Assembly: GCA_964023275.1 (NCBI GenBank)
Contig: OZ029916.1
Span: 44,678,080 to 44,742,079, forward strand
Direction of reading: 5' to 3'
Origin: Norana najaformis
Lineage: Eukaryota; Annelida; Clitellata; Crassiclitellata; Hormogastridae
DNA length: 64,000 nucleotides
Part shown: positions 1-64,000 of the stretch, piece after piece
How positions within the stretch are numbered: position 1 is the stretch's first letter
Layout: every line of letters starts with the position of its first letter
The notes under the pieces: model-generated
Told to the model about the DNA's origin: nothing
Databases searched by the model: none
Seen by the model: the letters and a program-made list of their open reading frames with translations, nothing else
Position numbers and translations under genes: made by a program

Positions 1-290
1 AAGCTAGTCCACCAGCTCATCTGCTCTTAATTCCTCGCAATCTCTGTGCAGGCCATTCGCTCAAAGCTTAAAAAGTTCCTATTCAACAAATTATACGAGT
101 CCATCCTGATCCCTTTTCTCCTTATCTGTCTTGCTGCTCGAATTCTCGACACCAGCCGCCGTAGACATCTGATCGTCTGCTTTTGGTTTTTTTTTGACTC
201 AGCGCCTGTGAATTGAATGATTCCAGTGACTTACTGTAGCTTTTTTGGGCGCTGAAGAATTTTTGAAATTTCGATTACGATTATATTTGA
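1..290 (+). mobile_element. CR1-like LINE (family A) 3' end
   Basis: A degraded C-terminal reverse transcriptase tail (AIRSKLKKFLFNKLYES) is followed by the family's 3' region with GAGCGCCTGTGAAT, a gggcgctgaag core and GATTACG-type tail repeats. The same order recurs in at least ten places in the window. It is cut by the window edge. Confidence 0.75.
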
Positions 291-574
291 TCTGCTATTG
301 TATGTGTTTTCATTGACCCCTATCTACCGATCAGTAGTTTCCATAGTTTATCACCATCTTACAACAACAACAACAATAATAATAAGCAGCTTCTAATGCG
401 ACGGTGTCCAATGCACAAGGCATCAACCGATGGCGCACCAAAGCCAAGCCACAATAAGGTAAGTATCTGCGGGACTAGTGATGCAGACCTTACTTTATCT
501 CGTTTTACATACACTGCCATCGATTAAGTTAAGTTCCCACAGTTTAACGACATCTTATGGAGTAAAAGGTCTTT

Positions 575-648
575 TTATTATTATTATTATTATTATTATT
601 GTTATTGTTGTTGTTATTGTTATAATAATAATAATAATAATAATAATA

Positions 649-693
<45 letters not shown>
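575..693. repeat. (TTA)n/(TAA)n microsatellite, hairpin-forming
   Basis: A TTA run, a TAA run and another TTA run lie head to head and could fold on themselves. Confidence 0.85.
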
Positions 694-696
<3 letters not shown>

Positions 697-814
697 AGAC
701 TTTTATAACGCGCGCAATTAACAACAGCCTCAAAGGCGCCTGCAACAACCTTAAAAAGTCCTACCAGGTAATATCGAGTAAAATTATGGGTTAAAAGGAT
801 TGCTTAACAATCGA

Positions 815-920
815 TTAGTAATTCCAATGTTTAACGACAGCTTATGGCATCAAGGGCCGTTGCCGTCGCCCTACTTTATCCAGGCTTGGGACTGGCACTA
901 CCCCCAAACAATGCAGTGGC
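815..920 (+). repeat. Dispersed repeat M
   Basis: Contains CCAATGTTTAACGACA, GGGCCGTTGCCGTCGCCCT and TATCCAGGCTTGGGACTGGC, a block found seven times in the window. No coding or tRNA head is visible, so the class is unknown. Confidence 0.65.
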
Positions 921-1099
921 GAAGTTTAAAAACGCAGCTGGCGAATGTATAGCGGTGATCAAGAGCATTTTAAAGGTGTCTAATGACGGCACTGACTATA
1001 TATAATTCGGTGTTAACGACATCTTACGACAGCCAGGTCCGTTGACGTCGACTATGACTTATCATACATTTTAACAGTATTTCACAATTGCAACAAACC

Positions 1100-1222
1100 G
1101 AATAGTAGTAGTAGTTTCAATGTTTAACGACAGCTTATAGCAACAAAGGCCGTTGCCGTCGCCCTCCTCCTTTATCCAGGCTTGGGACTGGCACTACCCC
1201 AAATAAGGCAGTGGCGGAGGAT
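1100..1222 (+). repeat. Dispersed repeat M
   Basis: Same block as 815-920, ending AAGGCAGTGGCGGAG. Confidence 0.65.
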
Positions 1223-1572
1223 GTTAGAGTTTCTAATTTATGCAGTTATTTATTACATTTTCTGGGTGTTTAGTCAAGTTGTGTATAGGTTTGTATGGCA
1301 ATTTATGTTGTAGTTTCATGGCAAGTAAATTCAGGATTTTGTTAAAGGCATTTTTAATGTTTATGTCAAATAGTTTTTGTTTCTTGGCCGAAAGTTAATT
1401 TTGTAAGCCCTATAGTGTTGGAGCACGGTTTTTTTATATTCTTTAGGAAAACGGGTATAGTTACATTCTGCATTTTTTTAGTTGGGCTACGCATAGGTTT
1501 ACTTCGTAAATTGTGGAGTGTAGTTAAAGTTTTGTAAGTGTTTCACGGTAAACTTACCGGGTGTTGTTACAG

Positions 1573-1701
1573 ATTGTATGAGAGCCATGGTTTGCCTCCT
1601 CCGATCAGCTTTTCTGTCTGGCTCTTCTTTGGTCTTCCTCACGCCATCCTCTGCTTCTCTCTGACACTCCTCTGGCTGCAACTCTTCTACCTTGGATGGA
1701 G
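1573..1701 (+). CDS. SLC13A2/3/5-like: SLC13 gene A, exon a (129 bp)
   Basis: Encodes YESHGLPPPISFSVW and then a hydrophobic helix ending FYLGW. It has an acceptor ACAG before 1573 and a GTAAGT donor at 1702. It has the same length and phase as gene B exon 17680-17808. Confidence 0.85.
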
Positions 1702-1931
1702 GTAAGTCAGCCTCACCTCCAATTATATCTATGACACTTCTACCTCTCTGCAGTGTATGTAATCAGAAACGTGTGTAGTTCACGTTCAATGAAGCTCATT
1801 TGTACTCCCGACTTAAGAAGAAGAGAGTGGAGAAGGAGGAGGAGGAGAAGGAGGAGAAGGAGGAGGAGGAGCATAAGGAGGAGGAGAACAAGGAGGAGGA
1901 GGAAGAGGAGCATAAGGAGGATGAGAACAAG

Positions 1932-1966
<35 letters not shown>

Positions 1967-4900
1967 GGATGACGAGGAGAAGGACGACGAGGAGGACGAG
2001 GAGGACGAAGAGGACGAGGAGGAGTAGGGGAAAGGGTTGAAGGAAGAGACGAATGATAAGGACGAGCAGGAAAAGAAAGAGGAGGAATAAAAGATGAATG
2101 AGAAGCGCCTAAAGGCAACCATCAGAGGCAGCCAAGTGTAGAAAGTGTTGGCGACTTCATTTTCTCAGCCTCGGCGTACGACGGCGGGTGGCAATGATTA
2201 GCGTACTGGACAATCAACCCAGAGGTTGAGGCTTCAAATCTCAACCAGAGCAAAAAGATACCTGCTCCACTTGCGCCCCTAGCGAACTCAGCTATAAAAC
2301 AAGTACACATGGTTGGTGAGAAGATCAGAGGGCTAGTCGTCCGCCTTGATATGCTGAGGCTAAGAAACTGATGTCGCTTTATATCTACGACGGCATCTCG
2401 GGATTCCCTTTTTCTCTTCTCTTGGTTGTGAATTAAAGATTTGTATTAGTTTCCAATGTTTAATAAGGAAACTCATTTATACTCCTGACTTGTGGCATCA
2501 AAGGCCGTTGACGTCGACTGGGAAAAGATTTGTACAGTTCTCACTTTTTACATGACTGTAAATAGCGATTAAACGCAGCTGATAAATAAAATATATAGCA
2601 ACAGTTGATAGCGTTTAAAGGGTGTCTAATATGAACAATGCGGTTCTAATGTTTTGCGAAATCGTGTGACTGCCAAGGCAGTTGAAGTCGACTTTACCCG
2701 ACAGTCGTGATCTAAATGTGTCCACTGGCGATTATTAGTAGTTTCCAATGTTTAACGACATCTTATGGCATCACAGGCCGTTGACGTCGATTAGGAAAAT
2801 AGTTGTACAGTTCTCACTACCTATACGCTTGCAACTGGCGATTGTAGTTCCTCAGTTTAACGACAGCTTATGGCATCAAAGGCCATTGCCGTCGCCCTCC
2901 TCCTTTATCCAGGCTTGGGACTGGCACTACCCCCAAACAAGGCAGTGGCGGAGTTGCAACTGGCGATTAAATATGGCTGACAAGTATTATAGCAACATTT
3001 GATAGCGTTTTAAGGGTGTCTAATAGGAACAATGTACATATAAAATTTTGCGAAATCTGGTGGCTACCAAGGCAGTTGAAGTCGACCTTTTTACCCTACT
3101 GTCGTGTCTAAATCCTTCCACTGGCGATTAGTAGTAGTTTTCAATGTTTAACGACATCTTATGGCATCAAAAGCCGTTGACGTCGGTCTCCTCCTTTATC
3201 CAGGCTTGGGACTGGCACCACCAAATTACGGCAGTTATTTATTTATTTATTTAGCGTATGCAGTTCGCGCTAAGCCAGCATGCAGCAGCCTCATCAGCAA
3301 CATGGAGTGCGGATAGACCGCCCGGGAAACTAGTTATTGTACAGACATCAACAATGTGGGACATAGTTTGGATTTCTCCACAGCTGCAGAAAGGGGAGGT
3401 AGCCTGCTTCCATCGAACCTGATTCGCCGCACAGCGGCCCTGACCGGTTCTGAACTGGTTCAGAGTAGACCAGAGGCGACGTGGCAAGGTGAAACCAGGG
3501 GGCCAGACAGATGGCACGGACACGAGGGAATGGTTTACAACATCAGTTGCAGACCACTCGGAACTCCAGACCGAATTAGCTGTCATGTCCACTGGTGAAT
3601 TCAGCCACACAGGCCGTCTCGACGGTAGACGCACAGTTGGATGGAGTGCGATATCAGCGTTCAGCGGGAGACTGTCATTCAGTTGGACTTTAGCGAGTAG
3701 TCTCGCCGTCGCCTCCTGTCTTCTGAGATGTGGTGGAGGGATGTTACATAGGACCGGAAGCCACGGCAGAGGGGTGGGACGAAGTGTGCCGGAGATGATG
3801 CGCATTGATGTGTTCAGCTCTACGTCAAGCAGGTGCGTGTGGCTTGAGCGAGCCCAGACAGGTGCACAATACTCAGCTGTTGAGTAGCACAGGGCCAGTG
3901 CTGAACTGCGCAGGGTCTGGGCATTGGCTCCCCAACTTGAGCCGGCAAGTTTGCCTAGAAGGTTGTTACGAGTACCAACCTTGGCCGCAGTTTTCTTCAT
4001 GTGCTCGTGATAAGTCAATGACCTGTCCAGGGTCACACCCAGGTATACCGGGTACGGCTCATGTCTGATGTGCTGCCCGTGGAGGTAGATTCTCAGCTCT
4101 CGATTGGCCTGAGCATTGTAGAGATGAAAGGCGCAGGAGACTGTCTTGGTTACACTTGGTTGGAGTCGCCACATCTTAAAGTACCCCACCAGCCGCTCAA
4201 CGTCCGCGTTCAGCACCTCTTCCACTTCCTCCAGAGTTTTACGTTGCACCCCCAGGGCGATGTCATCAGCATACGCAAATTTACGAGATTGCGTTGTTGG
4301 GAGGTCATTGACATAGATGTTGAAAAGGCATGGTGATAAGACCGAGCCCTGGGGGAGCCCATTGAGTTGGGTTCTCCACGAGCTGATCCTGTCGCCCAGG
4401 TGCACCCGAAAGCGTCTGTTTCTGAGGAAGACCACTATCATCTCCGTGAACCACGTTGGGAATGCCTTTGAGATCTTCAGCAGCAGCCCCGTGTGCCAAA
4501 CAGTGGGGTGTTAGCTAAAGATTTCGCACCGCAGTTGAGTTTTATATTACTTTCGCAATTCTTTCTGATCGTCATATGTATTTGTTGCATCGTTGCGGTC
4601 AAAAAACTGTGGACAACAGAGAAAATTTAGTTTCTTTTGTGTTTTTCGCTGAAGAAACAAATTTGTTGAGGTCTGAATTTGTTTATCAGATCGTTTTGCT
4701 TCTGCTGCGTTAAGGATCACACGACAGAAAACTCCGATGGCATCAAAAAAGTCATTCGATCCGAATATGACTCATTAGGACCCATCAGGTTCTCATTTTA
4801 AATAAATAAATAAATAATTAATTTAATTTATTAACTCAATAAATAAATATTTCAATTTTCTAACTAATTATTTAATTAAAATTATTTAATTAATTTATTT

Positions 4901-7900
4901 ATTTTGTTTTAATGAATCGATTAATCAAGTAATCAGTTAATCAATCAATTAACTGATTAATTAGTTAATTAATTAACTTACAGCTTACTTAGAACACAAT
5001 TACATGACCTGTTACGAACATAACAAAGTAACCTGAGGTTTTGCGTTACTGTTTCCTCGTAAATGCAACAAGTTACTTTTTAAAATTAACTACTTAATTA
5101 ACTTATTTATTTCTCAGTGGGTGGTCCGAGGCTTTGGATTTCTCGGCCTCTTTCTGTCTGTTCTGCAAGTTTTTATATGTAATTTGGGGCAAATATCTCA
5201 ACTTTCGCTTTTCTTGACCTTCATGACCTGTCTTTCGGTTTCTGCTGGTTCTCTCCAATCGACTGTGATTTTGCCTAAAAGTTGCCATTTGTTTGATGCC
5301 TTTTGGCGCTAGAGAAATTTCCGAATTAGATAAGATTATTAATTATTTAGTTATTCATTCACTCATTTGTTTATTGATTTGTTCTATCATTTATTATTCA
5401 TTAGTTCATTAATTATTAATTTATGTATTTCGTTAAGTGCACTAGGCGTCAGTTGTCAATTGCGTGAATTCAGGTGCTAGCGGTATATAAGTATCCGAAT
5501 GAGTGATTTTGAAGTTTTGCTGTCGTTGTTTTGTTGTGAATATATTATAGTTTTGCTGTGCGCGTTTACGAGTTTTGCTCTGGGTGTTTTGCAGTTTTGT
5601 AGCAAGTGTTTTGTAATTTTTCTGTGATTTTTCTGCAGTTTTGCTGAATATTCCACTCTCGTGATTTTCGTTTTGCTGGTCTTTCTCTGGTTCTTACGTG
5701 ATCCAGGAGCCTTCCGTGGATACAGCAGTCTCTTCAAGAAAGGGTAGCTACAGATAACACCCTCAGTCGCCACAGACATCAGTCTCTTCATTACCTCCTC
5801 CTGGTTCTAATGCTTCTATTCATGTAGCGCATTTTATGGTCAGGTGATATACGCACTTAATGACTTAATGACTCACTGACGCGTAAAACATCTTTTGTTT
5901 GCGCAAGGCATTAGTCGATGGTCGCTTCTCAAGTGAAACCGTTGCTAAAAACCATTATTGGTTGGACCAGTTCCAGGCGATGAACGCCTAATGACCACCT
6001 TTCCCACCTGTTATCCAGTTCCAGGCGATGACCACCTGATGACCACCTGATGACCACCTGTTATAAAACGCAGTCGTTTAGGTTAATTATGTAGACGTGG
6101 GTGCAACTCTGTTCGAAGCATATAAAGGAGCTAAATTATTTGTCATCATATATACACGTATACATGCATACTAATAAACTACATACATACATACCTGCAT
6201 ACATATATACACAGAAACAGACAGACAGAATGTCTGTCTATGTCTGTCTGCCTGTCTGTAACTCTGTCTGTCTGTATCTATGTACATACATACATACTTA
6301 CGTGCATGCATGCATAAGTACAGACAGACAGACAGACACGCGCACCCAAACAGACATAATGTAAAGTAAGATATACTGTAAAGTAAACTGCAGTTATTTT
6401 ATTGTAGTTTCGTAACAGATTGCGTTCCCGCCATCTTCGTCGCCATCTTTTTGTTTGTTTTTCCGGCAGAAGTTCCCCGAATGTTTTGTCTGAGAAAAAA
6501 AGGCGGCAAGTCTTTGATGTTCATTAATCACTTTGCAACACCAACTCATTAGTTTAGCGAAAGAAGAAAGAAAGGAAATAAGAGAGGATTTAAGGATGAA
6601 AAAGAAGGAAGAATAAAAGGAATGAATGAGTAAAATTATACTCATTCTTTCCTTTCGTTCCTCCTTCCTTTTATCCTTCATTCCTTCATTGTTTTACTCA
6701 TTATTTCCTTTCATTCTTCCTTCCTTAAATTCTCATTCAATAGGAAACGAATAAAGGATGAAAATGAACGAAGAATGAAAGGAAAGAATTAGTAAAATAA
6801 GGAACGAATAAAGGATGGGAGGTGAAGGAAAGGAATAACTGGGAAAGAACGAAGTATAAAAGAAGGAGGAAAAGTTTCTTAAGAACATTCATCATCAACA
6901 AGAACCATGGGCTCAGCGCCCGTAGGTGTCCGCTGCCGACTTCACCAAGTTCTTCCATCGTTCCCTGTCCATCGCCGTGTGACTCAGCTCATTAAGAACA
7001 TTATATGGTGTTAATTCACTGTTCTTTGTCCCGTGACCCTGAACTCAGGATTTTCTCTGCAACTATATCGTTCGAGGTATTAGGATACACCATGAATGAT
7101 CAATTTCGCATTGATCAGTAAATCAATCAGTGCCTAATATCGTCTTCGTGGTACCATCATTATGTATTCAGTTTGTTTTTTCTCGGCCTAGGGGCTTAAT
7201 TACTAAGTGCTAATTCCATTTTATACAATTATGCATAATTACATATATTGTGTAAAATAAGCAATTATGTGTAATGGAATGTATAATGAATATTCATTTT
7301 TCATGAATATGTACATATGTATAATTATTGATTGGTTGATCGCTTGTCATTCAAATAAGAAAAATGTGTCGTAATCAATCAATCACTCAATCATCAATTC
7401 ACTCGATCAATCAGTCAGTAAATCAATCAATCAATCAGTGAGTAAATCAATCAATCAATCAGTCAGTAAATCAATCAATCAGTCAGTAAATCAATCAATC
7501 AATCAATCAGTCAGTCAGTCAGTCAGTCAATCACGTGCGCTGTGTATGTTGTGCTCCGTGTAGAACCAGCGCAGAGATTTAAGCCTCTGTTGGAATGGAA
7601 CGACGTGTGCTCCCGATTTCCCTGGGGTCTCCTCATCATCCTCGGAGGAGGATTCGCCCTCGCCGAAGCCTGCGAGGTCTGGCAAATCTAGACAACTCTG
7701 CAACTGATATAGGCCTACAATAATAATGTGCATTACGCAAGTCGTATTATACAGGAAGTATACAATACGTGCGAATAGGTCCACTATTGTAATCGCATAG
7801 TAACTGACATAGTGAAGGCAATGTAAGGTAAGATAATGTGATGTAAGCTAAGTACAGGCAAGGTAAAGGAAGGAAAGAAAAGGCAAGGTACATGTGAGGT

Positions 7901-8781
7901 ATGTAAATAAGATTAGGTGGGTTAATAAAGGTGAGGCAAGGTAAATGTAAGTAGGGAAAAGTACGGTATTCAAAGTAACGTGAAGTAAGGAAATGTTAGG
8001 TAAACACAAGCTGGAGTAGGGCAGGGTAAGGTAAGCTAAGGTAGGGTACGGTAGTGTGGGGTATCACTGGGCAAAGCAAAATTAGAGTTTTATCCATTTA
8101 TTATGAGCCGTTAGATCGCTTGCTTGGAGTTTATCAAATGCAACATGAGAACTGGACTACCTTTTGGTTCCGAGCATGAGTGGAGATCAGATCTCAGGTG
8201 GAAAAGAGGTGGATAAGAAGTGGACAACAGATGGACAACAGATGGACAACAGATGGACAACAGATAGACAACAGATGGACAACAAATGGACAACAAATGG
8301 ACAACAGATGGTCAAAAAGTAAACAACATATGGGCAATAAGTAGACAACAGATGGACAACAGATGGACAACAGATGGACAATAAGTAGGGCCTATACAGC
8401 ATGCCAACAGCAGGTGGACCTCAAATGGGCAAAAGACGGATAACAGGTGCTGCGCCTCAGTGTTTCATTTCTAGACTCCACCTATGGCAGCATGCCTTTC
8501 GTTTAAGGAAGCTCGTTCACTTAGCAAAAGCTGAGTGAGGTTCGATCCCTCGTGTGTTCGTCTGTAGATATCCGGTCTGTCACGCGTGATTGGCAACCAG
8601 TTGCAGTCGTTGGCTACACTTCCGTCTTGGGTCATGGTCCTCCTCATCGTCATCATCGTCGCTCTACTGACCGAAGTCACGTCAAACACAGCCATAGCCA
8701 CCCTCGTCATTCCGATCCTCTGCCAAATGGTATGATTATTATGATTATTATTATTATTATTAATTATTATTATTATTATTA

Positions 8782-8816
<35 letters not shown>

Positions 8817-8892
8817 TACTAACTAATTATTATTATTATCATTATTGTTAACTTATTATTATTATTATTACTAACTTATTATTATTACTAAC

Positions 8893-8951
<59 letters not shown>

Positions 8952-10111
8952 CAAACATTTATAACGCGCCCAATTAACAACAGCGTCAAAGGCGCGTGCA
9001 ACGACCCTCAAAAAGTCCTACCGAGTAATATCGAGTAATATCATGGTTTATAGATCAATAGAAATGCACAGAAATCGAGGCAGACCCATTAAACAGGTAA
9101 GTTTTAAGCTTCTTTTTTAAAACTTGTTATTGGAAGAGTGTTACCTTTGATGGTAGTCGGTAAGGCATTCCACACTGTGGGGCAAGAGTAACAAAATCCA
9201 CGAGAGCCAAATGTAATGTAAATCTTTGGAACTATGAGATTTCTGTTGGTCGCAGAACGTAAGCAGGATCGACCAGGAACTGTCGCAACCTATAGGTCTT
9301 CCTACAGATCTCTCACGGCTTACTGTTGCTTATATGTGTCGCTGTCTGTCTGTCTGCCTGTCTGTCTGCCTGTCTGCCTGTCTGCCTGCCTGTCTGTCTG
9401 CCTGTCTGCCTGTCTGTCTGTCTATCTGTCTGTCTGTCCTCTCTCAGTTTCATTCGATTCGTATGAGTGTATCTGTCTTTACATCTCTCCGTCTGTCTCC
9501 GTTTCTGTATTTGTCTCATTTTGTCCTTCTGAGTGTATCTTTCATTTATTCAACGTGAATTGTGTCAGGCAAAGAACGTCAACGTTAACCCACTCTATTT
9601 GACATTGCCTGCTGCCTTGGCAACCTCCTACGCGTTCATGTTGCCTGTGGCAACTGGGGTCAATGCGGTCGTGTTCTCCTATGGCAACCTCACAGTTCTT
9701 GACATGGTAAGCTTCTTCTAGGTCACCTAACTTATCTTAATAAATTTACATGACATGAAATGACACGACATACAACCTGCGACGCGAGCTTCTTCTTATC
9801 TCGTTGCATCTGGGTTTCTGGCCATTCTTTTGATCGTGGTTTTGTTTTATTTGGACGGGAGCACCCTTTAATTAGTTTTCTTAAATTAGCGCTACACAAA
9901 TTTTCACTTATGATTACGATTACATTACAGTGCTTTGTAAAGGTTTTGTTTCAACCTTCAGGTGAAGGCTGGCTTTATGATGAACGTGGCCTGTATCCTA
10001 GTCGTAACTTTTGGAATTCACTCCTGGGGTCGGCTGGTCTTTGACCTTGAACTTCTGCCGTGGGCGAATATGAACCTCACGGAAACCACTATCGAACCAG
10101 GGAGAACTTAG
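1573..10111 (+). CDS. SLC13A2/3/5-like: SLC13 gene A, sodium/carboxylate cotransporter, 3' part (7 coding exons)
   Basis: This is the C-terminal half of a plasma-membrane transporter of the SLC13 family, which moves di- and tricarboxylates or sulfate with sodium. Coding exons are 1573-1701, 5639-5743, 6408-6505, 7564-7676, 8568-8729, 9569-9706 and 9962-10111. Joined, they stay in one frame and align exon for exon with gene B downstream. The second family signature is visible as LLTEVTSNTAIATL, with the SNT motif that helps bind sodium and carboxylate. The C-terminus ends shortly after a possible N-glycosylation site (NLT), as is usual in this family. The N-terminal half, including the first SNT motif, must lie left of the window. 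A candidate poly(A) signal is at 10366-10371. The donor after 6505 is GC, not GT. The SNT motifs resemble the dicarboxylate/citrate branch, but substrate is an inference. Confidence 0.87.
1825..2030. repeat. (GGA)n-rich purine tract
   Basis: About 200 bases of GGA/GAG/GAC repeats on the plus strand, in gene A intron. Confidence 0.85.
2125..2420. mobile_element. SINE family 1, inverted fragments
   Basis: A plus-strand copy (about 2185-2390) has a tRNA-like head (GATTAGCGTACTGGAC and GAGGTTGAGGCTTCAAATCT) and a body shared with 27540, 28290 and 53228. A second fragment in the opposite orientation precedes it. Confidence 0.55.
2600..3235 (+). repeat. Dispersed repeat M, locally duplicated cluster
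   Basis: Three M blocks (2740-2860, 2845-2960, 3135-3235) plus a spacer with GATAGCGTTT, AGGGTGTCTAAT and CCAAGGCAGTTGAAGTCGAC at both 2610-2695 and 3000-3085, so the M unit is part of a longer tandem duplication. The Jockey-like LINE at 3236 abuts or interrupts the third block. Confidence 0.6.
3236..4505 (-). mobile_element. Jockey-like non-LTR retrotransposon, 5'-truncated, reverse transcriptase C-terminal half
   Basis: An open frame of about 415 codons on the minus strand encodes the second half of a reverse transcriptase. GLPQGSVLSPCLFNIYVNDL and FAYADDIAL are the palm motifs with the catalytic DD. A CxC...H...C cluster near the C-terminus (SPFCSCGEIQTMSHIVDVC) is common in Jockey-type elements. 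The 5' end breaks off inside the RT at about 4505 (LLLKISKAFPTWFTE), and the 3' end has a (TAAA)n tail at 3236-3255. The intact frame suggests a recent insertion. Confidence 0.88.
5639..5743 (+). CDS. SLC13A2/3/5-like: SLC13 gene A, exon b (105 bp)
   Basis: Encodes FAEYSTLVIFVLLVFLWF followed by RDPGAFRGYSSLFKK. Acceptor TTCTGCAG, donor GTAGCT. Same length as gene B exon 19641-19745. Confidence 0.85.
6408..6505 (+). CDS. SLC13A2/3/5-like: SLC13 gene A, exon c (98 bp, GC donor)
   Basis: Encodes VTDCVPAIFVAIFLFVFP, a transmembrane helix matching VTDAVPAIFVSILLFAFP in gene B. There is no GT donor in the right phase. GCAAGT at 6506 gives an exon of exactly 98 bp, the length of gene B exon 20362-20459, and joins in frame to 7564. 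Confidence 0.8.
6897..7000 (-). mobile_element. LINE 3' fragment
   Basis: Matches 59826-59930 on the same strand over GGGCTCAGCGCCC(G/A)TAGGTGTCCG and following bases. It is a short relic of the same non-LTR element. Confidence 0.5.
7370..7533. repeat. (TCAA)n/(GTCA)n microsatellite
   Basis: Runs of TCAATCAA and CAGTCAGT up to 30 bases before the acceptor of gene A exon d. Confidence 0.8.
7564..7676 (+). CDS. SLC13A2/3/5-like: SLC13 gene A, exon d (113 bp)
   Basis: Encodes KPLLEWNDVCSRFPWGLLII and then LGGGFALAEACE. Acceptor GTGTAG, donor GTCTGG. It is 12 bp shorter than its gene B counterpart (20883-21007), a loss of four residues near its start. Confidence 0.82.
8205..8390. repeat. 11-bp minisatellite
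   Basis: Unit GATGGACAACA with few changes, about 15 copies, in gene A intron. Confidence 0.8.
8568..8729 (+). CDS. SLC13A2/3/5-like: SLC13 gene A, exon e with second SNT motif (162 bp)
   Basis: Encodes ISGLSRVIGNQLQSL and then VALLTEVTSNTAIATLVIP, the second sodium/carboxylate-binding hairpin signature. An (ATT)n microsatellite follows directly after the donor. Confidence 0.88.
8732..8950. repeat. (ATT)n microsatellite at gene A exon e donor
   Basis: Starts within three bases of the donor at 8730 and runs about 215 bases with ACTAACTT interruptions. Confidence 0.85.
9336..9440. repeat. (TCTG/CCTG)n microsatellite
   Basis: TCTG and CCTG units in gene A intron. Confidence 0.85.
9569..9706 (+). 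CDS. SLC13A2/3/5-like: SLC13 gene A, exon f (138 bp)
   Basis: Encodes NPLYLTLPAALATSYAFMLP and then VATGVNAVVFSYGNLTVLDM. It ends in a GTAAGC donor with no repeat array, unlike the homologous donor of gene B at 23545. Confidence 0.88.
9962..10111 (+). CDS. SLC13A2/3/5-like: SLC13 gene A, terminal exon (150 bp)
   Basis: Encodes VKAGFMMNVACILVVTFGIH and a short hydrophilic tail with NLT, ending at TAG 10109-10111. The final helix and extracellular glycosylated tail fit SLC13 topology. Confidence 0.87.
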   Translation: MKAGFMMNVACILVVTFGIHSWGRLVFDLELLPWANMNLTETTIEPGRT

Positions 10112-10189
10112 CGAATGAAAACGAAGAACGGAGATCTTCATTAAGTTAAATTTACTAGCGACGATTTATAGCGATATGTATGCAAGTTT

Positions 10190-10260
10190 ACCGTTGAAAA
10201 ATGAGCAAGGTCGAGGTCATACATTCGCTATATAAAACTGTGTACATTTAAATTTACACC
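10190..10260 (+). mobile_element. SINE family 3 tail relic
   Basis: AATGAGCAAGGTCGAGGTCA and TCGCTATATAAAACTG match the 3' end of the copy at 63745-64000. Confidence 0.55.
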
Positions 10261-10365
10261 TACCGCGATCATATACCTTAACGTGAACGATCTGACTGTG
10301 ATTATACTATCTCAGTAGAGATTACACTATTGCGATAGGCGTAAGTTCGATCTGACTACTTACTA

Positions 10366-10371
10366 AATAAA
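10366..10371 (+). terminator. Candidate poly(A) signal of SLC13 gene A
   Basis: AATAAA lies about 255 bases after the gene A stop codon, the first good hexamer downstream of it. Confidence 0.45.
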
Positions 10372-10641
10372 AAACACTGTAGTGGCGCTAAAGTATTAAG
10401 TTACGTGCTATATAAATTATGTTTCAATTACTGTGGTTAAAATGATGCAGTACTACTCAGCTGGTTATATGAACATCAAGTGTTCTCTTACAATTGATGT
10501 CATGTGCTGTAATGTAATTGCAATTGTATTCGCGAATTTGTATAGCGGCACCTGATGAGAAATTAACACAGGTGCTTCAGTGTAAAGTAATGTAACGCAA
10601 TTTAAAATGCCGAAATTTTTTAATGCCATCTCTCTTCTGTA

Positions 10642-10840
10642 TCTATTTGTATGTCTGTGTGTGTTTGTCTGTGTGTCTGTGTGTGTTTGTCTGTGTGTCT
10701 GTCTGTGCCTGTCTGTGTGTGTTTGTCTGTGTCTGTCTGTGTGTGTCTGCGTGTCTATATGTCTGTCTGTGTGTATCTGTGTGTGTGTCTGTGTGTGTCT
10801 GTCTGTGTATCTGTGTGTCTGTCTCTATGTCTCTCTGTCT
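10642..10840. repeat. (TGTC/TGTG)n microsatellite
   Basis: GTCTGTGTGT-type repeats downstream of gene A. Confidence 0.85.
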
Positions 10841-10884
10841 CTAATGATAAGCATAAAACTGCAGAGCTGTGTGTAAGCCTTAAG

Positions 10885-10985
10885 GTCCATTAACAGCAAA
10901 CGTCTCGTGTGAGAACTGAACCCCCATACTCTGTATTACAAGTAAGCGCTCGACCACTCAGCCATTACACACGAGAACTCCGCAA
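10885..10985 (-). mobile_element. tRNA-like SINE head relic
   Basis: Minus strand: AATGGCTGAGTGGTCGAGCG and TATGGGGGTTCAGTTCTC give A- and B-box-like blocks spaced as in a tRNA. Confidence 0.4.
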
Positions 10986-11145
10986 GGAGACGGATGTCTT
11001 CTGTGAAAAGCTCGACTTCAGAAAAACATCGGTCTGCGCAGAAAAAGACACGGATTAAAACAACACAACACTTGAATGCGAAAAGATAGTCGACAAATCC
11101 GACAGATCTTTGACTGGAAAAAGATAAACTATAGTGTGTCTGTGT

Positions 11146-11221
11146 TTGAGTGTGTGTGTGCGTGTGCGTGCGTGTGTGCGTGTGCGTGTGTGTGTGTGTG
11201 CGTGCGTGTGTGTGTGTGTGA
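11146..11221. repeat. (TG)n microsatellite
   Basis: TG/CG dinucleotide run between genes A and B. Confidence 0.85.
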
Positions 11222-11624
11222 CTATAGTGACTACTAGAGACGCCGTGGATCCTTTCTGAACATTGGGGAGACACATCCCTCAGAACATCAATATCGCCTT
11301 TGAAAAATGCTTGGGTGACAACTGTATGTTGATTTTGACAGCCGAATTAGCTCACCGACTGGTATTCTCTCGCAGATGGTAGAAGGTGCATGGTCCGAAT
11401 ATTTCCCTTAAGGACACCAAGTCTGTGCAGGAGAGGCATTCCGCGGCTGATCGACTGACAGCCGGGACTTGACAATCGCAGACAGCATATAAGGCTTGGA
11501 CTTAGCACAAATTGGCTTTTGGAAACGCAAATAAAAACCATAGAAAAGCGCATGGAGTCCTAATGTAACTTTACAGTAAGATTGTTTCAGATGTAGTTCG
11601 TTGTACTGTACTATGTTATGCTGC

Positions 11625-11725
11625 AGTTCACTGTGCCTGTGAATAACCTGGTTCCCGCGACTTAGCTTTCGTTGGCGCTGTAGAAATCTCGAGATTACGA
11701 TACGATACGATTGTATTGTACTTTT
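11625..11725 (+). mobile_element. LINE family A 3' tail
   Basis: Carries GCGACTTAGCTTTCGTTGG, CGCTGTAGAAATCTCGAG and a tail of GATTACG/ATACG repeats. Confidence 0.7.
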
Positions 11726-12628
11726 ATGCTCGAATAATTATTATTGGGGCATTTGGAATCTTATCTATTCTTGTGGCGAATGTTTAGTGGCTGTTTGAAC
11801 AACGACGAAATTTTTTTGACCTTTTAGTGTTAAATTCCTTTCCCGCCTTGATGCCATGGTAATTTATTCCTGCTTAAGTAGGTCTAATTATTTAATTAGT
11901 ATTCAAGAAGAGGCGGCATAACAATTAAGTGTAAGCACCTCATTTCATTGTTCTTCACTCGGCCTTAACACGACCAGATTGATCTTTGGGACGAATTGCA
12001 GATTAAAACCGCATACCTGTGGCAGGTGGATTTCACCGTCCATCATAAGAGATGTGGGTACATTTGGGTCTGTGTTGTTGATGGCATGTCGACTGTAGCT
12101 CAACATGTATGCTGAAGCAACCTGTTCTACTAGGAGGAAACTGTGATCAGTGCGTGGCTGATCAGACTGTTGCGAAGTACGGTGGAAGTTTTAGGAGAAA
12201 CCTTGTGCAAGGTATAAGAGCGACGTTTTCTGCATTGTTGTCGGAATAGCAGAGTTCCACAGGTGTACGGCTTGAGTTTCTTAGGAAGTGTAATATAGTC
12301 GCAAGTTGCGAAAAACACTCGTGATTGACTTTGAGATAGTTTCAAGTCGTTTCTTTAGATGTTATTGGACTCGCATCTTGAAGTTCTTAACGAAGTCTAA
12401 ATAGGTTTTCATAATCGTGATTTACGATAGAATATTGCAGTACAGGTTAAATGAAATCTTATTCTTTCGGTTAAGGATATCACGACGGTTTAAATTCTCA
12501 GTTAATTTTAAACTTTGAGTTTTAAAGAAGTCCTTACTGACAGGAAAACGGTTACGTGGTCTTTTTCTCAATAATCCCATTTAATCGAATAACCTCTTTA
12601 ATTTGGGAACTTGAGGAATTGAAGAAAA

Positions 12629-12760
12629 ATGGCGATTATAAAAATATCTTCAGCTTGCAGACGATTCGTGCAAGGCCTGAGAAAAATATCTAATAGTCTG
12701 GTCCTGGTGTTGGCTCCTGTTGTCTTGTTACCTTTGATCTTGGCAACCAACCGCACATCG
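12629..12760 (+). CDS. SLC13A2/3/5-like: SLC13 gene B, exon 1 with start codon
   Basis: ATG at 12629 with a favourable context. The exon encodes a basic cytoplasmic N-terminus and the first hydrophobic helix (LVLVLAPVVLLPLILA). The donor is GTAAGA. Confidence 0.88.
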
Positions 12761-13487
12761 GTAAGAAAATTTCATGCTGACAACTTATTAATTAACAGAA
12801 TAAATAATTACAGTAACGACGTTTCAATGCCGTATAATTAACTGGTTAAATAAATGGCAATTGAATAACGGTTTTTCAGCGAATATTATTAATTTTGGAC
12901 ATTATTAATGATACTAGCAAGAACATAAAAGAAGAATAACATAAATAATGAATAAATGAAATAACCTACATAAATAAATACATTCAGTTAACAATTAAAA
13001 AATAAACATATTCAGATAAAAATCAATCAATAAGTTAAATGAGTGAATAAAGAAGTATATTTGCTGCAGGAGTTGGAGTGTGCTTATGTCGTTCTTCTGA
13101 TGGCCATCTATTGGATGTCGAGTGCACTTCCGATCGCAGTTACGGCTCTACTTCCGGTCATTCTGTTTCCGCTCATGGGACTCATGAGCGTCAAGGCCGT
13201 CGCCAGAAACTATATGACGGTAACGATATAACGGTGAACTCAGATTACATGACGGTAACGATATTAGATCGAACGTGGAACACGTATGAAATGGCGGTAA
13301 CGATATTAAATCGAACACTGAGCACAAATTGCGTTATGTGTTTATTTGTTTATAAGAAATTTGTTTCTGGCGACTTCTTACGAATAAAACTTAGTAATTC
13401 CCGCCAGGGCTGAAGTTTGTTCGACATTCATTAAGAACATAGCGTATATAGTGAACGCAATTGTTATTATTATTATTATTATTACTT

Positions 13488-13547
<60 letters not shown>

Positions 13548-16500
13548 GTGCTACTGCTACTACTACTACTACTACTCTACTACTACTACTGCTACTACTA
13601 CTGCTACTACTACTGCTACTACTACTACTGAGACGCAAGTTACAACACCTCTGAGTAGATATCTTGAAGCAGCGCTATATAAATGCTCTAAATGATTTAC
13701 AGTGGCCTAGTGGTAACACTTCTGCATTTCATGGACGCATTTGAGTTTCGAAACCTTTGGCGTATTATAAAAACTGTGATCCGTTGTCGAGCAATTTGTA
13801 CATAGCTACTGTACACAAATCTATGTTTGGGTTAAACACCGAGTTCCTTTGGCTCCAGGACACGAGTTTTGTGTTGCTTGGTGGACTGATGATGGCGCTG
13901 GCAGTTGAGAAATCAAACTTCCACAAACGACTCGCATTAAGGGTTCTACTGCTAACGGGAACGAAGCCTATCGGGTAACTATCTGACTATCTGTCTATAT
14001 CTGACCATCTGTCTATATCTGACTATCTGTCTATATCTGACTATCTGTCTATATCTGACCATCTGTCTATATCTGACTATCTGTCTATATCTGACTATCT
14101 GTCTATATCTGACCATCTGTCTATATCTGACTATCTGTCTATATCTGACCATCTGTCTATATCTGACCATCTGTCTATATCTGACTATCTGTCTATATCT
14201 GACTATCTGTCTATATCTGACCATCTGTCTATATCTGACTATCTGTCTATATCTGACCATCTGTCTATCAGAGTATCCGAGTATCTGACAAATTGACAAT
14301 CTGACTATCTGATCATCTTATCTATCTGATTAATTATCTGACTATCTGATTGTCTGTCAATAGGCTTCACTTATTTATTTCGTGTTATTTAGATGTCCGT
14401 CTGACCATCGGCTTATTGCATTTATCGTAAGTGTTCCTTTAGTGTCCTTATCCGGTAACCTTTCGCCATAGTTTTTGGTTCTTTTCTTGTACTGTTTTCT
14501 GTTTTAGTGTTCGATAGTATTGTTTTATTGTTCTATTATAGTATTCGTTAGTATTCTTTCAAAGTTTTTTCAAAGTGTTCCTTAGTATTGTTTGAATTAT
14601 TTTTTTAGGTTTCTGTATTCATCACTGCTTATATAGTATTCTTTTAGTGTTTTGTCATAGGTTTTCATTAGTGTTCTTTCAGTATTTTATCATAAGTATT
14701 CGTTAGCATTCTTTCAGTGTTTTGATACCTCTCCCGCAAAAAGTCTTGGTCATATAGGATTCTGATTCTTTTCCAGTATCCTGCTAGGAGTGATGTTGCC
14801 CACTTGGTTCCTTTCCATGTGGATCAGCAATACAGCCACTACCTCCATGATGCTCCCAATCGCAGGAGCCGTCGTCGAACAACTTGGTGAAGGACTTCGA
14901 CAAGAGAAAACACTTCTCACTGCTTCAAGTGCAGGTCAGAAAAAGTTCTTTGACATAATCGTAATCATAACCGTTTAAAAGTAAAGTATCCCATATCCCA
15001 CAAGTGAGATACTCATTTCCTTTTTTTTGGCTCTTGATACGGGGACAGTGCATCGCAGGACTTGCCGTTTACTTCCCAGCTTACGCCGGTACCAAATTAT
15101 ACTCCTTGGCGACAGAGGCATGGCGTACGCAAACAACTTGCCCAGGCTCGTTTCACGGAGTCAAACCCGCAACCGCATGATCATTGACCAAACACGTTAC
15201 CGATACTCCACTGTGCCGCAATCATAATCTTCGATTTCTCCAGCCCACGAAAAGGCTATGTTGCGTGAACCTGCTTATTCACAGGCGCTCATTCAAAAAC
15301 ATCTTGCTGAGGCAGGTATGGTCAGGTTCGACTCCAAGATCAGATCCAGAGATCAGAGGCAGATAGTTACTGTGGGTGATGCATATTCAACTGAATCAGG
15401 GTGCGTTTTGTAAGTAAACCGGTGGAACTTTCTCCACCCAGACACTGGTTTAGGCTATGCCCGTTGAAGATACATTTCCTCCAATCATTTTACTTAGTAC
15501 ACTGCTCAGTAAAGCACTTTAAGTCTCAATTTTTGTGGTATACAAATCACTTTTGATATCGGTTTTGTCATATGGGAAGCAATGTTAAATCACCTTTTGT
15601 TATATACGAACTATACTATTCTTAAAGGGTACAGCATAGCTTCATCTCTTGTCACGCAAGGAACACGTTTATATCTTTTCCTATCAAACACATACCAACG
15701 ATTTTTAAATATCATTTTATCATATTCGACGCGTTTAAAATCTCTTTTTGACAAAACTACCCGTATCATTTACACATAGATAATCCGACATTCACGAATG
15801 ACACCGGAAGTGATAAGGAATTGGACGGCAGAGGGCAGTGCGAGGCACAGGACGACGAAAGTGACCGTAACCACACTACTGAGTATGAAAAGGAGACTTG
15901 TATTGACGAAGAGAAGTAAGTTCTTAACAATCCATACCCTAAGAATCTTAGTAAGGTGCCTGAAGTGCTTAAGGTGACATGTGACAAGGCGAGTATGGCT
16001 AGTTTAGGTAAGGTTAGGTAGGTGGTAAGGTATGGTAAGCTAAAGTAAACTGAAGTAAGCTAAAGTAGGGAAGTAGGGTATGGCATGTCAGGTAAGGGAA
16101 GGCAAGACAAGGTATGGTAAAGTAAGGTGAGATAATTTGAATCAAAGTAAAGTGAGGTCTGGTTAGGTCATGTGAAATAAGATTAGGTTAGCTTTGAGTG
16201 AAAGGCCGATGTAGAAGTTGCGCTTATGTGTAGTTTTACAAAGTTTCTGTGCAAATTATTATCATTACATTACATTACAGTAATGCCAAGTGTCTTGTAG
16301 AGGATGCGCAGTGAAAGAGAAAGAAACGCCGGAGAAGTCTGCTGACTCATCCGCTGCTCTCAGCCCATCTCAAGCGATCGCTAAAGAACCAGAACTAAAT
16401 GACCATGGTAAGATGGAACGTGCGGAAGGGTCAGAGGTCAGGTCGGATGCTGCTGCTGCTGCTGCGGACGAAGAAATCAAAGGGGTGATGGAAAACTTTG

Positions 16501-18227
16501 AGAAGATGCTTAGCCTGGCTGTAGCTTATTCAGCGACAGTCGGTGGAACTGCGACGCTCACTGGAACGCCACCGAACCTCGTCTTTGCCAAGCTGGCCAA
16601 CAAGTAAGCCAGTAACTCAAGTAAGCCAGTAACTCAAGTAAGCCAGTAACTCAAGCAAGCCAGTAACTCAAGCAAGCCAGTAACTCAAGTAAGCCAGTAA
16701 CTCAAGCAAGCCAGTAACTCAAGTAAGCCAGTAACTTCAAGGCGATAAAGTTAATCAGCGAATATACAAACAAAGTTTAATTAATTTCTTTAAGATAATC
16801 AGAATGAAAATCCGGAGTGTCTCATCGCTATAGTCAAACTCAAACTATATATCACTGTAGGAGTACATATACCCCGGCCCTCTAACGAACAAACTAAGAA
16901 GTCCATTACTGCTACTGCCATGTGTTGAATAACAGAGCAGTGATAGTCGTTATAATGTTTGACACAAGGGTGGGGAGAAAGAAGGGTAATCGTAATCGTA
17001 AGCTGTAGATTTCTACAGCGCCCTACGAAAGCTAAGTCGCGGGAACCAGCTTATTAACAGGCGCTCAGTCAAAATAAAATCGATAGGAAGGAAGGGTACG
17101 GTTCTAGGTCAAGATGCGAGTCAGACAGGCAGACAGTCAGACGGCTATGGTGGGTGGTGTTTGGAATTGAACCGGAAAGTGAGATAAGAGGAAGAGGAAG
17201 AATCAGGATAGGATTTGTGGAAGAGGAGTGTTTTCAGTTTTGAATGAAAGACCTGCGCAGAAATTGCAAGAGGTGAATTGTTGGTGAGTTCGTATAATAA
17301 CTGAGTAAAAATCTTCTCTTCAAAGACATCTGTAGAACGCTGTTGTGGTGAGGGAGCAATGCAGTCGGTAAAATAGTTATCAGTTGCGTTCAGTTGATCA
17401 TTATCGTCAGAAATTACGAAAGTAAGGATAAGGCAACGTTAACGGCCTTGGAAAGACATCGTTAAACTGCTAGACCTACTATACAAGATTAAAAGCAGCT
17501 TTTCTAAAGTACCTTTAAAATGGCTGCAGGATAGTCGTTGGTTTCGTTCAGTTCCTCGCTTTCGTGGGAAACTGGGAAAGTGTAGATAAGTCAGAATCCT
17601 TCCAGAGTTAATGCCTTTGTCTGTGTATTGTTTTGGTGAACTGAATGTTAGAACTAGAACTTCTGGTTCTGTTTTGTAGTTTCTATGAAGAACACGGTCG
17701 CTCTGCTCCGATTTCTTTCTCTTCGTGGGCTCTCTTTGGCTTCCCCCACGCCATCATCTGTCTCGCCATCACCCTTGCCTGGCTACAGTTCTTCTATCTA
17801 GGATGGAAGTAAGGTCTCATCTAGCTATCCTTCTAATCCTTCCAGCTGTTGATCCATCCGCTCGTTCATCCGTTTTTCTGTCCGTCCGTCCGTCCGTCCG
17901 TCCGTCCGTCCGTCCGTCCGTCCGTCCGTCCGTCCGTCCGTCCGTCCGTCCGTCCGTCCGTCCGTCGATCCATCCATCAGTGCGTTTTAAACTTTTGATA
18001 TAATAGCATTGATAAGAGGATTTATTTAGCGCCGTCGCACGGCCGAGGCAGAAAAAGGGCACTGTACATGAGTTCAAAAATCAACGACAATCATAAGATA
18101 TCTTAAAAAGATAGGTATTGAAGAAAACCATTTGGATTAAATGCGTGAATAAATTAATTGATTAAACAATTTGCCGCTGACTTCTACTATTTATACTACA
18201 GTAGTAGTAGTAGTGGTGGTAGTAGTG

Positions 18228-18258
<31 letters not shown>

Positions 18259-21200
18259 CAGTAGCAGCATGAGTAGTAATAGTAATAATTGTAGGTAGTA
18301 GTAGTATTTGAAAGTTTTCCATATCTCTCTTTTCACGTCCAATACATCATGTGATAGATGTTATTCTATATTTAGATCGTGTTGTTTCTGTTGCTTTCGG
18401 CAACACGGAGACAACAGTGGCAACAGAGTGGCAAACGCCATCCGAACACAATACAACGCCCTCGGCCCAATGACGTAATTATCCTCCTCAGTCTTGTCGA
18501 TTCAGTTTATATAGCCCCCACTGTAGGATAAAATGGTACTGGCTTCCCGTTCTTTCTCGGTCGCAACTCTAAGGCTCTGCAATTCTCTGATGGTTTCTGT
18601 CCGCTTTGAAGTAGGACGGCCTCGATGTTGACGGTAGTTTTGCGATGTTGTTCAGGCCAGGGATGAAGTACCCCATCATTTTCGGATTGTGTAACCACCG
18701 TAGCTTTTCACGATCTCAGAGGATTCATGGATCGCTCTTTTCAAAAGTGGTTTTGCTAAGAAGTGAACTTCGATCGATTGTTTGGGCTGTTTGATGACTG
18801 CGGATGGGGAGTTTTCGCATTAGATTAGTTTAGCATAAATTAATTTAGACACTTATGTATGCATGTGTGTATGTATGTGTGTATGTATGTATTTATGTAT
18901 GCATGTATGTATGTATGCATGTATGTATGTGTGTATGTATGTATTTATGTATGCATGTATGTATGTATGCATGTATGTATGTATGCATGTATGTATGCAT
19001 GTATGTATGCATGTATGTATGCATGTATGTATGCATGTATGTATGCATGTATGTATGCATGTATGTATGTTTGTATGAATAGATACATTTAAATATGTGT
19101 GCATATGTCAGTATGCATGTACGAGCGTATGTGCATGTATGTATTTATGTATGTGTCTATGTATGTATGTATGCATGTATGCATCAAGCACTTTTATAGC
19201 ATGTTTAAGTACATCTGAGAAGTGCTATTCTAAGCAAGTTCATTTTAAGACAGTTTAAAAATGTATGGCGAAAAGAACATGTTAAGTGGAAGGTCCAACC
19301 CTGGAGATGGCTGAATTGGTTGGAGTTGATGTGCAGAAGCGGGGAACCATGTCTCCACGGGCATTAGAGCGCAGTTATCTCTCAATCACTTATATATATG
19401 TGCATGACAGTCAATCAATCAGTCAGTCAGTCAGTCATTCGCCCATTTTTCTATCTGTTACTCAATCAGTCAGTAATTACTCTCTTGTCATACAATCAGT
19501 TTGTTACTCTTTTTGCAGGTTTTATTTTGAAAAACGTTTTTGTTAGTTTTGCTCCTTATTGTCGAATGTTACCCGATTAATATTTTTAAAGATTTTTTCC
19601 GAACTGTGAAGTTTAAATTAACTGTTTCGTTTTTATTTAGTTTTGCCGAGAGTTCTACTCTGGTCTTCTTCGTTCTGCTGATAATTCTATGGTTCACACG
19701 TGATCCAGGAGCGTTTTCCGGCTACAGCCAGTTCTTCAAGAAAGGGTGAGGAAAAGACGTTCATGCATATACGCTGACGTCAGGTCACTGACCACGTTTG
19801 TAGATGAACAAGCAGTTGGAACGGCCATAGTTAAGTCGTCATGGTCCAGTGGCCTTCATGGTTCAGTAGTCATGGTTCAACAGACACGACTCAGTGGCTA
19901 TGGGCCACAATGGCTTTGGTCCAGTGGTCGTGGTCATGTGGCCATCGTGGCTATAATGATTCAGTGACATGGTCCTGTAGCCATCATGGATGAGTGACCA
20001 TCATGGTCCAGTGACTCGGTCAAGTAGCCATCCACGTTAAGCCTTTGATGCAAAAAATACTGACGATATTTATCGATATTTTGCCTCTGTTACAATTTGC
20101 CTCAATGTTACACTCAGGGTTCCGGTCCAATCCCCAAGAAACTAACTCAACCGAGTCATATCCCGTGCAGTTAGCCTACCTAGGGTATGTTTACGTTGCG
20201 CATTTTTAGGATTGTTTTATTGGTACGTAACAAAGGGTTTTCACACCTTAAAAGCGCGCTACGGAAGTTTTGTTACTTTGATTTTTCAAGCTTCACTTCA
20301 CTTCACTACGTTATGGATGTTTCTTTTAGGACAATGTGCTAAAGTTTTTCGGTTTTTGCAGGTACGTTACAGATGCCGTACCTGCGATTTTCGTATCCAT
20401 CTTGCTGTTTGCATTTCCATCAGAAAAGCCGAAGGTATTCTGCTTTCGAGAAAATGAAGGTAATCAGTGACATTGTGTATGAATTTATATACTTATGAAA
20501 TACTTCAATCGTTCGTTCATTCAAACTCTCACCCGTTAAATTTTTGGATAATTAGCCATAGACACCTTTGTATTTAGCCTATGCATAAATGTTTTATTTA
20601 CTTATTTTATGCATTGGTATGTATGTATGTATGTTTTATATGTGTATGTATGTGTATGTACGTATGTATGTTTTATATGTGTATGTATGTGTATATACGT
20701 ATGTATGTGTATGCATATGTATGTGTGTATGTATGTATGTACGTGTATGCATATGTATGTGTGTATGTATGTGTATATGTATGTATGTATGCGTGTATGT
20801 ATGTCTGTGGGTGGTTATTTATTCTAGTTTATTTATATGCTTATTTCATTATTCATTCGTTCTTTCTTTCGTTTATGTGAAGATGCCGTGAAACGGAAAT
20901 CGACGGAGGTGCCCTTGTTATCCGACTGGGAATCGGTCTGCAGTAAGATCGCATGGGGTCCACTCATCATCATGGGAGGCGGAATAGCAATGGCTGAGGC
21001 CTGCCAGGTTAACCACCTGTCAATCATATCATCTGCCAGTCATCATGACCTGTCAATCATATCATCTGTTAGTCATCATGACCTGTCAATCATATCATCT
21101 GTCAGTCACATTCATCACGCACCGTCACTGGAGCTTGTGTAGCGCATTTTCCGTTTAGCGATCCCATACGAATGTCTTGTCTTCAACCGTCCATGAGCCG

Positions 21201-24200
21201 ATGAATACTATTGAATATCTTTATGGCGCATTGGACCATCCTTCTTTAACAGGCATCTATTGCAAATACAAGTCGTTCCACCAATAACGTAGCAGGCAAC
21301 ATTTTCAACAGACCATTGAGCAGGGCATTCGTCTGGCCTAACTGGGGACGAACTGGAATAAACAAGCAATCCTCGACTACAGGAACTATAGAGGAACTAT
21401 AGAGGAACTATAGAGGAACTATAGAGGAACTATAGAGGAACTATAGAGGAACTATAGAGGAACTATAGAGGAACTATAGAGGAACTATAGAGGAACTATA
21501 GAGGAACTATAGAGGAACTATAGAGGAACTATAGAGGAACTATAGAGGAACTATATAATAACTATAGAGGAACTATAGAGGAACTATAGAGGAACTATAG
21601 AGGAACTATAGAGGAACTATAGAGGAACTATAGAGGAACTATAGAGGAACTATAGAGGAACTATAGAGGAACTATAGAGGAACTATAGAGGAACTATAGA
21701 GGAACTATAGAAGATAAAATAGGACAGGATAGGATTGGATAGTAGAGGATAGTATAGAATTGCAGAAGATAGAATAAGATGGACTAATGGAATATGATAG
21801 GATTGTATATAATAGGATATTATAGGAGATAATAGGATAGGATAGAATTGGATATGGCTGCCATGCTACCAGTTCACCAACTTTGCTCCATTTGCAATTT
21901 CTGTCTGGGCTTTTCACTCGAAACGGAAAACACTTCTGTTCAAAGCATCCTATCCTGAGGCTCGTCTTCTCCGTATCTTTTACGCCCCTCCAATTCATAC
22001 AACATTCATCGCAGTTTGTCTACCTGCCCTGCTTTTGGATATGGACTGAGAACCGAACCGAACATTACATTTTGTTTTGACTGAGCGCCTGTGCTTAGGG
22101 TGGTTCCAAAGACAGCCTTCCTCGATGCTTAAGAAATCCGGCGATTACGATTACGATTACGAAACACCAATGACCAGGGATCCAGCTCCCCACTCCTGAT
22201 ACCGAAGCATTTACATGTAATCGGATATTTATATGACACCACTTAGATTGCAGCCTCCTCATCGACCAATTTATATAGCGCCTGAACAGTGTTCTGTAAC
22301 AAACATACACACACATACATACATACATACAAATATGCATATATACATACACATATACATACATACCTACATACATACATACATCATACGTACATACATA
22401 CATGCATACATACATACATACATACATACAGACAGACAGACAGACATATATACATACATACATACACATATGCATACATACATATGTACATACATACATA
22501 CACACATACATATATACATACATACAAATATGCATACATACATACACATATACATACATACCTACATACCTACATACATACATCATACGTACATACATAC
22601 ATACATGCATACATACATACATACATGCATACATACATACATACATACATACACAGACATACAGACATACATATATACATACATACATACATACACATAT
22701 GAATACATACATGCATACATACATGCATACATACATACAGACAGACTTACAGACATACAGACATACATACAGGCAGAGTTCTGAGACTAGTCGTTCTGCT
22801 GTGTTGCAGAGCAGTGGTCTGTCCAAGATGGTAGGTGATCAGCTCATGGCTCTGCGAGTTCTGTCTCCTTGGCTCATGGTCCTCTTGATAGTTGCCGTCG
22901 TCGCCATGTTGACGGAAGTGACGTCAAACACGGCTGTTATTACGCTTGTTACTCCTATGCTCTTCACGATGGTAAGGGAACCAGTCGATGTCTGCCATCT
23001 TGGTTTCTGCGTTGAACCAGTCGATGGCAGCCATATTGTATTGTATATAGGTAGATGTCAAGGTAGTCGTTGATGTAATCTCTCTGAATTACAACTCATT
23101 ACAATTAATACATTAAATCGAATTACACTGAGTCACAATGAATTACATCATATTTTAATTACATTGAATTACTTGGAATAAATTACATTGAATCACATTG
23201 AATTACATCGAAACTTTACATTGAATTACTTTGAATTACTTCGATGCGTTATACTAAATTACATTGTATTATCTCGATAAATTAAATTCAATTACACTGA
23301 TTTACGTTACGCTTTATTACGTTGCAGTACGTCGCATTACCATCCATTACACTGTCATGTAAAAGCAATGTTACGCCCATTATGTTTTGGTGTTGTTATT
23401 TTCCTAGTCGCGTAACCTGCGTTTGAACCCGCTGTACCTGAGTCTTCCAGCGACCATGGCTTCCTCCTACGCCTTCATGCTCCCCGTGGCCACTCCTGTC
23501 AACGCTCTTGTCTTCGCCCATGGACGCGTCACTGTACTCGATATGGTAAGTCACCGTAGTCGATATGGTAAGTCACTGTACTTGACACGGTAAGTCACCG
23601 TAATCGATATGGTAAGTCACTGTACTCGATATGGTAAGTCACCGTAATCGATATGGTAAGTCACTGTACTCGATATGGTAAATCACCGTAATCGATATGG
23701 TAAGTCACTGTACTCGATATGGTAAGTCACCGTAATCGATATGGTAAGTCACTGTGCTCGATATGGTAAATCACCGTACTTGATACGGTGAGTCACTGCA
23801 TTCGTTATGGTAAATCACCGTACTTGATACGGTGAGTCACTGCATTCGTTATGGCAAGTCACTGTACGCGATATAGCAAATCACGAACTTGGTATAGTAA
23901 GTCACCGCATTTGATATGGTAAGTCACCGCACTCAATATGTTAAGTTACGTACTATGATTCGTCAAAATTGATATGGTAAGTCTTCGAACTCCACGTGGT
24001 CAGTCACCGTACTTGATAGAGTAAGTCACTTTACTCGATAGCGTAACTCACCGTACTTGATACGGTAAGTTACTGTACTCGATATTGTAAGTCATCATAC
24101 TTGATAGTATAAAAACAGTATAAGTAAGACGAAGAAGAGGACGAGGTAAGTCATGGTAAATCATTATGGGAAGTCAGCTTATTCAATATGGCGGGTAAGC

Positions 24201-24985
24201 GTAACAAAAATAGTAAGTCACACTGTTACTCAGCTTGGTAAGTCACCGGTCAAGGAATGTTGTGCCGTTATTCGTTTGCTCTTCTAGTTTAATCGCTTAA
24301 CCGAAAGACCATTAAATCCAGGACCAAAATCCAGGACCATTTAATTCAGGACCAATTAATCCAGGATCATTTAACCTTGGACCATTTCATCTGGGAGCAT
24401 TACACTCATTCTCCTTTGAAAATTGCACCATGCCTTTGCTTACCTCTCCTTTGTTTACCTGTGCATGACTGTGTTTACCTGTTTTCAAATACTTACCACT
24501 GCTTACTCATGCTTACCTCTGCTTATCTGCGTTTGCCTGTGTTTATTATGTGTTTACCTATGCTTACTAGGCTTACCTGTGCTTACCTGTGTTAGCCTAT
24601 GCTTACCAAGTGCTTATCTGTGCTTACCTGTGTTTACTTATGCTTACCAGTGCTTAGCTGTGCTTACCTGTGTTACCTATGCTTACCAAGTGCTTATCTG
24701 TGTTTACCTAAGCTTGCCAATGCTTATCTGTGCTTACCTGTGTTTACCTAAGCTTACCAGTGCTTATATGTGCTTAAATGTATCTACGTATACTTTCCAG
24801 TGCTTATCTATGTACAGGTGAAGGCCGGCTTTGCCATGAACATAGCTTGCATTCTTGTCGTAACGCTCGGCATCCACACCTGGGGTAAAATGGCGTTCGG
24901 AATAGACTCCTCATTTTGGACGACGGATTCGAACTCTGACCTCTTCAACTCGACGTCACTTGTCAACGAAACGACCTTCGGCTAG
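12629..24985 (+). CDS. SLC13A2/3/5-like: SLC13 gene B, complete sodium/carboxylate cotransporter (13 coding exons, 639 aa)
   Basis: This is a complete SLC13 transporter, a multi-pass plasma-membrane protein that couples sodium to uptake of citrate-cycle intermediates or sulfate. Coding exons are 12629-12760, 13070-13219, 13859-13974, 14777-14934, 15780-15915, 16301-16603, 17680-17808, 19641-19745, 20362-20459, 20883-21007, 22810-22971, 23408-23545 and 24818-24985; phases agree at every junction. The first signature is SMWISNTATTSMMLP and the second is LTEVTSNTAVITL; GGTATLTGTPPNLVF is also typical. An acidic hydrophilic loop (exons 5-6) separates the halves. The C-terminus has NST and NET glycosylation sites. 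The start has A at -3 and G at +4. Length is slightly above the usual 560-620. SNTA in the first motif favours the dicarboxylate/citrate branch over sulfate; the exact substrate is inference. Several introns carry tandem repeats beginning at the donor. Confidence 0.93.
13070..13219 (+). CDS. SLC13A2/3/5-like: SLC13 gene B, exon 2 (150 bp)
   Basis: Encodes CAYVVLLMAIYWMSSALPIA and then VTALLPVILFPLMG, the family's conserved early helices. The donor segment ATGACG|GTAACGATAT is copied twice more downstream. Confidence 0.9.
13211..13308 (+). repeat. Donor-containing repeat at gene B exon 2 (3 copies)
   Basis: ATGACGGTAACGATAT at the exon 2 donor recurs at about 13249 as CATGACGGTAACGATATTA and at about 13291 as ATGGCGGTAACGATATTA, spaced about 36-43 bases. 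Confidence 0.7.
13462..13632. repeat. (TAC)n microsatellite
   Basis: About 170 bases of TAC units in gene B intron 2, after a short ATT run. Confidence 0.9.
13859..13974 (+). CDS. SLC13A2/3/5-like: SLC13 gene B, exon 3 (116 bp)
   Basis: Begins after CTCCAG and encodes DTSFVLLGGLMMALAVE and then HKRLALRVLLLTGTKP, both typical of SLC13. An 18-bp minisatellite begins a few bases after the donor. Confidence 0.88.
13976..14275 (+). repeat. 18-bp minisatellite beginning at gene B exon 3 donor
   Basis: Unit GTCTATATCTGACCATCT (C or T at the variable site), about 16 copies, starting immediately after the GTAAC donor. Confidence 0.85.
14777..14934 (+). CDS. SLC13A2/3/5-like: SLC13 gene B, exon 4 with first SNT motif
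   Basis: Encodes GVMLPTWFLSMWISNTATTS and MMLPIAGAVVEQL, the first sodium/substrate-binding hairpin. Acceptor TTTCCAG, donor GTCAGA. Confidence 0.92.
15025..15235 (-). mobile_element. SINE family 4, tRNA-like, in gene B intron 4
   Basis: The minus strand has GGCACAGTGGAGTATCGGTA (A box region) and GCGGTTGCGGGTTTGACTCC (B box), then about 150 bases of unrelated body. The cloverleaf is imperfect, so a retroposon is preferred to a tRNA gene. Confidence 0.5.
15780..15915 (+). CDS. SLC13A2/3/5-like: SLC13 gene B, exon 5, acidic loop
   Basis: Encodes a hydrophilic, Asp/Glu-rich stretch (TNDTGSDKELDGRGQCEAQD and on), expected for the large cytoplasmic loop between the two transport repeats. It is chosen because its phases match exons 4 and 6 and it has a GTAAGT donor. 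Confidence 0.72.
16301..16603 (+). CDS. SLC13A2/3/5-like: SLC13 gene B, exon 6 (303 bp)
   Basis: The first half is a charged loop with an Ala run. The second half encodes LSLAVAYSATVGGTATLTGT and PPNLVFAKLANK, a strongly conserved SLC13 segment. The acceptor at 16299-16300 keeps frame. The donor AA|GTAAGC is the first unit of a 17-bp tandem array. Confidence 0.88.
16602..16737 (+). repeat. 17-bp donor-containing array at gene B exon 6 (8 copies)
   Basis: Unit AAGTAAGCCAGTAACTC, eight copies. The first spans the exon-intron boundary (AA|GTAAGC). Copies 4, 5 and 7 have GCAAG in place of GTAAG. Confidence 0.92.
16985..17300 (-). mobile_element. LINE family A 3' fragment in gene B intron 6
   Basis: The minus strand matches the 3' part of the longest copy (40748-41050): tail of CGTAATC repeats, AGATTTCTACAGCGCC, and degraded RT C-terminal coding. 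Confidence 0.75.
17680..17808 (+). CDS. SLC13A2/3/5-like: SLC13 gene B, exon 7 (129 bp)
   Basis: Encodes FYEEHGRSAPISFSSWALFG and FPHAIICLAITLAWLQFFYL. The homologue in gene A is 1573-1701. Confidence 0.9.
17877..17966. repeat. (TCCG)n microsatellite
   Basis: More than 20 perfect GTCC units about 70 bases after the exon 7 donor. Confidence 0.9.
18850..19185. repeat. (ATGT/ATGC)n microsatellite
   Basis: About 330 bases of ATGTATGC-type units in gene B intron 7. Confidence 0.9.
19641..19745 (+). CDS. SLC13A2/3/5-like: SLC13 gene B, exon 8 (105 bp)
   Basis: Encodes FAESSTLVFFVLLIILWFTR and DPGAFSGYSQFFKK. Acceptor TTTAG, donor GTGAGG. Confidence 0.9.
20362..20459 (+). CDS. SLC13A2/3/5-like: SLC13 gene B, exon 9 (98 bp)
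   Basis: Encodes YVTDAVPAIFVSILLFAFPS and EKPKVFCFRENE, a membrane helix and cytoplasmic loop. Donor GTAATC. Confidence 0.9.
20615..20808. repeat. (GTAT)n microsatellite
   Basis: GTATGTATGT-type units filling much of the short intron before exon 10. Confidence 0.9.
20883..21007 (+). CDS. SLC13A2/3/5-like: SLC13 gene B, exon 10 (125 bp)
   Basis: Encodes VPLLSDWESVCSKIAWGPLI and IMGGGIAMAEACQ. The WGPLIIMGGGIAMAEA stretch is a family hallmark. A 33-bp repeat begins beside the donor. Confidence 0.9.
21010..21112 (+). repeat. 33-bp repeat beside gene B exon 10 donor (3 copies)
   Basis: Units begin CCTGTCAATCATATCATCTG and end AGTCATCATGA; the first starts within ten bases of the donor at 21008. 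Confidence 0.8.
21381..21711. repeat. 11-bp minisatellite, about 30 copies
   Basis: Unit AGGAACTATAG, almost perfect, with one variant near 21550, followed by degenerate AGGATAG repeats to about 21855. Confidence 0.92.
21870..22165 (+). mobile_element. LINE family A 3' fragment in gene B intron 10
   Basis: RT C-terminal remnant (GLFTRNGKHFCSKHPILR in one frame), then TTTTGACTGAGCGCCTGTG and a (GATTAC)n tail at 22143-22162. Confidence 0.7.
22305..22765. repeat. (TACA)n microsatellite
   Basis: About 460 bases of CATACATA/GACAGACA units, ending about 40 bases before the exon 11 acceptor. Confidence 0.9.
22810..22971 (+). CDS. SLC13A2/3/5-like: SLC13 gene B, exon 11 with second SNT motif
   Basis: Encodes SSGLSKMVGDQLMAL and then VAMLTEVTSNTAVITLVTPM. 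Acceptor TTGCAG, donor GTAAGG. Confidence 0.92.
23408..23545 (+). CDS. SLC13A2/3/5-like: SLC13 gene B, exon 12 (138 bp)
   Basis: Encodes RLNPLYLSLPATMASSYAFM and LPVATPVNALVFAHGRVTVL, ending DM. Its last 18 bases (VTVLDM) and the donor form the unit of the array that fills the start of the next intron. Confidence 0.92.
23528..24115 (+). repeat. 22-bp exon-donor array at gene B exon 12 (about 26 copies)
   Basis: The unit is the last 18 coding bases (GTCACTGTACTCGATATG, encoding VTVLDM) plus donor GTAA. Copies near the exon are nearly exact; those beyond about 23900 are diverged. Many keep GGTAAGTCAC, a usable donor. Confidence 0.93.
24430..24812. repeat. Minisatellite up to the terminal acceptor of gene B
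   Basis: Repeats of TGCTTACCTGTG and TGTTTACCTATG run to within ten bases of the TACAG acceptor at 24817. Confidence 0.8.
24818..24985 (+). CDS. SLC13A2/3/5-like: SLC13 gene B, terminal exon
   Basis: Encodes VKAGFAMNIACILVVTLGIH and a hydrophilic tail with two N-glycosylation sites (NST, NET), then TAG at 24983-24985. Confidence 0.92.
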   Translation: MKAGFAMNIACILVVTLGIHTWGKMAFGIDSSFWTTDSNSDLFNSTSLVNETTFG

Positions 24986-25030
24986 AGCTGAACAAGACCA
25001 AGGAAGCGAAAGACGATCTCAAAAATGATG

Positions 25031-25036
25031 AATAAA
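25031..25036 (+). terminator. Poly(A) signal of SLC13 gene B
   Basis: AATAAA lies 46 bases after the stop codon. Confidence 0.6.
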
Positions 25037-25129
25037 GCAGACCGTAATGATTTACAAGTAGTTGAAACAATGACATGCAATTATTAATTAACTGTGATAA
25101 TTACAACTAAGAGAAACGTATATAACGTG

Positions 25130-25535
<406 letters not shown>

Positions 25536-25784
25536 ACTTTGCCAATCCCCTTCCGAATAGAAATTTCGAATTTTAACGAAAAACAGCAATTTAGATAAGC
25601 GTCATGTGTTGAACAGTGATTGATGGCATAATATTATGAACCCAAAAACTGAAACAGAAACTTTTCTAGCCTTGATATCCGCGAAGTCTTTGAGAATTTC
25701 ACCGAAATTAATTTTCAAATTCCTAAACTCAGCTTGATTTAGTTTCTGTCCCTCGTTGATTATTATTATTTTATTCTTCTTCTT

Positions 25785-25950
25785 CTTGTGGTTCTCTGCC
25801 CTTTAGGCAGGTTCATACGTCCAATGGCGCCATTCTTCACGGTGCTGAGCATCTCTTTTCAGTCCGCTGTATCCATCCGTGATCATCCAGTCCAGCAACA
25901 TCTGTCTAGGTCTTCCTCTTGTTTTTTGTCCCTCCATTCTTCCCTCGATT
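25785..25950 (-). mobile_element. LINE 3' coding relic
   Basis: The minus strand carries pieces of the generic RT C-terminal tail ([21 protein letters not shown]), broken by stops. Confidence 0.45.
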
Positions 25951-25967
25951 ATTATTTTATTAGGCAC

Positions 25968-26135
25968 CACTATTTAAGGACTTAGCATCAGTCGATGGCG
26001 CCGAGCAATTGTAGGTGAAGGACTTGCTCAAGGTCGATACAGAGTAACCGTCTCGGAGGAGGCTCGAACCCGTAGTCTTCTTCTTACAATCCGAGCGCTC
26101 TATCCAATATACTACCGTGCCCCACACAATGAAGG
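25968..26135 (-). mobile_element. SINE family 2 with tRNA-like head
   Basis: The minus strand begins GGGGCACGGTAGTATATTGG, then ATAGAGCGCTCGGATTGTAA and CGGGTTCGAGCC, with A and B boxes. Confidence 0.6.
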
Positions 26136-26269
26136 CAAACGATATGCACAAGGTAATGAAAAAAATACTAAAATTGGTTATCACATCTTACAACTATCCC
26201 ACCGTTGTATGACTCAACGCCACTGCCTCTGCTGTTGCTTCGCTAAACTTCCCCTGATGCCTGGGATAG

Positions 26270-26653
26270 TCTTATCCTCTACTATCCTATCCTGTGGTTA
26301 GCTCTACTCGACGAGGTCTTCTAGCTGTCTAAATCTGACTATTCCGTGGACAAGAAAAGCTCTTGGCTTGAGTGCCTTCTCTGTCGTTGGCCCTAGACTC
26401 TGGAACTCTCTTCCATCAAATGTTCTCTCGGCGAAATCTGTTTCAGCCTTCAGATCTTGACTGAAAGCTCACCTCTTCCTGGACTCATTTCCTCCGTCGG
26501 CTGTATCTGTGTCATCTGGATTCCTCTTTGGCTTTTCGACCCGGACTCACCATGGAATTTGGCTTGGACAATGATTTTGCTTAGCAGCGACCATCGACTG
26601 ATGCCTTGAGCATTATTACAGTGGCGCTATAGAAGTTCTTAGATTAATATTAA

Positions 26654-26702
<49 letters not shown>
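26270..26702 (+). mobile_element. CR1/L2-like LINE (family B) 3' end
   Basis: Degraded coding GPRLWNSLPSNVLSAKSVSA and LKAHLFLDSF resembles the C-terminal tail of CR1/L2 reverse transcriptases. The 3' end is AGTGGCGCTATAGAAGTTC, then (ATT)n at 26651-26702. Confidence 0.65.
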
Positions 26703-26703
<1 letters not shown>

Positions 26704-27274
26704 GGCCTGCCCTTGCCTTATGGAAATGTAAGCGAGGTGACTGTCTAGGCCCTAGGGACCCATGCCTTATACAGTACTAGAACCTGACGCTTTGGGGTTG
26801 ATAACTATAGCAGTCGTTACTCTGTCGCAGAAAGATAGATTTTCTTCTTTATTAATTCAGAATGGGACGAAGTTTTGATCTAGCACAAAGTTGACAGGTG
26901 ATACCATATTTATGGTATCATCTGTCAATCATATCTGTCAATCAAGCTATCATCTTTGAGTAGGGGTCTGTTGGCTTGGTTCTACGTGTATTCGGGAGCA
27001 TACGATGGTGGCTTTTCAAGTACCTCAGCATGGCTTGCTAATTCATGAACTTTCTTTTCTTAGCTACATTTAACAGCGAAGAAAGCGGTTCTAAGAAGTT
27101 TCACTTTAAACGGCGCTATAGAAATGCCTAACTACAATTACAACAGTACAAAGCTACATTGTCACTTACGCGCATAAAGCGTGTCTTGCAAAATTCTCTG
27201 AGTCACCCCCATATCTCCCACCGTCTGCGCTCGATTTGGGCTCAATTTTCATTAAGCTCCTTTAACAGCGATGT

Positions 27275-27385
27275 GACTCCGCCACTGCCTTGTATTGGGG
27301 GTAGTGCCAGTCCCAAGCTTGGATAAAAGAAGAGGGCGACGTCAACGGCCACTGACGCCATAAGCTGTCGTTAAACAGTGGAACT
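27275..27385 (-). repeat. Dispersed repeat M
   Basis: Reverse complement of the M block: CTCCGCCACTGCCTTG through GTCGTTAAAC. Confidence 0.65.
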
Positions 27386-27539
27386 ACTACTAACAGCGAT
27401 GACATATTGACATTCAAACAAGACGCCCATTGTAAGTGGATAAGTCATCGTCAACAAAGCGCTATTGTGCCATTTTTAAGCCTGTTGGTGGTCTTAGTGA
27501 CATCTTACGGTGTGGAAGGCCCCACTTAGAACAGAACAT

Positions 27540-27812
27540 TCCCTTAAGTCCCGCCTGAGAGGCGGTCATGGGTATGAAGTGTTAGCGGCTTCGTTTTTCT
27601 TAGCCTCGGCATATGAGGCCGAGTGGCCAGTCCTCTGCCTTGTCGCTTGATCTTCCCACTGACAGTGTACGGTCAATGTACTCATTATAGCTGAGTTGGC
27701 TAGGGGCGTAAGTGGAGACGAAATCTCGAACAAATTTCTGTCCTGGCGGGGATTCGAAACCCTGATCTCTCGATTAACAGTCCAGCATACTAACCACTAT
27801 ACTATGCGCAAC
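27540..27812 (-). mobile_element. SINE family 1 with tRNA-Asn-like head
   Basis: On the minus strand the head reads TAGTGGTTAGTATGCTGGAC, TGTTAATCGAG and AGGGTTTCGAATCCCC, with A and B boxes and a GTT anticodon loop. A body of about 190 bases follows. The acceptor stem does not pair well, so this is a retroposon, not a functional tRNA. Confidence 0.7.
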
Positions 27813-28014
27813 CCTTAAGGTCCCACTCAAGCCATTATTATTCGGTCTTTCTTATGTTGTTTCCGCTGATTGTTTGAATCATCAGAAACAGGTCATCATC
27901 AGCTGCGTATTCGGAAGGCCTATTAAAACGTACCCATCCTAAACTTAATAGGCAGATGGGCGTTCAGGACAATTGCTTTATCAATGCTCCCAATACCAAA
28001 ATTATCTCTTTTCG

Positions 28015-28255
28015 CCCACTTCAAATCCAGTATCGTAATCGCAATTGTAAACTCGAAATTTCTAAAGCGCTACTTAAAAACGAAACGCTGGCCACCAGCT
28101 TATTCACGATATCTGCGTCAAGTCCGTGGGGTTTTCAAACGATGCCATGTCAAGAATCAATTCCGGTTGCCAGCAGACCAGAGACAGAAGGGGAGAGGAG
28201 TTTAGGGTGGGTTGTGTTTAAGCTGAGGGAGAGGGGAAGACAGAGAATCCGATTC
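28015..28255 (-). mobile_element. LINE family A 3' fragment
   Basis: Diverged copy: CGTAATCGCAATTG, AAATTTCTAAAGCGCTAC and the downstream untranslated region, on the minus strand. Confidence 0.55.
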
Positions 28256-28289
28256 CGTCCGTCATAACATCGTGTGAAGTAGGGTTTGA

Positions 28290-28485
28290 TTTTTTCGAGA
28301 TTTCAGTTCCACTCGATCCTCCTAGCCAACTCAGCTGTAATGATTACACTGACTATACACTGTCAGTTGGAAGATCAGACGACCAGGAGAGGACTGGCCA
28401 CTCGCCCTCATATGCCGAGGCTAAAAAAATGAAGCCGCCAACACTTGATACCCATGGCTGCCTCCAAGGTCAGCTAAGGGTACTC
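28290..28485 (+). mobile_element. SINE family 1 body
   Basis: Shares CTAGCCAACTCAGCTGTAAT, GGCCACTCGCCCTCATATGC and CTTGATACCCATG with the 27540 copy. The head is missing and a (CTT)n tail follows. Confidence 0.6.
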
Positions 28486-28724
28486 TTCTTCTTCTTCTTC
28501 TTCTTCGTCTTCCTCCTCCTCGTCATCGTCCTCTTCTTCGTCTTATTCTCTTCTCATTTATTGTTGTGAAACACGTTCGGCCTAAAGACGTAGGCTTAAG
28601 TAGGCCTAAAGACATAGGCTTATGTAGGCCTAGGCTTATGTAGGTCCATAGACGTAGGCTTATGTAGTCCTACGTGCACCTGAGGACTAGAGATTATTAT
28701 AACAATTTTTATACGTTTTTTTAG

Positions 28725-28838
28725 TAGTAGTTCTAGTATTTAACGACATTTTATGCCACCAGAGGCCGTTGACGTCGCCCTCCTCCTTTATCCAGGATTG
28801 GGACTGGCACTACCCCAAGCAAGGCAGTGGCGGAGTTA
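28725..28838 (+). repeat. Dispersed repeat M
   Basis: TTTAACGACATTTTATGCCA, GTCGCCCTCCTCCTTTATCC and GGCAGTGGCGGAGTT. Confidence 0.65.
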
Positions 28839-28884
28839 CATAAGCTGAATACTTCTACCAAGTCTACAAATGCATCTGTAAAGT

Positions 28885-28985
28885 TGCTATACGTAATCGT
28901 AATCCCGAGATTTCTACAGCGCCCAACGAAAGCCACTTCACGGGGACCAGCTTATACACAGGCGCTCAGTCAAAACAAGTAAGAA
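28885..28985 (-). mobile_element. LINE family A 3' tail
   Basis: CGTAATCGTAATCCCGAG, ATTTCTACAGCGCCCAACG and GGCGCTCAGTCAAAAC are in the family order. Confidence 0.7.
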
Positions 28986-29044
28986 TAGGCAGATGGGCGT
29001 TCGGTACAATTGCTTTATCAATGCTCCCAATACCAAAATTATCT

Positions 29045-29250
29045 CATTTGCACTGGATAGTAGAGAATAGGATAGGATATTAGTGGATAGGACAATATAG
29101 GTAGTAGAGGATAGGATAGCACGGGATAGTAGAGGATAGAAGAGCAGACGATAGGATAGGATATGACATAATAGGATAGCATAAAAAAGGATAGCATAGA
29201 ATATAATAGGATAGGATAGCACAGATTAGGTAAACAGAGGATAGGATAGG
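29045..29250. repeat. AGGATAG-type degenerate minisatellite
   Basis: Units of GATAGGATAG, similar to 21716-21855. Confidence 0.75.
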
Positions 29251-29814
29251 ATGGAATCATACTCGATAAGGATCTGCAGCAGAGTCGGTCTTGAGATAAC
29301 GAGCATCGGATCCATGCGTAGGGTCTTCACTGCAGACCATTTATATAGCGCCCATATTTTAGTAGTGGCCGCTGAGAGCCGCTGTGCATCCTGCATTCGT
29401 GCTTGTTACTGTTTCTTGCGTCTTGCAGTTCAATAACTTTAGGGTGTTGCTGTATCATCTGCTGTCACAGATCCACGACAGCGCGCAGCGCACCTGCATT
29501 GTCTTGATGAACGACCTTCTCTGATTGGTCAGACGCTTGTCAGGTGCCATTGGCTATGTCACGTGCTCACTATTTATGAAAACAGACAATCGAATTTGGT
29601 GGGGTAAGATTCGGTATTGGATGAAGGAATTCATACTGTTACTTTATATACTGTTTCTTTAGCGTCCTGTAAGCCTTCCCATTCCGCACAGTCTTTTGCC
29701 ACTATATCCATAATGTCAAAAAGTTGTTCTCCCCAAAAAGAAACCATCGAACTCATTCTTAATATTAATTAGCCTATCAATTTAGGCTTTCATTAGTGAT
29801 AAAGTTCAATAAAT

Positions 29815-29990
29815 ATCAGCCTAATCGTAATCCTAACCATAAACTTGAAATTTCTAAAGCGCTAATTAAAGCTAAGCGCAGGTCACGAGCGCTGCGTCAA
29901 GTCAGTGAGGTTGTCCAAAGATGCCATGTCAAGGACCAAGTCCGGTTGCCAGAAGACCAGAGAGAAGGGGGAGCCTAAAAATTAAAGAAA
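29815..29990 (-). mobile_element. LINE family A 3' fragment
   Basis: Contains AATCGTAATCCTAACC and GAAATTTCTAAAGCGCTAA, and shares TGCCATGTCAAG...CCGGTTGCCAG with 28141-28180. Confidence 0.55.
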
Positions 29991-30002
29991 TAAAACAGTT
30001 TA

Positions 30003-30500
30003 TATATCTTTTGTCATTATCCTCCTTGTATATCTTCTGTCATTATTTTCCTTGTATATCTTCTGTCATTATCTTTCTTGCATATCTTCGGTCATTATCT
30101 TCCTCGTATATCTTCTGTCATTATCTTTCTCGTATATCTTCTGTCATTATCTTCCTCGTATATCTTCTGTCATTATCTTCCTTGTATATCTTCTGTCATT
30201 ATCTTTCGTGTATATCTTATGTTATTATCTTACTTGTTTATCTTCTGTCTTTATCTTTCTTGTATATCTTCTGTCATTATCTTCCTTGTATATCTTATGT
30301 TATTATCTTACTTGTTTATCTTCTGTCATTATCTTCCTTGTATATCTTCTGTCATTATCTTTCTTGTATATCTTCTGTCATTATCTTCCTTGTATATCTT
30401 ATGTTATTATCTTTCTTGTATATCTTCTGTCATTATCTTCCTTGTTTATCTTCGGTCATTATCTTCCTTGTATATCTTATGTTATTATCTTCCTTGTACT
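30003..30500. repeat. 26-bp minisatellite, about 19 copies
   Basis: Unit TATATCTTCTGTCATTATCT followed by TCCTTG. Because 26 is not a multiple of 3, it is open in all three frames by chance; it is not a gene. Confidence 0.9.
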
Positions 30501-30687
30501 AGCTAAACGTGCACGGCGGATGATCAGACGGGGTAACTGTCCAGGGCAAATGTCTATAGGAAATGTCCGGTAACTATGTCCAGGGAAAAGTCCTTGGAAT
30601 GTCCAGGGGAAATTCCGAGACGAATTCTTTGGAGGAGCCCGGGCAATGTCTCTAAGTCCCTACACAACGGCTGTCTGTATATTGTAA

Positions 30688-30803
30688 TCAGTAGTAGTTC
30701 AATGTTTAACGACATCTTATGGCATCAAAGGCCGTTGAGGTCGCCCTCCTCCTTTATCCAGGCTTGGGACTGGCACTACCTGACTAAAGGCAGTGGCGGA
30801 GTT
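30688..30803 (+). repeat. Dispersed repeat M
   Basis: Full M block from AGTAGTAGTTCAATGTTTAA to GGCAGTGGCGGAGTT. Confidence 0.65.
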
Positions 30804-31344
30804 ATATTGCAATTGTAATCTGACATCTATAAAGCGCTACTGCAAAAAAGACTCATCAGGGGCGCGTATATGGGGAAGGTTCGAACCTGTAGACTCTTCG
30901 CTGTAATGGAAGCGGTCACCCAGTCGGCTAATTTGTTATACAAAATTTAATAATGGCCGATGGGTGTTCGCACGATCGAAAGAAGCCTCCGCCAGCATGC
31001 ACCAGCAGACAAAATTGCTGACCAGCAATTTGCCTCAGTCGGTTGGCATTTGACCCTCGAGTTTTCATGATCGCAGTTTAATGATCGTTACATCGTTGAG
31101 TGTAAAGACCTGTGGGAAAGTAGTTAACAAGCGACTGCCTTTATCACGAAACAGCTGCAGGACCCAAAGGCGCAAACTTCTCTTAATTACAGGTAGGCCC
31201 CAAATAGACATCATTCCCTTCCTGTTCTCTGCCCTCCGCCCATCGGGAGGTAAACGAGTTTGCCTCTATCACGAAAGCTGTGAAAATCCACCTGACTAAC
31301 TCGTTTCTGGAGGCCCGTAAACTTATCTGAATGTTACTAGATGT

Positions 31345-31405
31345 ACATATGTATGTATATGTATGCATGTATTATGTAAGTGATTATGAATATATGTATG
31401 AACGC

Positions 31406-31463
<58 letters not shown>

Positions 31464-31530
31464 TTATGTGTATATGTATGTACGCACGCACGTACGTACG
31501 TATGTATGTATGTATGTATGTATGTAGGTG
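31345..31530. repeat. (TATG)n microsatellite
   Basis: ATGTATATATGTATG-type units. Confidence 0.85.
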
Positions 31531-32582
31531 CGTATGTTGTAACCAGAACCTTCTATGGCGACTTCTAAAAACTTCTTGAAAGCGCTACTCACTTGTATAA
31601 ATGACGTTAGAGAACACGAAGTTCATCCTTTAGCTAAACATCTTCAAATAACCAGGTCTGGCTGCTAGTGGCGGGGCCCCACTTGGGTACCGGGAAAGCC
31701 TAGAACAGACTACAGTCTGTAAGGGTAAAGGGGGAACTTTAAAACCTAGCCCCACTAGTCTGAACACTGGCTCAGACTATCTTCAATTGGATGCACATTT
31801 ATTTTCTCCACACAGTTTGCTCCTGCCTCTATAGGTCTCTTCCGCATTGTTTCAGGCTGTCTCCCAAAGATGTATGTCTGCATGCATTTCACTCTTACCC
31901 ATTTTGTTCCTGCCTACTTTTACCCCACAGCTGTCATCCACAAATAGCACTATGTTTATTCAGATAGCTAGATACCAATAACTTCAGATTAATACAATGT
32001 TAGGCAAAGTCACCCGTTAGGTATGCGTGACGCTCAATCTTATCACAATCCGTGCGGTTTTCATACGAGTACGTGATCTGGGCGTACGCCAACACCTCCT
32101 CGGTCGACTGACGCAAAATCCGCCCCGGACGAACAGGTATACGCTTACCTGTCGCTGCCCAGCCGCCATCCATCCATCCATCCATCCATCCATCCATCCA
32201 TCCATCCATGGCCTGCTGCATACGCAGCCTGTTATATATACGGACATGCGCCGTAGCCTGAAGTTCATGCTCGACCTAGCAGAAGCGGTGTACAAATGAC
32301 GTCGATTGACTGACGGCGGACATGTTTGGACTACGTGAGAAAATACGGAACGACGGTTTTGCTTTGGCCCCAAAGGTACGTGCGTCGACAAATAACTCGC
32401 CTCCTTTGCTGTAGTCGACGGAAAGTAAACAACGCTTCCATTCGGACTTCGTGCTGCTGACATTTAGAAACGTTCGCGATGTATGTCGGGTGAGTTTCAG
32501 CAAAAGGGACCTATATACGCGATTTCACACCCCTTCTTCTTATCTCTCTCTGCTCTCCCCATCCCCAAACACCACCATCCGT

Positions 32583-32745
32583 AGCTGCCACGCTGTCTCT
32601 CTGAATTTTGGATCTTGACCTGTAACCGGACCCTTTTGCCTCTCGATTTTGTTCTGACTGAGCGCCTGTGAATAAGCTGGTCCCCGTGGCGCGGCTTTCG
32701 TTGGGCGCTGTAGAAATATTGGAATTACGATTACGAATACGAATA
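32583..32745 (+). mobile_element. LINE family A 3' tail directly upstream of the 526-aa gene
   Basis: Contains TTTTGGATCTTGACCTG, TTCTGACTGAGCGCCTGTG, GGGCGCTGTAGAAATATTGG and a GATTACG/AATACG tail ending at about 32745, five bases before the ATG at 32751. Confidence 0.8.
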
Positions 32746-32750
32746 ACACG

Positions 32751-34331
32751 ATGGCGACTCGGGTTGGATTTTCTGAGGCCACTCTGACCGTCGAGAAGAA
32801 GGCCTGGTTTTTGTGCAAATTCCTCTGTCAAACTCTGAACGAGGAGAACTTCGAGAAGGTTCGACTGCACGTGAGCAACTGCAAGGGCGTCAAGACGCGC
32901 GTGAAGCTGAGTCCGAAGGGCTGGTCGGTCGGGTACAAACCGTCCCACGTCCGCCACTTCAACCAGAAGCTCCCTTACGAGACCTTTCCCCTCGACTTCA
33001 TCGATGACATCTTCCCGGACGCCCAGTTCATCAATGTCCTGCTGTGCGTCTTCCGCATGCAGAGCGTTCCCGGGCTGGAGTTCGAGATCGTCGCCTACAA
33101 ATTCGTCGACAGCGCCACCTGCAGGCAGATTGAGGAACTCTTCCAGGTACTTGTTGGAAACGCCCGCCCGGACAGGCTGGGACGGGGAGCGGCCGGTCAC
33201 CCGGGTCGCCTGAACCTGGTTCCTGCAAGGGCTTACCCGATGGGTACCCTGGCCACGGATAAGTGGGGATCCAGGGACAGGATCGGAGGGGGCGATTCGA
33301 CGGTAGAGGTGAGCGAGGTTGCTTATGGGCGGTCGGGATACACCAGCGCCCTGCCGTACGGTACGATCGTACCTGGCGATGTATTGAGGCGGAGGGCTCT
33401 TGTTGCCAGCGCTGGGTCGGATCGCCACACCATAGCGTCGCAGAGCACAGACGATCCGAACGAGATCAACTCCTACGGATCTTCGGATGTCGTTACCTAC
33501 CGTGAAGTGGCCGTCATGGTCAACCTGGATAAGTCGCCGTTCCCGTTTGATGCGCGGCCCGTGCTCCACTTCCAGCGGTCCAGGAGTTACCACTACGACG
33601 GTACGTGGATGGCGGACGTCGGCTGCCAGGTCTATGCCTCCGAGGAGGGCAAGGCAAAAGCCAGCGGCGGCGGCGGCAGCGAAGTAGGTGTTGGAGTGGC
33701 AAGAGGTTGGGTCCAGTCGAATGGTCACTCTTCTGTCGGGGTGCGTTCAGAGGGTTCGGTAGCCAGTGGACCGTCGTCAACGGATGACCTCGACGAAGCC
33801 ACCCAGCTGTTCAGCAACGGTGTGTCCCTCTCCTACTCGAACGTCCGAACCCCGAGGCAACACAACGTCGCCATCACCTCGATGGACGTCATAGACGGTC
33901 CCTCGCGGACCACCTCGCCTCTCCACGATTCCAACGACTTGACGTCGACTGTGCGGCGCGTCTACAGCCGGGGGGTCCCAGAGCGCGGACGGACCCCCGT
34001 CTCAGAGCTCGGCATCGGTCGCACCAGCCGTGGCCATTCGGAGACGTCCCATCACCAGCTCCGGTCACGCTCCGTTGAACCTCTCAATGATGATTTCCGC
34101 TACCTGACCGTGTCGCGACCTAGTCGTGCGGCCTCCCCTCGACCGCTGGATGCCATGTCGACGCTGTCGCAGTCGTCCTATTACCTGGACCCGCGCTTCA
34201 CGAAGGTCTACGTCCCGCGTCGAAACCAGCAGGTGAAGTACTCAGTTTATGCACCACCGTCTTCTGCTTATCAAGGCTCCTCTTCACGGCTGTACGCCGA
34301 GCGGGATGTCCGCAGAACGGGAAAGTACTAA
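32751..34331 (+). CDS. Intronless 526-aa protein of unknown function, Ser/Arg/Gly-rich C-terminus
   Basis: One uninterrupted reading frame with ATG at 32751 (A at -3, G at +4), preceded by an in-frame TAA inside a LINE tail. I do not recognise the family. Residues of about 1-135 look like one folded domain with alternating strands and conserved-looking aromatics (KKAWFLCKFLCQTL, RVKLSPKGWSVGYK, ETFPLDFIDDIFPDAQFI) and an amphipathic end (CRQIEELFQ). A PH/PTB-like fold is a guess. From about residue 140 it is low-complexity, rich in Ser, Gly and Arg, with many RS/SP/TP pairs (RGRTPVSELG, SRAASPRPLD), so probably disordered and phosphorylatable. No signal peptide or membrane helix. Codons are strongly GC-ending, unlike the AT-rich flanks. 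A possible donor CAG|GTACTT occurs just where the N-terminal domain ends, so a shorter spliced form cannot be excluded. Confidence 0.78.
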   Translation: MATRVGFSEATLTVEKKAWFLCKFLCQTLNEENFEKVRLHVSNCKGVKTRVKLSPKGWSVGYKPSHVRHFNQKLPYETFPLDFIDDIFPDAQFINVLLCVFRMQSVPGLEFEIVAYKFVDSATCRQIEELFQVLVGNARPDRLGRGAAGHPGRLNLVPARAYPMGTLATDKWGSRDRIGGGDSTVEVSEVAYGRSGYTSALPYGTIVPGDVLRRRALVASAGSDRHTIASQSTDDPNEINSYGSSDVVTYREVAVMVNLDKSPFPFDARPVLHFQRSRSYHYDGTWMADVGCQVYASEEGKAKASGGGGSEVGVGVARGWVQSNGHSSVGVRSEGSVASGPSSTDDLDEATQLFSNGVSLSYSNVRTPRQHNVAITSMDVIDGPSRTTSPLHDSNDLTSTVRRVYSRGVPERGRTPVSELGIGRTSRGHSETSHHQLRSRSVEPLNDDFRYLTVSRPSRAASPRPLDAMSTLSQSSYYLDPRFTKVYVPRRNQQVKYSVYAPPSSAYQGSSSRLYAERDVRRTGKY

Positions 34332-34996
34332 GAGAAGCTACTACGCTAATGCTGCACGGCTGTTGAAGTCCTGGAAAAATACTGAAGTGCTGGAACTACC
34401 AGTGTCTACAGCACCTCATGCTGAAGTGCTGAAAGCACCGGTGTCTAGACAACCTCGGTGCGTTAAGATCCTGCGGCTACCGTTCCTTGACTACGCTACC
34501 GCCTGGGATGCGTGCCTTGCAGAAAACATTTCATTGAATAATAGTTCCCGGTGCTACGAGAGGCGGTGGAGAAACACGGAGCTGGTCGGCGCTTGAATAC
34601 GCGTACATCCCTCTCGGACGCCACAGTGGTGTCTTGGATCTGCTCGAATCGGTAATTCAGTTATCCTACAATGCGCTGGGTCACAGAACTGTACTTTTTG
34701 TGACGTATCAGACCTCAGAATCCAGGCTGTAATCGCCTTTTATTCCTACTGCTATTACGACATCTCCTTCACCGTAACTGTGCTGGTCATGTTGCTATGC
34801 TACCAATCCAAGGCGCATTAAGTGAGGAAAAACGAAAATGAATGACACCTTTATTCCTTGTGCTATTATTTATACTCATGGGACGGAATCCAGACTCTAG
34901 CTGCTTTTCTTCTTCCTACAACTATTTACGCTTTATATCGCCACTTTTGAACATCCGTTTGCGTGTTTACCTCGCCTTTGCTTTAGTTTTTCCCGG

Positions 34997-35002
34997 AATA
35001 AA
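34997..35002 (+). terminator. Candidate poly(A) signal of the 526-aa gene
   Basis: AATAAA lies about 665 bases after the stop at 34331, with no other gene recognised between. Confidence 0.35.
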
Positions 35003-36704
35003 CTAAGGCTGCTACTGAACAAGCTACTATTGCTTCTGCGAAACTTTTGACAGCATTTTCGTTTTTTTACAACATCGTCTGCAGTAGATGCTGTCGCATT
35101 TTTCCATGGATGCAGTTCTTGCCATTGGCACAGGATGTGAAGACTAAAATATCTCAAACTTTATCAGTCTACGGTGCAGAATCCAGTGTCCCCCAAGGGA
35201 ATATAAATTGTACACAACAGAAGAGAATTTGTATATAACGCTAGTTTACTGCTTCGCTGATTTGCATGCTAAAGATATTCGAGGTTCACGTTAACGGTTA
35301 TGGATCATCGGGCATTGGAGTGTTTGAAAAATCGCGAAATGCCGACCTATGAATATATAATTTTAACATCTGATGATATGCTCACTCGAACTAAAAGTTT
35401 ACCAAATATTGGCCTACGAAAAATAAATACAATAAGTAATGAAATATTGTAAAATCCGGAAATATCTTGGAAACATCAGATTGTTTGTTCTAATGTATAG
35501 TCGAATATGTGTTTTGATTGTTACATACAACACAGGATGTTAAAGAGGCCAAGATCCACGACGTCGAGGCAAAAACCCACAAAGTTAGGGCCAGGCCCCA
35601 TGAGCCGAGGTTTCATATTTGCCCTGCGTCAGTGTGAAACGATCCAACCCAGTTTTTGGGTTGGGTAACTTATTATGTAAGAACCCAGTGCCTTGGTATC
35701 AGCCACCATACTGCAGTGTATTACATTCTGGCATTTAATAAAAGTAAAAACCAGAATAAACCTGCAACTTCAAAATGCAGGTTTTGAGGCCTGAGGCAAT
35801 AAATTACGATGCCGAGGCCAGAAGCCACGAGGCCGAGGCTGAGGCCATCAATTTTGGCCTCGAAGCCAACCCTGGCCTCGAGACCTAAATTCGTTGGCAC
35901 AAACATATAACTTGGGTCATAGCTATTTGAGTTATATAGCTGTTTGGTGGCAAACGTGTGAAAGGTTTGATAGTCATTCTAAAGATGTATAAATACTGTC
36001 TAATTGTTTTAAAACAATTGTCACGAAAAGCAGTTGAGACAGCCTGAAAGACATTAACCTCTTCCGTGGCCTTGCCTTCAGTTGCATGCACTTTGTACGA
36101 CACTCCATGACACAAGAAACACAACAGAATGTTACGGTCGAGTAAGAACTTGGTCGTAACTCTAGCTAGAGTTTATATCGTGTACAGTGAACTGTTTAAC
36201 CTTTTTCGGATTTCCGAAGCTGAGCGATGCTAGATGATTTATCTTGTATGCTGGCCTGCAGGTGCTTGGTTCATGCGATAACTTGCCAATTACTGGCCAT
36301 ACATCTTGTTGATGTAAACACTTTTGTGCTATCTTGTTGACGTATACATTTTTCATGTCATTTTGTTGAAGTGTGCTAATCTTGTGCTATCTTATCGATA
36401 TTTACTCAATGCGCTGTCTTGTATTCTTTATGGCACGATCATATTAATATGTCTTTGTTTAAGCTCTATAGGCAAGTTCAACTTTAATCCTGGCGCGGAG
36501 ACTTATGGGCAGGAAATTGGTAGTTTGTAAACCGCGGCGAAAGATCTTTATTTTTGCCATTTTTCAGATTGTAACCATGGGAAAGGCAAGCGGACATTTT
36601 ATTTAAAACGAGATTCGAATTATGCAATAAGGGACGCGTTTTAGTGGCGTGTACCGTAAATGATTAGATCCACCAATCGACGACCTGGAAGATGTAGTCA
36701 CGGG

Positions 36705-36730
36705 CTGCGCATGCGTAGTAGCATGCGCAG
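36705..36730. promoter_or_regulatory. NRF1-like palindromic site pair
   Basis: Two 10-base arms (CTGCGCATGC and GCATGCGCAG) form a perfect inverted repeat around GTAGTA. Each contains the TGCGCATGC core of NRF1-binding sites. No gene start was recognised nearby. Confidence 0.3.
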
Positions 36731-37152
36731 TATTAAAGCTGAGCTCGCTTATTTTAATGATGTTCTTTTCACAGCTATCTTGTTAATGTTTATTTCATAC
36801 GAAATTCTGGAAGATATGAGACTTCGAATAAACATTAGAACGGTTTATATGAAATGCTTCTGTGCTTACCAAACGTACCGTGATGTTTGCAATATTACAG
36901 GAATATTTTGTTTAGCGTGATAACAAACATTGCTTTTCGACCTAAAAACCAGTTTTCATTTGTTTGTTTTTTCTCGAGTCGGTTAAGTTGCAAGCCAACT
37001 TGGCAACTTTGCATGTCAGCTGTAAGTGGTCAGTACATTTGCTAATTTATCATCAGTGATCAGTTACTTGGCAGAGTAACCTGGTTTGTTTATTTTTGAT
37101 TGGTTACTTTGCAAGTAAACTGTGATTGGTCAGTTAACTTGCAAGTCAACTT

Positions 37153-37331
37153 GGTCAGTAACTTTGCAGATCGGTTCTTATTGGTTGGTTACTTTGCAAA
37201 TCAACTGCAAGTGGTCAGTAACTTTAGATATCGATTGTTATTGGTCGGTTACTTTGCAAATCAACTGCAAGTGGTCAGTAACTTTAGATATCGATTGTTA
37301 TTGGTCGGTTACTTTGCAAGTTCGAAATCTC
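37153..37331 (+). repeat. 60-bp tandem repeat (3 copies)
   Basis: Units begin GGTCAGTAACTTT and contain GGTTACTTTGCAAATCAACT. Copies 2 and 3 are almost identical; looser relatives extend upstream to about 36990. Confidence 0.85.
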
Positions 37332-38660
37332 ATTGCCGCCTGCCAATTGCGAATTGATTGCATGATTGCATGACCATAAATTACAGTAATTTTCTGGTAT
37401 AAAGATTCGGCCTGTGTAGTTTTGGCTATACTGTAGAATCTGTGGAATTCTAAGCAGCTGTTGAGTTGTTATATTGTTCATAAAGACAAAACATTGCGAT
37501 TGAGGTCAGATACAAGCTAGATGGAACATTGCGTGTGATGTTATGTAGCAAAGCAACGTGACGCCATGTTGTAATAACTGGACGCTTTTAACGCCTGTAT
37601 CTTTATTCTGTTTAACCTGAAATAAGATTTGATTTGCACAGTGCAAGGTGAAGGCAAATATTATTTTTGGAACAGCTTATAATGACGTCGGTTTATACTT
37701 TACGATGATGTATACCTAAATTTTCCGCGCCTCAGATTCAGGTGTACTGACATTGCGCCCGTTACAAGTGCGCTAAATAAATAAATCTTCCTCCAAATGA
37801 ATAATTTATTCTATAGCGTCCTCTGGTGCTTTCATTTGGCGGACGCCTAAGCAGCCCGGAGCAACATTAGGTGAATTGATTGTTGGCCAATTATCATTTG
37901 TTTTTCTTAGGCAGATTTCTTGACCGCGTGGTCGCCTTTGTTTTTCGTATGATTGTTGTTTCTGGCCTAGGGTTCTGACATTTTCAAAATAGGCCAGATT
38001 TTGTTGGATGCAAAGACTTTCACATAACTATGAACGTCACGTTTCTTGTATCAAGGCAAGATGGCTACAGCTGTGAATCGAAATAAATATTATTATGCAA
38101 ATGATGAAACACGCCAGGTTGAGTCTCGCTAAAAATCTCTTCTGTGTTACATTTGATATATTCCTTCAGCTCGATTTGAATATGTCCTGTACGTATGCAG
38201 TGTTTTTAGTCAGTTTTCTTGTGCCTACTATCATGGATAGGCCTACTATAGGATGTGTTTGGTTCAACCTGGGTGTTTAGGCACTGTTTTGTAGGCCTAA
38301 ATGAAATAATTTTATGTTCATGCATCGTGATATTTGTATAGCGCTCTACCAGAATCTCCCAGAAGCACTAATTATGCGCGTCTGTATGTTTGCAAGCCAT
38401 ATACGGTCTCTGTCTTATTTTGGTGGCGTATTGTATTTCAGTTTGTACCTGTTATCTGCGTTCTTTATAGTTATACTGTGGTTGCTCGGGAGGTAATCTC
38501 GCCCGTTAATAATAATCACGGCCGCGAAGACGGCCGATGTTCACCGTACATTATTGTTTGTTTAATTCATTGATGTAGTCGCTGGTTGTTGACATATCGG
38601 CACTTCGTCGATCCAAAGTACGAATCCCACGCTGCAAGGTTGTCCAGCAGACAGCCTGCA
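37332..38660. other. Unannotated unique sequence
   Basis: No coding frame, repeat family or RNA gene recognised. Confidence 0.4.
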
Positions 38661-38664
38661 GGGC

Positions 38665-38765
38665 ACACCTAAATAAATGTAGACGTTTTCAATAGCCACC
38701 ATATGGCCTCGACCCTGCTCATTTATCAATGGAGCGGGTGATACCACAGGGCCTAAGGAAAGGAA
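38665..38765 (-). mobile_element. SINE family 3 tail relic
   Basis: Reverse complement of the family 3 end: ATATGGCCTCGACCCTGCTC and GCGGGTGATACC. Confidence 0.5.
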
Positions 38766-38964
38766 ATGATTGCTTACGCTAAGTCGCTATAAGACTGTTT
38801 GGTGGACGTTGAGTAATAGATGTCGTTCTGCACCTTCAAGCATCTCTGGTGAATGGGAAGGGGTGGATTGGGTGGGTCAGGGTAGGCTTAAAATTTCTTG
38901 AACAGGTTGGACTTAAGTTTTGAATGGAGCGCTTGAGGAATGATAGATAGAAAGACTTGAAACA

Positions 38965-39150
38965 CACGATAGTAATCGTAATCTCGAGATTTCTACAGTG
39001 CCCAACGAAAGCTTAGTCGCGGGAACCAGCTTATTCACAGTCGCTCAGCCAAAACAAAATTGATAGGCAAAAGGGGTCGGTTCCAGGTCAAGCTCCAGGA
39101 TTCAGGCAGTCAGACGACTACGGTGGATGGTGTTTGAAATTGAACGATGT
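38965..39150 (-). mobile_element. LINE family A 3' tail
   Basis: TAATCGTAATCTCGAGATTT, CTACAGTGCCCAACGAAAGC and the following untranslated region match the longest copy. Confidence 0.75.
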
Positions 39151-39274
39151 TCGGTGAACGAAAGGATGGGTGGAAGTACGAAGAATTTCCTGAATGCACG
39201 TGGTAGCTTGTTCAAGAAACGATGCACAGCGTGGGATATGGATCGGTTAGATAACTTCGGATGAATAAATGTAA

Positions 39275-39390
39275 ATGTAGGCATACACGTTTTTCTATAG
39301 CAACCGTAAGGCATCGACCCTGCTCATTTTTAATAAATTCATCGGATGAGATCCTTCACCATAGCCGCCTGTTCGAATGAGTACCAGGCC
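39275..39390 (-). mobile_element. SINE family 3 tail relic
   Basis: TCTATAGCAACCGTAAGGCA, TCGACCCTGCTCATTTT and ATCCTTCACC are in family 3 order on the minus strand. Confidence 0.55.
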
Positions 39391-39704
39391 GTGTTAGGTT
39401 CCTGTGTAAAAAAGGCCATCTAGCCCTAGATAAAAATCTCTGAAATAGGCCACGATCAGTAGTTGAACCGGCATCCTGACGCACAGAGGCGCCCTTGACT
39501 CCTGCTTGAACCAATGAAGCCAACAAGGTGGGTTGTGACTAGGGAGGGGCAAGAGATGAGTAAGAGGACGATTGGGTCTTTGCTTGGTACAGCACATCAG
39601 TTTAATTACACATTATTCACACAACCTACATGTTTTGTTAAATACATGATACGTATATTATGAGCGAAGGCCGAATATTGCGCGAATGTTAATTTACTAT
39701 GCTT

Positions 39705-39900
39705 AGCCCTATGCATATTCATTATGCTTAGCTCTACTCATATTCATTATGCTTAGCCTGTTCATATTCATTATGCTTAGCCTGTTCATATTCTTTATGC
39801 TTAGCCCTATGCATATTCATTATGCTTAGCTCTACTCATATTCATTATGCTTAGCCTGTTCATATTCTTTATGCTTAGCGCTATGCATATTCATTATACT
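39705..39900. repeat. 25-bp minisatellite, about 8 copies
   Basis: Unit CATATTCATTATGCTTAGCC plus CTATG, with variation. Confidence 0.85.
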
Positions 39901-40164
39901 TATACAAACGCACAAGGCAAATGCTATAAGCATAATATATGCGATGACTAAATTTAGATCGAGTCCTATTAATACTTTCTCGCATGAGTGACTGCAGCCG
40001 TGACTAGTCCTACATGTATGCCTCGGGCCATATTGCATAATACATGCAAACACATTTACGTGCACGCAAAACGCATACACAGGGGATCTGGGAACAATGG
40101 AGAAAAATCAGTCAGGTCGATGTGGACACAGGATGCTAGTAGTTCTTCGAGAATGGGACATACT

Positions 40165-40262
40165 GTACATTGCCCGTTCAAAGGGGCAGCGGGGTGGAGG
40201 ACCTCACCCGATAAATTCATTGAAAAACGAGCAGGGTCTCTATAGAAAAATCGTGTACAGTT
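40165..40262 (+). mobile_element. SINE family 3 body
   Basis: GCCCGTTCAAAGGGGCAGCG, ACCTCACCCGATAAATTCAT and AACGAGCAGGGTC match 63900-63970. Confidence 0.6.
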
Positions 40263-40342
40263 ACATTTTTACCCCTTCCACGGCTTATGTTTATTTTGTT
40301 AGAGAAAAGAAGCCTTAAGAAGGGTGGGTTTATATTTGCTGT

Positions 40343-40472
<130 letters not shown>

Positions 40473-40747
40473 GAGAGACAGACATGCTTAATGTTTTGCA
40501 TGGCCGGGCACAGATAGGACAGTAGGGGGCGTGAATAAAGCCCGAAGTTTGACTATTCGGCCTATCCTATTGGACTAAGTTAGGCCTAAGCGTTGGCTAA
40601 CGAGTCCGGGCTGATAGGTGTCTGTAATCGACGGAACACAGGAGAGCGTCACCAGACGAATGACGACGTCTTCAACTGCATATAGGATGACGTTTCATGA
40701 CGTGACTATTGACCTGTCAGGGCATTTCAGTTTGTAATTACACATTT

Positions 40748-41815
40748 AATCGTAATCGTAATCGTAATCTCGAGATTTCTACAGCGCTCAACGAAAGCTA
40801 AGTCGCGGGAACCAGCTTATTCACAGGCGCTCAGTCAAAACAAAATCGATAGGCAAAAGGGTCAAGATCCAGGAGTCAGGCACTCAGACAGTCGGACGGC
40901 TACGGTGGATGATGTTTGAAATTGAAGCGAGAAGAGAGATAAGAGGAAGAGGAAGATTCAGGATAAGATTTTTGGAAAAGAAGTGTTTTCAGTCTTGAGT
41001 GAAAGACCTGCGCAGAAACTGAAAGAGGTGAAGTGTTGGTGAGTTCGTATGATGGACCAGACAACTGTCGCAATTCTGGCGGGAGTTTATTCCAAAGGGG
41101 TGGGGCAGCTATGGCTATCGAGCGATTTCCAAATTTTAAGGTTGAGGTGACGGGAGGGCGAAGAAGTGTTAGGACAGATGAGGAGCGGGTTGAACGGAGT
41201 GGTTGGATAGTAAATAATTGACGAAGATAGGAGGGTTGGGAGGATTGAAGTGTGTTGTAGGTGAGGGATAAGACCTTGTACTCTATTCGTTCTGGTATTT
41301 TAAGCCAGTGCAGTGATTTGAGAACAGGGGTGATGTGATGGTGTTTGGGAGTTTTGGTGACAGCACGTGCGAGAGCATTCTGGATAGCTTGTAGGCGATG
41401 TATCTGGGTTGTGTCAATATTGAGGAAAAGTGAATTGCAGTAGTCAAGTTTTGCATGGACTATGGATGTGGCAATGATAGATGCGGTTTTGAAGTCAAGC
41501 ATAGGACGGATTCTGCAAAGGTCGCGGATATGCATAAAGCAAGAGCGGGAAAGATGGGTGATATGATCAGAAAAAGTAAGGTTCTGGTCGAAAATAACAC
41601 CTAAATTACGGACAGAAGAGTTAGTATTAAAGGTGTGGGTGGAGGCAGAGTCCAGGCTGAGGGAGATAGAGGGGTCAGGAATTTTCTTGAGCTGGTCACG
41701 TAGGCCGATAAGTATGAATTCAGTTTTAGATGGGTTCAGGCATAAGAGATTAGATGTCATCCAAGAGGAGATTTGTTTAACCACACAAAGAAGATTTATA
41801 GAGCACCTTTTAAAG
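40748..41815 (-). mobile_element. CR1-like LINE family A, longest copy, RT C-terminal half
   Basis: An intact frame of 294 codons (40900-41784) encodes the end of a CR1/L2-type reverse transcriptase: LCLNPSKTEFILIGL, NLGVIFDQNLTFSDHI, AKLDYCNSLFLNI, LQAIQNALARAVTKTPKHHH, LKSLHWLKIPERIEYKVL and APPLWNKLPPELRQ. The catalytic YxDD block is missing because the copy is 5'-truncated at about 41815. The 3' end has three CGTAATC units at 40749-40770. This copy defines the family whose tails are scattered through the window. Confidence 0.9.
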
Positions 41816-41977
41816 AAAACTGATCAGATGTTCCCGACCAACTTCTGCATTCTTCCACTTTTTATTTTTACGGTTGCGTAGCTTGTGTAATGGCGATTTT
41901 TACCTTAAAACTGCACCGGGCATGTTGCATGTGCCCAGCTGCTTGATTCTTATTCGAAAAACGGACTTCACTGAATA

Positions 41978-42100
41978 CACATTATTATTATTATTATTAT
42001 GCATTTATTACGCGCGCAAGGTCATCTGAAATCTGAATCTGAGGCGCGAAGCAACTGCGAGTGAAGGACTTCCTCAAGTTCCCTACACATAAGATGCATT
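41978..42100 (-). mobile_element. SINE family 2 body with (ATT)n tail
   Basis: Minus strand: AGTCCTTCACTCGCAGTTGC, GCGCGCGTAATAAATGCATA, then (AAT)n. The same end occurs at 47240-47345. Confidence 0.6.
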
Positions 42101-42134
42101 ACACGCTCATTCCCAACTCGTTATTACATGAACT

Positions 42135-42240
42135 GTTCGAGTCGTAATCCTGACTTCGAGATTTCTGCAGCGCCCAAAGAAAGCTAAGTTGGGGAACGGC
42201 CTTAGTCACGGGCACTCAGTCAAAATGAAATCGGTGAGGC
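42135..42240 (-). mobile_element. LINE family A 3' tail
   Basis: GAGTCGTAATCCTGACTTCG, AGATTTCTGCAGCGCCCAAA and GGCACTCAGTCAAAATG are in family order. Confidence 0.65.
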
Positions 42241-42244
42241 AGTT

Positions 42245-45200
42245 ATATTCTCGTGTCTGTTATATGCGGTTCTTCAGTTCAGACGAGACGTGTTCACGCT
42301 CAGTCAAATCCATTGTGTCGATGTATTTTATTATTTACTCTTCCTTTCTGTCTGCCGTCTGTCTGTCTGCGTGTCTGGCAAATCGGGGGTATGGGGCAGC
42401 CGGTTGCAGACTTGTTGAACTGGTTTATCTGGAAGAAATAACTCATTTGCAACGAATTATGCAGACTGCACGTTTAGGGCCTACATTAAGAATTGTATGA
42501 ATTCTAGCTGATGAATGTCAGTAGGTGATTCACCATCGGGTAATGTGGCTTTTAACGTAAGTCTGAATCGCGACTTAGCGATACAAAAGCAACCATTGAA
42601 ACCCAGTCATGTGAAGTGGAAATGCGAGCAGATTCGATGAAGCAGCAAAAATTCCGTACGTCACAAGACTCCCGAGAATTTCTACCACTTTCAAAAGCTA
42701 CTAAAATGCTTTCTTTGATTAAAACAATGTCAGTTCAGAGTTCAACAAGGGATCGTCCATTAAGGACGTCCTGAGATGGGGACGGATGGGCACCAAAATG
42801 CGGACAATGGGTGGGAGTTATTTCCATTGGATAGGCCACGTCAAAACCTATGGGGACAGACAGACACAGACAGACAGACAGGGGATATGAACATTATGGT
42901 ACGGCTAACAAGAAATCCGCAAAAGCAGACTATCTCCTCGAATACCCCAACAAACTTCCTTCTGTTGCACTGATCCATCTCCAACACTAAAGTGAGACAA
43001 CATGTATGTATGAATCTAGACACTTGATACAGTACTTCCTTAAGTCCTTGCCTACGATTCCTTGCTCAGTGGATAGAAATATGGCATTTGTAAACAAATG
43101 CACTACTTACTTACTAAACTTTTAAAACTGCTGCATTCACCAGCCTAAACGACACAATAAGAACAACAAATTCACCTATAAGCAAAATCAATGCTGTATA
43201 ATACAAAAACATTGGAGGGATACAAACGTTTGTGTTCCCCTCAACCTAAGAATGTTGTTCTGCAGGAAACGACCGACTAAGGAGTTTCAAGCGCAGACTC
43301 GAGATGCACTATCCAACTTTGTTTTTCTGACCGACTGTGTAATGCACCGTTGATCACACTATAGGTTTAAGTAGCACACTAGAAATTGCACCACACTGTG
43401 TTGTCCACACTGATTACCTGCAGACTAGTTTGGCAAAATGTCACATCTGAGGAAGATCCCCAGTTGCTCCCCATTAGCCACGGGCCACATAAAGCAATCA
43501 CCAAAAACTCCAGATTTTGATAAGTTTACCCCAGCATACCACCTTCTCTAAACAACCCATTTCGTTCTGATGTAACTTGCCAGCAAAGCGCCAGCATTTC
43601 ACCATCACATACAGCCAGACCATGCATGTGTCTAAGGCTATTATTATCTAGATTGTTGGACAAGTCCCCTCTGCCCCACCCCTGCGCTCTTCCACAAATC
43701 ATAAGACATATTCACCTACGATCAAATCAATAAAATCACAAGTGGAATGGAAAACGTTTCTGTGCAGTCCAGACAAGAACCCCTAACCTTCGCATCAACT
43801 GCACGTCTAACCATTACACTAATGCCAAAATGCCTACACGTTTTATGAAGATGCATATACATTCAAAATACAAATCCACAGTATAAACACTTATCTTGTA
43901 TATACCTTGTATATACCTGCATAAATGTACATGCACAATTATCCTTTTTTATTATTAAACATATCAGCAAGTTATGTGCAAGTTATATACCCAATAAATA
44001 AATAAAAGTATGTGTGACTGTGACTGGGAAAACCCAGTCAGAAAAAAATTCAGAAATTGGTTTAACGTTGCACTGGACTTGGCTGGAAGTGCTGAATATT
44101 TTGGTGAAAACCATGTTTTTAATACAAGTGGTAAAACAGTTACAGTTTAATATGTACAACTCCATGTGAAAAGTTAAGAAGAATCATGGGTTAAATCTTA
44201 CCTAAATATTAGGGACATCGGGTGTGATAGATTTTTTACGTGGAAAATTAGTTTTGAAGCCCGAAGTTCAACACGACTTTGATTGGTATACTGTGCATCT
44301 ACGCGAAAATTATGCAGAGAACTATTTTAAACCCATTTTATGTGCAACAGCCTTCCGAGTCGATTCGATTATTCACTTTGTGAGGGTTTTCTCAGGCATG
44401 GTCACATATATACACCTTTCCATATACATTTATACATACACTGTGTATGTATATGATTTCGTATATATTGCTACCTCTAAATGTATTTGTACATTCTAAC
44501 ACATACCATTATACAGTATGTATGTATGCATGCATGTCTGTATGTGTATGTCGTTTGTATGTCCGTATGCAAGTGTGTTTATGCGATCTATAAAACCTAT
44601 AAAACTCATCTGGTGTGTGTGTGTGTGTGTGCATAACTGCTGTTCATCTGTTCGTTCTTTCCAGAAATCCAGTCTTTAGTTCAAAACGAAGAAACAGTCA
44701 AGCAACTGTTTTTCCTCAACGGAATACACTGCCTTTAAGTGATTATGACTTTCATCCTCGGTTTTGTCATCCCTCTCATCGAGTTTGTTTCAAAAGTTTC
44801 CTTTGTCCCTCTGGAAAACTCAGACCTACAAGATTACGCAAGTCACACGTAAGGTAAGCGTAATGTGTGTGAGTAAGCTAAAATAAATCTTGCTTACCTC
44901 ACCTTGGTTACTTAGTATGAAGCCCCACCTTAGTATGAAGCCAGATTGATATCAGACAGGTAAGATATTTCGACAGCTTTTATCTTGATTAATTACCTGC
45001 CAAGCGAGTTGAATGTCAGCAGCTTCATCAAGGAATTACGTCATCGACTGCAGATCTTCCGGCGATTTCCTGAAACAGTTACAACTGAATTTGTGAAGCG
45101 TATGGTCTTGAACATTTCTCAGGCAAACAGAAACTCTTCCACTGATCAGAGAAATTCCACAAAAGTCCAAGGCCAAAGACCAAAATATTTCACACATAGT

Positions 45201-45519
45201 CTTTTGCAATTTAACCATGTGTGCATTGTTTTCAGCTAATGACAGCTTTAAAAGGAAGCCAAATTACCTGAATAGTTAAGTAAATCACTGCCTGTAAAAG
45301 TAGTGTAAATTACTGTACATAATAGGAATGTAAATCAAAGCTAATATTAGTAATGAAAATTAACTGTAACAGTACCTTAAATAGTACCTTTCTGTGCTAT
45401 AAATGTAAATCATACATAATGCACCCTTGTGTGAATCCAGCCTCCAAATATCAGATACATTATACGACTCAAAGCCACATAATCCCTTGGCTGCCATTAT
45501 GATCACAAACAAGACGTAC
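42245..45519. other. Downstream flank of TLK
   Basis: Should contain the last TLK exon and 3' UTR on the minus strand, but no convincing coding block was found. Short TG and ATGT runs occur near 44520-44630. Confidence 0.4.
43775..43840 (-). mobile_element. tRNA-like SINE head relic
   Basis: Minus strand: GGCATTAGTGTAATGGTTAG, ACGTGCAGTTGATGCG and GGTTAGGGGTTC resemble a tRNA head with degraded B box. Confidence 0.35.
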
Positions 45520-45620
45520 TTTGATTTCGTAACTGGCGGCTTAAGATAATCGTCCTGCACCAGATTTAAGACATCGGGACGATCATCCTTCTTGTATGTC
45601 AGACATCGTCGGATGAAGTT
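45520..45620 (-). CDS. TLK: TLK exon 21, end of kinase domain
   Basis: Encodes [20 protein letters not shown] and [14 protein letters not shown] strong GTACGT donor follows, so a short last exon is expected downstream. If the donor is ignored the frame stays open for about 50 more codons. Confidence 0.92.
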
Positions 45621-48600
45621 CTGAAATGCAAACACAACACAGGTAACAAAGGGGAAATAAAGGTAAAGTTAACAAAGTGAATGCAACGGTAAAGGTAACA
45701 AAGTGGAAGTAAAGTAAAAAAGGTAACAAAGTAAAGTAAAAAAGGTAACAAAGTGAAAGTGAAGGTAAAGTTAAAACACTTGTTTACATAAACCACACCG
45801 AAACCATCTCTCAACAGGAACTTCATAAGAACGTGATTATGATTATATTATATGATTCTCTGCAAATCACTGTTTTTACACTTACAATAAAACCCGAGCA
45901 GAATGTCCCACATAAGAGAAAACTGGTGGACTGACCTTGGCTTCGTTAGACACGACCGGTTTGTTGGGAAACTGAACATCGGTGGCTTTCAGAATCGTAT
46001 TCTCTTCAAGAATCGCAGCTTGTGACAAGTTGTGACCGAAAGGCTTAAGAACCAGAAACAAAGTATCACGATCAAAACATCAGAGTCTTGTTCTCGTATG
46101 TTGGTAACTTGACACATGCATAAAGAAAAACTGTTTATTGAAAATAATAACAATAATGATGATGAAAATAATTAAAATGTCATGATGATAATAACACTGC
46201 AACTACTACTAATAATAATAGCAACAATGGCAATAATAACAAAAATGATAATGACAAATGAAAGAAAAAAAGTATCGTTATTGTTGCAGGTATTAAATTT
46301 TTTTATTAATTATTTTATTTACTGTAAATATTGCCATTGTTATCGATATTAAATAGTATTATTTTGTTAAAGATGTTGTACAATTACAGACAAGTCTAAC
46401 GTATGCAAACCTGCATAGCAATTTGTAACATCAGGAACAGTTTGATACTGTAAAAAACTCAATTTCACTGACACCTTGGATGCAAACGTCAGATGCAGGG
46501 GTGAAAGGCCCAGCTGACCAAAGTAATGTAATGTAAATCTCTGAAATTTCTCAGCACCACAGAAAAGCTGCTTCAAGAAAACCAGCTTATTCACCAGCAT
46601 ACATCAAATCAAGTCTTTAAGAGCCAGGTTGTTTGGTCAGTTCAGTGCCAGGTCAGAATCAATGGGGTCAAGCCAGGGAGACAGCGTGGTGCTATGCTGG
46701 AATCTGGCTCTGATGGTATATGGTCACATACCATCTTGTCATATACGTCGCATACTGTCCTGCCATATACAGTCACATGCCTTCTTGCCATATATGATTA
46801 CTTACCTTCTTGCCATAGAGACATTGGTAGAAGATGATTCCCACGGACCAAACATCGACCTTGGATGAGATTTTTGGTGGTTCCTTTCCAACCACAAAGC
46901 ATTCTGGTGGAAGGTACCTGTAACAGATGAAATTACCCTGGTAGAGCTCATTTCAATGTAGAGAACCAGAGAAAACAGGCAGACATTTGTAAAGCACCTC
47001 TTCAAGAAAATTCGTCAGAGGTGTTCCTGACCTAACAACACAAAACTACAATCAGATATAATGAGCTGCAGGATGTCACAATTGCACCCTATCTTCAAAA
47101 AAGCTCATCTCACAGGTTGCACGGTAGCTTGTTTGTATGAAAAAGATCATGAATGGTGCCAATTAGATAGAGTGCTTGGCTTGTAACACAGAGAGTATGG
47201 GTTCAAGCCTCCCTTCAGATGGCTACTGTGTAGGGACCTTGAGCAAGTCCTTCACTCACAATTGCTTCACATCTCAAATTCAGATTTACTGACCTTGCGC
47301 GAGTAATAAATGCATAATAGTAATCATAATATTATTATTAATGATAATAATAATATTATTATTATTAATGATGATAATAATAGTATTATTATTAATGATG
47401 ATGATGATGACAACAACAACAATAATAAAAATAATAATAAAAATAATAAGACACACATGATTATCAAGACTAGCATGATGTACTTACCAGTAAGTACCGG
47501 CGCCCTGAGATGTCAAGTCCATCCCCGACTCTGGACTGTAGTTATCGTCATCCATGACTTTGCTCAGACCAAAGTCCGTGATTTTTATCTCTCCACTCAC
47601 AGAGCCACTGTGCAGTATGTCCCCTGCAAAGCCAGAAATCTTAAGAGGTCAACAAATCCAATGTAATGTAACAGAGCATTTTTATAGCACCTTTTAGGCA
47701 CATTATGAAGGAACTCCTTACAGCCTAAATGATGCTAGAGATAACGTTCACCGGTTCTTCACACCTCGAAATGAATACGCAAGGAGTTCAATGATGTGCA
47801 TGAAACCAGCTGGAAAAGCAGCAAAGATCTAAGAACTAAGTTGGCCACACTCACCTCTCGACATTCCTCCATTGCCAAGTAGAATGTTTCCTGCAACAGT
47901 GAATGAAACACATTCTTCAGTGGCTTTAACAACAACATGATGCATGTATTTGGATATTTGTTGCTGAAAAGCTCATCCTTGCATGTGGGGTGACTGCAGG
48001 ATTTCAGGTTGTAATGAGAAAAATGATCAGAAAAAACATCAGTTTGCTTGTTCAGGAAGTGTAGCTACATTATGTCCCCAACCAGTATTTATGAAAGAGA
48101 CATCAGATGGATATGTACACTTCGGCATCTCTGAGCACTTCTTAACAGGCACTATATAAAGGTTGAGATACATAGAGAGAGAAAGGTGTGTGTGCGTGCA
48201 TATGTGTGTGTGTGTGTAGAGTTCAATACCCTGTTCTGCTGTCATTTTCAGCTCACATGAATTATTGACTGCTAAGAAATTGACTGGTTTTGTCAAATAG
48301 ATTATAATCGCCATCTGTGGTTTCACCTCGAAGCAACCATCAACTAATACCCTATCAATCACGAGAATAGTTCAGCTTTAGCGTGGATTCAGTTAGAATG
48401 CAAATGCTGACTTTATTCTGGGTAATACAAGAGCCTTGTTCAGTACATGATAGCAGAACTATAAAAGTCATTAGATTAGATTAGATTAGAAAGCTGACCT
48501 GGCTTGAGATCGTAGTGAATGACGGGTGGCTTGATTTCGTTCAGGTACTTCAGAGCATTTACAGTTTGGATAATGATCGACCTTGCCTCCTTTTCTGGAA

Positions 48601-51600
48601 GAAGTTTGTTCTGCTTCAGATAGAAATCCAGGTCATTTCCTTCGCAGTATTCCATAACTGTGCAGAACCTAAGATCGAAAATACAAGGACTAGTTTACAG
48701 GTATGTCCATGTTTAACAGACAAGCATTATAGTTCATCTAGCTCATTTTCTTTCATTTATGTAGCACTACTAGTTAATGTACATGTGTGGGTATGCCTGT
48801 ATGTAGGTACATAAGTAGTTGTGTATGCATGTATGTATATATGTCTGTGTGTGTAAGTATGTGTGTGTGTGGGTATGTATTTATGTGCATGTAATGTTCA
48901 AGACAATAATTTGGGGGAAATGCTGTAAATTACACGTGGAAGTCCAAATATTAATTTGAAAAACACAAACTATTAATCTGAAAAACAAAAAAAAGTTTTA
49001 AAAAGCAGAACAAAATAGAATCTTACGAGTTGTTGTCGATTTCAAAGACGTCGTAAAGATGAACAATTCGCGGATGATCCAACTGCTTGTGAATGTTGTA
49101 TTCTCGGAGTGCGTGTCTGGAAGAAAGCAGTTTAGGGAACAACATGAAATTCTGTTCATTTAAATACCTAACCTTACCTTTTCAAAGACCTTAATAAAAT
49201 CAGCTAATTCTTGTATGTACTTATTTATGTTTGTATGTATGAATGTATGTATGTATGTGCATATTTACGTAATAATATATGCGCATATGTATGTAGGCCT
49301 GTTAAATATCTCTCAAAAGCAATTCAATTAGTAAACTGTAAGTTACTGGTTCTAAGCTTGTTTAAATAAATCCTCAGCTTACTTTATGTAGTTTGCCTTC
49401 TTGTCATCTTTCCAGTCCTTGTTCAACTGGTGGATTTTACAAGCAGCATACCTCTGGTCTTTCAGATCAAAACCCTGAAGACACAACAACCAGACAAATA
49501 TATAACAACCAGTGAAAAAAGCTCCCAACAGTCCAAGAAATGATTGATCAGACACACGATCAAATACCAATCAGTCAAGCAACAATTCAATTGTTTAAAA
49601 TCACAATAACCCAATCGCCTAACATGCATGAACATGTATCACCTAATCAAAAGGAAACTACTCAACCAATAAACCCAGATAAAAGTAAATCCATCAATCA
49701 ATCACACACTTACCGAAAAAGCATTACATCAATCAATGAGAATTAATAAACTAGTAACCATTTCAAAATATTAAAAGCAAACCAGTCAGACATCATTCAG
49801 TCAGAATCAAGAGAAAAATACACAGGAAAGGCAAGTTAAGTACTAAAAGATAAGATGAAATATGGTAAAAGAAGGTAATATAAGGAAAGATAAGGGGAGG
49901 TAAGATAAAGTAAGGTTAATTGCAAGGTAAGGTAGAGTGAGAAAAGTAAGCCAACTGCTAGTTTATTAAGTTCTTTTATCGGGAACAGTTGTCAGAACAA
50001 AGGTTAAGATAAAAGCGAAGTAATCAAACAGCTGTCACTTTCCCAGTGTGGCAACTCGGAATAAAAGCATCGAACGAATAGATAATCAAAATGAACCTTG
50101 TGCACTTCACTGAAACCTCCTTTGCCAAGTAGACTCAGCAGAAGATAACGGTCATTCAATATCTGATGGTTGCTGAACCTAAACACAGCAACTTCTTTCT
50201 GTTAGAATGCAGTGCCTTCGAAACACACCACAAGGTTTCTCTTAAATTACATAAATACATACAAACATACAAGCCTTTATACTTTGGCAGAGTATTCAGC
50301 ACTTTTGTGAGGTACTTAAAGGTCACTATACTGCCTATCTTGATACACAAACACATGTACATACATATATGCATGCATGCATACGTACGTACATGCATAC
50401 AGACATTACAGGTGACCAATTCTGAATGCACTAGAACACCTTGCTAAGCTTCAACAGTACAACATCATGTCCTTTCAGTGGTTAAACCACCTACCTCAGG
50501 GAGTGACCTCCCTCTGGATCTATGCGTCCTACATGTACCTTCTACCACCCTTTAAAACTGTTCTCTTTTTGCCAGTAATGGGCTCAGAGCATCTCTGAGC
50601 AGATATCTGGAAGAGGCACTACTTAAATGCTCAGAATGATTGAATGAATGAATAAACAAACAAACATGTGAAGGTTATGAAAGCAATATCAAGTTGCACA
50701 CTGTGGATAGGTTACACATCTGGATCTATCTCGTAAAGACACATGCAATAAAGAGGCCCTCGTGCATGACTGAAGATTTTAGGCATTTCACTGATGCGTT
50801 TAAAAAAAAATCCAAAAACATAAAGTTTCTTCAAACTTTCAGGAAATTTTACATAACAGAACAGATTCATATACACAGTAACTAGTATTGCATTTTCGTT
50901 GTCAACTGCGTGAAAATCTTGAGAAAGAGCTGCCAGAAAAAAAACAAAGACTGGCCACAAACAGTTTCCACACTTACTTCATTTTCTTTATCCCTTTACT
51001 CTGACCATATCATTCAAATTAATTATTAAGTGATCTAGTGATGAGTTTCTTTTGAACAAGACTTTAGAGAGGTTCAGAAGGGTGCTATATAAATGTTCAT
51101 ATAAAGCCTTTCTGTAGAAAATGGGAGATTACCCTAATTTACTCTTTTTCCCCCACATGGTCGCTGCACAGGAACCTAACCCCCCAATTTCACAGCACCA
51201 TCAAACACTGTCTCTGCAAGCAAGGAAATAAAGAAATAAAATTAGATAAATCCTCTAAAATAACTTGGAAACGTTTCCAATGGGTATTATTTATGAAATA
51301 ATTTGTGTTAGCGGAGAAAAAACTTAGCCACAGACCTGGAAGTGTCTTCGCTGTGTATTCTCTTCAGTTCCCTGATATGTATGTTTCGCTCCTGTTCCAG
51401 TTTCTCCAGTTCCATCTGGAGATCAGAGTCCTCCTTCTTGAGAGCTGCCTGTCGCAGTTTCATGATCTCATCCTGCTCGTAATACTCTGCTGCGGTCAGC
51501 CTATAAATCAGGTAAGATATGGCATCACCAAACTTACCCTGGAATTGACTGGACCTACCCTGGAAGTTGGTACCCAGACCAAATTTGCTTAGCAGCAACC

Positions 51601-54074
51601 ACCTGATCACATGACTGATGCTTTGAACATTGTTACAGTGGTGCTGTGGGAATTCTTGAATTATAGTGATTATGATAAGGTACCGTAAAGCATAAAATCA
51701 GGTCATTAACAAGAAGAATAGATAGGTAAATTATAAATTAGGTCAGACAAAGAAAGGTAATAAAAGGCAAGGTAAAGGAAGGTAAGATAAGGTAAACTAA
51801 GTAAGAAAAAGGTAGCTATGGTAATGGATGGTAAATAAAGTAAGGTATTACAGTCAAGGTAAAACAGGCACAACAAAGCTAGGTAAGGAAAGTCAAAGAT
51901 AAAGCAAGATAAGGAAATTGATCATTTTATGAAAAAAGCCTAAAGCATAGTCCTGGGGATGATAGAATTTCTGGATGAAGCACATAACAGGAATCGAAAA
52001 CATAGTACTTAGTTCCTTGGCTCAAATGTTCTTACTGCTTCACTGGATGTTACTAGGAGACCATACATGCAACAGGGTGGTCTGTTTGGCAGCATCCGGG
52101 GTCTGTAATGTAACGATTGCAGGTTCGATCTTGCTGAGCGGACTCCATGTAATGACAAATTGTTCGCACACACTTGTATCTCAATGTAGATTCAGATTTA
52201 CTGACCCTTAAGTGTGTCATGTCATGTCAATTCGTCATCGTCGCGTCGCGACGGTTGACTACATGATAGGATCGTCTTCAACCAAAGCCATCTATTGCGC
52301 GCAGCATCCAACAACCTGGTTCCCGACAAGCCAGTCCATGCCGAGATGTTATCAATCCAACTTATCTTTGGCCTTCCGCGGCCTCGGTTCCCCTCAACAA
52401 GACCGATCATAACACTCCTCTCTTAAGTGTGTAATAAGTGCAATAAACAAATATAAAGAAAATAAATAGCCAAAACTGCTCCAGTAAAAATATTTGCCAA
52501 AGGTCCAGACCAATGAAGATTGACCTTGCTTAATTAAGTGTAATTAATAAAAATAAATCAGAAAAATGTTACAACTGCGCTGGCGACTAACGGTTTGTCG
52601 GCAGGTCTAAGAAATCCGTCGTTTTCTTTGGTGTTCTTTGTTCCTTTGGCACTGGTGGAAGGAGCGGATGTGGGCTTTCGTTTTCCGAGAACACGGCGCT
52701 GTTTCTCCATTTCCTCTCTTTCCTGCCCTATTCTCTCCTGCTGCCTAAATATCATCCATTGTCATCACCAGCATTAGTCAGATATTAATTTTTGTACCCA
52801 AGGAAAAAACGATCCTTGAGACAATATATATAAATATGTATTTAATTAATAAGTATATATTTAAGTAACTGGAAATTTGAAAAGCACCTTCTACAAACTT
52901 CTCATAAATGCCATTATTATATCTGTCATTAGTTAATTATTATCATTTCTCTTTTACCTGAGTTAGGAATGATTGCTGAGGAATTGAAAAATTATGTCAA
53001 GTGGTAGAAATATCATTTCTGGAAAATCAGACCTTGTCCCAGTATTTTTATTAATTAGATAATAATTTTATTATTGTATTACTTTAAAAAGATAATTTTA
53101 AATGCTCCAATTAATGAATCCACCCCAAAATAAATTGGGTTGCACAAAACTGTTTGCACACCAAGATCAGAAAAAACGGTTCATTAAATGCCAAAACACT
53201 GGAATACAGGACCTCTGAAAATGAAGCCGGGGTGTGTGATAGTCTAGCAGTTAGCATGCTGGTCTGTCAACAGAGCATAAAATCAGTATGCCGACCATAC
53301 ATTGTCAGTGAGAAGATCAGACGATGAGGGAGAGGACTTGACACCCACCCTCATATGTTGAAGTTAAGAAAGTGAAGTAGTCGCTACCACTTTGTACCCT
53401 TAAGCTAACCCATCGGTTACTGCAAGGGACTGTTCTTCCTTTTTCTCTTGAAATTGAAGCTGACTTACTTGGCGAGGTCAGTGAATGCATATCTGTCAAC
53501 TGACTTACTTGGCGAGGTCAGTGAATGCATATCCATCAACTGACTTACTTGGCGAGGTCAGTGAATGCATATCCATCAACTGACTTACTTGGCGAGGTCA
53601 GTGAATGCATATCCATCAACTGACTTACTTGGCGAGGTCAGTGAATGCATATCCGTCAACTGACTTACTTGGCGAGGTCAGTGAATGCATATCCATCAAC
53701 TGACTTACTTGGCGAGGTCAGTGAATGCATATCCATCAACTGACTTACTTGGCGAGGACAGTGAATGCATATCCATCAACTGACTTACTTGGCGAGGTCA
53801 GTGAATGCATATCCATCAACTGACTTACTTGGCGAGGTCAGTGAATGCATATCCGTCAACCCAGTTCTCGACAAACGTGGCTCCCTGGCGCTGGGTGACA
53901 AACTGCCCGAGACGAAGACGGTTCTCCATGCAGCGCTGACGAGCCGACTTCTTTTCGAGGTTGCTCTGCAAGTCAGTTACAAAGATGCATAGATACAGAC
54001 ACTTACACCTTTGGTAAACAACAGCTGGTTGGCCAATTTGTTTCCAAGGTTGCTCTGTCAAGTGCATGTATGTA

Positions 54075-54143
<69 letters not shown>

Positions 54144-57100
54144 TAAATGTGTATATATATATATAAAACTGTATATATGTAAGAAATAATGTATGTATGA
54201 ATCTATATAAATGTGTATATATACAACTGTATGTAGGAAGTTATATATATATATATATATACATATAAAATATATATATATATATAACTGCAAGTATGCA
54301 TGCACGTATGTATGTATATAACTGTGCGTGTATCTAGATAATCAATACAGCACCGTTTAAAAATTTCACAAGAGCACTGTAATTCCATTATAGAGATTCA
54401 GTTGCACAGTTCTGCTGCACCATTTACACCCGCAGTGACAAAAAGCGTCTTACAGTGTCAGTTATGCTTAATTAAGTACATCACGGTGTCATTACGGTGA
54501 CGAGAGAGGATGGGAAGATGACAAGAAGGTAAGAGAAAAAGGAGACAGAAGATGACGAGTCAGTGCAAAGAAATTAAGAAGTTGGAATAGCAAGTCAACA
54601 AAATTTATTGAATAAAAAACATAAACGAAACAGAAAAGAGGCGGCAGAAAAGGAAATAAAGAAGCAGGAGGAACAGGAAAGAAGGAGAAAAACCAGCAAA
54701 GAAGTTGAAATAGGAAAACCAAATGAAGATGACGGAGAGTTCTGACGTGGATCGTGAAAGGATGCTGACCTTCTCAATAAGCAGCATTTTCGTAATGGAC
54801 GTGCATTTCTGAATTGATTCTTTCTGCTTCTCTACGATCTTCTGGCTGCTCTGAACCTGCTTCAGCAGTTCCTCCTTTTCCTAAAATCCAACATATGCAT
54901 TGTCCACATCTCCTGAAAATTTATGAATAATCTAGACAGTGTAATGTAACCTAATGACTTCCACTGCATCATTAACATAATGCATTATGTTACATTATGC
55001 ATCATTAACATAATGCATCATCAACATAATGCATCATCAACATAATGCATTGTGTTACATAATGCATCATTAACATAATGCATCGTTAACATAATGCATC
55101 ATTAACATAATGCATAAGGCATCAATCTATGGTCGCTTCTAATGAAACCAAAAGGTCAATAATCACAACGCATCTCAAATATGCTAAACAAGCTATTTTC
55201 TGGAAAATATACAAGACCCTTCAAAATGCTCTACAAGAAACATAGTAAATTCTCAGACAGAAATATTTAGGAGTCTTTAATGTAAAACAGAATGATTGAT
55301 TCGTGTACTTACTGCCTCTAGCTTCGTGATGATCTGGTCTTTGCGGCTCAGGTCAGAGGCTGACCTCGATTCAATCTGTTCCAGCATCGTTCCACTCAAG
55401 TCCGTCTGCAAAAGACATCATTCAAACCAACTTCAATTCATTCACTTACATCAATTCATCCATTCATAGCCGCTTAGAAAAATTACAAGCTACCTAACTC
55501 GAAACTGTTGTCAAAATAAAACAGAAATCTGCTTGAAATAAATTCATTTGCATTCTGATTGCAACAGTTACGTTTGCTCCATCAACAAATTGTACCGATA
55601 AATATTCAAGTTGATTAATATTTAGCATTATTAATATTCATGCTTAATATCATAATTGAAGATTAATATTCATGCTGATTAATATTCATGATCATTATTC
55701 GTGATGATTAACTGTCAAGACTCACCTGGGTCCCCTTGTGCGTCGCAACCATTAAACTACGTGAGGCAATTGTTGGACTATGCGGCACTTCGGGCCCCGA
55801 GTAGAAGCTTGGCACAACGTTTGTCGTGGAATAATTTGCAGATGAAGGTGACGTAAACTAGACAAAGAATTACACAAATGACTATTAATATTAAATTATT
55901 CAATGACAGTTTATCGAATATTAAGCTATTAACAAATCATATTACATTACATGGAATAAACTGCTGACCTATTGTAACAAAAACGGTCAAATAACATTGA
56001 AGCAAAACCTTGCCTTGAACTTAGCCAGCCTTAAACCTGATACTTCTTTGGTCCCACATTGAGCTTCAGCTTCAGAACTGACCCAAAACAGCCAGTCTAG
56101 TCTAATCTAATCCAATGACTTCTGTGTCGCCACTGACAAGTTTCTCGTGAACGGTGCTATATAAATTTGCAATTGAAATTACATTGTAATAATGTATCAG
56201 GCATCAGTCAATGGTTGCTGTTATGTAAAGCCAACAGGCAAGCTCCAATGCACAGTAGCCACTGATTACAAGGAACAGCTTACAAATCAGTCCAGTAAAT
56301 TCCAAGTTATGTACACAATTTGGCCAGAAAACTGAATTTGGTCTTACGCTCTGCCAAAAGAAGACTGAGCATAACCAAAATTTTTCGTTGAATGCTGACC
56401 TTGCTCTGAATGTTTATTCAGTAATTGCCTCTTTGACCAAACATTAAGATTTAGTAGTGGCATAAGCCAAGAAGTAACTGGGAAATCCTGAGATGCATCG
56501 AGTCCTTGTCCAGGACCCTGGGATTTGCCCATTTACCAGTTCAAGGACTGAACAGAAGGAAATCAGCGCATTCCATGCACTTCACAATGGAAGATGGGAG
56601 CTGCATTTATGTTTACTCTGTTTTAAAATATGTAGACTTGGGTGAAGGGAAATACATACAAGACTGTGGCCCAGAGGTGAAGGAGTTTTTGAAGAACTAG
56701 AACTCGTGTTTGTACTGGTGACAACCATTCCGCGAACAGGACTGTTGCCAGGCTGAAAGAACAGCAGTCACAGAAAAATCAAAATGCAAATAACAAAACC
56801 ATTAAGTAAAAGAAGACAAAGAGAAGCCCTTTAAACACTGCAAACATGGCAGTCTAAAGGACCTACACAACATGCCTTAACATACGAAGAGAACATCATT
56901 TGAGTAGCGTCAGAAGAAACAGTATGTACATTCACAGCAAGACCATTCCGTAGGGAAGAACCGACACAAGAACTAAAGAAAATAAGACTAATGTAAAAAA
57001 AGCAAATCAGCCAACAGATGGAAAGCAACTATCACTAACCAAAAACTATTTAACAGAAAATGCCACAAAATTGTTTACCTCGAAAAAATCCGGTGGTCGC

Positions 57101-60100
57101 TTGGCTTTTTCACCACCTGATTTAAAAACAAACACATAAAAAACGTTTATAAAAGTAAATGACCAGAACTGTCATGTCCCTTTCATCCTACACTGCCATG
57201 CATTCAATTTAAAATTTAATTAATCAGAGGTGGCATCAGATCAAATACACTGTCAGATCGTCTCAAGTCCAACTTGTTAGACAGCCATGCTACAGCGGCC
57301 TTGAAAGGTTCTTAAAAGACACTACATAAATTTCTGTGTCCAATATGTTCGTCATAGTGTAACATATATAAGTTTTGTTCATTCTATTTTCTGTCCGCTT
57401 TTAATGTAATTTAATCTAAAGACTTTTATAGCGCCGTTATCATAATGCCCAAGTCCACGGTCGCTTCAAGTTTAAATTGCAATCCAAAATCATAATCCAT
57501 TGGAGAAGCCAGGTCGAATTCCGAGATATCAGAGAAACCAGAAGCCAGGCCACAGTGGAAGCAAGATGAAAGCGACGCATCTTTAGTTTAGACCTTAATG
57601 ACATTAAAGAATTGACAGAACGAAGTAAAATGGGCAGTGAATTTCAAAGCTTTGGACCAGCCACTGAGAAGGTTCAAGAGCCCAAGATTGTTCCCAATAC
57701 TTTTAATGGTCTCCTGACTTTCTCCATCACTAGTTTGTATCTTACAAAGTAGCAAAACTAGAAGTTCCCAGAAGAGATGCTAGAATGGTTAGAAGGTTTA
57801 CCATTTGAGCTGTCAGCTTTACGTTTTCGTTTCCGTTCAACAGGTTTGGTTTTTGAAGATTCCTAAAACCACAAACGCACCAAAAAAACATCACCTGCGA
57901 TCACAAAATTCTGCTAATAATAATTATTATTCTGCATTTATTACTCATGCAAGGTCAGTAGATCTGAATCAGTGGTGCAAAACAGTTGTGAGCAAAGTAC
58001 TTGCTCAAGGTCACTACACAATAAACATCTAAGGGGAGGTGCAAACCCGCACTCTCCGTACTCCCCACGTTACAAACTAAGCCTTCTATCCAATCCAATA
58101 CCGTGGCCCCGCAAATATTTTCTTTTAACCAACTAAGATTTAAATGGGTGACTGGACCTTTCACGTTCTTGACTTCTGTGCATGAAATAGTCTTCCAGCA
58201 CCTATTCAAGAGGCCACTAGTATATAGAATTTTTTTCAAAAACCACCTAACATCACATTTAATGATACACTCTTAGCTGACAATTACTGACAAAGAACCA
58301 AGAAGCTATCCACAAGGCCACAAGAATTGCTGATCTTAAAATTACAAGTAAAACCCTAAGAATCCATACAAATCTATAGAATCTTCCATAATTATTCAAA
58401 AAATCTAGTAATTTTCTAGATAGATCACAAACACATACATAATTCGAGCATAAACAAATACATAACTTTGAATTTTCAAAAAAACGTCTGTAATTCATTC
58501 AAAAAGTAACAATTCAAATTTTTCATTTATAAATTTTACAGCTTTCTCTACAATTCTTAAAAAATCAGAAGAGCAATTTTCATTATTGACTTTCAATGAG
58601 TCAAATGCCATTTTAAAAAATGCGGCATATAACGAAGACACATGTGACGAGTTCTAAGTTCTATTTCAGTGTTCCTTGATGCGTGACAAACGTTAGGTTA
58701 AGCACACCTGATCTGTAGATAATGCCTGCTGCAACAGGTGTTCATCACTCCAGCCTCCACCGCTGCTGTGCTGTGAACCGTTACTTAAGTTTGAATCAGA
58801 CTGGTTGCACGGTGGAGCATCAGAACCTGTAGCCTGGAAATACATACAACAAATTGGCTGCAAAAGCATTTAAATGTATGTATGTCTGTATTATGTATGT
58901 ATACATATAAGCACCAATGTATCATGTATGTATTGTATGCAAGTATTGTATGCATGTATGTATGTAGGCATGAAAGTATGTACAGTATGTATGTATGCAT
59001 GCATGCATGTGTGTATGTATGCATGTAAGTGCATATGTATGTATGTACTTATGCATGTTTGTATCTATTTGAACATGTATATAGCACCTTTTAAGCAGCT
59101 CTCAAAACTGCTGGAACATTTCCGAATATTAAAAACAAAAGCTAATCAAACAATAATTTCAATGAGCCACTCCGTTACACTTGATGGTAACCTGCCAGCA
59201 GAACAAGAAAAGATGATTTAACAAATAGCTGATGAGAAAGAATAAATATGTTTACCAACTATCACTAACCAAAAACTGGAGTCTATTTAACACCATGATA
59301 ACTAACAGTCAGTATATGGACAATGATGAGAATACTGACAATGATTAGAATACAGACATTGATGAGAAAACTGACAATGATTAGAATGTTGACAATGTGA
59401 GAATATTATCAATGATCACAGTGTTGACAGTGATTACAAAATTACAACAACAAACTGACAACGAAGAAAATACTGACAATGATGAGAACACCGACAATGA
59501 TGAGAACACCGACAATGATGAGAACACCGACAATGAAGGCAATACTAGTGATCAGAATTCTCACAATGATCAAAATATGAACAATGATAAAAAATTGACA
59601 ATCACAATGACGATAATCATTTGTTTACTGCACTGCATAATCCTCTGGTAAATAATGACAAGCCCTAACCCTCAGCCCTGCTATGTCGTTGCTAATCCTT
59701 GCTTCAAGAAGTTCACGCTTCCTTGCATCCACTGGTATACTGATCTGGTTTATTCCTAAAAGAGACAAAAATCAAGAAATGGATATTCCACTTACTCACA
59801 ATAATTACATCATCATCACCATCATGAACCGTGGGCTCAGCGCCCATAGGTGTCCGATGCCATTTTCACCATGTTCTTCCACTGTTGTATGTTCAGTGCG
59901 GCATGGCTCAGCTCTTGAAGCATTGTTCCACACCATTCAGTTATGTGGTCCGCCCATTCCCTGTGCGGTCGTCCTCTTCTGTTACTCCCATCCATCATTC
60001 CAAACAATAGTGTTTTGATTTTCCTATCATTGTTCATTCTGCATATATGGCCATTACATATATGGCCATAATTACATAATCATTATCATATTGCATCCAA

Positions 60101-61794
60101 TGGCAAATAATAATAATAATAATAATCTAAGAACTTCTATAGCACCACTGTAATAATGCTCAAGGACAATAGGACAGAGAGCCTATTCCAATCTGGACAA
60201 ATTAGAACACGGCATTTTCTTGCATTCTGCTGTTGTGCATGAAGAATTTTGTACACACAAAAAACGTGGAGAACACATGGTGCGTATCAGATGCAAATTC
60301 AAAAACAATTTGACATGAGTAGCTATTGTTTCCAACTTATTTAAAGTAGTTTGTCTGGCAGAGTGAATTTTCATAGCAAAAACTTGTTCATAAGATTTTT
60401 TCACGTATGCCACAAATTTGCACCATCTAAGTTTTTAATAAATGAAACTATTTCAAAAAGCTCTGGTGTTACTCTCTTCCTTACTTTTTATTGCATAATT
60501 GTTGGCACTTTTATAGCACCACTGTAACAGTGCTCTATTTCTTACAGTCTTGGGTGGCCATATTGTTCATAATTAGGCAGATTTAACCAGTCAAATCCAC
60601 CATTTCACCCAAATTACCATTCACAATACTTCAGATAAACGTAATCTAACACCTGATAACAAAGTGGAACTTACAGCAGTGAAAGAATTGTATCAACAAA
60701 ACCCATAAAATTATTTTCCCTCAGCTTTCATATAACTATCTTGTGCAAGTCTCTTTGATTTCATAATGTCTAATTACTAATGCATGCATACTGTGGTAAT
60801 TTCTCTTATACTTACAAATTTCTTGTACATTTACTTCTACATTTACTTGCATGCACACAGGTGCACTGCTCTATTTCTACGTGTCTGGGGAATTCGTGTT
60901 GCTGGTTCTAAGGAAACCACCAAGAACCCAAACTCAATGATTACTCAACGTGCTTATTCAGTACATTCTGAAGTGCTTATTCAGCGCATTTCCATGTGGT
61001 TATTGAGAAGATATTTGGCAAATCCTGATGACTGACAATGACTAGACAAAATTTTGAAAGCCCAGGCTGTTAAGGCTGTAAAACTAAAATGCCTGATTTC
61101 CTAGTTTAGCAAGTACTTTTGAAATAACTGATATCGGATGCAGTCCAAACTGAGATTAGATCGATTCCAATGCATGGAGCAACCTAGCTGACCATGGGAA
61201 GAATGCCCCATCTATGGACAGTTTTTTAAAAATAATATGATTATATTTGAGTTTTGAACTCATGTAAATCGTCCATTTTCCGGCCTTGTCTTTGTCACAG
61301 TGCTACATGAATCGTCCTATTATTATTGTTGTTGCTATTATTATTATTATTACTTGTTTTATTATTATCATTATCATTACGTAAATGACTGGCATTGGTT
61401 GGAAAGCCGACATAACAAACAAATTAAAGGTACGAGTAACGCTGCCAACAGACTCTTCTATAACGACAAAATTCCATAAATAAACTTGACTTTTCCAGCT
61501 TCCTAACTGCCTAAGGATTTAGTTCCAAAAATATAAGTACTTGATCTAAATTACTGTACTAGGTGACTACAACAGAACTTACGCATATAACCATTTTTGG
61601 GAGTCACATTAACTGCTCTGTTAATGTTATCGGCAGGACCTACCCTCTCTGGATGTGCCCTGACGACTTCCGGACTGATTTCCAGTAGATGGCACGTTCT
61701 GAGGGGCTGATGAAGTCCAAATCGATGGGGCCTGTAACTGCGACGACGAACAAACTGGTGCAAACATCGTCCCAAAAGATGTCGACTTTTGCAT
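45520..61794 (-). CDS. TLK: Tousled-like kinase (TLK), 21 coding exons, C-terminal end unresolved
   Basis: TLKs are nuclear Ser/Thr kinases that phosphorylate the histone chaperone ASF1 during DNA replication and chromatin assembly. Twenty-one exons on the minus strand join in frame to 757 codons plus two bases, close to the 750-790 residues of animal TLKs. The order is: Ser/Thr-rich N-terminus, KRELLEARI, a basic nuclear signal (ERKRKRK), coiled-coil segments, [56 protein letters not shown], then the kinase domain. Visible kinase elements are the glycine loop [21 protein letters not shown] (catalytic Lys), [14 protein letters not shown] (helix C Glu), [21 protein letters not shown] and DVWSVG. 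The last recognisable coding ends LKPPVTKS before a GTACGT donor at 45519. The final exon was not found; read-through would stop near 45360. Confidence 0.95.
45936..46043 (-). CDS. TLK: TLK exon 20
   Basis: Encodes [20 protein letters not shown] and [16 protein letters not shown], 36 codons in phase 0. Confidence 0.95.
46806..46917 (-). CDS. TLK: TLK exon 19, APE-equivalent and DVWS
   Basis: Encodes [20 protein letters not shown] and [22 protein letters not shown] stands for the APE motif. Confidence 0.95.
47155..47345 (+). mobile_element. SINE family 2, full-length copy in TLK intron
   Basis: Head GATAGAGTGCTTGGCTTGTA and GGGTTCAAGCCTCC (B box), body CCTTGAGCAAGTCCTTCACT, end GCGCGAGTAATAAATGCATA and (AAT)n. 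Confidence 0.7.
47488..47623 (-). CDS. TLK: TLK exon 18, DFG motif
   Basis: Encodes [20 protein letters not shown] and [10 protein letters not shown], the activation segment. Confidence 0.95.
47855..47890 (-). CDS. TLK: TLK exon 17, 36-bp in-frame exon carrying the catalytic Asn
   Basis: Encodes [12 protein letters not shown] when joined to its neighbours. It is 36 bases, phase 1 on both sides, with acceptor TTGCAG and donor GTGAGT, so it can be included or skipped without a frameshift. Inclusion gives [14 protein letters not shown]; skipping gives HYDLKPGDILHSG. Both the exon and the start of the next one resemble the same part of other TLKs. Confidence 0.85.
48499..48668 (-). CDS. TLK: TLK exon 16, hinge to catalytic loop
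   Basis: Encodes [40 protein letters not shown] and [10 protein letters not shown]. It ends in phase 1 exactly inside the catalytic loop, so the next exon decides the metal-binding residue. Confidence 0.95.
49027..49116 (-). CDS. TLK: TLK exon 15, helix C
   Basis: Encodes [20 protein letters not shown] and [10 protein letters not shown], including the helix C Glu and the DHPRIV strand. Confidence 0.95.
49383..49474 (-). CDS. TLK: TLK exon 14, catalytic lysine
   Basis: Encodes [20 protein letters not shown] and [14 protein letters not shown] carries the ATP-contacting lysine. Confidence 0.95.
50097..50178 (-). CDS. TLK: TLK exon 13, glycine-rich loop
   Basis: Encodes [20 protein letters not shown] and GFSEVHK, the start of the kinase domain with the ATP-binding glycine loop. 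Confidence 0.95.
51336..51500 (-). CDS. TLK: TLK exon 12, coiled coil before kinase domain
   Basis: Encodes [20 protein letters not shown] and [20 protein letters not shown], the conserved TLK linker into the kinase domain. Confidence 0.92.
51575..51680 (+). mobile_element. LINE family B 3' tail
   Basis: GCTTAGCAGCAACCACCTGA and TGTTACAGTGGTGCTGTGGG match the 3' end of the 26270-26702 copy. It lies in the TLK intron between exons 11 and 12. Confidence 0.5.
52070..52205 (+). mobile_element. SINE family 2-like relic
   Basis: A diverged head with GCAGGTTCGATCTTGC and an end ATTCAGATTTACTGACCCTT similar to 47278-47297. Confidence 0.4.
52210..52415 (-). mobile_element. LINE 3' coding relic in TLK intron
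   Basis: A 62-codon open stretch reads [20 protein letters not shown] and RDDDELT, typical of the C-terminal tail of RTE/Jockey-type reverse transcriptases. Confidence 0.6.
52592..52744 (-). CDS. TLK: TLK exon 11
   Basis: Encodes [20 protein letters not shown] and [14 protein letters not shown], then FLRPADKP. The chosen donor GTTAGT is the only one in phase, and joins to LTAAEYYEQ as in other TLKs. Confidence 0.88.
53228..53452 (+). mobile_element. SINE family 1 in TLK intron
   Basis: Head GTTAGCATGCTGGTCTGTCA, body with CAGTGAGAAGATCAGACGAT and an end at TTCTTCCTTTTTCTCTTG, nine bases before the 40-bp array. Confidence 0.6.
53461..53860 (-). repeat. 40-bp exon-donor array in TLK (10 copies)
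   Basis: Exactly ten 40-base units. On the minus strand each contains the last 32 coding bases of exon 10 (ending ACTGACCTCGCCAA) and the donor GTAAGTCA. Units differ at only a few sites (CCATC/CCGTC/CTGTC, one GGTC/GGAC). Confidence 0.97.
53829..53965 (-). CDS. TLK: TLK exon 10, with tandemly repeated 3' end
   Basis: Encodes [35 protein letters not shown] and [11 protein letters not shown], a highly conserved TLK segment. Its last 32 coding bases and GTAAGTCA donor are one unit of the ten-copy 40-bp array 53461-53860. Confidence 0.93.
54073..54292. repeat. (TA)n microsatellite cluster
   Basis: TA runs at 54073-54138 and 54240-54285 in the TLK intron after exon 9. Confidence 0.85.
54770..54880 (-). 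CDS. TLK: TLK exon 9, coiled coil
   Basis: Encodes [20 protein letters not shown] and ITKMLLIEK. Vertebrate TLKs have the same MxKKLLIEK block. 37 codons, donor GTCAGC. Confidence 0.88.
54965..55115. repeat. 16-bp AT-rich repeat
   Basis: Unit CATAATGCATCATTAA, about nine copies with internal palindrome TAATGCATTA. Confidence 0.8.
55313..55405 (-). CDS. TLK: TLK exon 8, coiled coil start
   Basis: Encodes [20 protein letters not shown] and [11 protein letters not shown], matching the SDLTIEKISALE... coiled-coil region of TLKs. Confidence 0.85.
55726..55857 (-). CDS. TLK: TLK exon 7
   Basis: Encodes [20 protein letters not shown] and [12 protein letters not shown], 44 codons in phase 0, donor GTGAGT. 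Confidence 0.75.
56660..56752 (-). CDS. TLK: TLK exon 6
   Basis: Encodes [20 protein letters not shown] and [11 protein letters not shown], 31 codons, Ser/Thr/Pro-rich. Confidence 0.75.
57079..57116 (-). CDS. TLK: TLK exon 5 (38 bp microexon)
   Basis: Encodes [13 protein letters not shown]. Starts after AAATCAG, ends at GTAAAC, and restores phase 0. Corresponds to the short basic plus DYF/DFF motif after the NLS in TLKs. Confidence 0.75.
57802..57862 (-). CDS. TLK: TLK exon 4, nuclear localisation signal
   Basis: Encodes [20 protein letters not shown]. The KRKRK cluster matches the NLS region of TLK (KRKAEPY-like in vertebrates). Donor GTAAAC. Confidence 0.8.
57915..58115 (-). mobile_element. 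SINE family 2 copy in TLK intron
   Basis: Minus strand head GGGGCCACGGTATTGGATTG and GGGTTTGCACCTCC, body TGACCTTGAGCAAGTAC, end CTTGCATGAGTAATAAATGC with an (AAT)n tail. Confidence 0.65.
58708..58833 (-). CDS. TLK: TLK exon 3
   Basis: Encodes [20 protein letters not shown] and [18 protein letters not shown], 42 codons in phase 0, with acceptor TTTCCAG and donor GTGTGC. Confidence 0.75.
59330..59590. repeat. 18-bp minisatellite
   Basis: Unit TGACAATGATGAGAACAC, perfect for four copies near 59460-59535 and diverged on both sides. Confidence 0.85.
59670..59755 (-). CDS. TLK: TLK exon 2, KRELLEAR motif
   Basis: Encodes [20 protein letters not shown] and SNDIAGLR. The (R/K)xELLEAR(I/F) block is the conserved N-terminal mark of animal TLKs. 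Donor GTTAGG is weak. Confidence 0.8.
59820..60045 (-). mobile_element. LINE 3' coding relic in TLK intron
   Basis: The minus strand reads [20 protein letters not shown] and [16 protein letters not shown], the conserved end of many non-LTR reverse transcriptases. Confidence 0.65.
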
Positions 61795-61807
61795 GTTTGC
61801 TAATTTC
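61644..61807 (-). CDS. TLK: TLK exon with start codon (coding 61644-61794)
   Basis: After the acceptor TTTAATCAG, 13 untranslated bases precede the ATG at 61794. The exon codes for [20 protein letters not shown] and more Ser/Gln/Pro-rich sequence, ending in a GTAGGT donor in phase 1 that fits the next exon. The preceding splice acceptor implies an upstream noncoding exon. Confidence 0.65.
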
Positions 61808-61903
61808 CTGATTAAAATTATAGTTTTTTCAGGCACACCGCACTCAGTTAGTCAATCAAATCCATAAAACGTTAAATTTAGAAGTGAAATAGCACTTAAA
61901 ATA

Positions 61904-61913
61904 TCTCGCGAGA
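61904..61913. promoter_or_regulatory. TCTCGCGAGA core promoter motif upstream of TLK
   Basis: A perfect 10-bp palindrome, known as a core element of housekeeping and bidirectional promoters in animals, lies about 100 bases upstream of the exon with the TLK start codon. GC-rich sequence with GCGGAAACGG sits near 61996, so the transcription start is probably in 61850-62030. Confidence 0.55.
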
Positions 61914-62204
61914 TTTCTACTAACGAGATCTCGAAGTTCCCCACAAATAGATAAACACACAACTTGACACCAGTTTCACTTGTCGCAGATTGCAAAGCGG
62001 AAACGGATATAGGATACAGCAGAGAATTTTGGGAATAGAAACATTGATCTGTACTATAGTTACTGGCAAAGATGTAGTTAGGTCGCTAAGAAGTTGGATT
62101 ATCGCTCATTTAGGGCTAAAGAAAGGACATTGATTCCTTGGGGCTAAAGAAAGTGACAGAAGGGTAAATAAATAAGTAAGCCGCAAGCAAGTCCTTCTGC
62201 TCTC

Positions 62205-62475
62205 TTCCGTCAGGCGTATGCCGACGATGAGGTCTGAACAAGATGCCTCCACTTTGCTCTATTCTTGAATGTGTGAATGGAGGTTCTCATATCCAATCCC
62301 TTGATTTCTAGATCTTCCCTCACTTTGTCCATCCATTTCTTGGACTGTCTTCCTCGACTCCATATTCCCTCCACATGGCCATGGCGTGCCCTGGCTGGCA
62401 ATCTTCCATTGTCCATCCTCGTTACATGGCCAAACCAAATCGGTCTTCTTTCTCTAATCCTGTCCACCAATGTCC
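62205..62475 (-). mobile_element. LINE 3' coding relic upstream of TLK
   Basis: An 86-codon open frame reads RPIWFGHVTRMDNGRLPARA, SRGRQSKKWMDKVREDLEIK and KNRAKWRHLV, a widespread non-LTR RT C-terminal tail. Confidence 0.7.
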
Positions 62476-63744
62476 ATCAAAACCGCAAGCAAGTAAAAAT
62501 AAGTTAGTAAGTGAGTAAGTAAGTAAGTAATAAAGCGGCTTGTATTTGCATCCGTCAATTGCAAATACATATTATAGACTAAAGTCGTCATTGCATTCTG
62601 CGGCCATAGACCGGATTTTTGAATAAATTATGTAAAGTTCACGAACTTTGCATTGGTTTGTATAAAAACACATTTTTCTTTGCTTACTGGAAGTCGTGCC
62701 CAATGCAGTCATACTGTTCGTAACTGGTGTGTAGGCCCAGTCGATATTCCACTGTAAATAATATTAGCGACATTCTCATTGTTTGTCTATTGAACTGTTG
62801 GGCTTTATGTCTTCCTCCATTAGGCTTACTTCGCGACCCCTATGCCTGGGGCTTTACCTCTGGAACCCAATAGGGGCTTCGCATCCAGACCCACCCATTA
62901 CCCCATTATAGGCCCAGCCCCCCCTCAATGTTTACGTCGCTAATCTCGAACGCTGTAGGCCGCAATCATTATAAGTCTAGGCGACTGGGGCTTTGCCCAA
63001 GACCCCGCCTGTGGCTCAGCACATCCCCAAAACGCCTCCACCGTTGAGGAGTCGCTTCGCGGAGGGGAAGCAGGGAGGCCAATATTACTTTGTAATTAGG
63101 GGCCCAAACGGCCTTAGTCCAAGCCTACTTTAGCTCTAATACTCGAATTAAGAACGATATAGGCCTCCCTGGTTGTTTTGGACTGAAGGAATCAAGTTTA
63201 CGTTGCTAGAATAGAGAAGAATTATCAAAGTTAAGACAGTGTAGGCCAACATTGGCTATAGTTTGCCATATCGGCAACTGCAGACTTTAGGCATCTGTTA
63301 GGCCTAATTAGGTGTTATAATTACATGATGTGATGACTTTCGATTGATGTCTTGTGCATTATGGTAACGGCGCTACATAAGACATTAGATTAGATTAGGC
63401 ATATTTAGAATTAGACCAACGCTTGCTCCTTTAGAGTAAATTGTTATCTACATAAAAGCTGAATCCCGCTGTTCCTCTTAAACCGATTTAAATCTAAAAG
63501 CTCCAATTCGTAAACAAATATGTCGCCAGGTTATAATTATGCTCCTTTCTAAACCCTCTTTGATAATTACAATAGGCTTAATTATATATACATGAATAGG
63601 GGTAATTTCGGGGGTTTCAGATATAGGCCTACCTGTACCCCACTTTTTGCAACTGGATACCGTATGGACCACCACTTTTCATGCCATGAATAAGTAATGC
63701 TTAAGTTAGGTGGAGCTTGGCATTATCCAATTATGTTTAACACT
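62476..63744. other. Unannotated sequence right of TLK
   Basis: A GC-richer block at 62820-63080 has many short words such as GGGGCTT and GACCCC but no long open frame. No gene recognised. Confidence 0.4.
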
Positions 63745-64000
63745 GCTACTGACTGGCCTGGTTAGCTCCATCGGTAAGTGCGTACCCCAAGGAGCCTCTG
63801 TGCGTGAGGATCCCAGGTTCGCGTCCCGGTCGTGGCTTATTTCAGAGATTTAAATCTCGGGCTAGTACGGTCCGTGCACGGGGACCTTAAATAGCGGGGC
63901 GCCCATTCAAACGGGCAGCGGTGGTGAAGGATCTCACCTGATAAATTCATTGCAAAATGAGCAGGATCGAGGCCATACGGTCGCTATATAAAACCTATAC
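63745..64000 (+). mobile_element. SINE family 3, full-length, tRNA-derived head
   Basis: Head CCTGGTTAGCTCCATCGGTA (A box) and CCCAGGTTCGCGTCCCG (B box), body with TTAAATCTCGGGCTAGTACG, end GTCGCTATATAAAACC at the window edge. Confidence 0.75.

Follow-up and report, generated by a model that had tools for sequence, protein, structure and literature searches.

An exon end and its 5' splice site repeated ten times in tandem in a Tousled-like kinase gene

Introduction

Tandem repeats can carry a working 5' splice site with them. The best described case is the human ABCA7 intron-18 VNTR, whose 25-bp unit begins at the GT of the exon-18 donor. According to the sections of that report drawn on here (PMC5954066), people have about 12-427 units and the first GT is the canonical donor. 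A single unit is retained in about 2% of transcripts, which puts them out of frame, and this share is unaffected by array length. Transcripts with a premature stop increase when decay is blocked. Longer arrays lead to more skipping of the next exon, with a 3.2-fold difference between the extremes. First-donor use and the low rate of retention in ABCA7 show that such a donor-array system can work.

Repeats at exon boundaries have also been described elsewhere. De Grassi and Ciccarelli found internal tandem repeats at exon-intron boundaries in human duplicated genes and, in the passages considered here, tied them to novel introns (PMC2812944). A review, again in the part considered, describes intron gain by tandem genomic duplication of AGGT segments (PMC3443670). 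Among the papers listed from the open-licence literature, judged by title and opening of the abstract, none describes a genome in which several donors are embedded in tandem arrays.

Here we analyse a window of 64 kb (the whole stretch of DNA under study, 64,000 nucleotides) in which a kinase exon runs into a tandem array built from its own end and its own donor.

Results

The kinase gene and its reading frame

A search of 5.8 billion proteins returned Tousled-like kinases (TLK) among the best 120 of 3515 matches. Within these, the top match is a 687-aa entry (P0001, 76%), the best match with a named organism is Capitella teleta (73%), and oysters follow at 71-72%. Judged by protein similarity, the animal is probably a lophotrochozoan and perhaps an annelid. 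Human TLK2 (5o0y) ranks first in the PDB searches. With P0001, P0003 and P0006 as tblastn queries, TLK exons were placed from 58836 down to 45519. The exon set is defined by homology and runs from Ta to T12, leaving out any exon before or after these. T12 (45620-45519, minus strand) may not be the last exon, as AAATCAAA/GTACGT is a possible further donor (here and below a slash marks the splice site).

The exon of interest, T2, is followed by an intron of 1084 nt that starts at 53828; the next exon lies at 52744 (Table 1). When T0 to T12 are joined through the donor nearest the exon (donor 1), the frame stays open for 526 codons. This joined piece has T12 cut at 130 nt and starts without Ta or any exon before it. 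With any of donors 2-10 the same piece ends at codon 115, in a TAA directly after ...FTDLAK. These stops sit 36-356 nt upstream of the T2/T3 junction, with more exons downstream, and T2 itself would grow from 137 nt with donor 1 to 177-497 nt with the distal donors. Because the frame is open through donor 1 and closed otherwise, the gene looks functional, and its frame is set by the choice of donor. Homology and the joined exons thus bear out what a sequence-only reading of this DNA had proposed: the TLK identity, the repeat unit, the donor position, and the claim that only the copy nearest the exon preserves the protein while the others read into TAA after DLAK.

The T2 acceptor and the start of the exon (CAGAGCAACCTTGGAAA...) occur a second time at 54063-54009 on the minus strand, some 90 bases upstream of the true site. 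This second copy, which is followed by a possible donor, is a possible decayed duplicate or mini-exon.

Table 1. Positions in the window of the exon ends and donor-bearing repeats discussed in the text
Feature	Position	Strand	Description
TLK exon T2	53829..53965	-	137 nt, final coding bases + AA; placed by tblastn with P0001, P0003, P0006
TLK exon-end/donor array	53461..53860	-	ten 40-bp units, each 32 exon-type bases + GTAAGTCA
Array copy 1, true end of exon T2	53860-53821	-	
Exon-proximal donor GTAAGTCA	53821..53828	-	frame kept by no other donor of the ten
TLK exon T3 (next exon)	52592..52744	-	begins GCAGCAGGAG, completes AAG = K
Second TLK array, spans T10 donor (46805)	46717..46817	-	diverged 25-bp unit TATGGCAAGAAG/GTATGTGACCATA, x4
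SLC13-type exon E1 repeat, donor 13220	13208..13320	+	about three degenerate copies, by eye; weak
Array after E2, adjacent, not spanning the donor	13980..14268	+	18-bp unit x16; starts 5 bases into the intron
SLC13-type exon E4 array, spans donor 16604	16601..16741	+	17-bp unit CAA/GTAAGCCAGTAACT, x8
Array after E6, adjacent, not spanning the donor	21015..21108	+	33-bp unit x2.8; starts 7 bases into the intron
SLC13-type exon E7b array, spans donor 23546	23528..24106	+	22-bp unit, 18 exon bases + GTAA, x26.7

Ten nearly identical donors

Tandem Repeats Finder (TRF) reports the array at 53460-53860 with a period of 40, 10.0 copies, 98% matches and 0% indels. With head-to-tail units in the range of roughly 10-100 bp, it is a minisatellite. 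On the minus strand the unit reads GTTGATGGATATGCATTCACTGACCTCGCCAA/GTAAGTCA. The array begins 32 bases inside T2, where the coding exon goes on 5' of copy 1, and continues with nine further units. Six of the ten copies equal the consensus; a single base deviates in each of copies 1, 3 and 6, with GAC instead of GAT in copies 1 and 6, and copy 10 has two deviating bases. The ten-copy array of the sequence-only reading therefore stands, its description of the unit as perfect was slightly too strong, and the recent expansion it had proposed fits units that are 98% alike.

All ten copies retain GTAAGTCA. The 11-base donor context is identical across the ten donors, and the exonic context is nearly so. 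With up to 3 mismatches allowed, a 20-base core of the unit has 10 matches in the window, every one inside this array, and none in 100 shuffles. The donor itself is ordinary in strength. It lacks a G at -1, and its computed pairing with the U1 5' end is -5.6 kcal/mol, joint 14th among the 23 donors examined. Calling it a strong donor, as had been done, was an overstatement.

A hairpin around each donor (ACUGAC...GUCAGU) was considered and rejected: a 50-nt piece folds no better than its shuffles (z -0.42), and the same holds when copy 1 is joined to the far flank (z 0.10).

On the intron side, 3' of copy 10, other intron sequence follows and then a dispersed repeat (53268-53399), of which the window has two further, partial copies (27570-27698 and 28351-28453). 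The copies are 73-77% identical, and the element is possibly a SINE.

More exon ends within arrays

The array had been thought unlike any known class of element. A human relative exists in the ABCA7 VNTR (PMC5954066, in the part used here). Nor is the array a one-off: four more exon ends in the window run into repeats of exon end plus donor. One belongs to TLK and is diverged, and three belong to a plus-strand gene for an SLC13-type transporter, one of them weak (Table 1). In the weak case, E1, TRF finds 13208-13235 alone, with a score of 42. Exon E7b ends in ...GTCACTGTACTCGATATG/GTAA. None of the four unit lengths (40, 17, 22 and 25) is a multiple of 3, so a second donor shifts the frame. 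At each of the five array-bearing exon ends, unspliced read-through runs into a stop in 16 codons or fewer.

Are the distal donors kept? Across four arrays the GT is present in 36 of 45 distal copies, and a truncated copy at an array end accounts for one of the nine misses. The T2 array retains 9/9, E7b 21/26 (including the truncated copy among its misses), E4 4/7 and T10 2/3. In the 17-bp array of E4, the sole variable column is the T of the GT. With 36 of 45 retained, the distal GT is not specially kept, which on balance fits donors that are not needed. In the 27-copy array of E7b the two GT columns vary by 0.08 each, compared with a mean of 0.138, and this is mildly against full neutrality.

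The intron that holds the E7b donor array has a second array at 24492-24809, with a 10-bp core CTTACCTGTG that is the reverse complement of a donor consensus. This array stops 8 bases short of the last intron base at the E8 acceptor. Of the 18 CTTACC motifs in 21 introns, 12 fall in this one intron, between E7b and E8. The two arrays could pair in RNA.

Donors, acceptors and exon interiors

The window is rich in repeats. TRF gives 107 rows, and at a score of at least 50 there are 63 merged arrays, which cover 15% of the window. Two long reverse-transcriptase-like open frames on the minus strand (3251-4510 and 40900-41823) presumably belong to non-LTR elements. The sole Rfam match at gathering threshold in the window is a twister-P1 ribozyme (2891-2960, minus strand; 70 bits compared with a gathering score of 67.2); it lies away from the T2 array, in a window that otherwise looks animal.

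To place the donors against this background, the 30 bases around each site were searched for within 300 bases on its intron side, with thresholds of 24, 28 and 30. At these thresholds 5, 5 and 4 of 23 donors recur, and so do 26, 22 and 21% of 2111 intron positions. None of 200 exon-interior positions, all at least 45 bases from every donor, recurs within 300 bases. Acceptors recur in 2, 1 and 0 of 24 cases. The probability of so few, given the introns, is 0.032, 0.018 and 0.003, binomial values that are approximate, since intron positions close to one another are not independent. Compared head-to-head, donors and acceptors differ weakly in this test (Fisher 0.19, 0.085 and 0.050, with T0 one base off). 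By overall recurrence score, donors are not above intron positions (Mann-Whitney P = 0.91) nor above acceptors (P = 0.64). The two acceptor echoes are at E5b and T2, where TRF shows no array of their unit.

Within -32..+8, a range picked after seeing the data, an array edge is found at 6 of 23 donors compared with 1.42 expected from intron positions (P = 0.0022). Acceptors have one in 24 (donor versus acceptor, Fisher P = 0.042). Excluding Ta and T0, which are part of all other site tests, leaves 21 donors and 22 acceptors and gives P = 0.0012 and 0.041. The uncertain E4 acceptor is excluded from all acceptor counts, and the site counts exclude a possible SLC13 exon between E3 and E4 and the possible T12 donor AAA/GTACGT.

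The edge and recurrence tests are compatible if arrays are kept out of exons but can cross donors, because an array that reaches a donor must then begin there. Hence, in a small sample and with statistics that are partly post hoc, donors look permeable to repeat growth rather than like hot spots of it. Exon interiors are a barrier to repeat growth and acceptors seem to be one.

Discussion

Origin and persistence of the array

We think that the T2 array is probably a near-neutral minisatellite that is tolerated by the gene, since position would select the first donor and mistakes would end in a stop. It may have started with slippage or unequal exchange that doubled a 40-bp stretch reaching from the 3' end of the TLK exon across the first eight bases of the intron. 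The duplicated stretch would then have grown to ten copies. Any product of further exchange would still start with the correct exon end; because this end always comes first, growth of the array would be tolerated. The same process appears to have struck other donors of this repeat-rich genome.

As the ten donors are alike in their immediate sequence, position must decide between them. The donor nearest the exon would mostly be used, with exon definition favouring an exon of 137 nt over one of 177-497 nt. A later donor would bring TAA right behind the exon, and nonsense-mediated decay would clear the resulting transcripts. There is a point against this explanation. Test substrates with two strong donors often favour the one nearer the intron, which would predict distal donor use in the T2 array. 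Eperon 1993 and Hodson 2012 are reportedly works connected with such two-site donor choice. Neutrality is not certain for arrays of this type either, since longer arrays in ABCA7 raise skipping of the next exon (PMC5954066, in the sections used).

Alternatively, the array could regulate. Distal donors would then be used commonly and tunably, and copy number or the levels of U1 or SR proteins would set how large a share of the TLK mRNA is intact and how large a share stops after T2. The shared 11-base context and nearly shared exonic context leave no local feature that favours donor 1, all nine alternative donors give a stop immediately after the exon end, and array length in ABCA7 does alter splicing of the next exon. 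Yet the more diverged arrays have lost some distal donors, similarly built arrays are present in a transporter gene unrelated to TLK, and single-unit retention in ABCA7 stays at about 2% whatever the length (both ABCA7 points from the consulted part of PMC5954066). We therefore hold such a poison array to be very unlikely. The arrays might instead be kept because many 5' splice sites near the intron start recruit U1, and so suppress premature polyadenylation or strengthen the exon. In favour of this, sense GTAAGT is found 38 times in 21 introns, where 50 shuffles average 7.1, and 28 of the 38 lie inside the E7b and T2 introns. This role is nevertheless highly improbable in our judgement, because three of the four arrays have lost distal GTs and no such echo accompanies 18 of the 23 donors.

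Donors could also be places where repeats are born, if their sequence, U1 binding, R-loops or the chromatin at exon ends promoted duplication. The piling of array edges at 6 of 23 donors, with 1.42 expected and one in 24 at acceptors, could reflect real hot spots. Protection of exons alone also piles edges there, however: edges are bound to collect at donors if exons exclude arrays. Recurrence at 5 of 23 donors compares with 22-26% of intron positions, and the Mann-Whitney test sees no difference (P = 0.91). Birth at donors is on these grounds a rather unlikely account. That the assembly has inflated one or a few true copies is extremely improbable. The count of ten comes from one assembly, but the copies carry distinct point differences, 400 bp fits inside one long read, and the window has 63 merged arrays of many periods.

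What the arrays may be used for

Constructs with two sites are the usual means of studying how a cell chooses between equal 5' splice sites. Natural arrays of 4-27 copies, in which context is nearly constant and position differs, would offer a direct test of donor choice in living tissue. If it holds across the genome, the asymmetry between donors and acceptors would reveal through evolution how each kind of site is recognised. Where genomes are rich in repeats, some variation in splicing may also come, unnoticed, from copy-number change at the ends of exons, as in ABCA7.

A wider version of our proposal is that in this lineage 5' splice sites are transparent to minisatellite growth across the whole genome. 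Hundreds of exons would then end in 2-30 near-identical donors under a strict first-donor rule, and an array length that changes fast between individuals would tune the amount of functional mRNA, for example of TLK. We offer this as a speculation that is unlikely to hold.

Comparison with known systems

Like CeRep25B of C. elegans, the T2 array is an intronic minisatellite that can be linked to splicing; CeRep25B is linked to alternative splicing, and its unit, unlike that of T2, is not described as holding the exon's donor in the portion of the source considered (PMC4039745). With intron gain from AGGT segments, as outlined in the pages of the review used here (PMC3443670), it shares the tandem duplication of a stretch that contains splice-site sequence. 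Here, in contrast, the repeat supplies donors only, and the acceptor stands at the far end of the 1084-nt intron in unrelated sequence. Since this acceptor, before 52744 (ATATTTAG/GCAGCAGG), is outside the repeat, we rejected an intron created by tandem duplication. The repeats of De Grassi and Ciccarelli are closer, being tandem repeats at exon-intron boundaries that are able to change splicing. In the passages cited they vary between paralogues and are tied to novel introns (PMC2812944), whereas our array lies behind the donor of a conserved kinase gene.

The closest relative is the ABCA7 VNTR, again as described in the sections drawn on here (PMC5954066). In both, the array abuts the exon and includes its donor, and each unit offers a 5' splice site (CAA/GTAAGTCA in 10/10 T2 units). 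In both, the unit length is not a multiple of 3, so that one retained unit gives a frameshift and a premature stop; in T2 only the exon-nearest donor keeps the frame. Unlike the ABCA7 unit, which starts at the GT and holds no exon bases, the T2 unit consists of 32 coding and 8 intron bases. With 32 exon-type bases ahead of the GT, a detail that does not define the type, we take the T2 array as a variant of the ABCA7 type. The ABCA7 array is known to vary in length in people and its effect on splicing has been measured, whereas the T2 array is known from the sequence of one assembly. Given ABCA7 and the human boundary repeats (PMC2812944), each as far as the cited parts go, the array is of a known kind. 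The novelty lies in a unit that includes coding bases and in a conserved kinase gene that has nine perfect decoy donors. New, too, and unlike ABCA7, are five array-embedded donors (one weak, one diverged) among 23 in a single 64-kb window.
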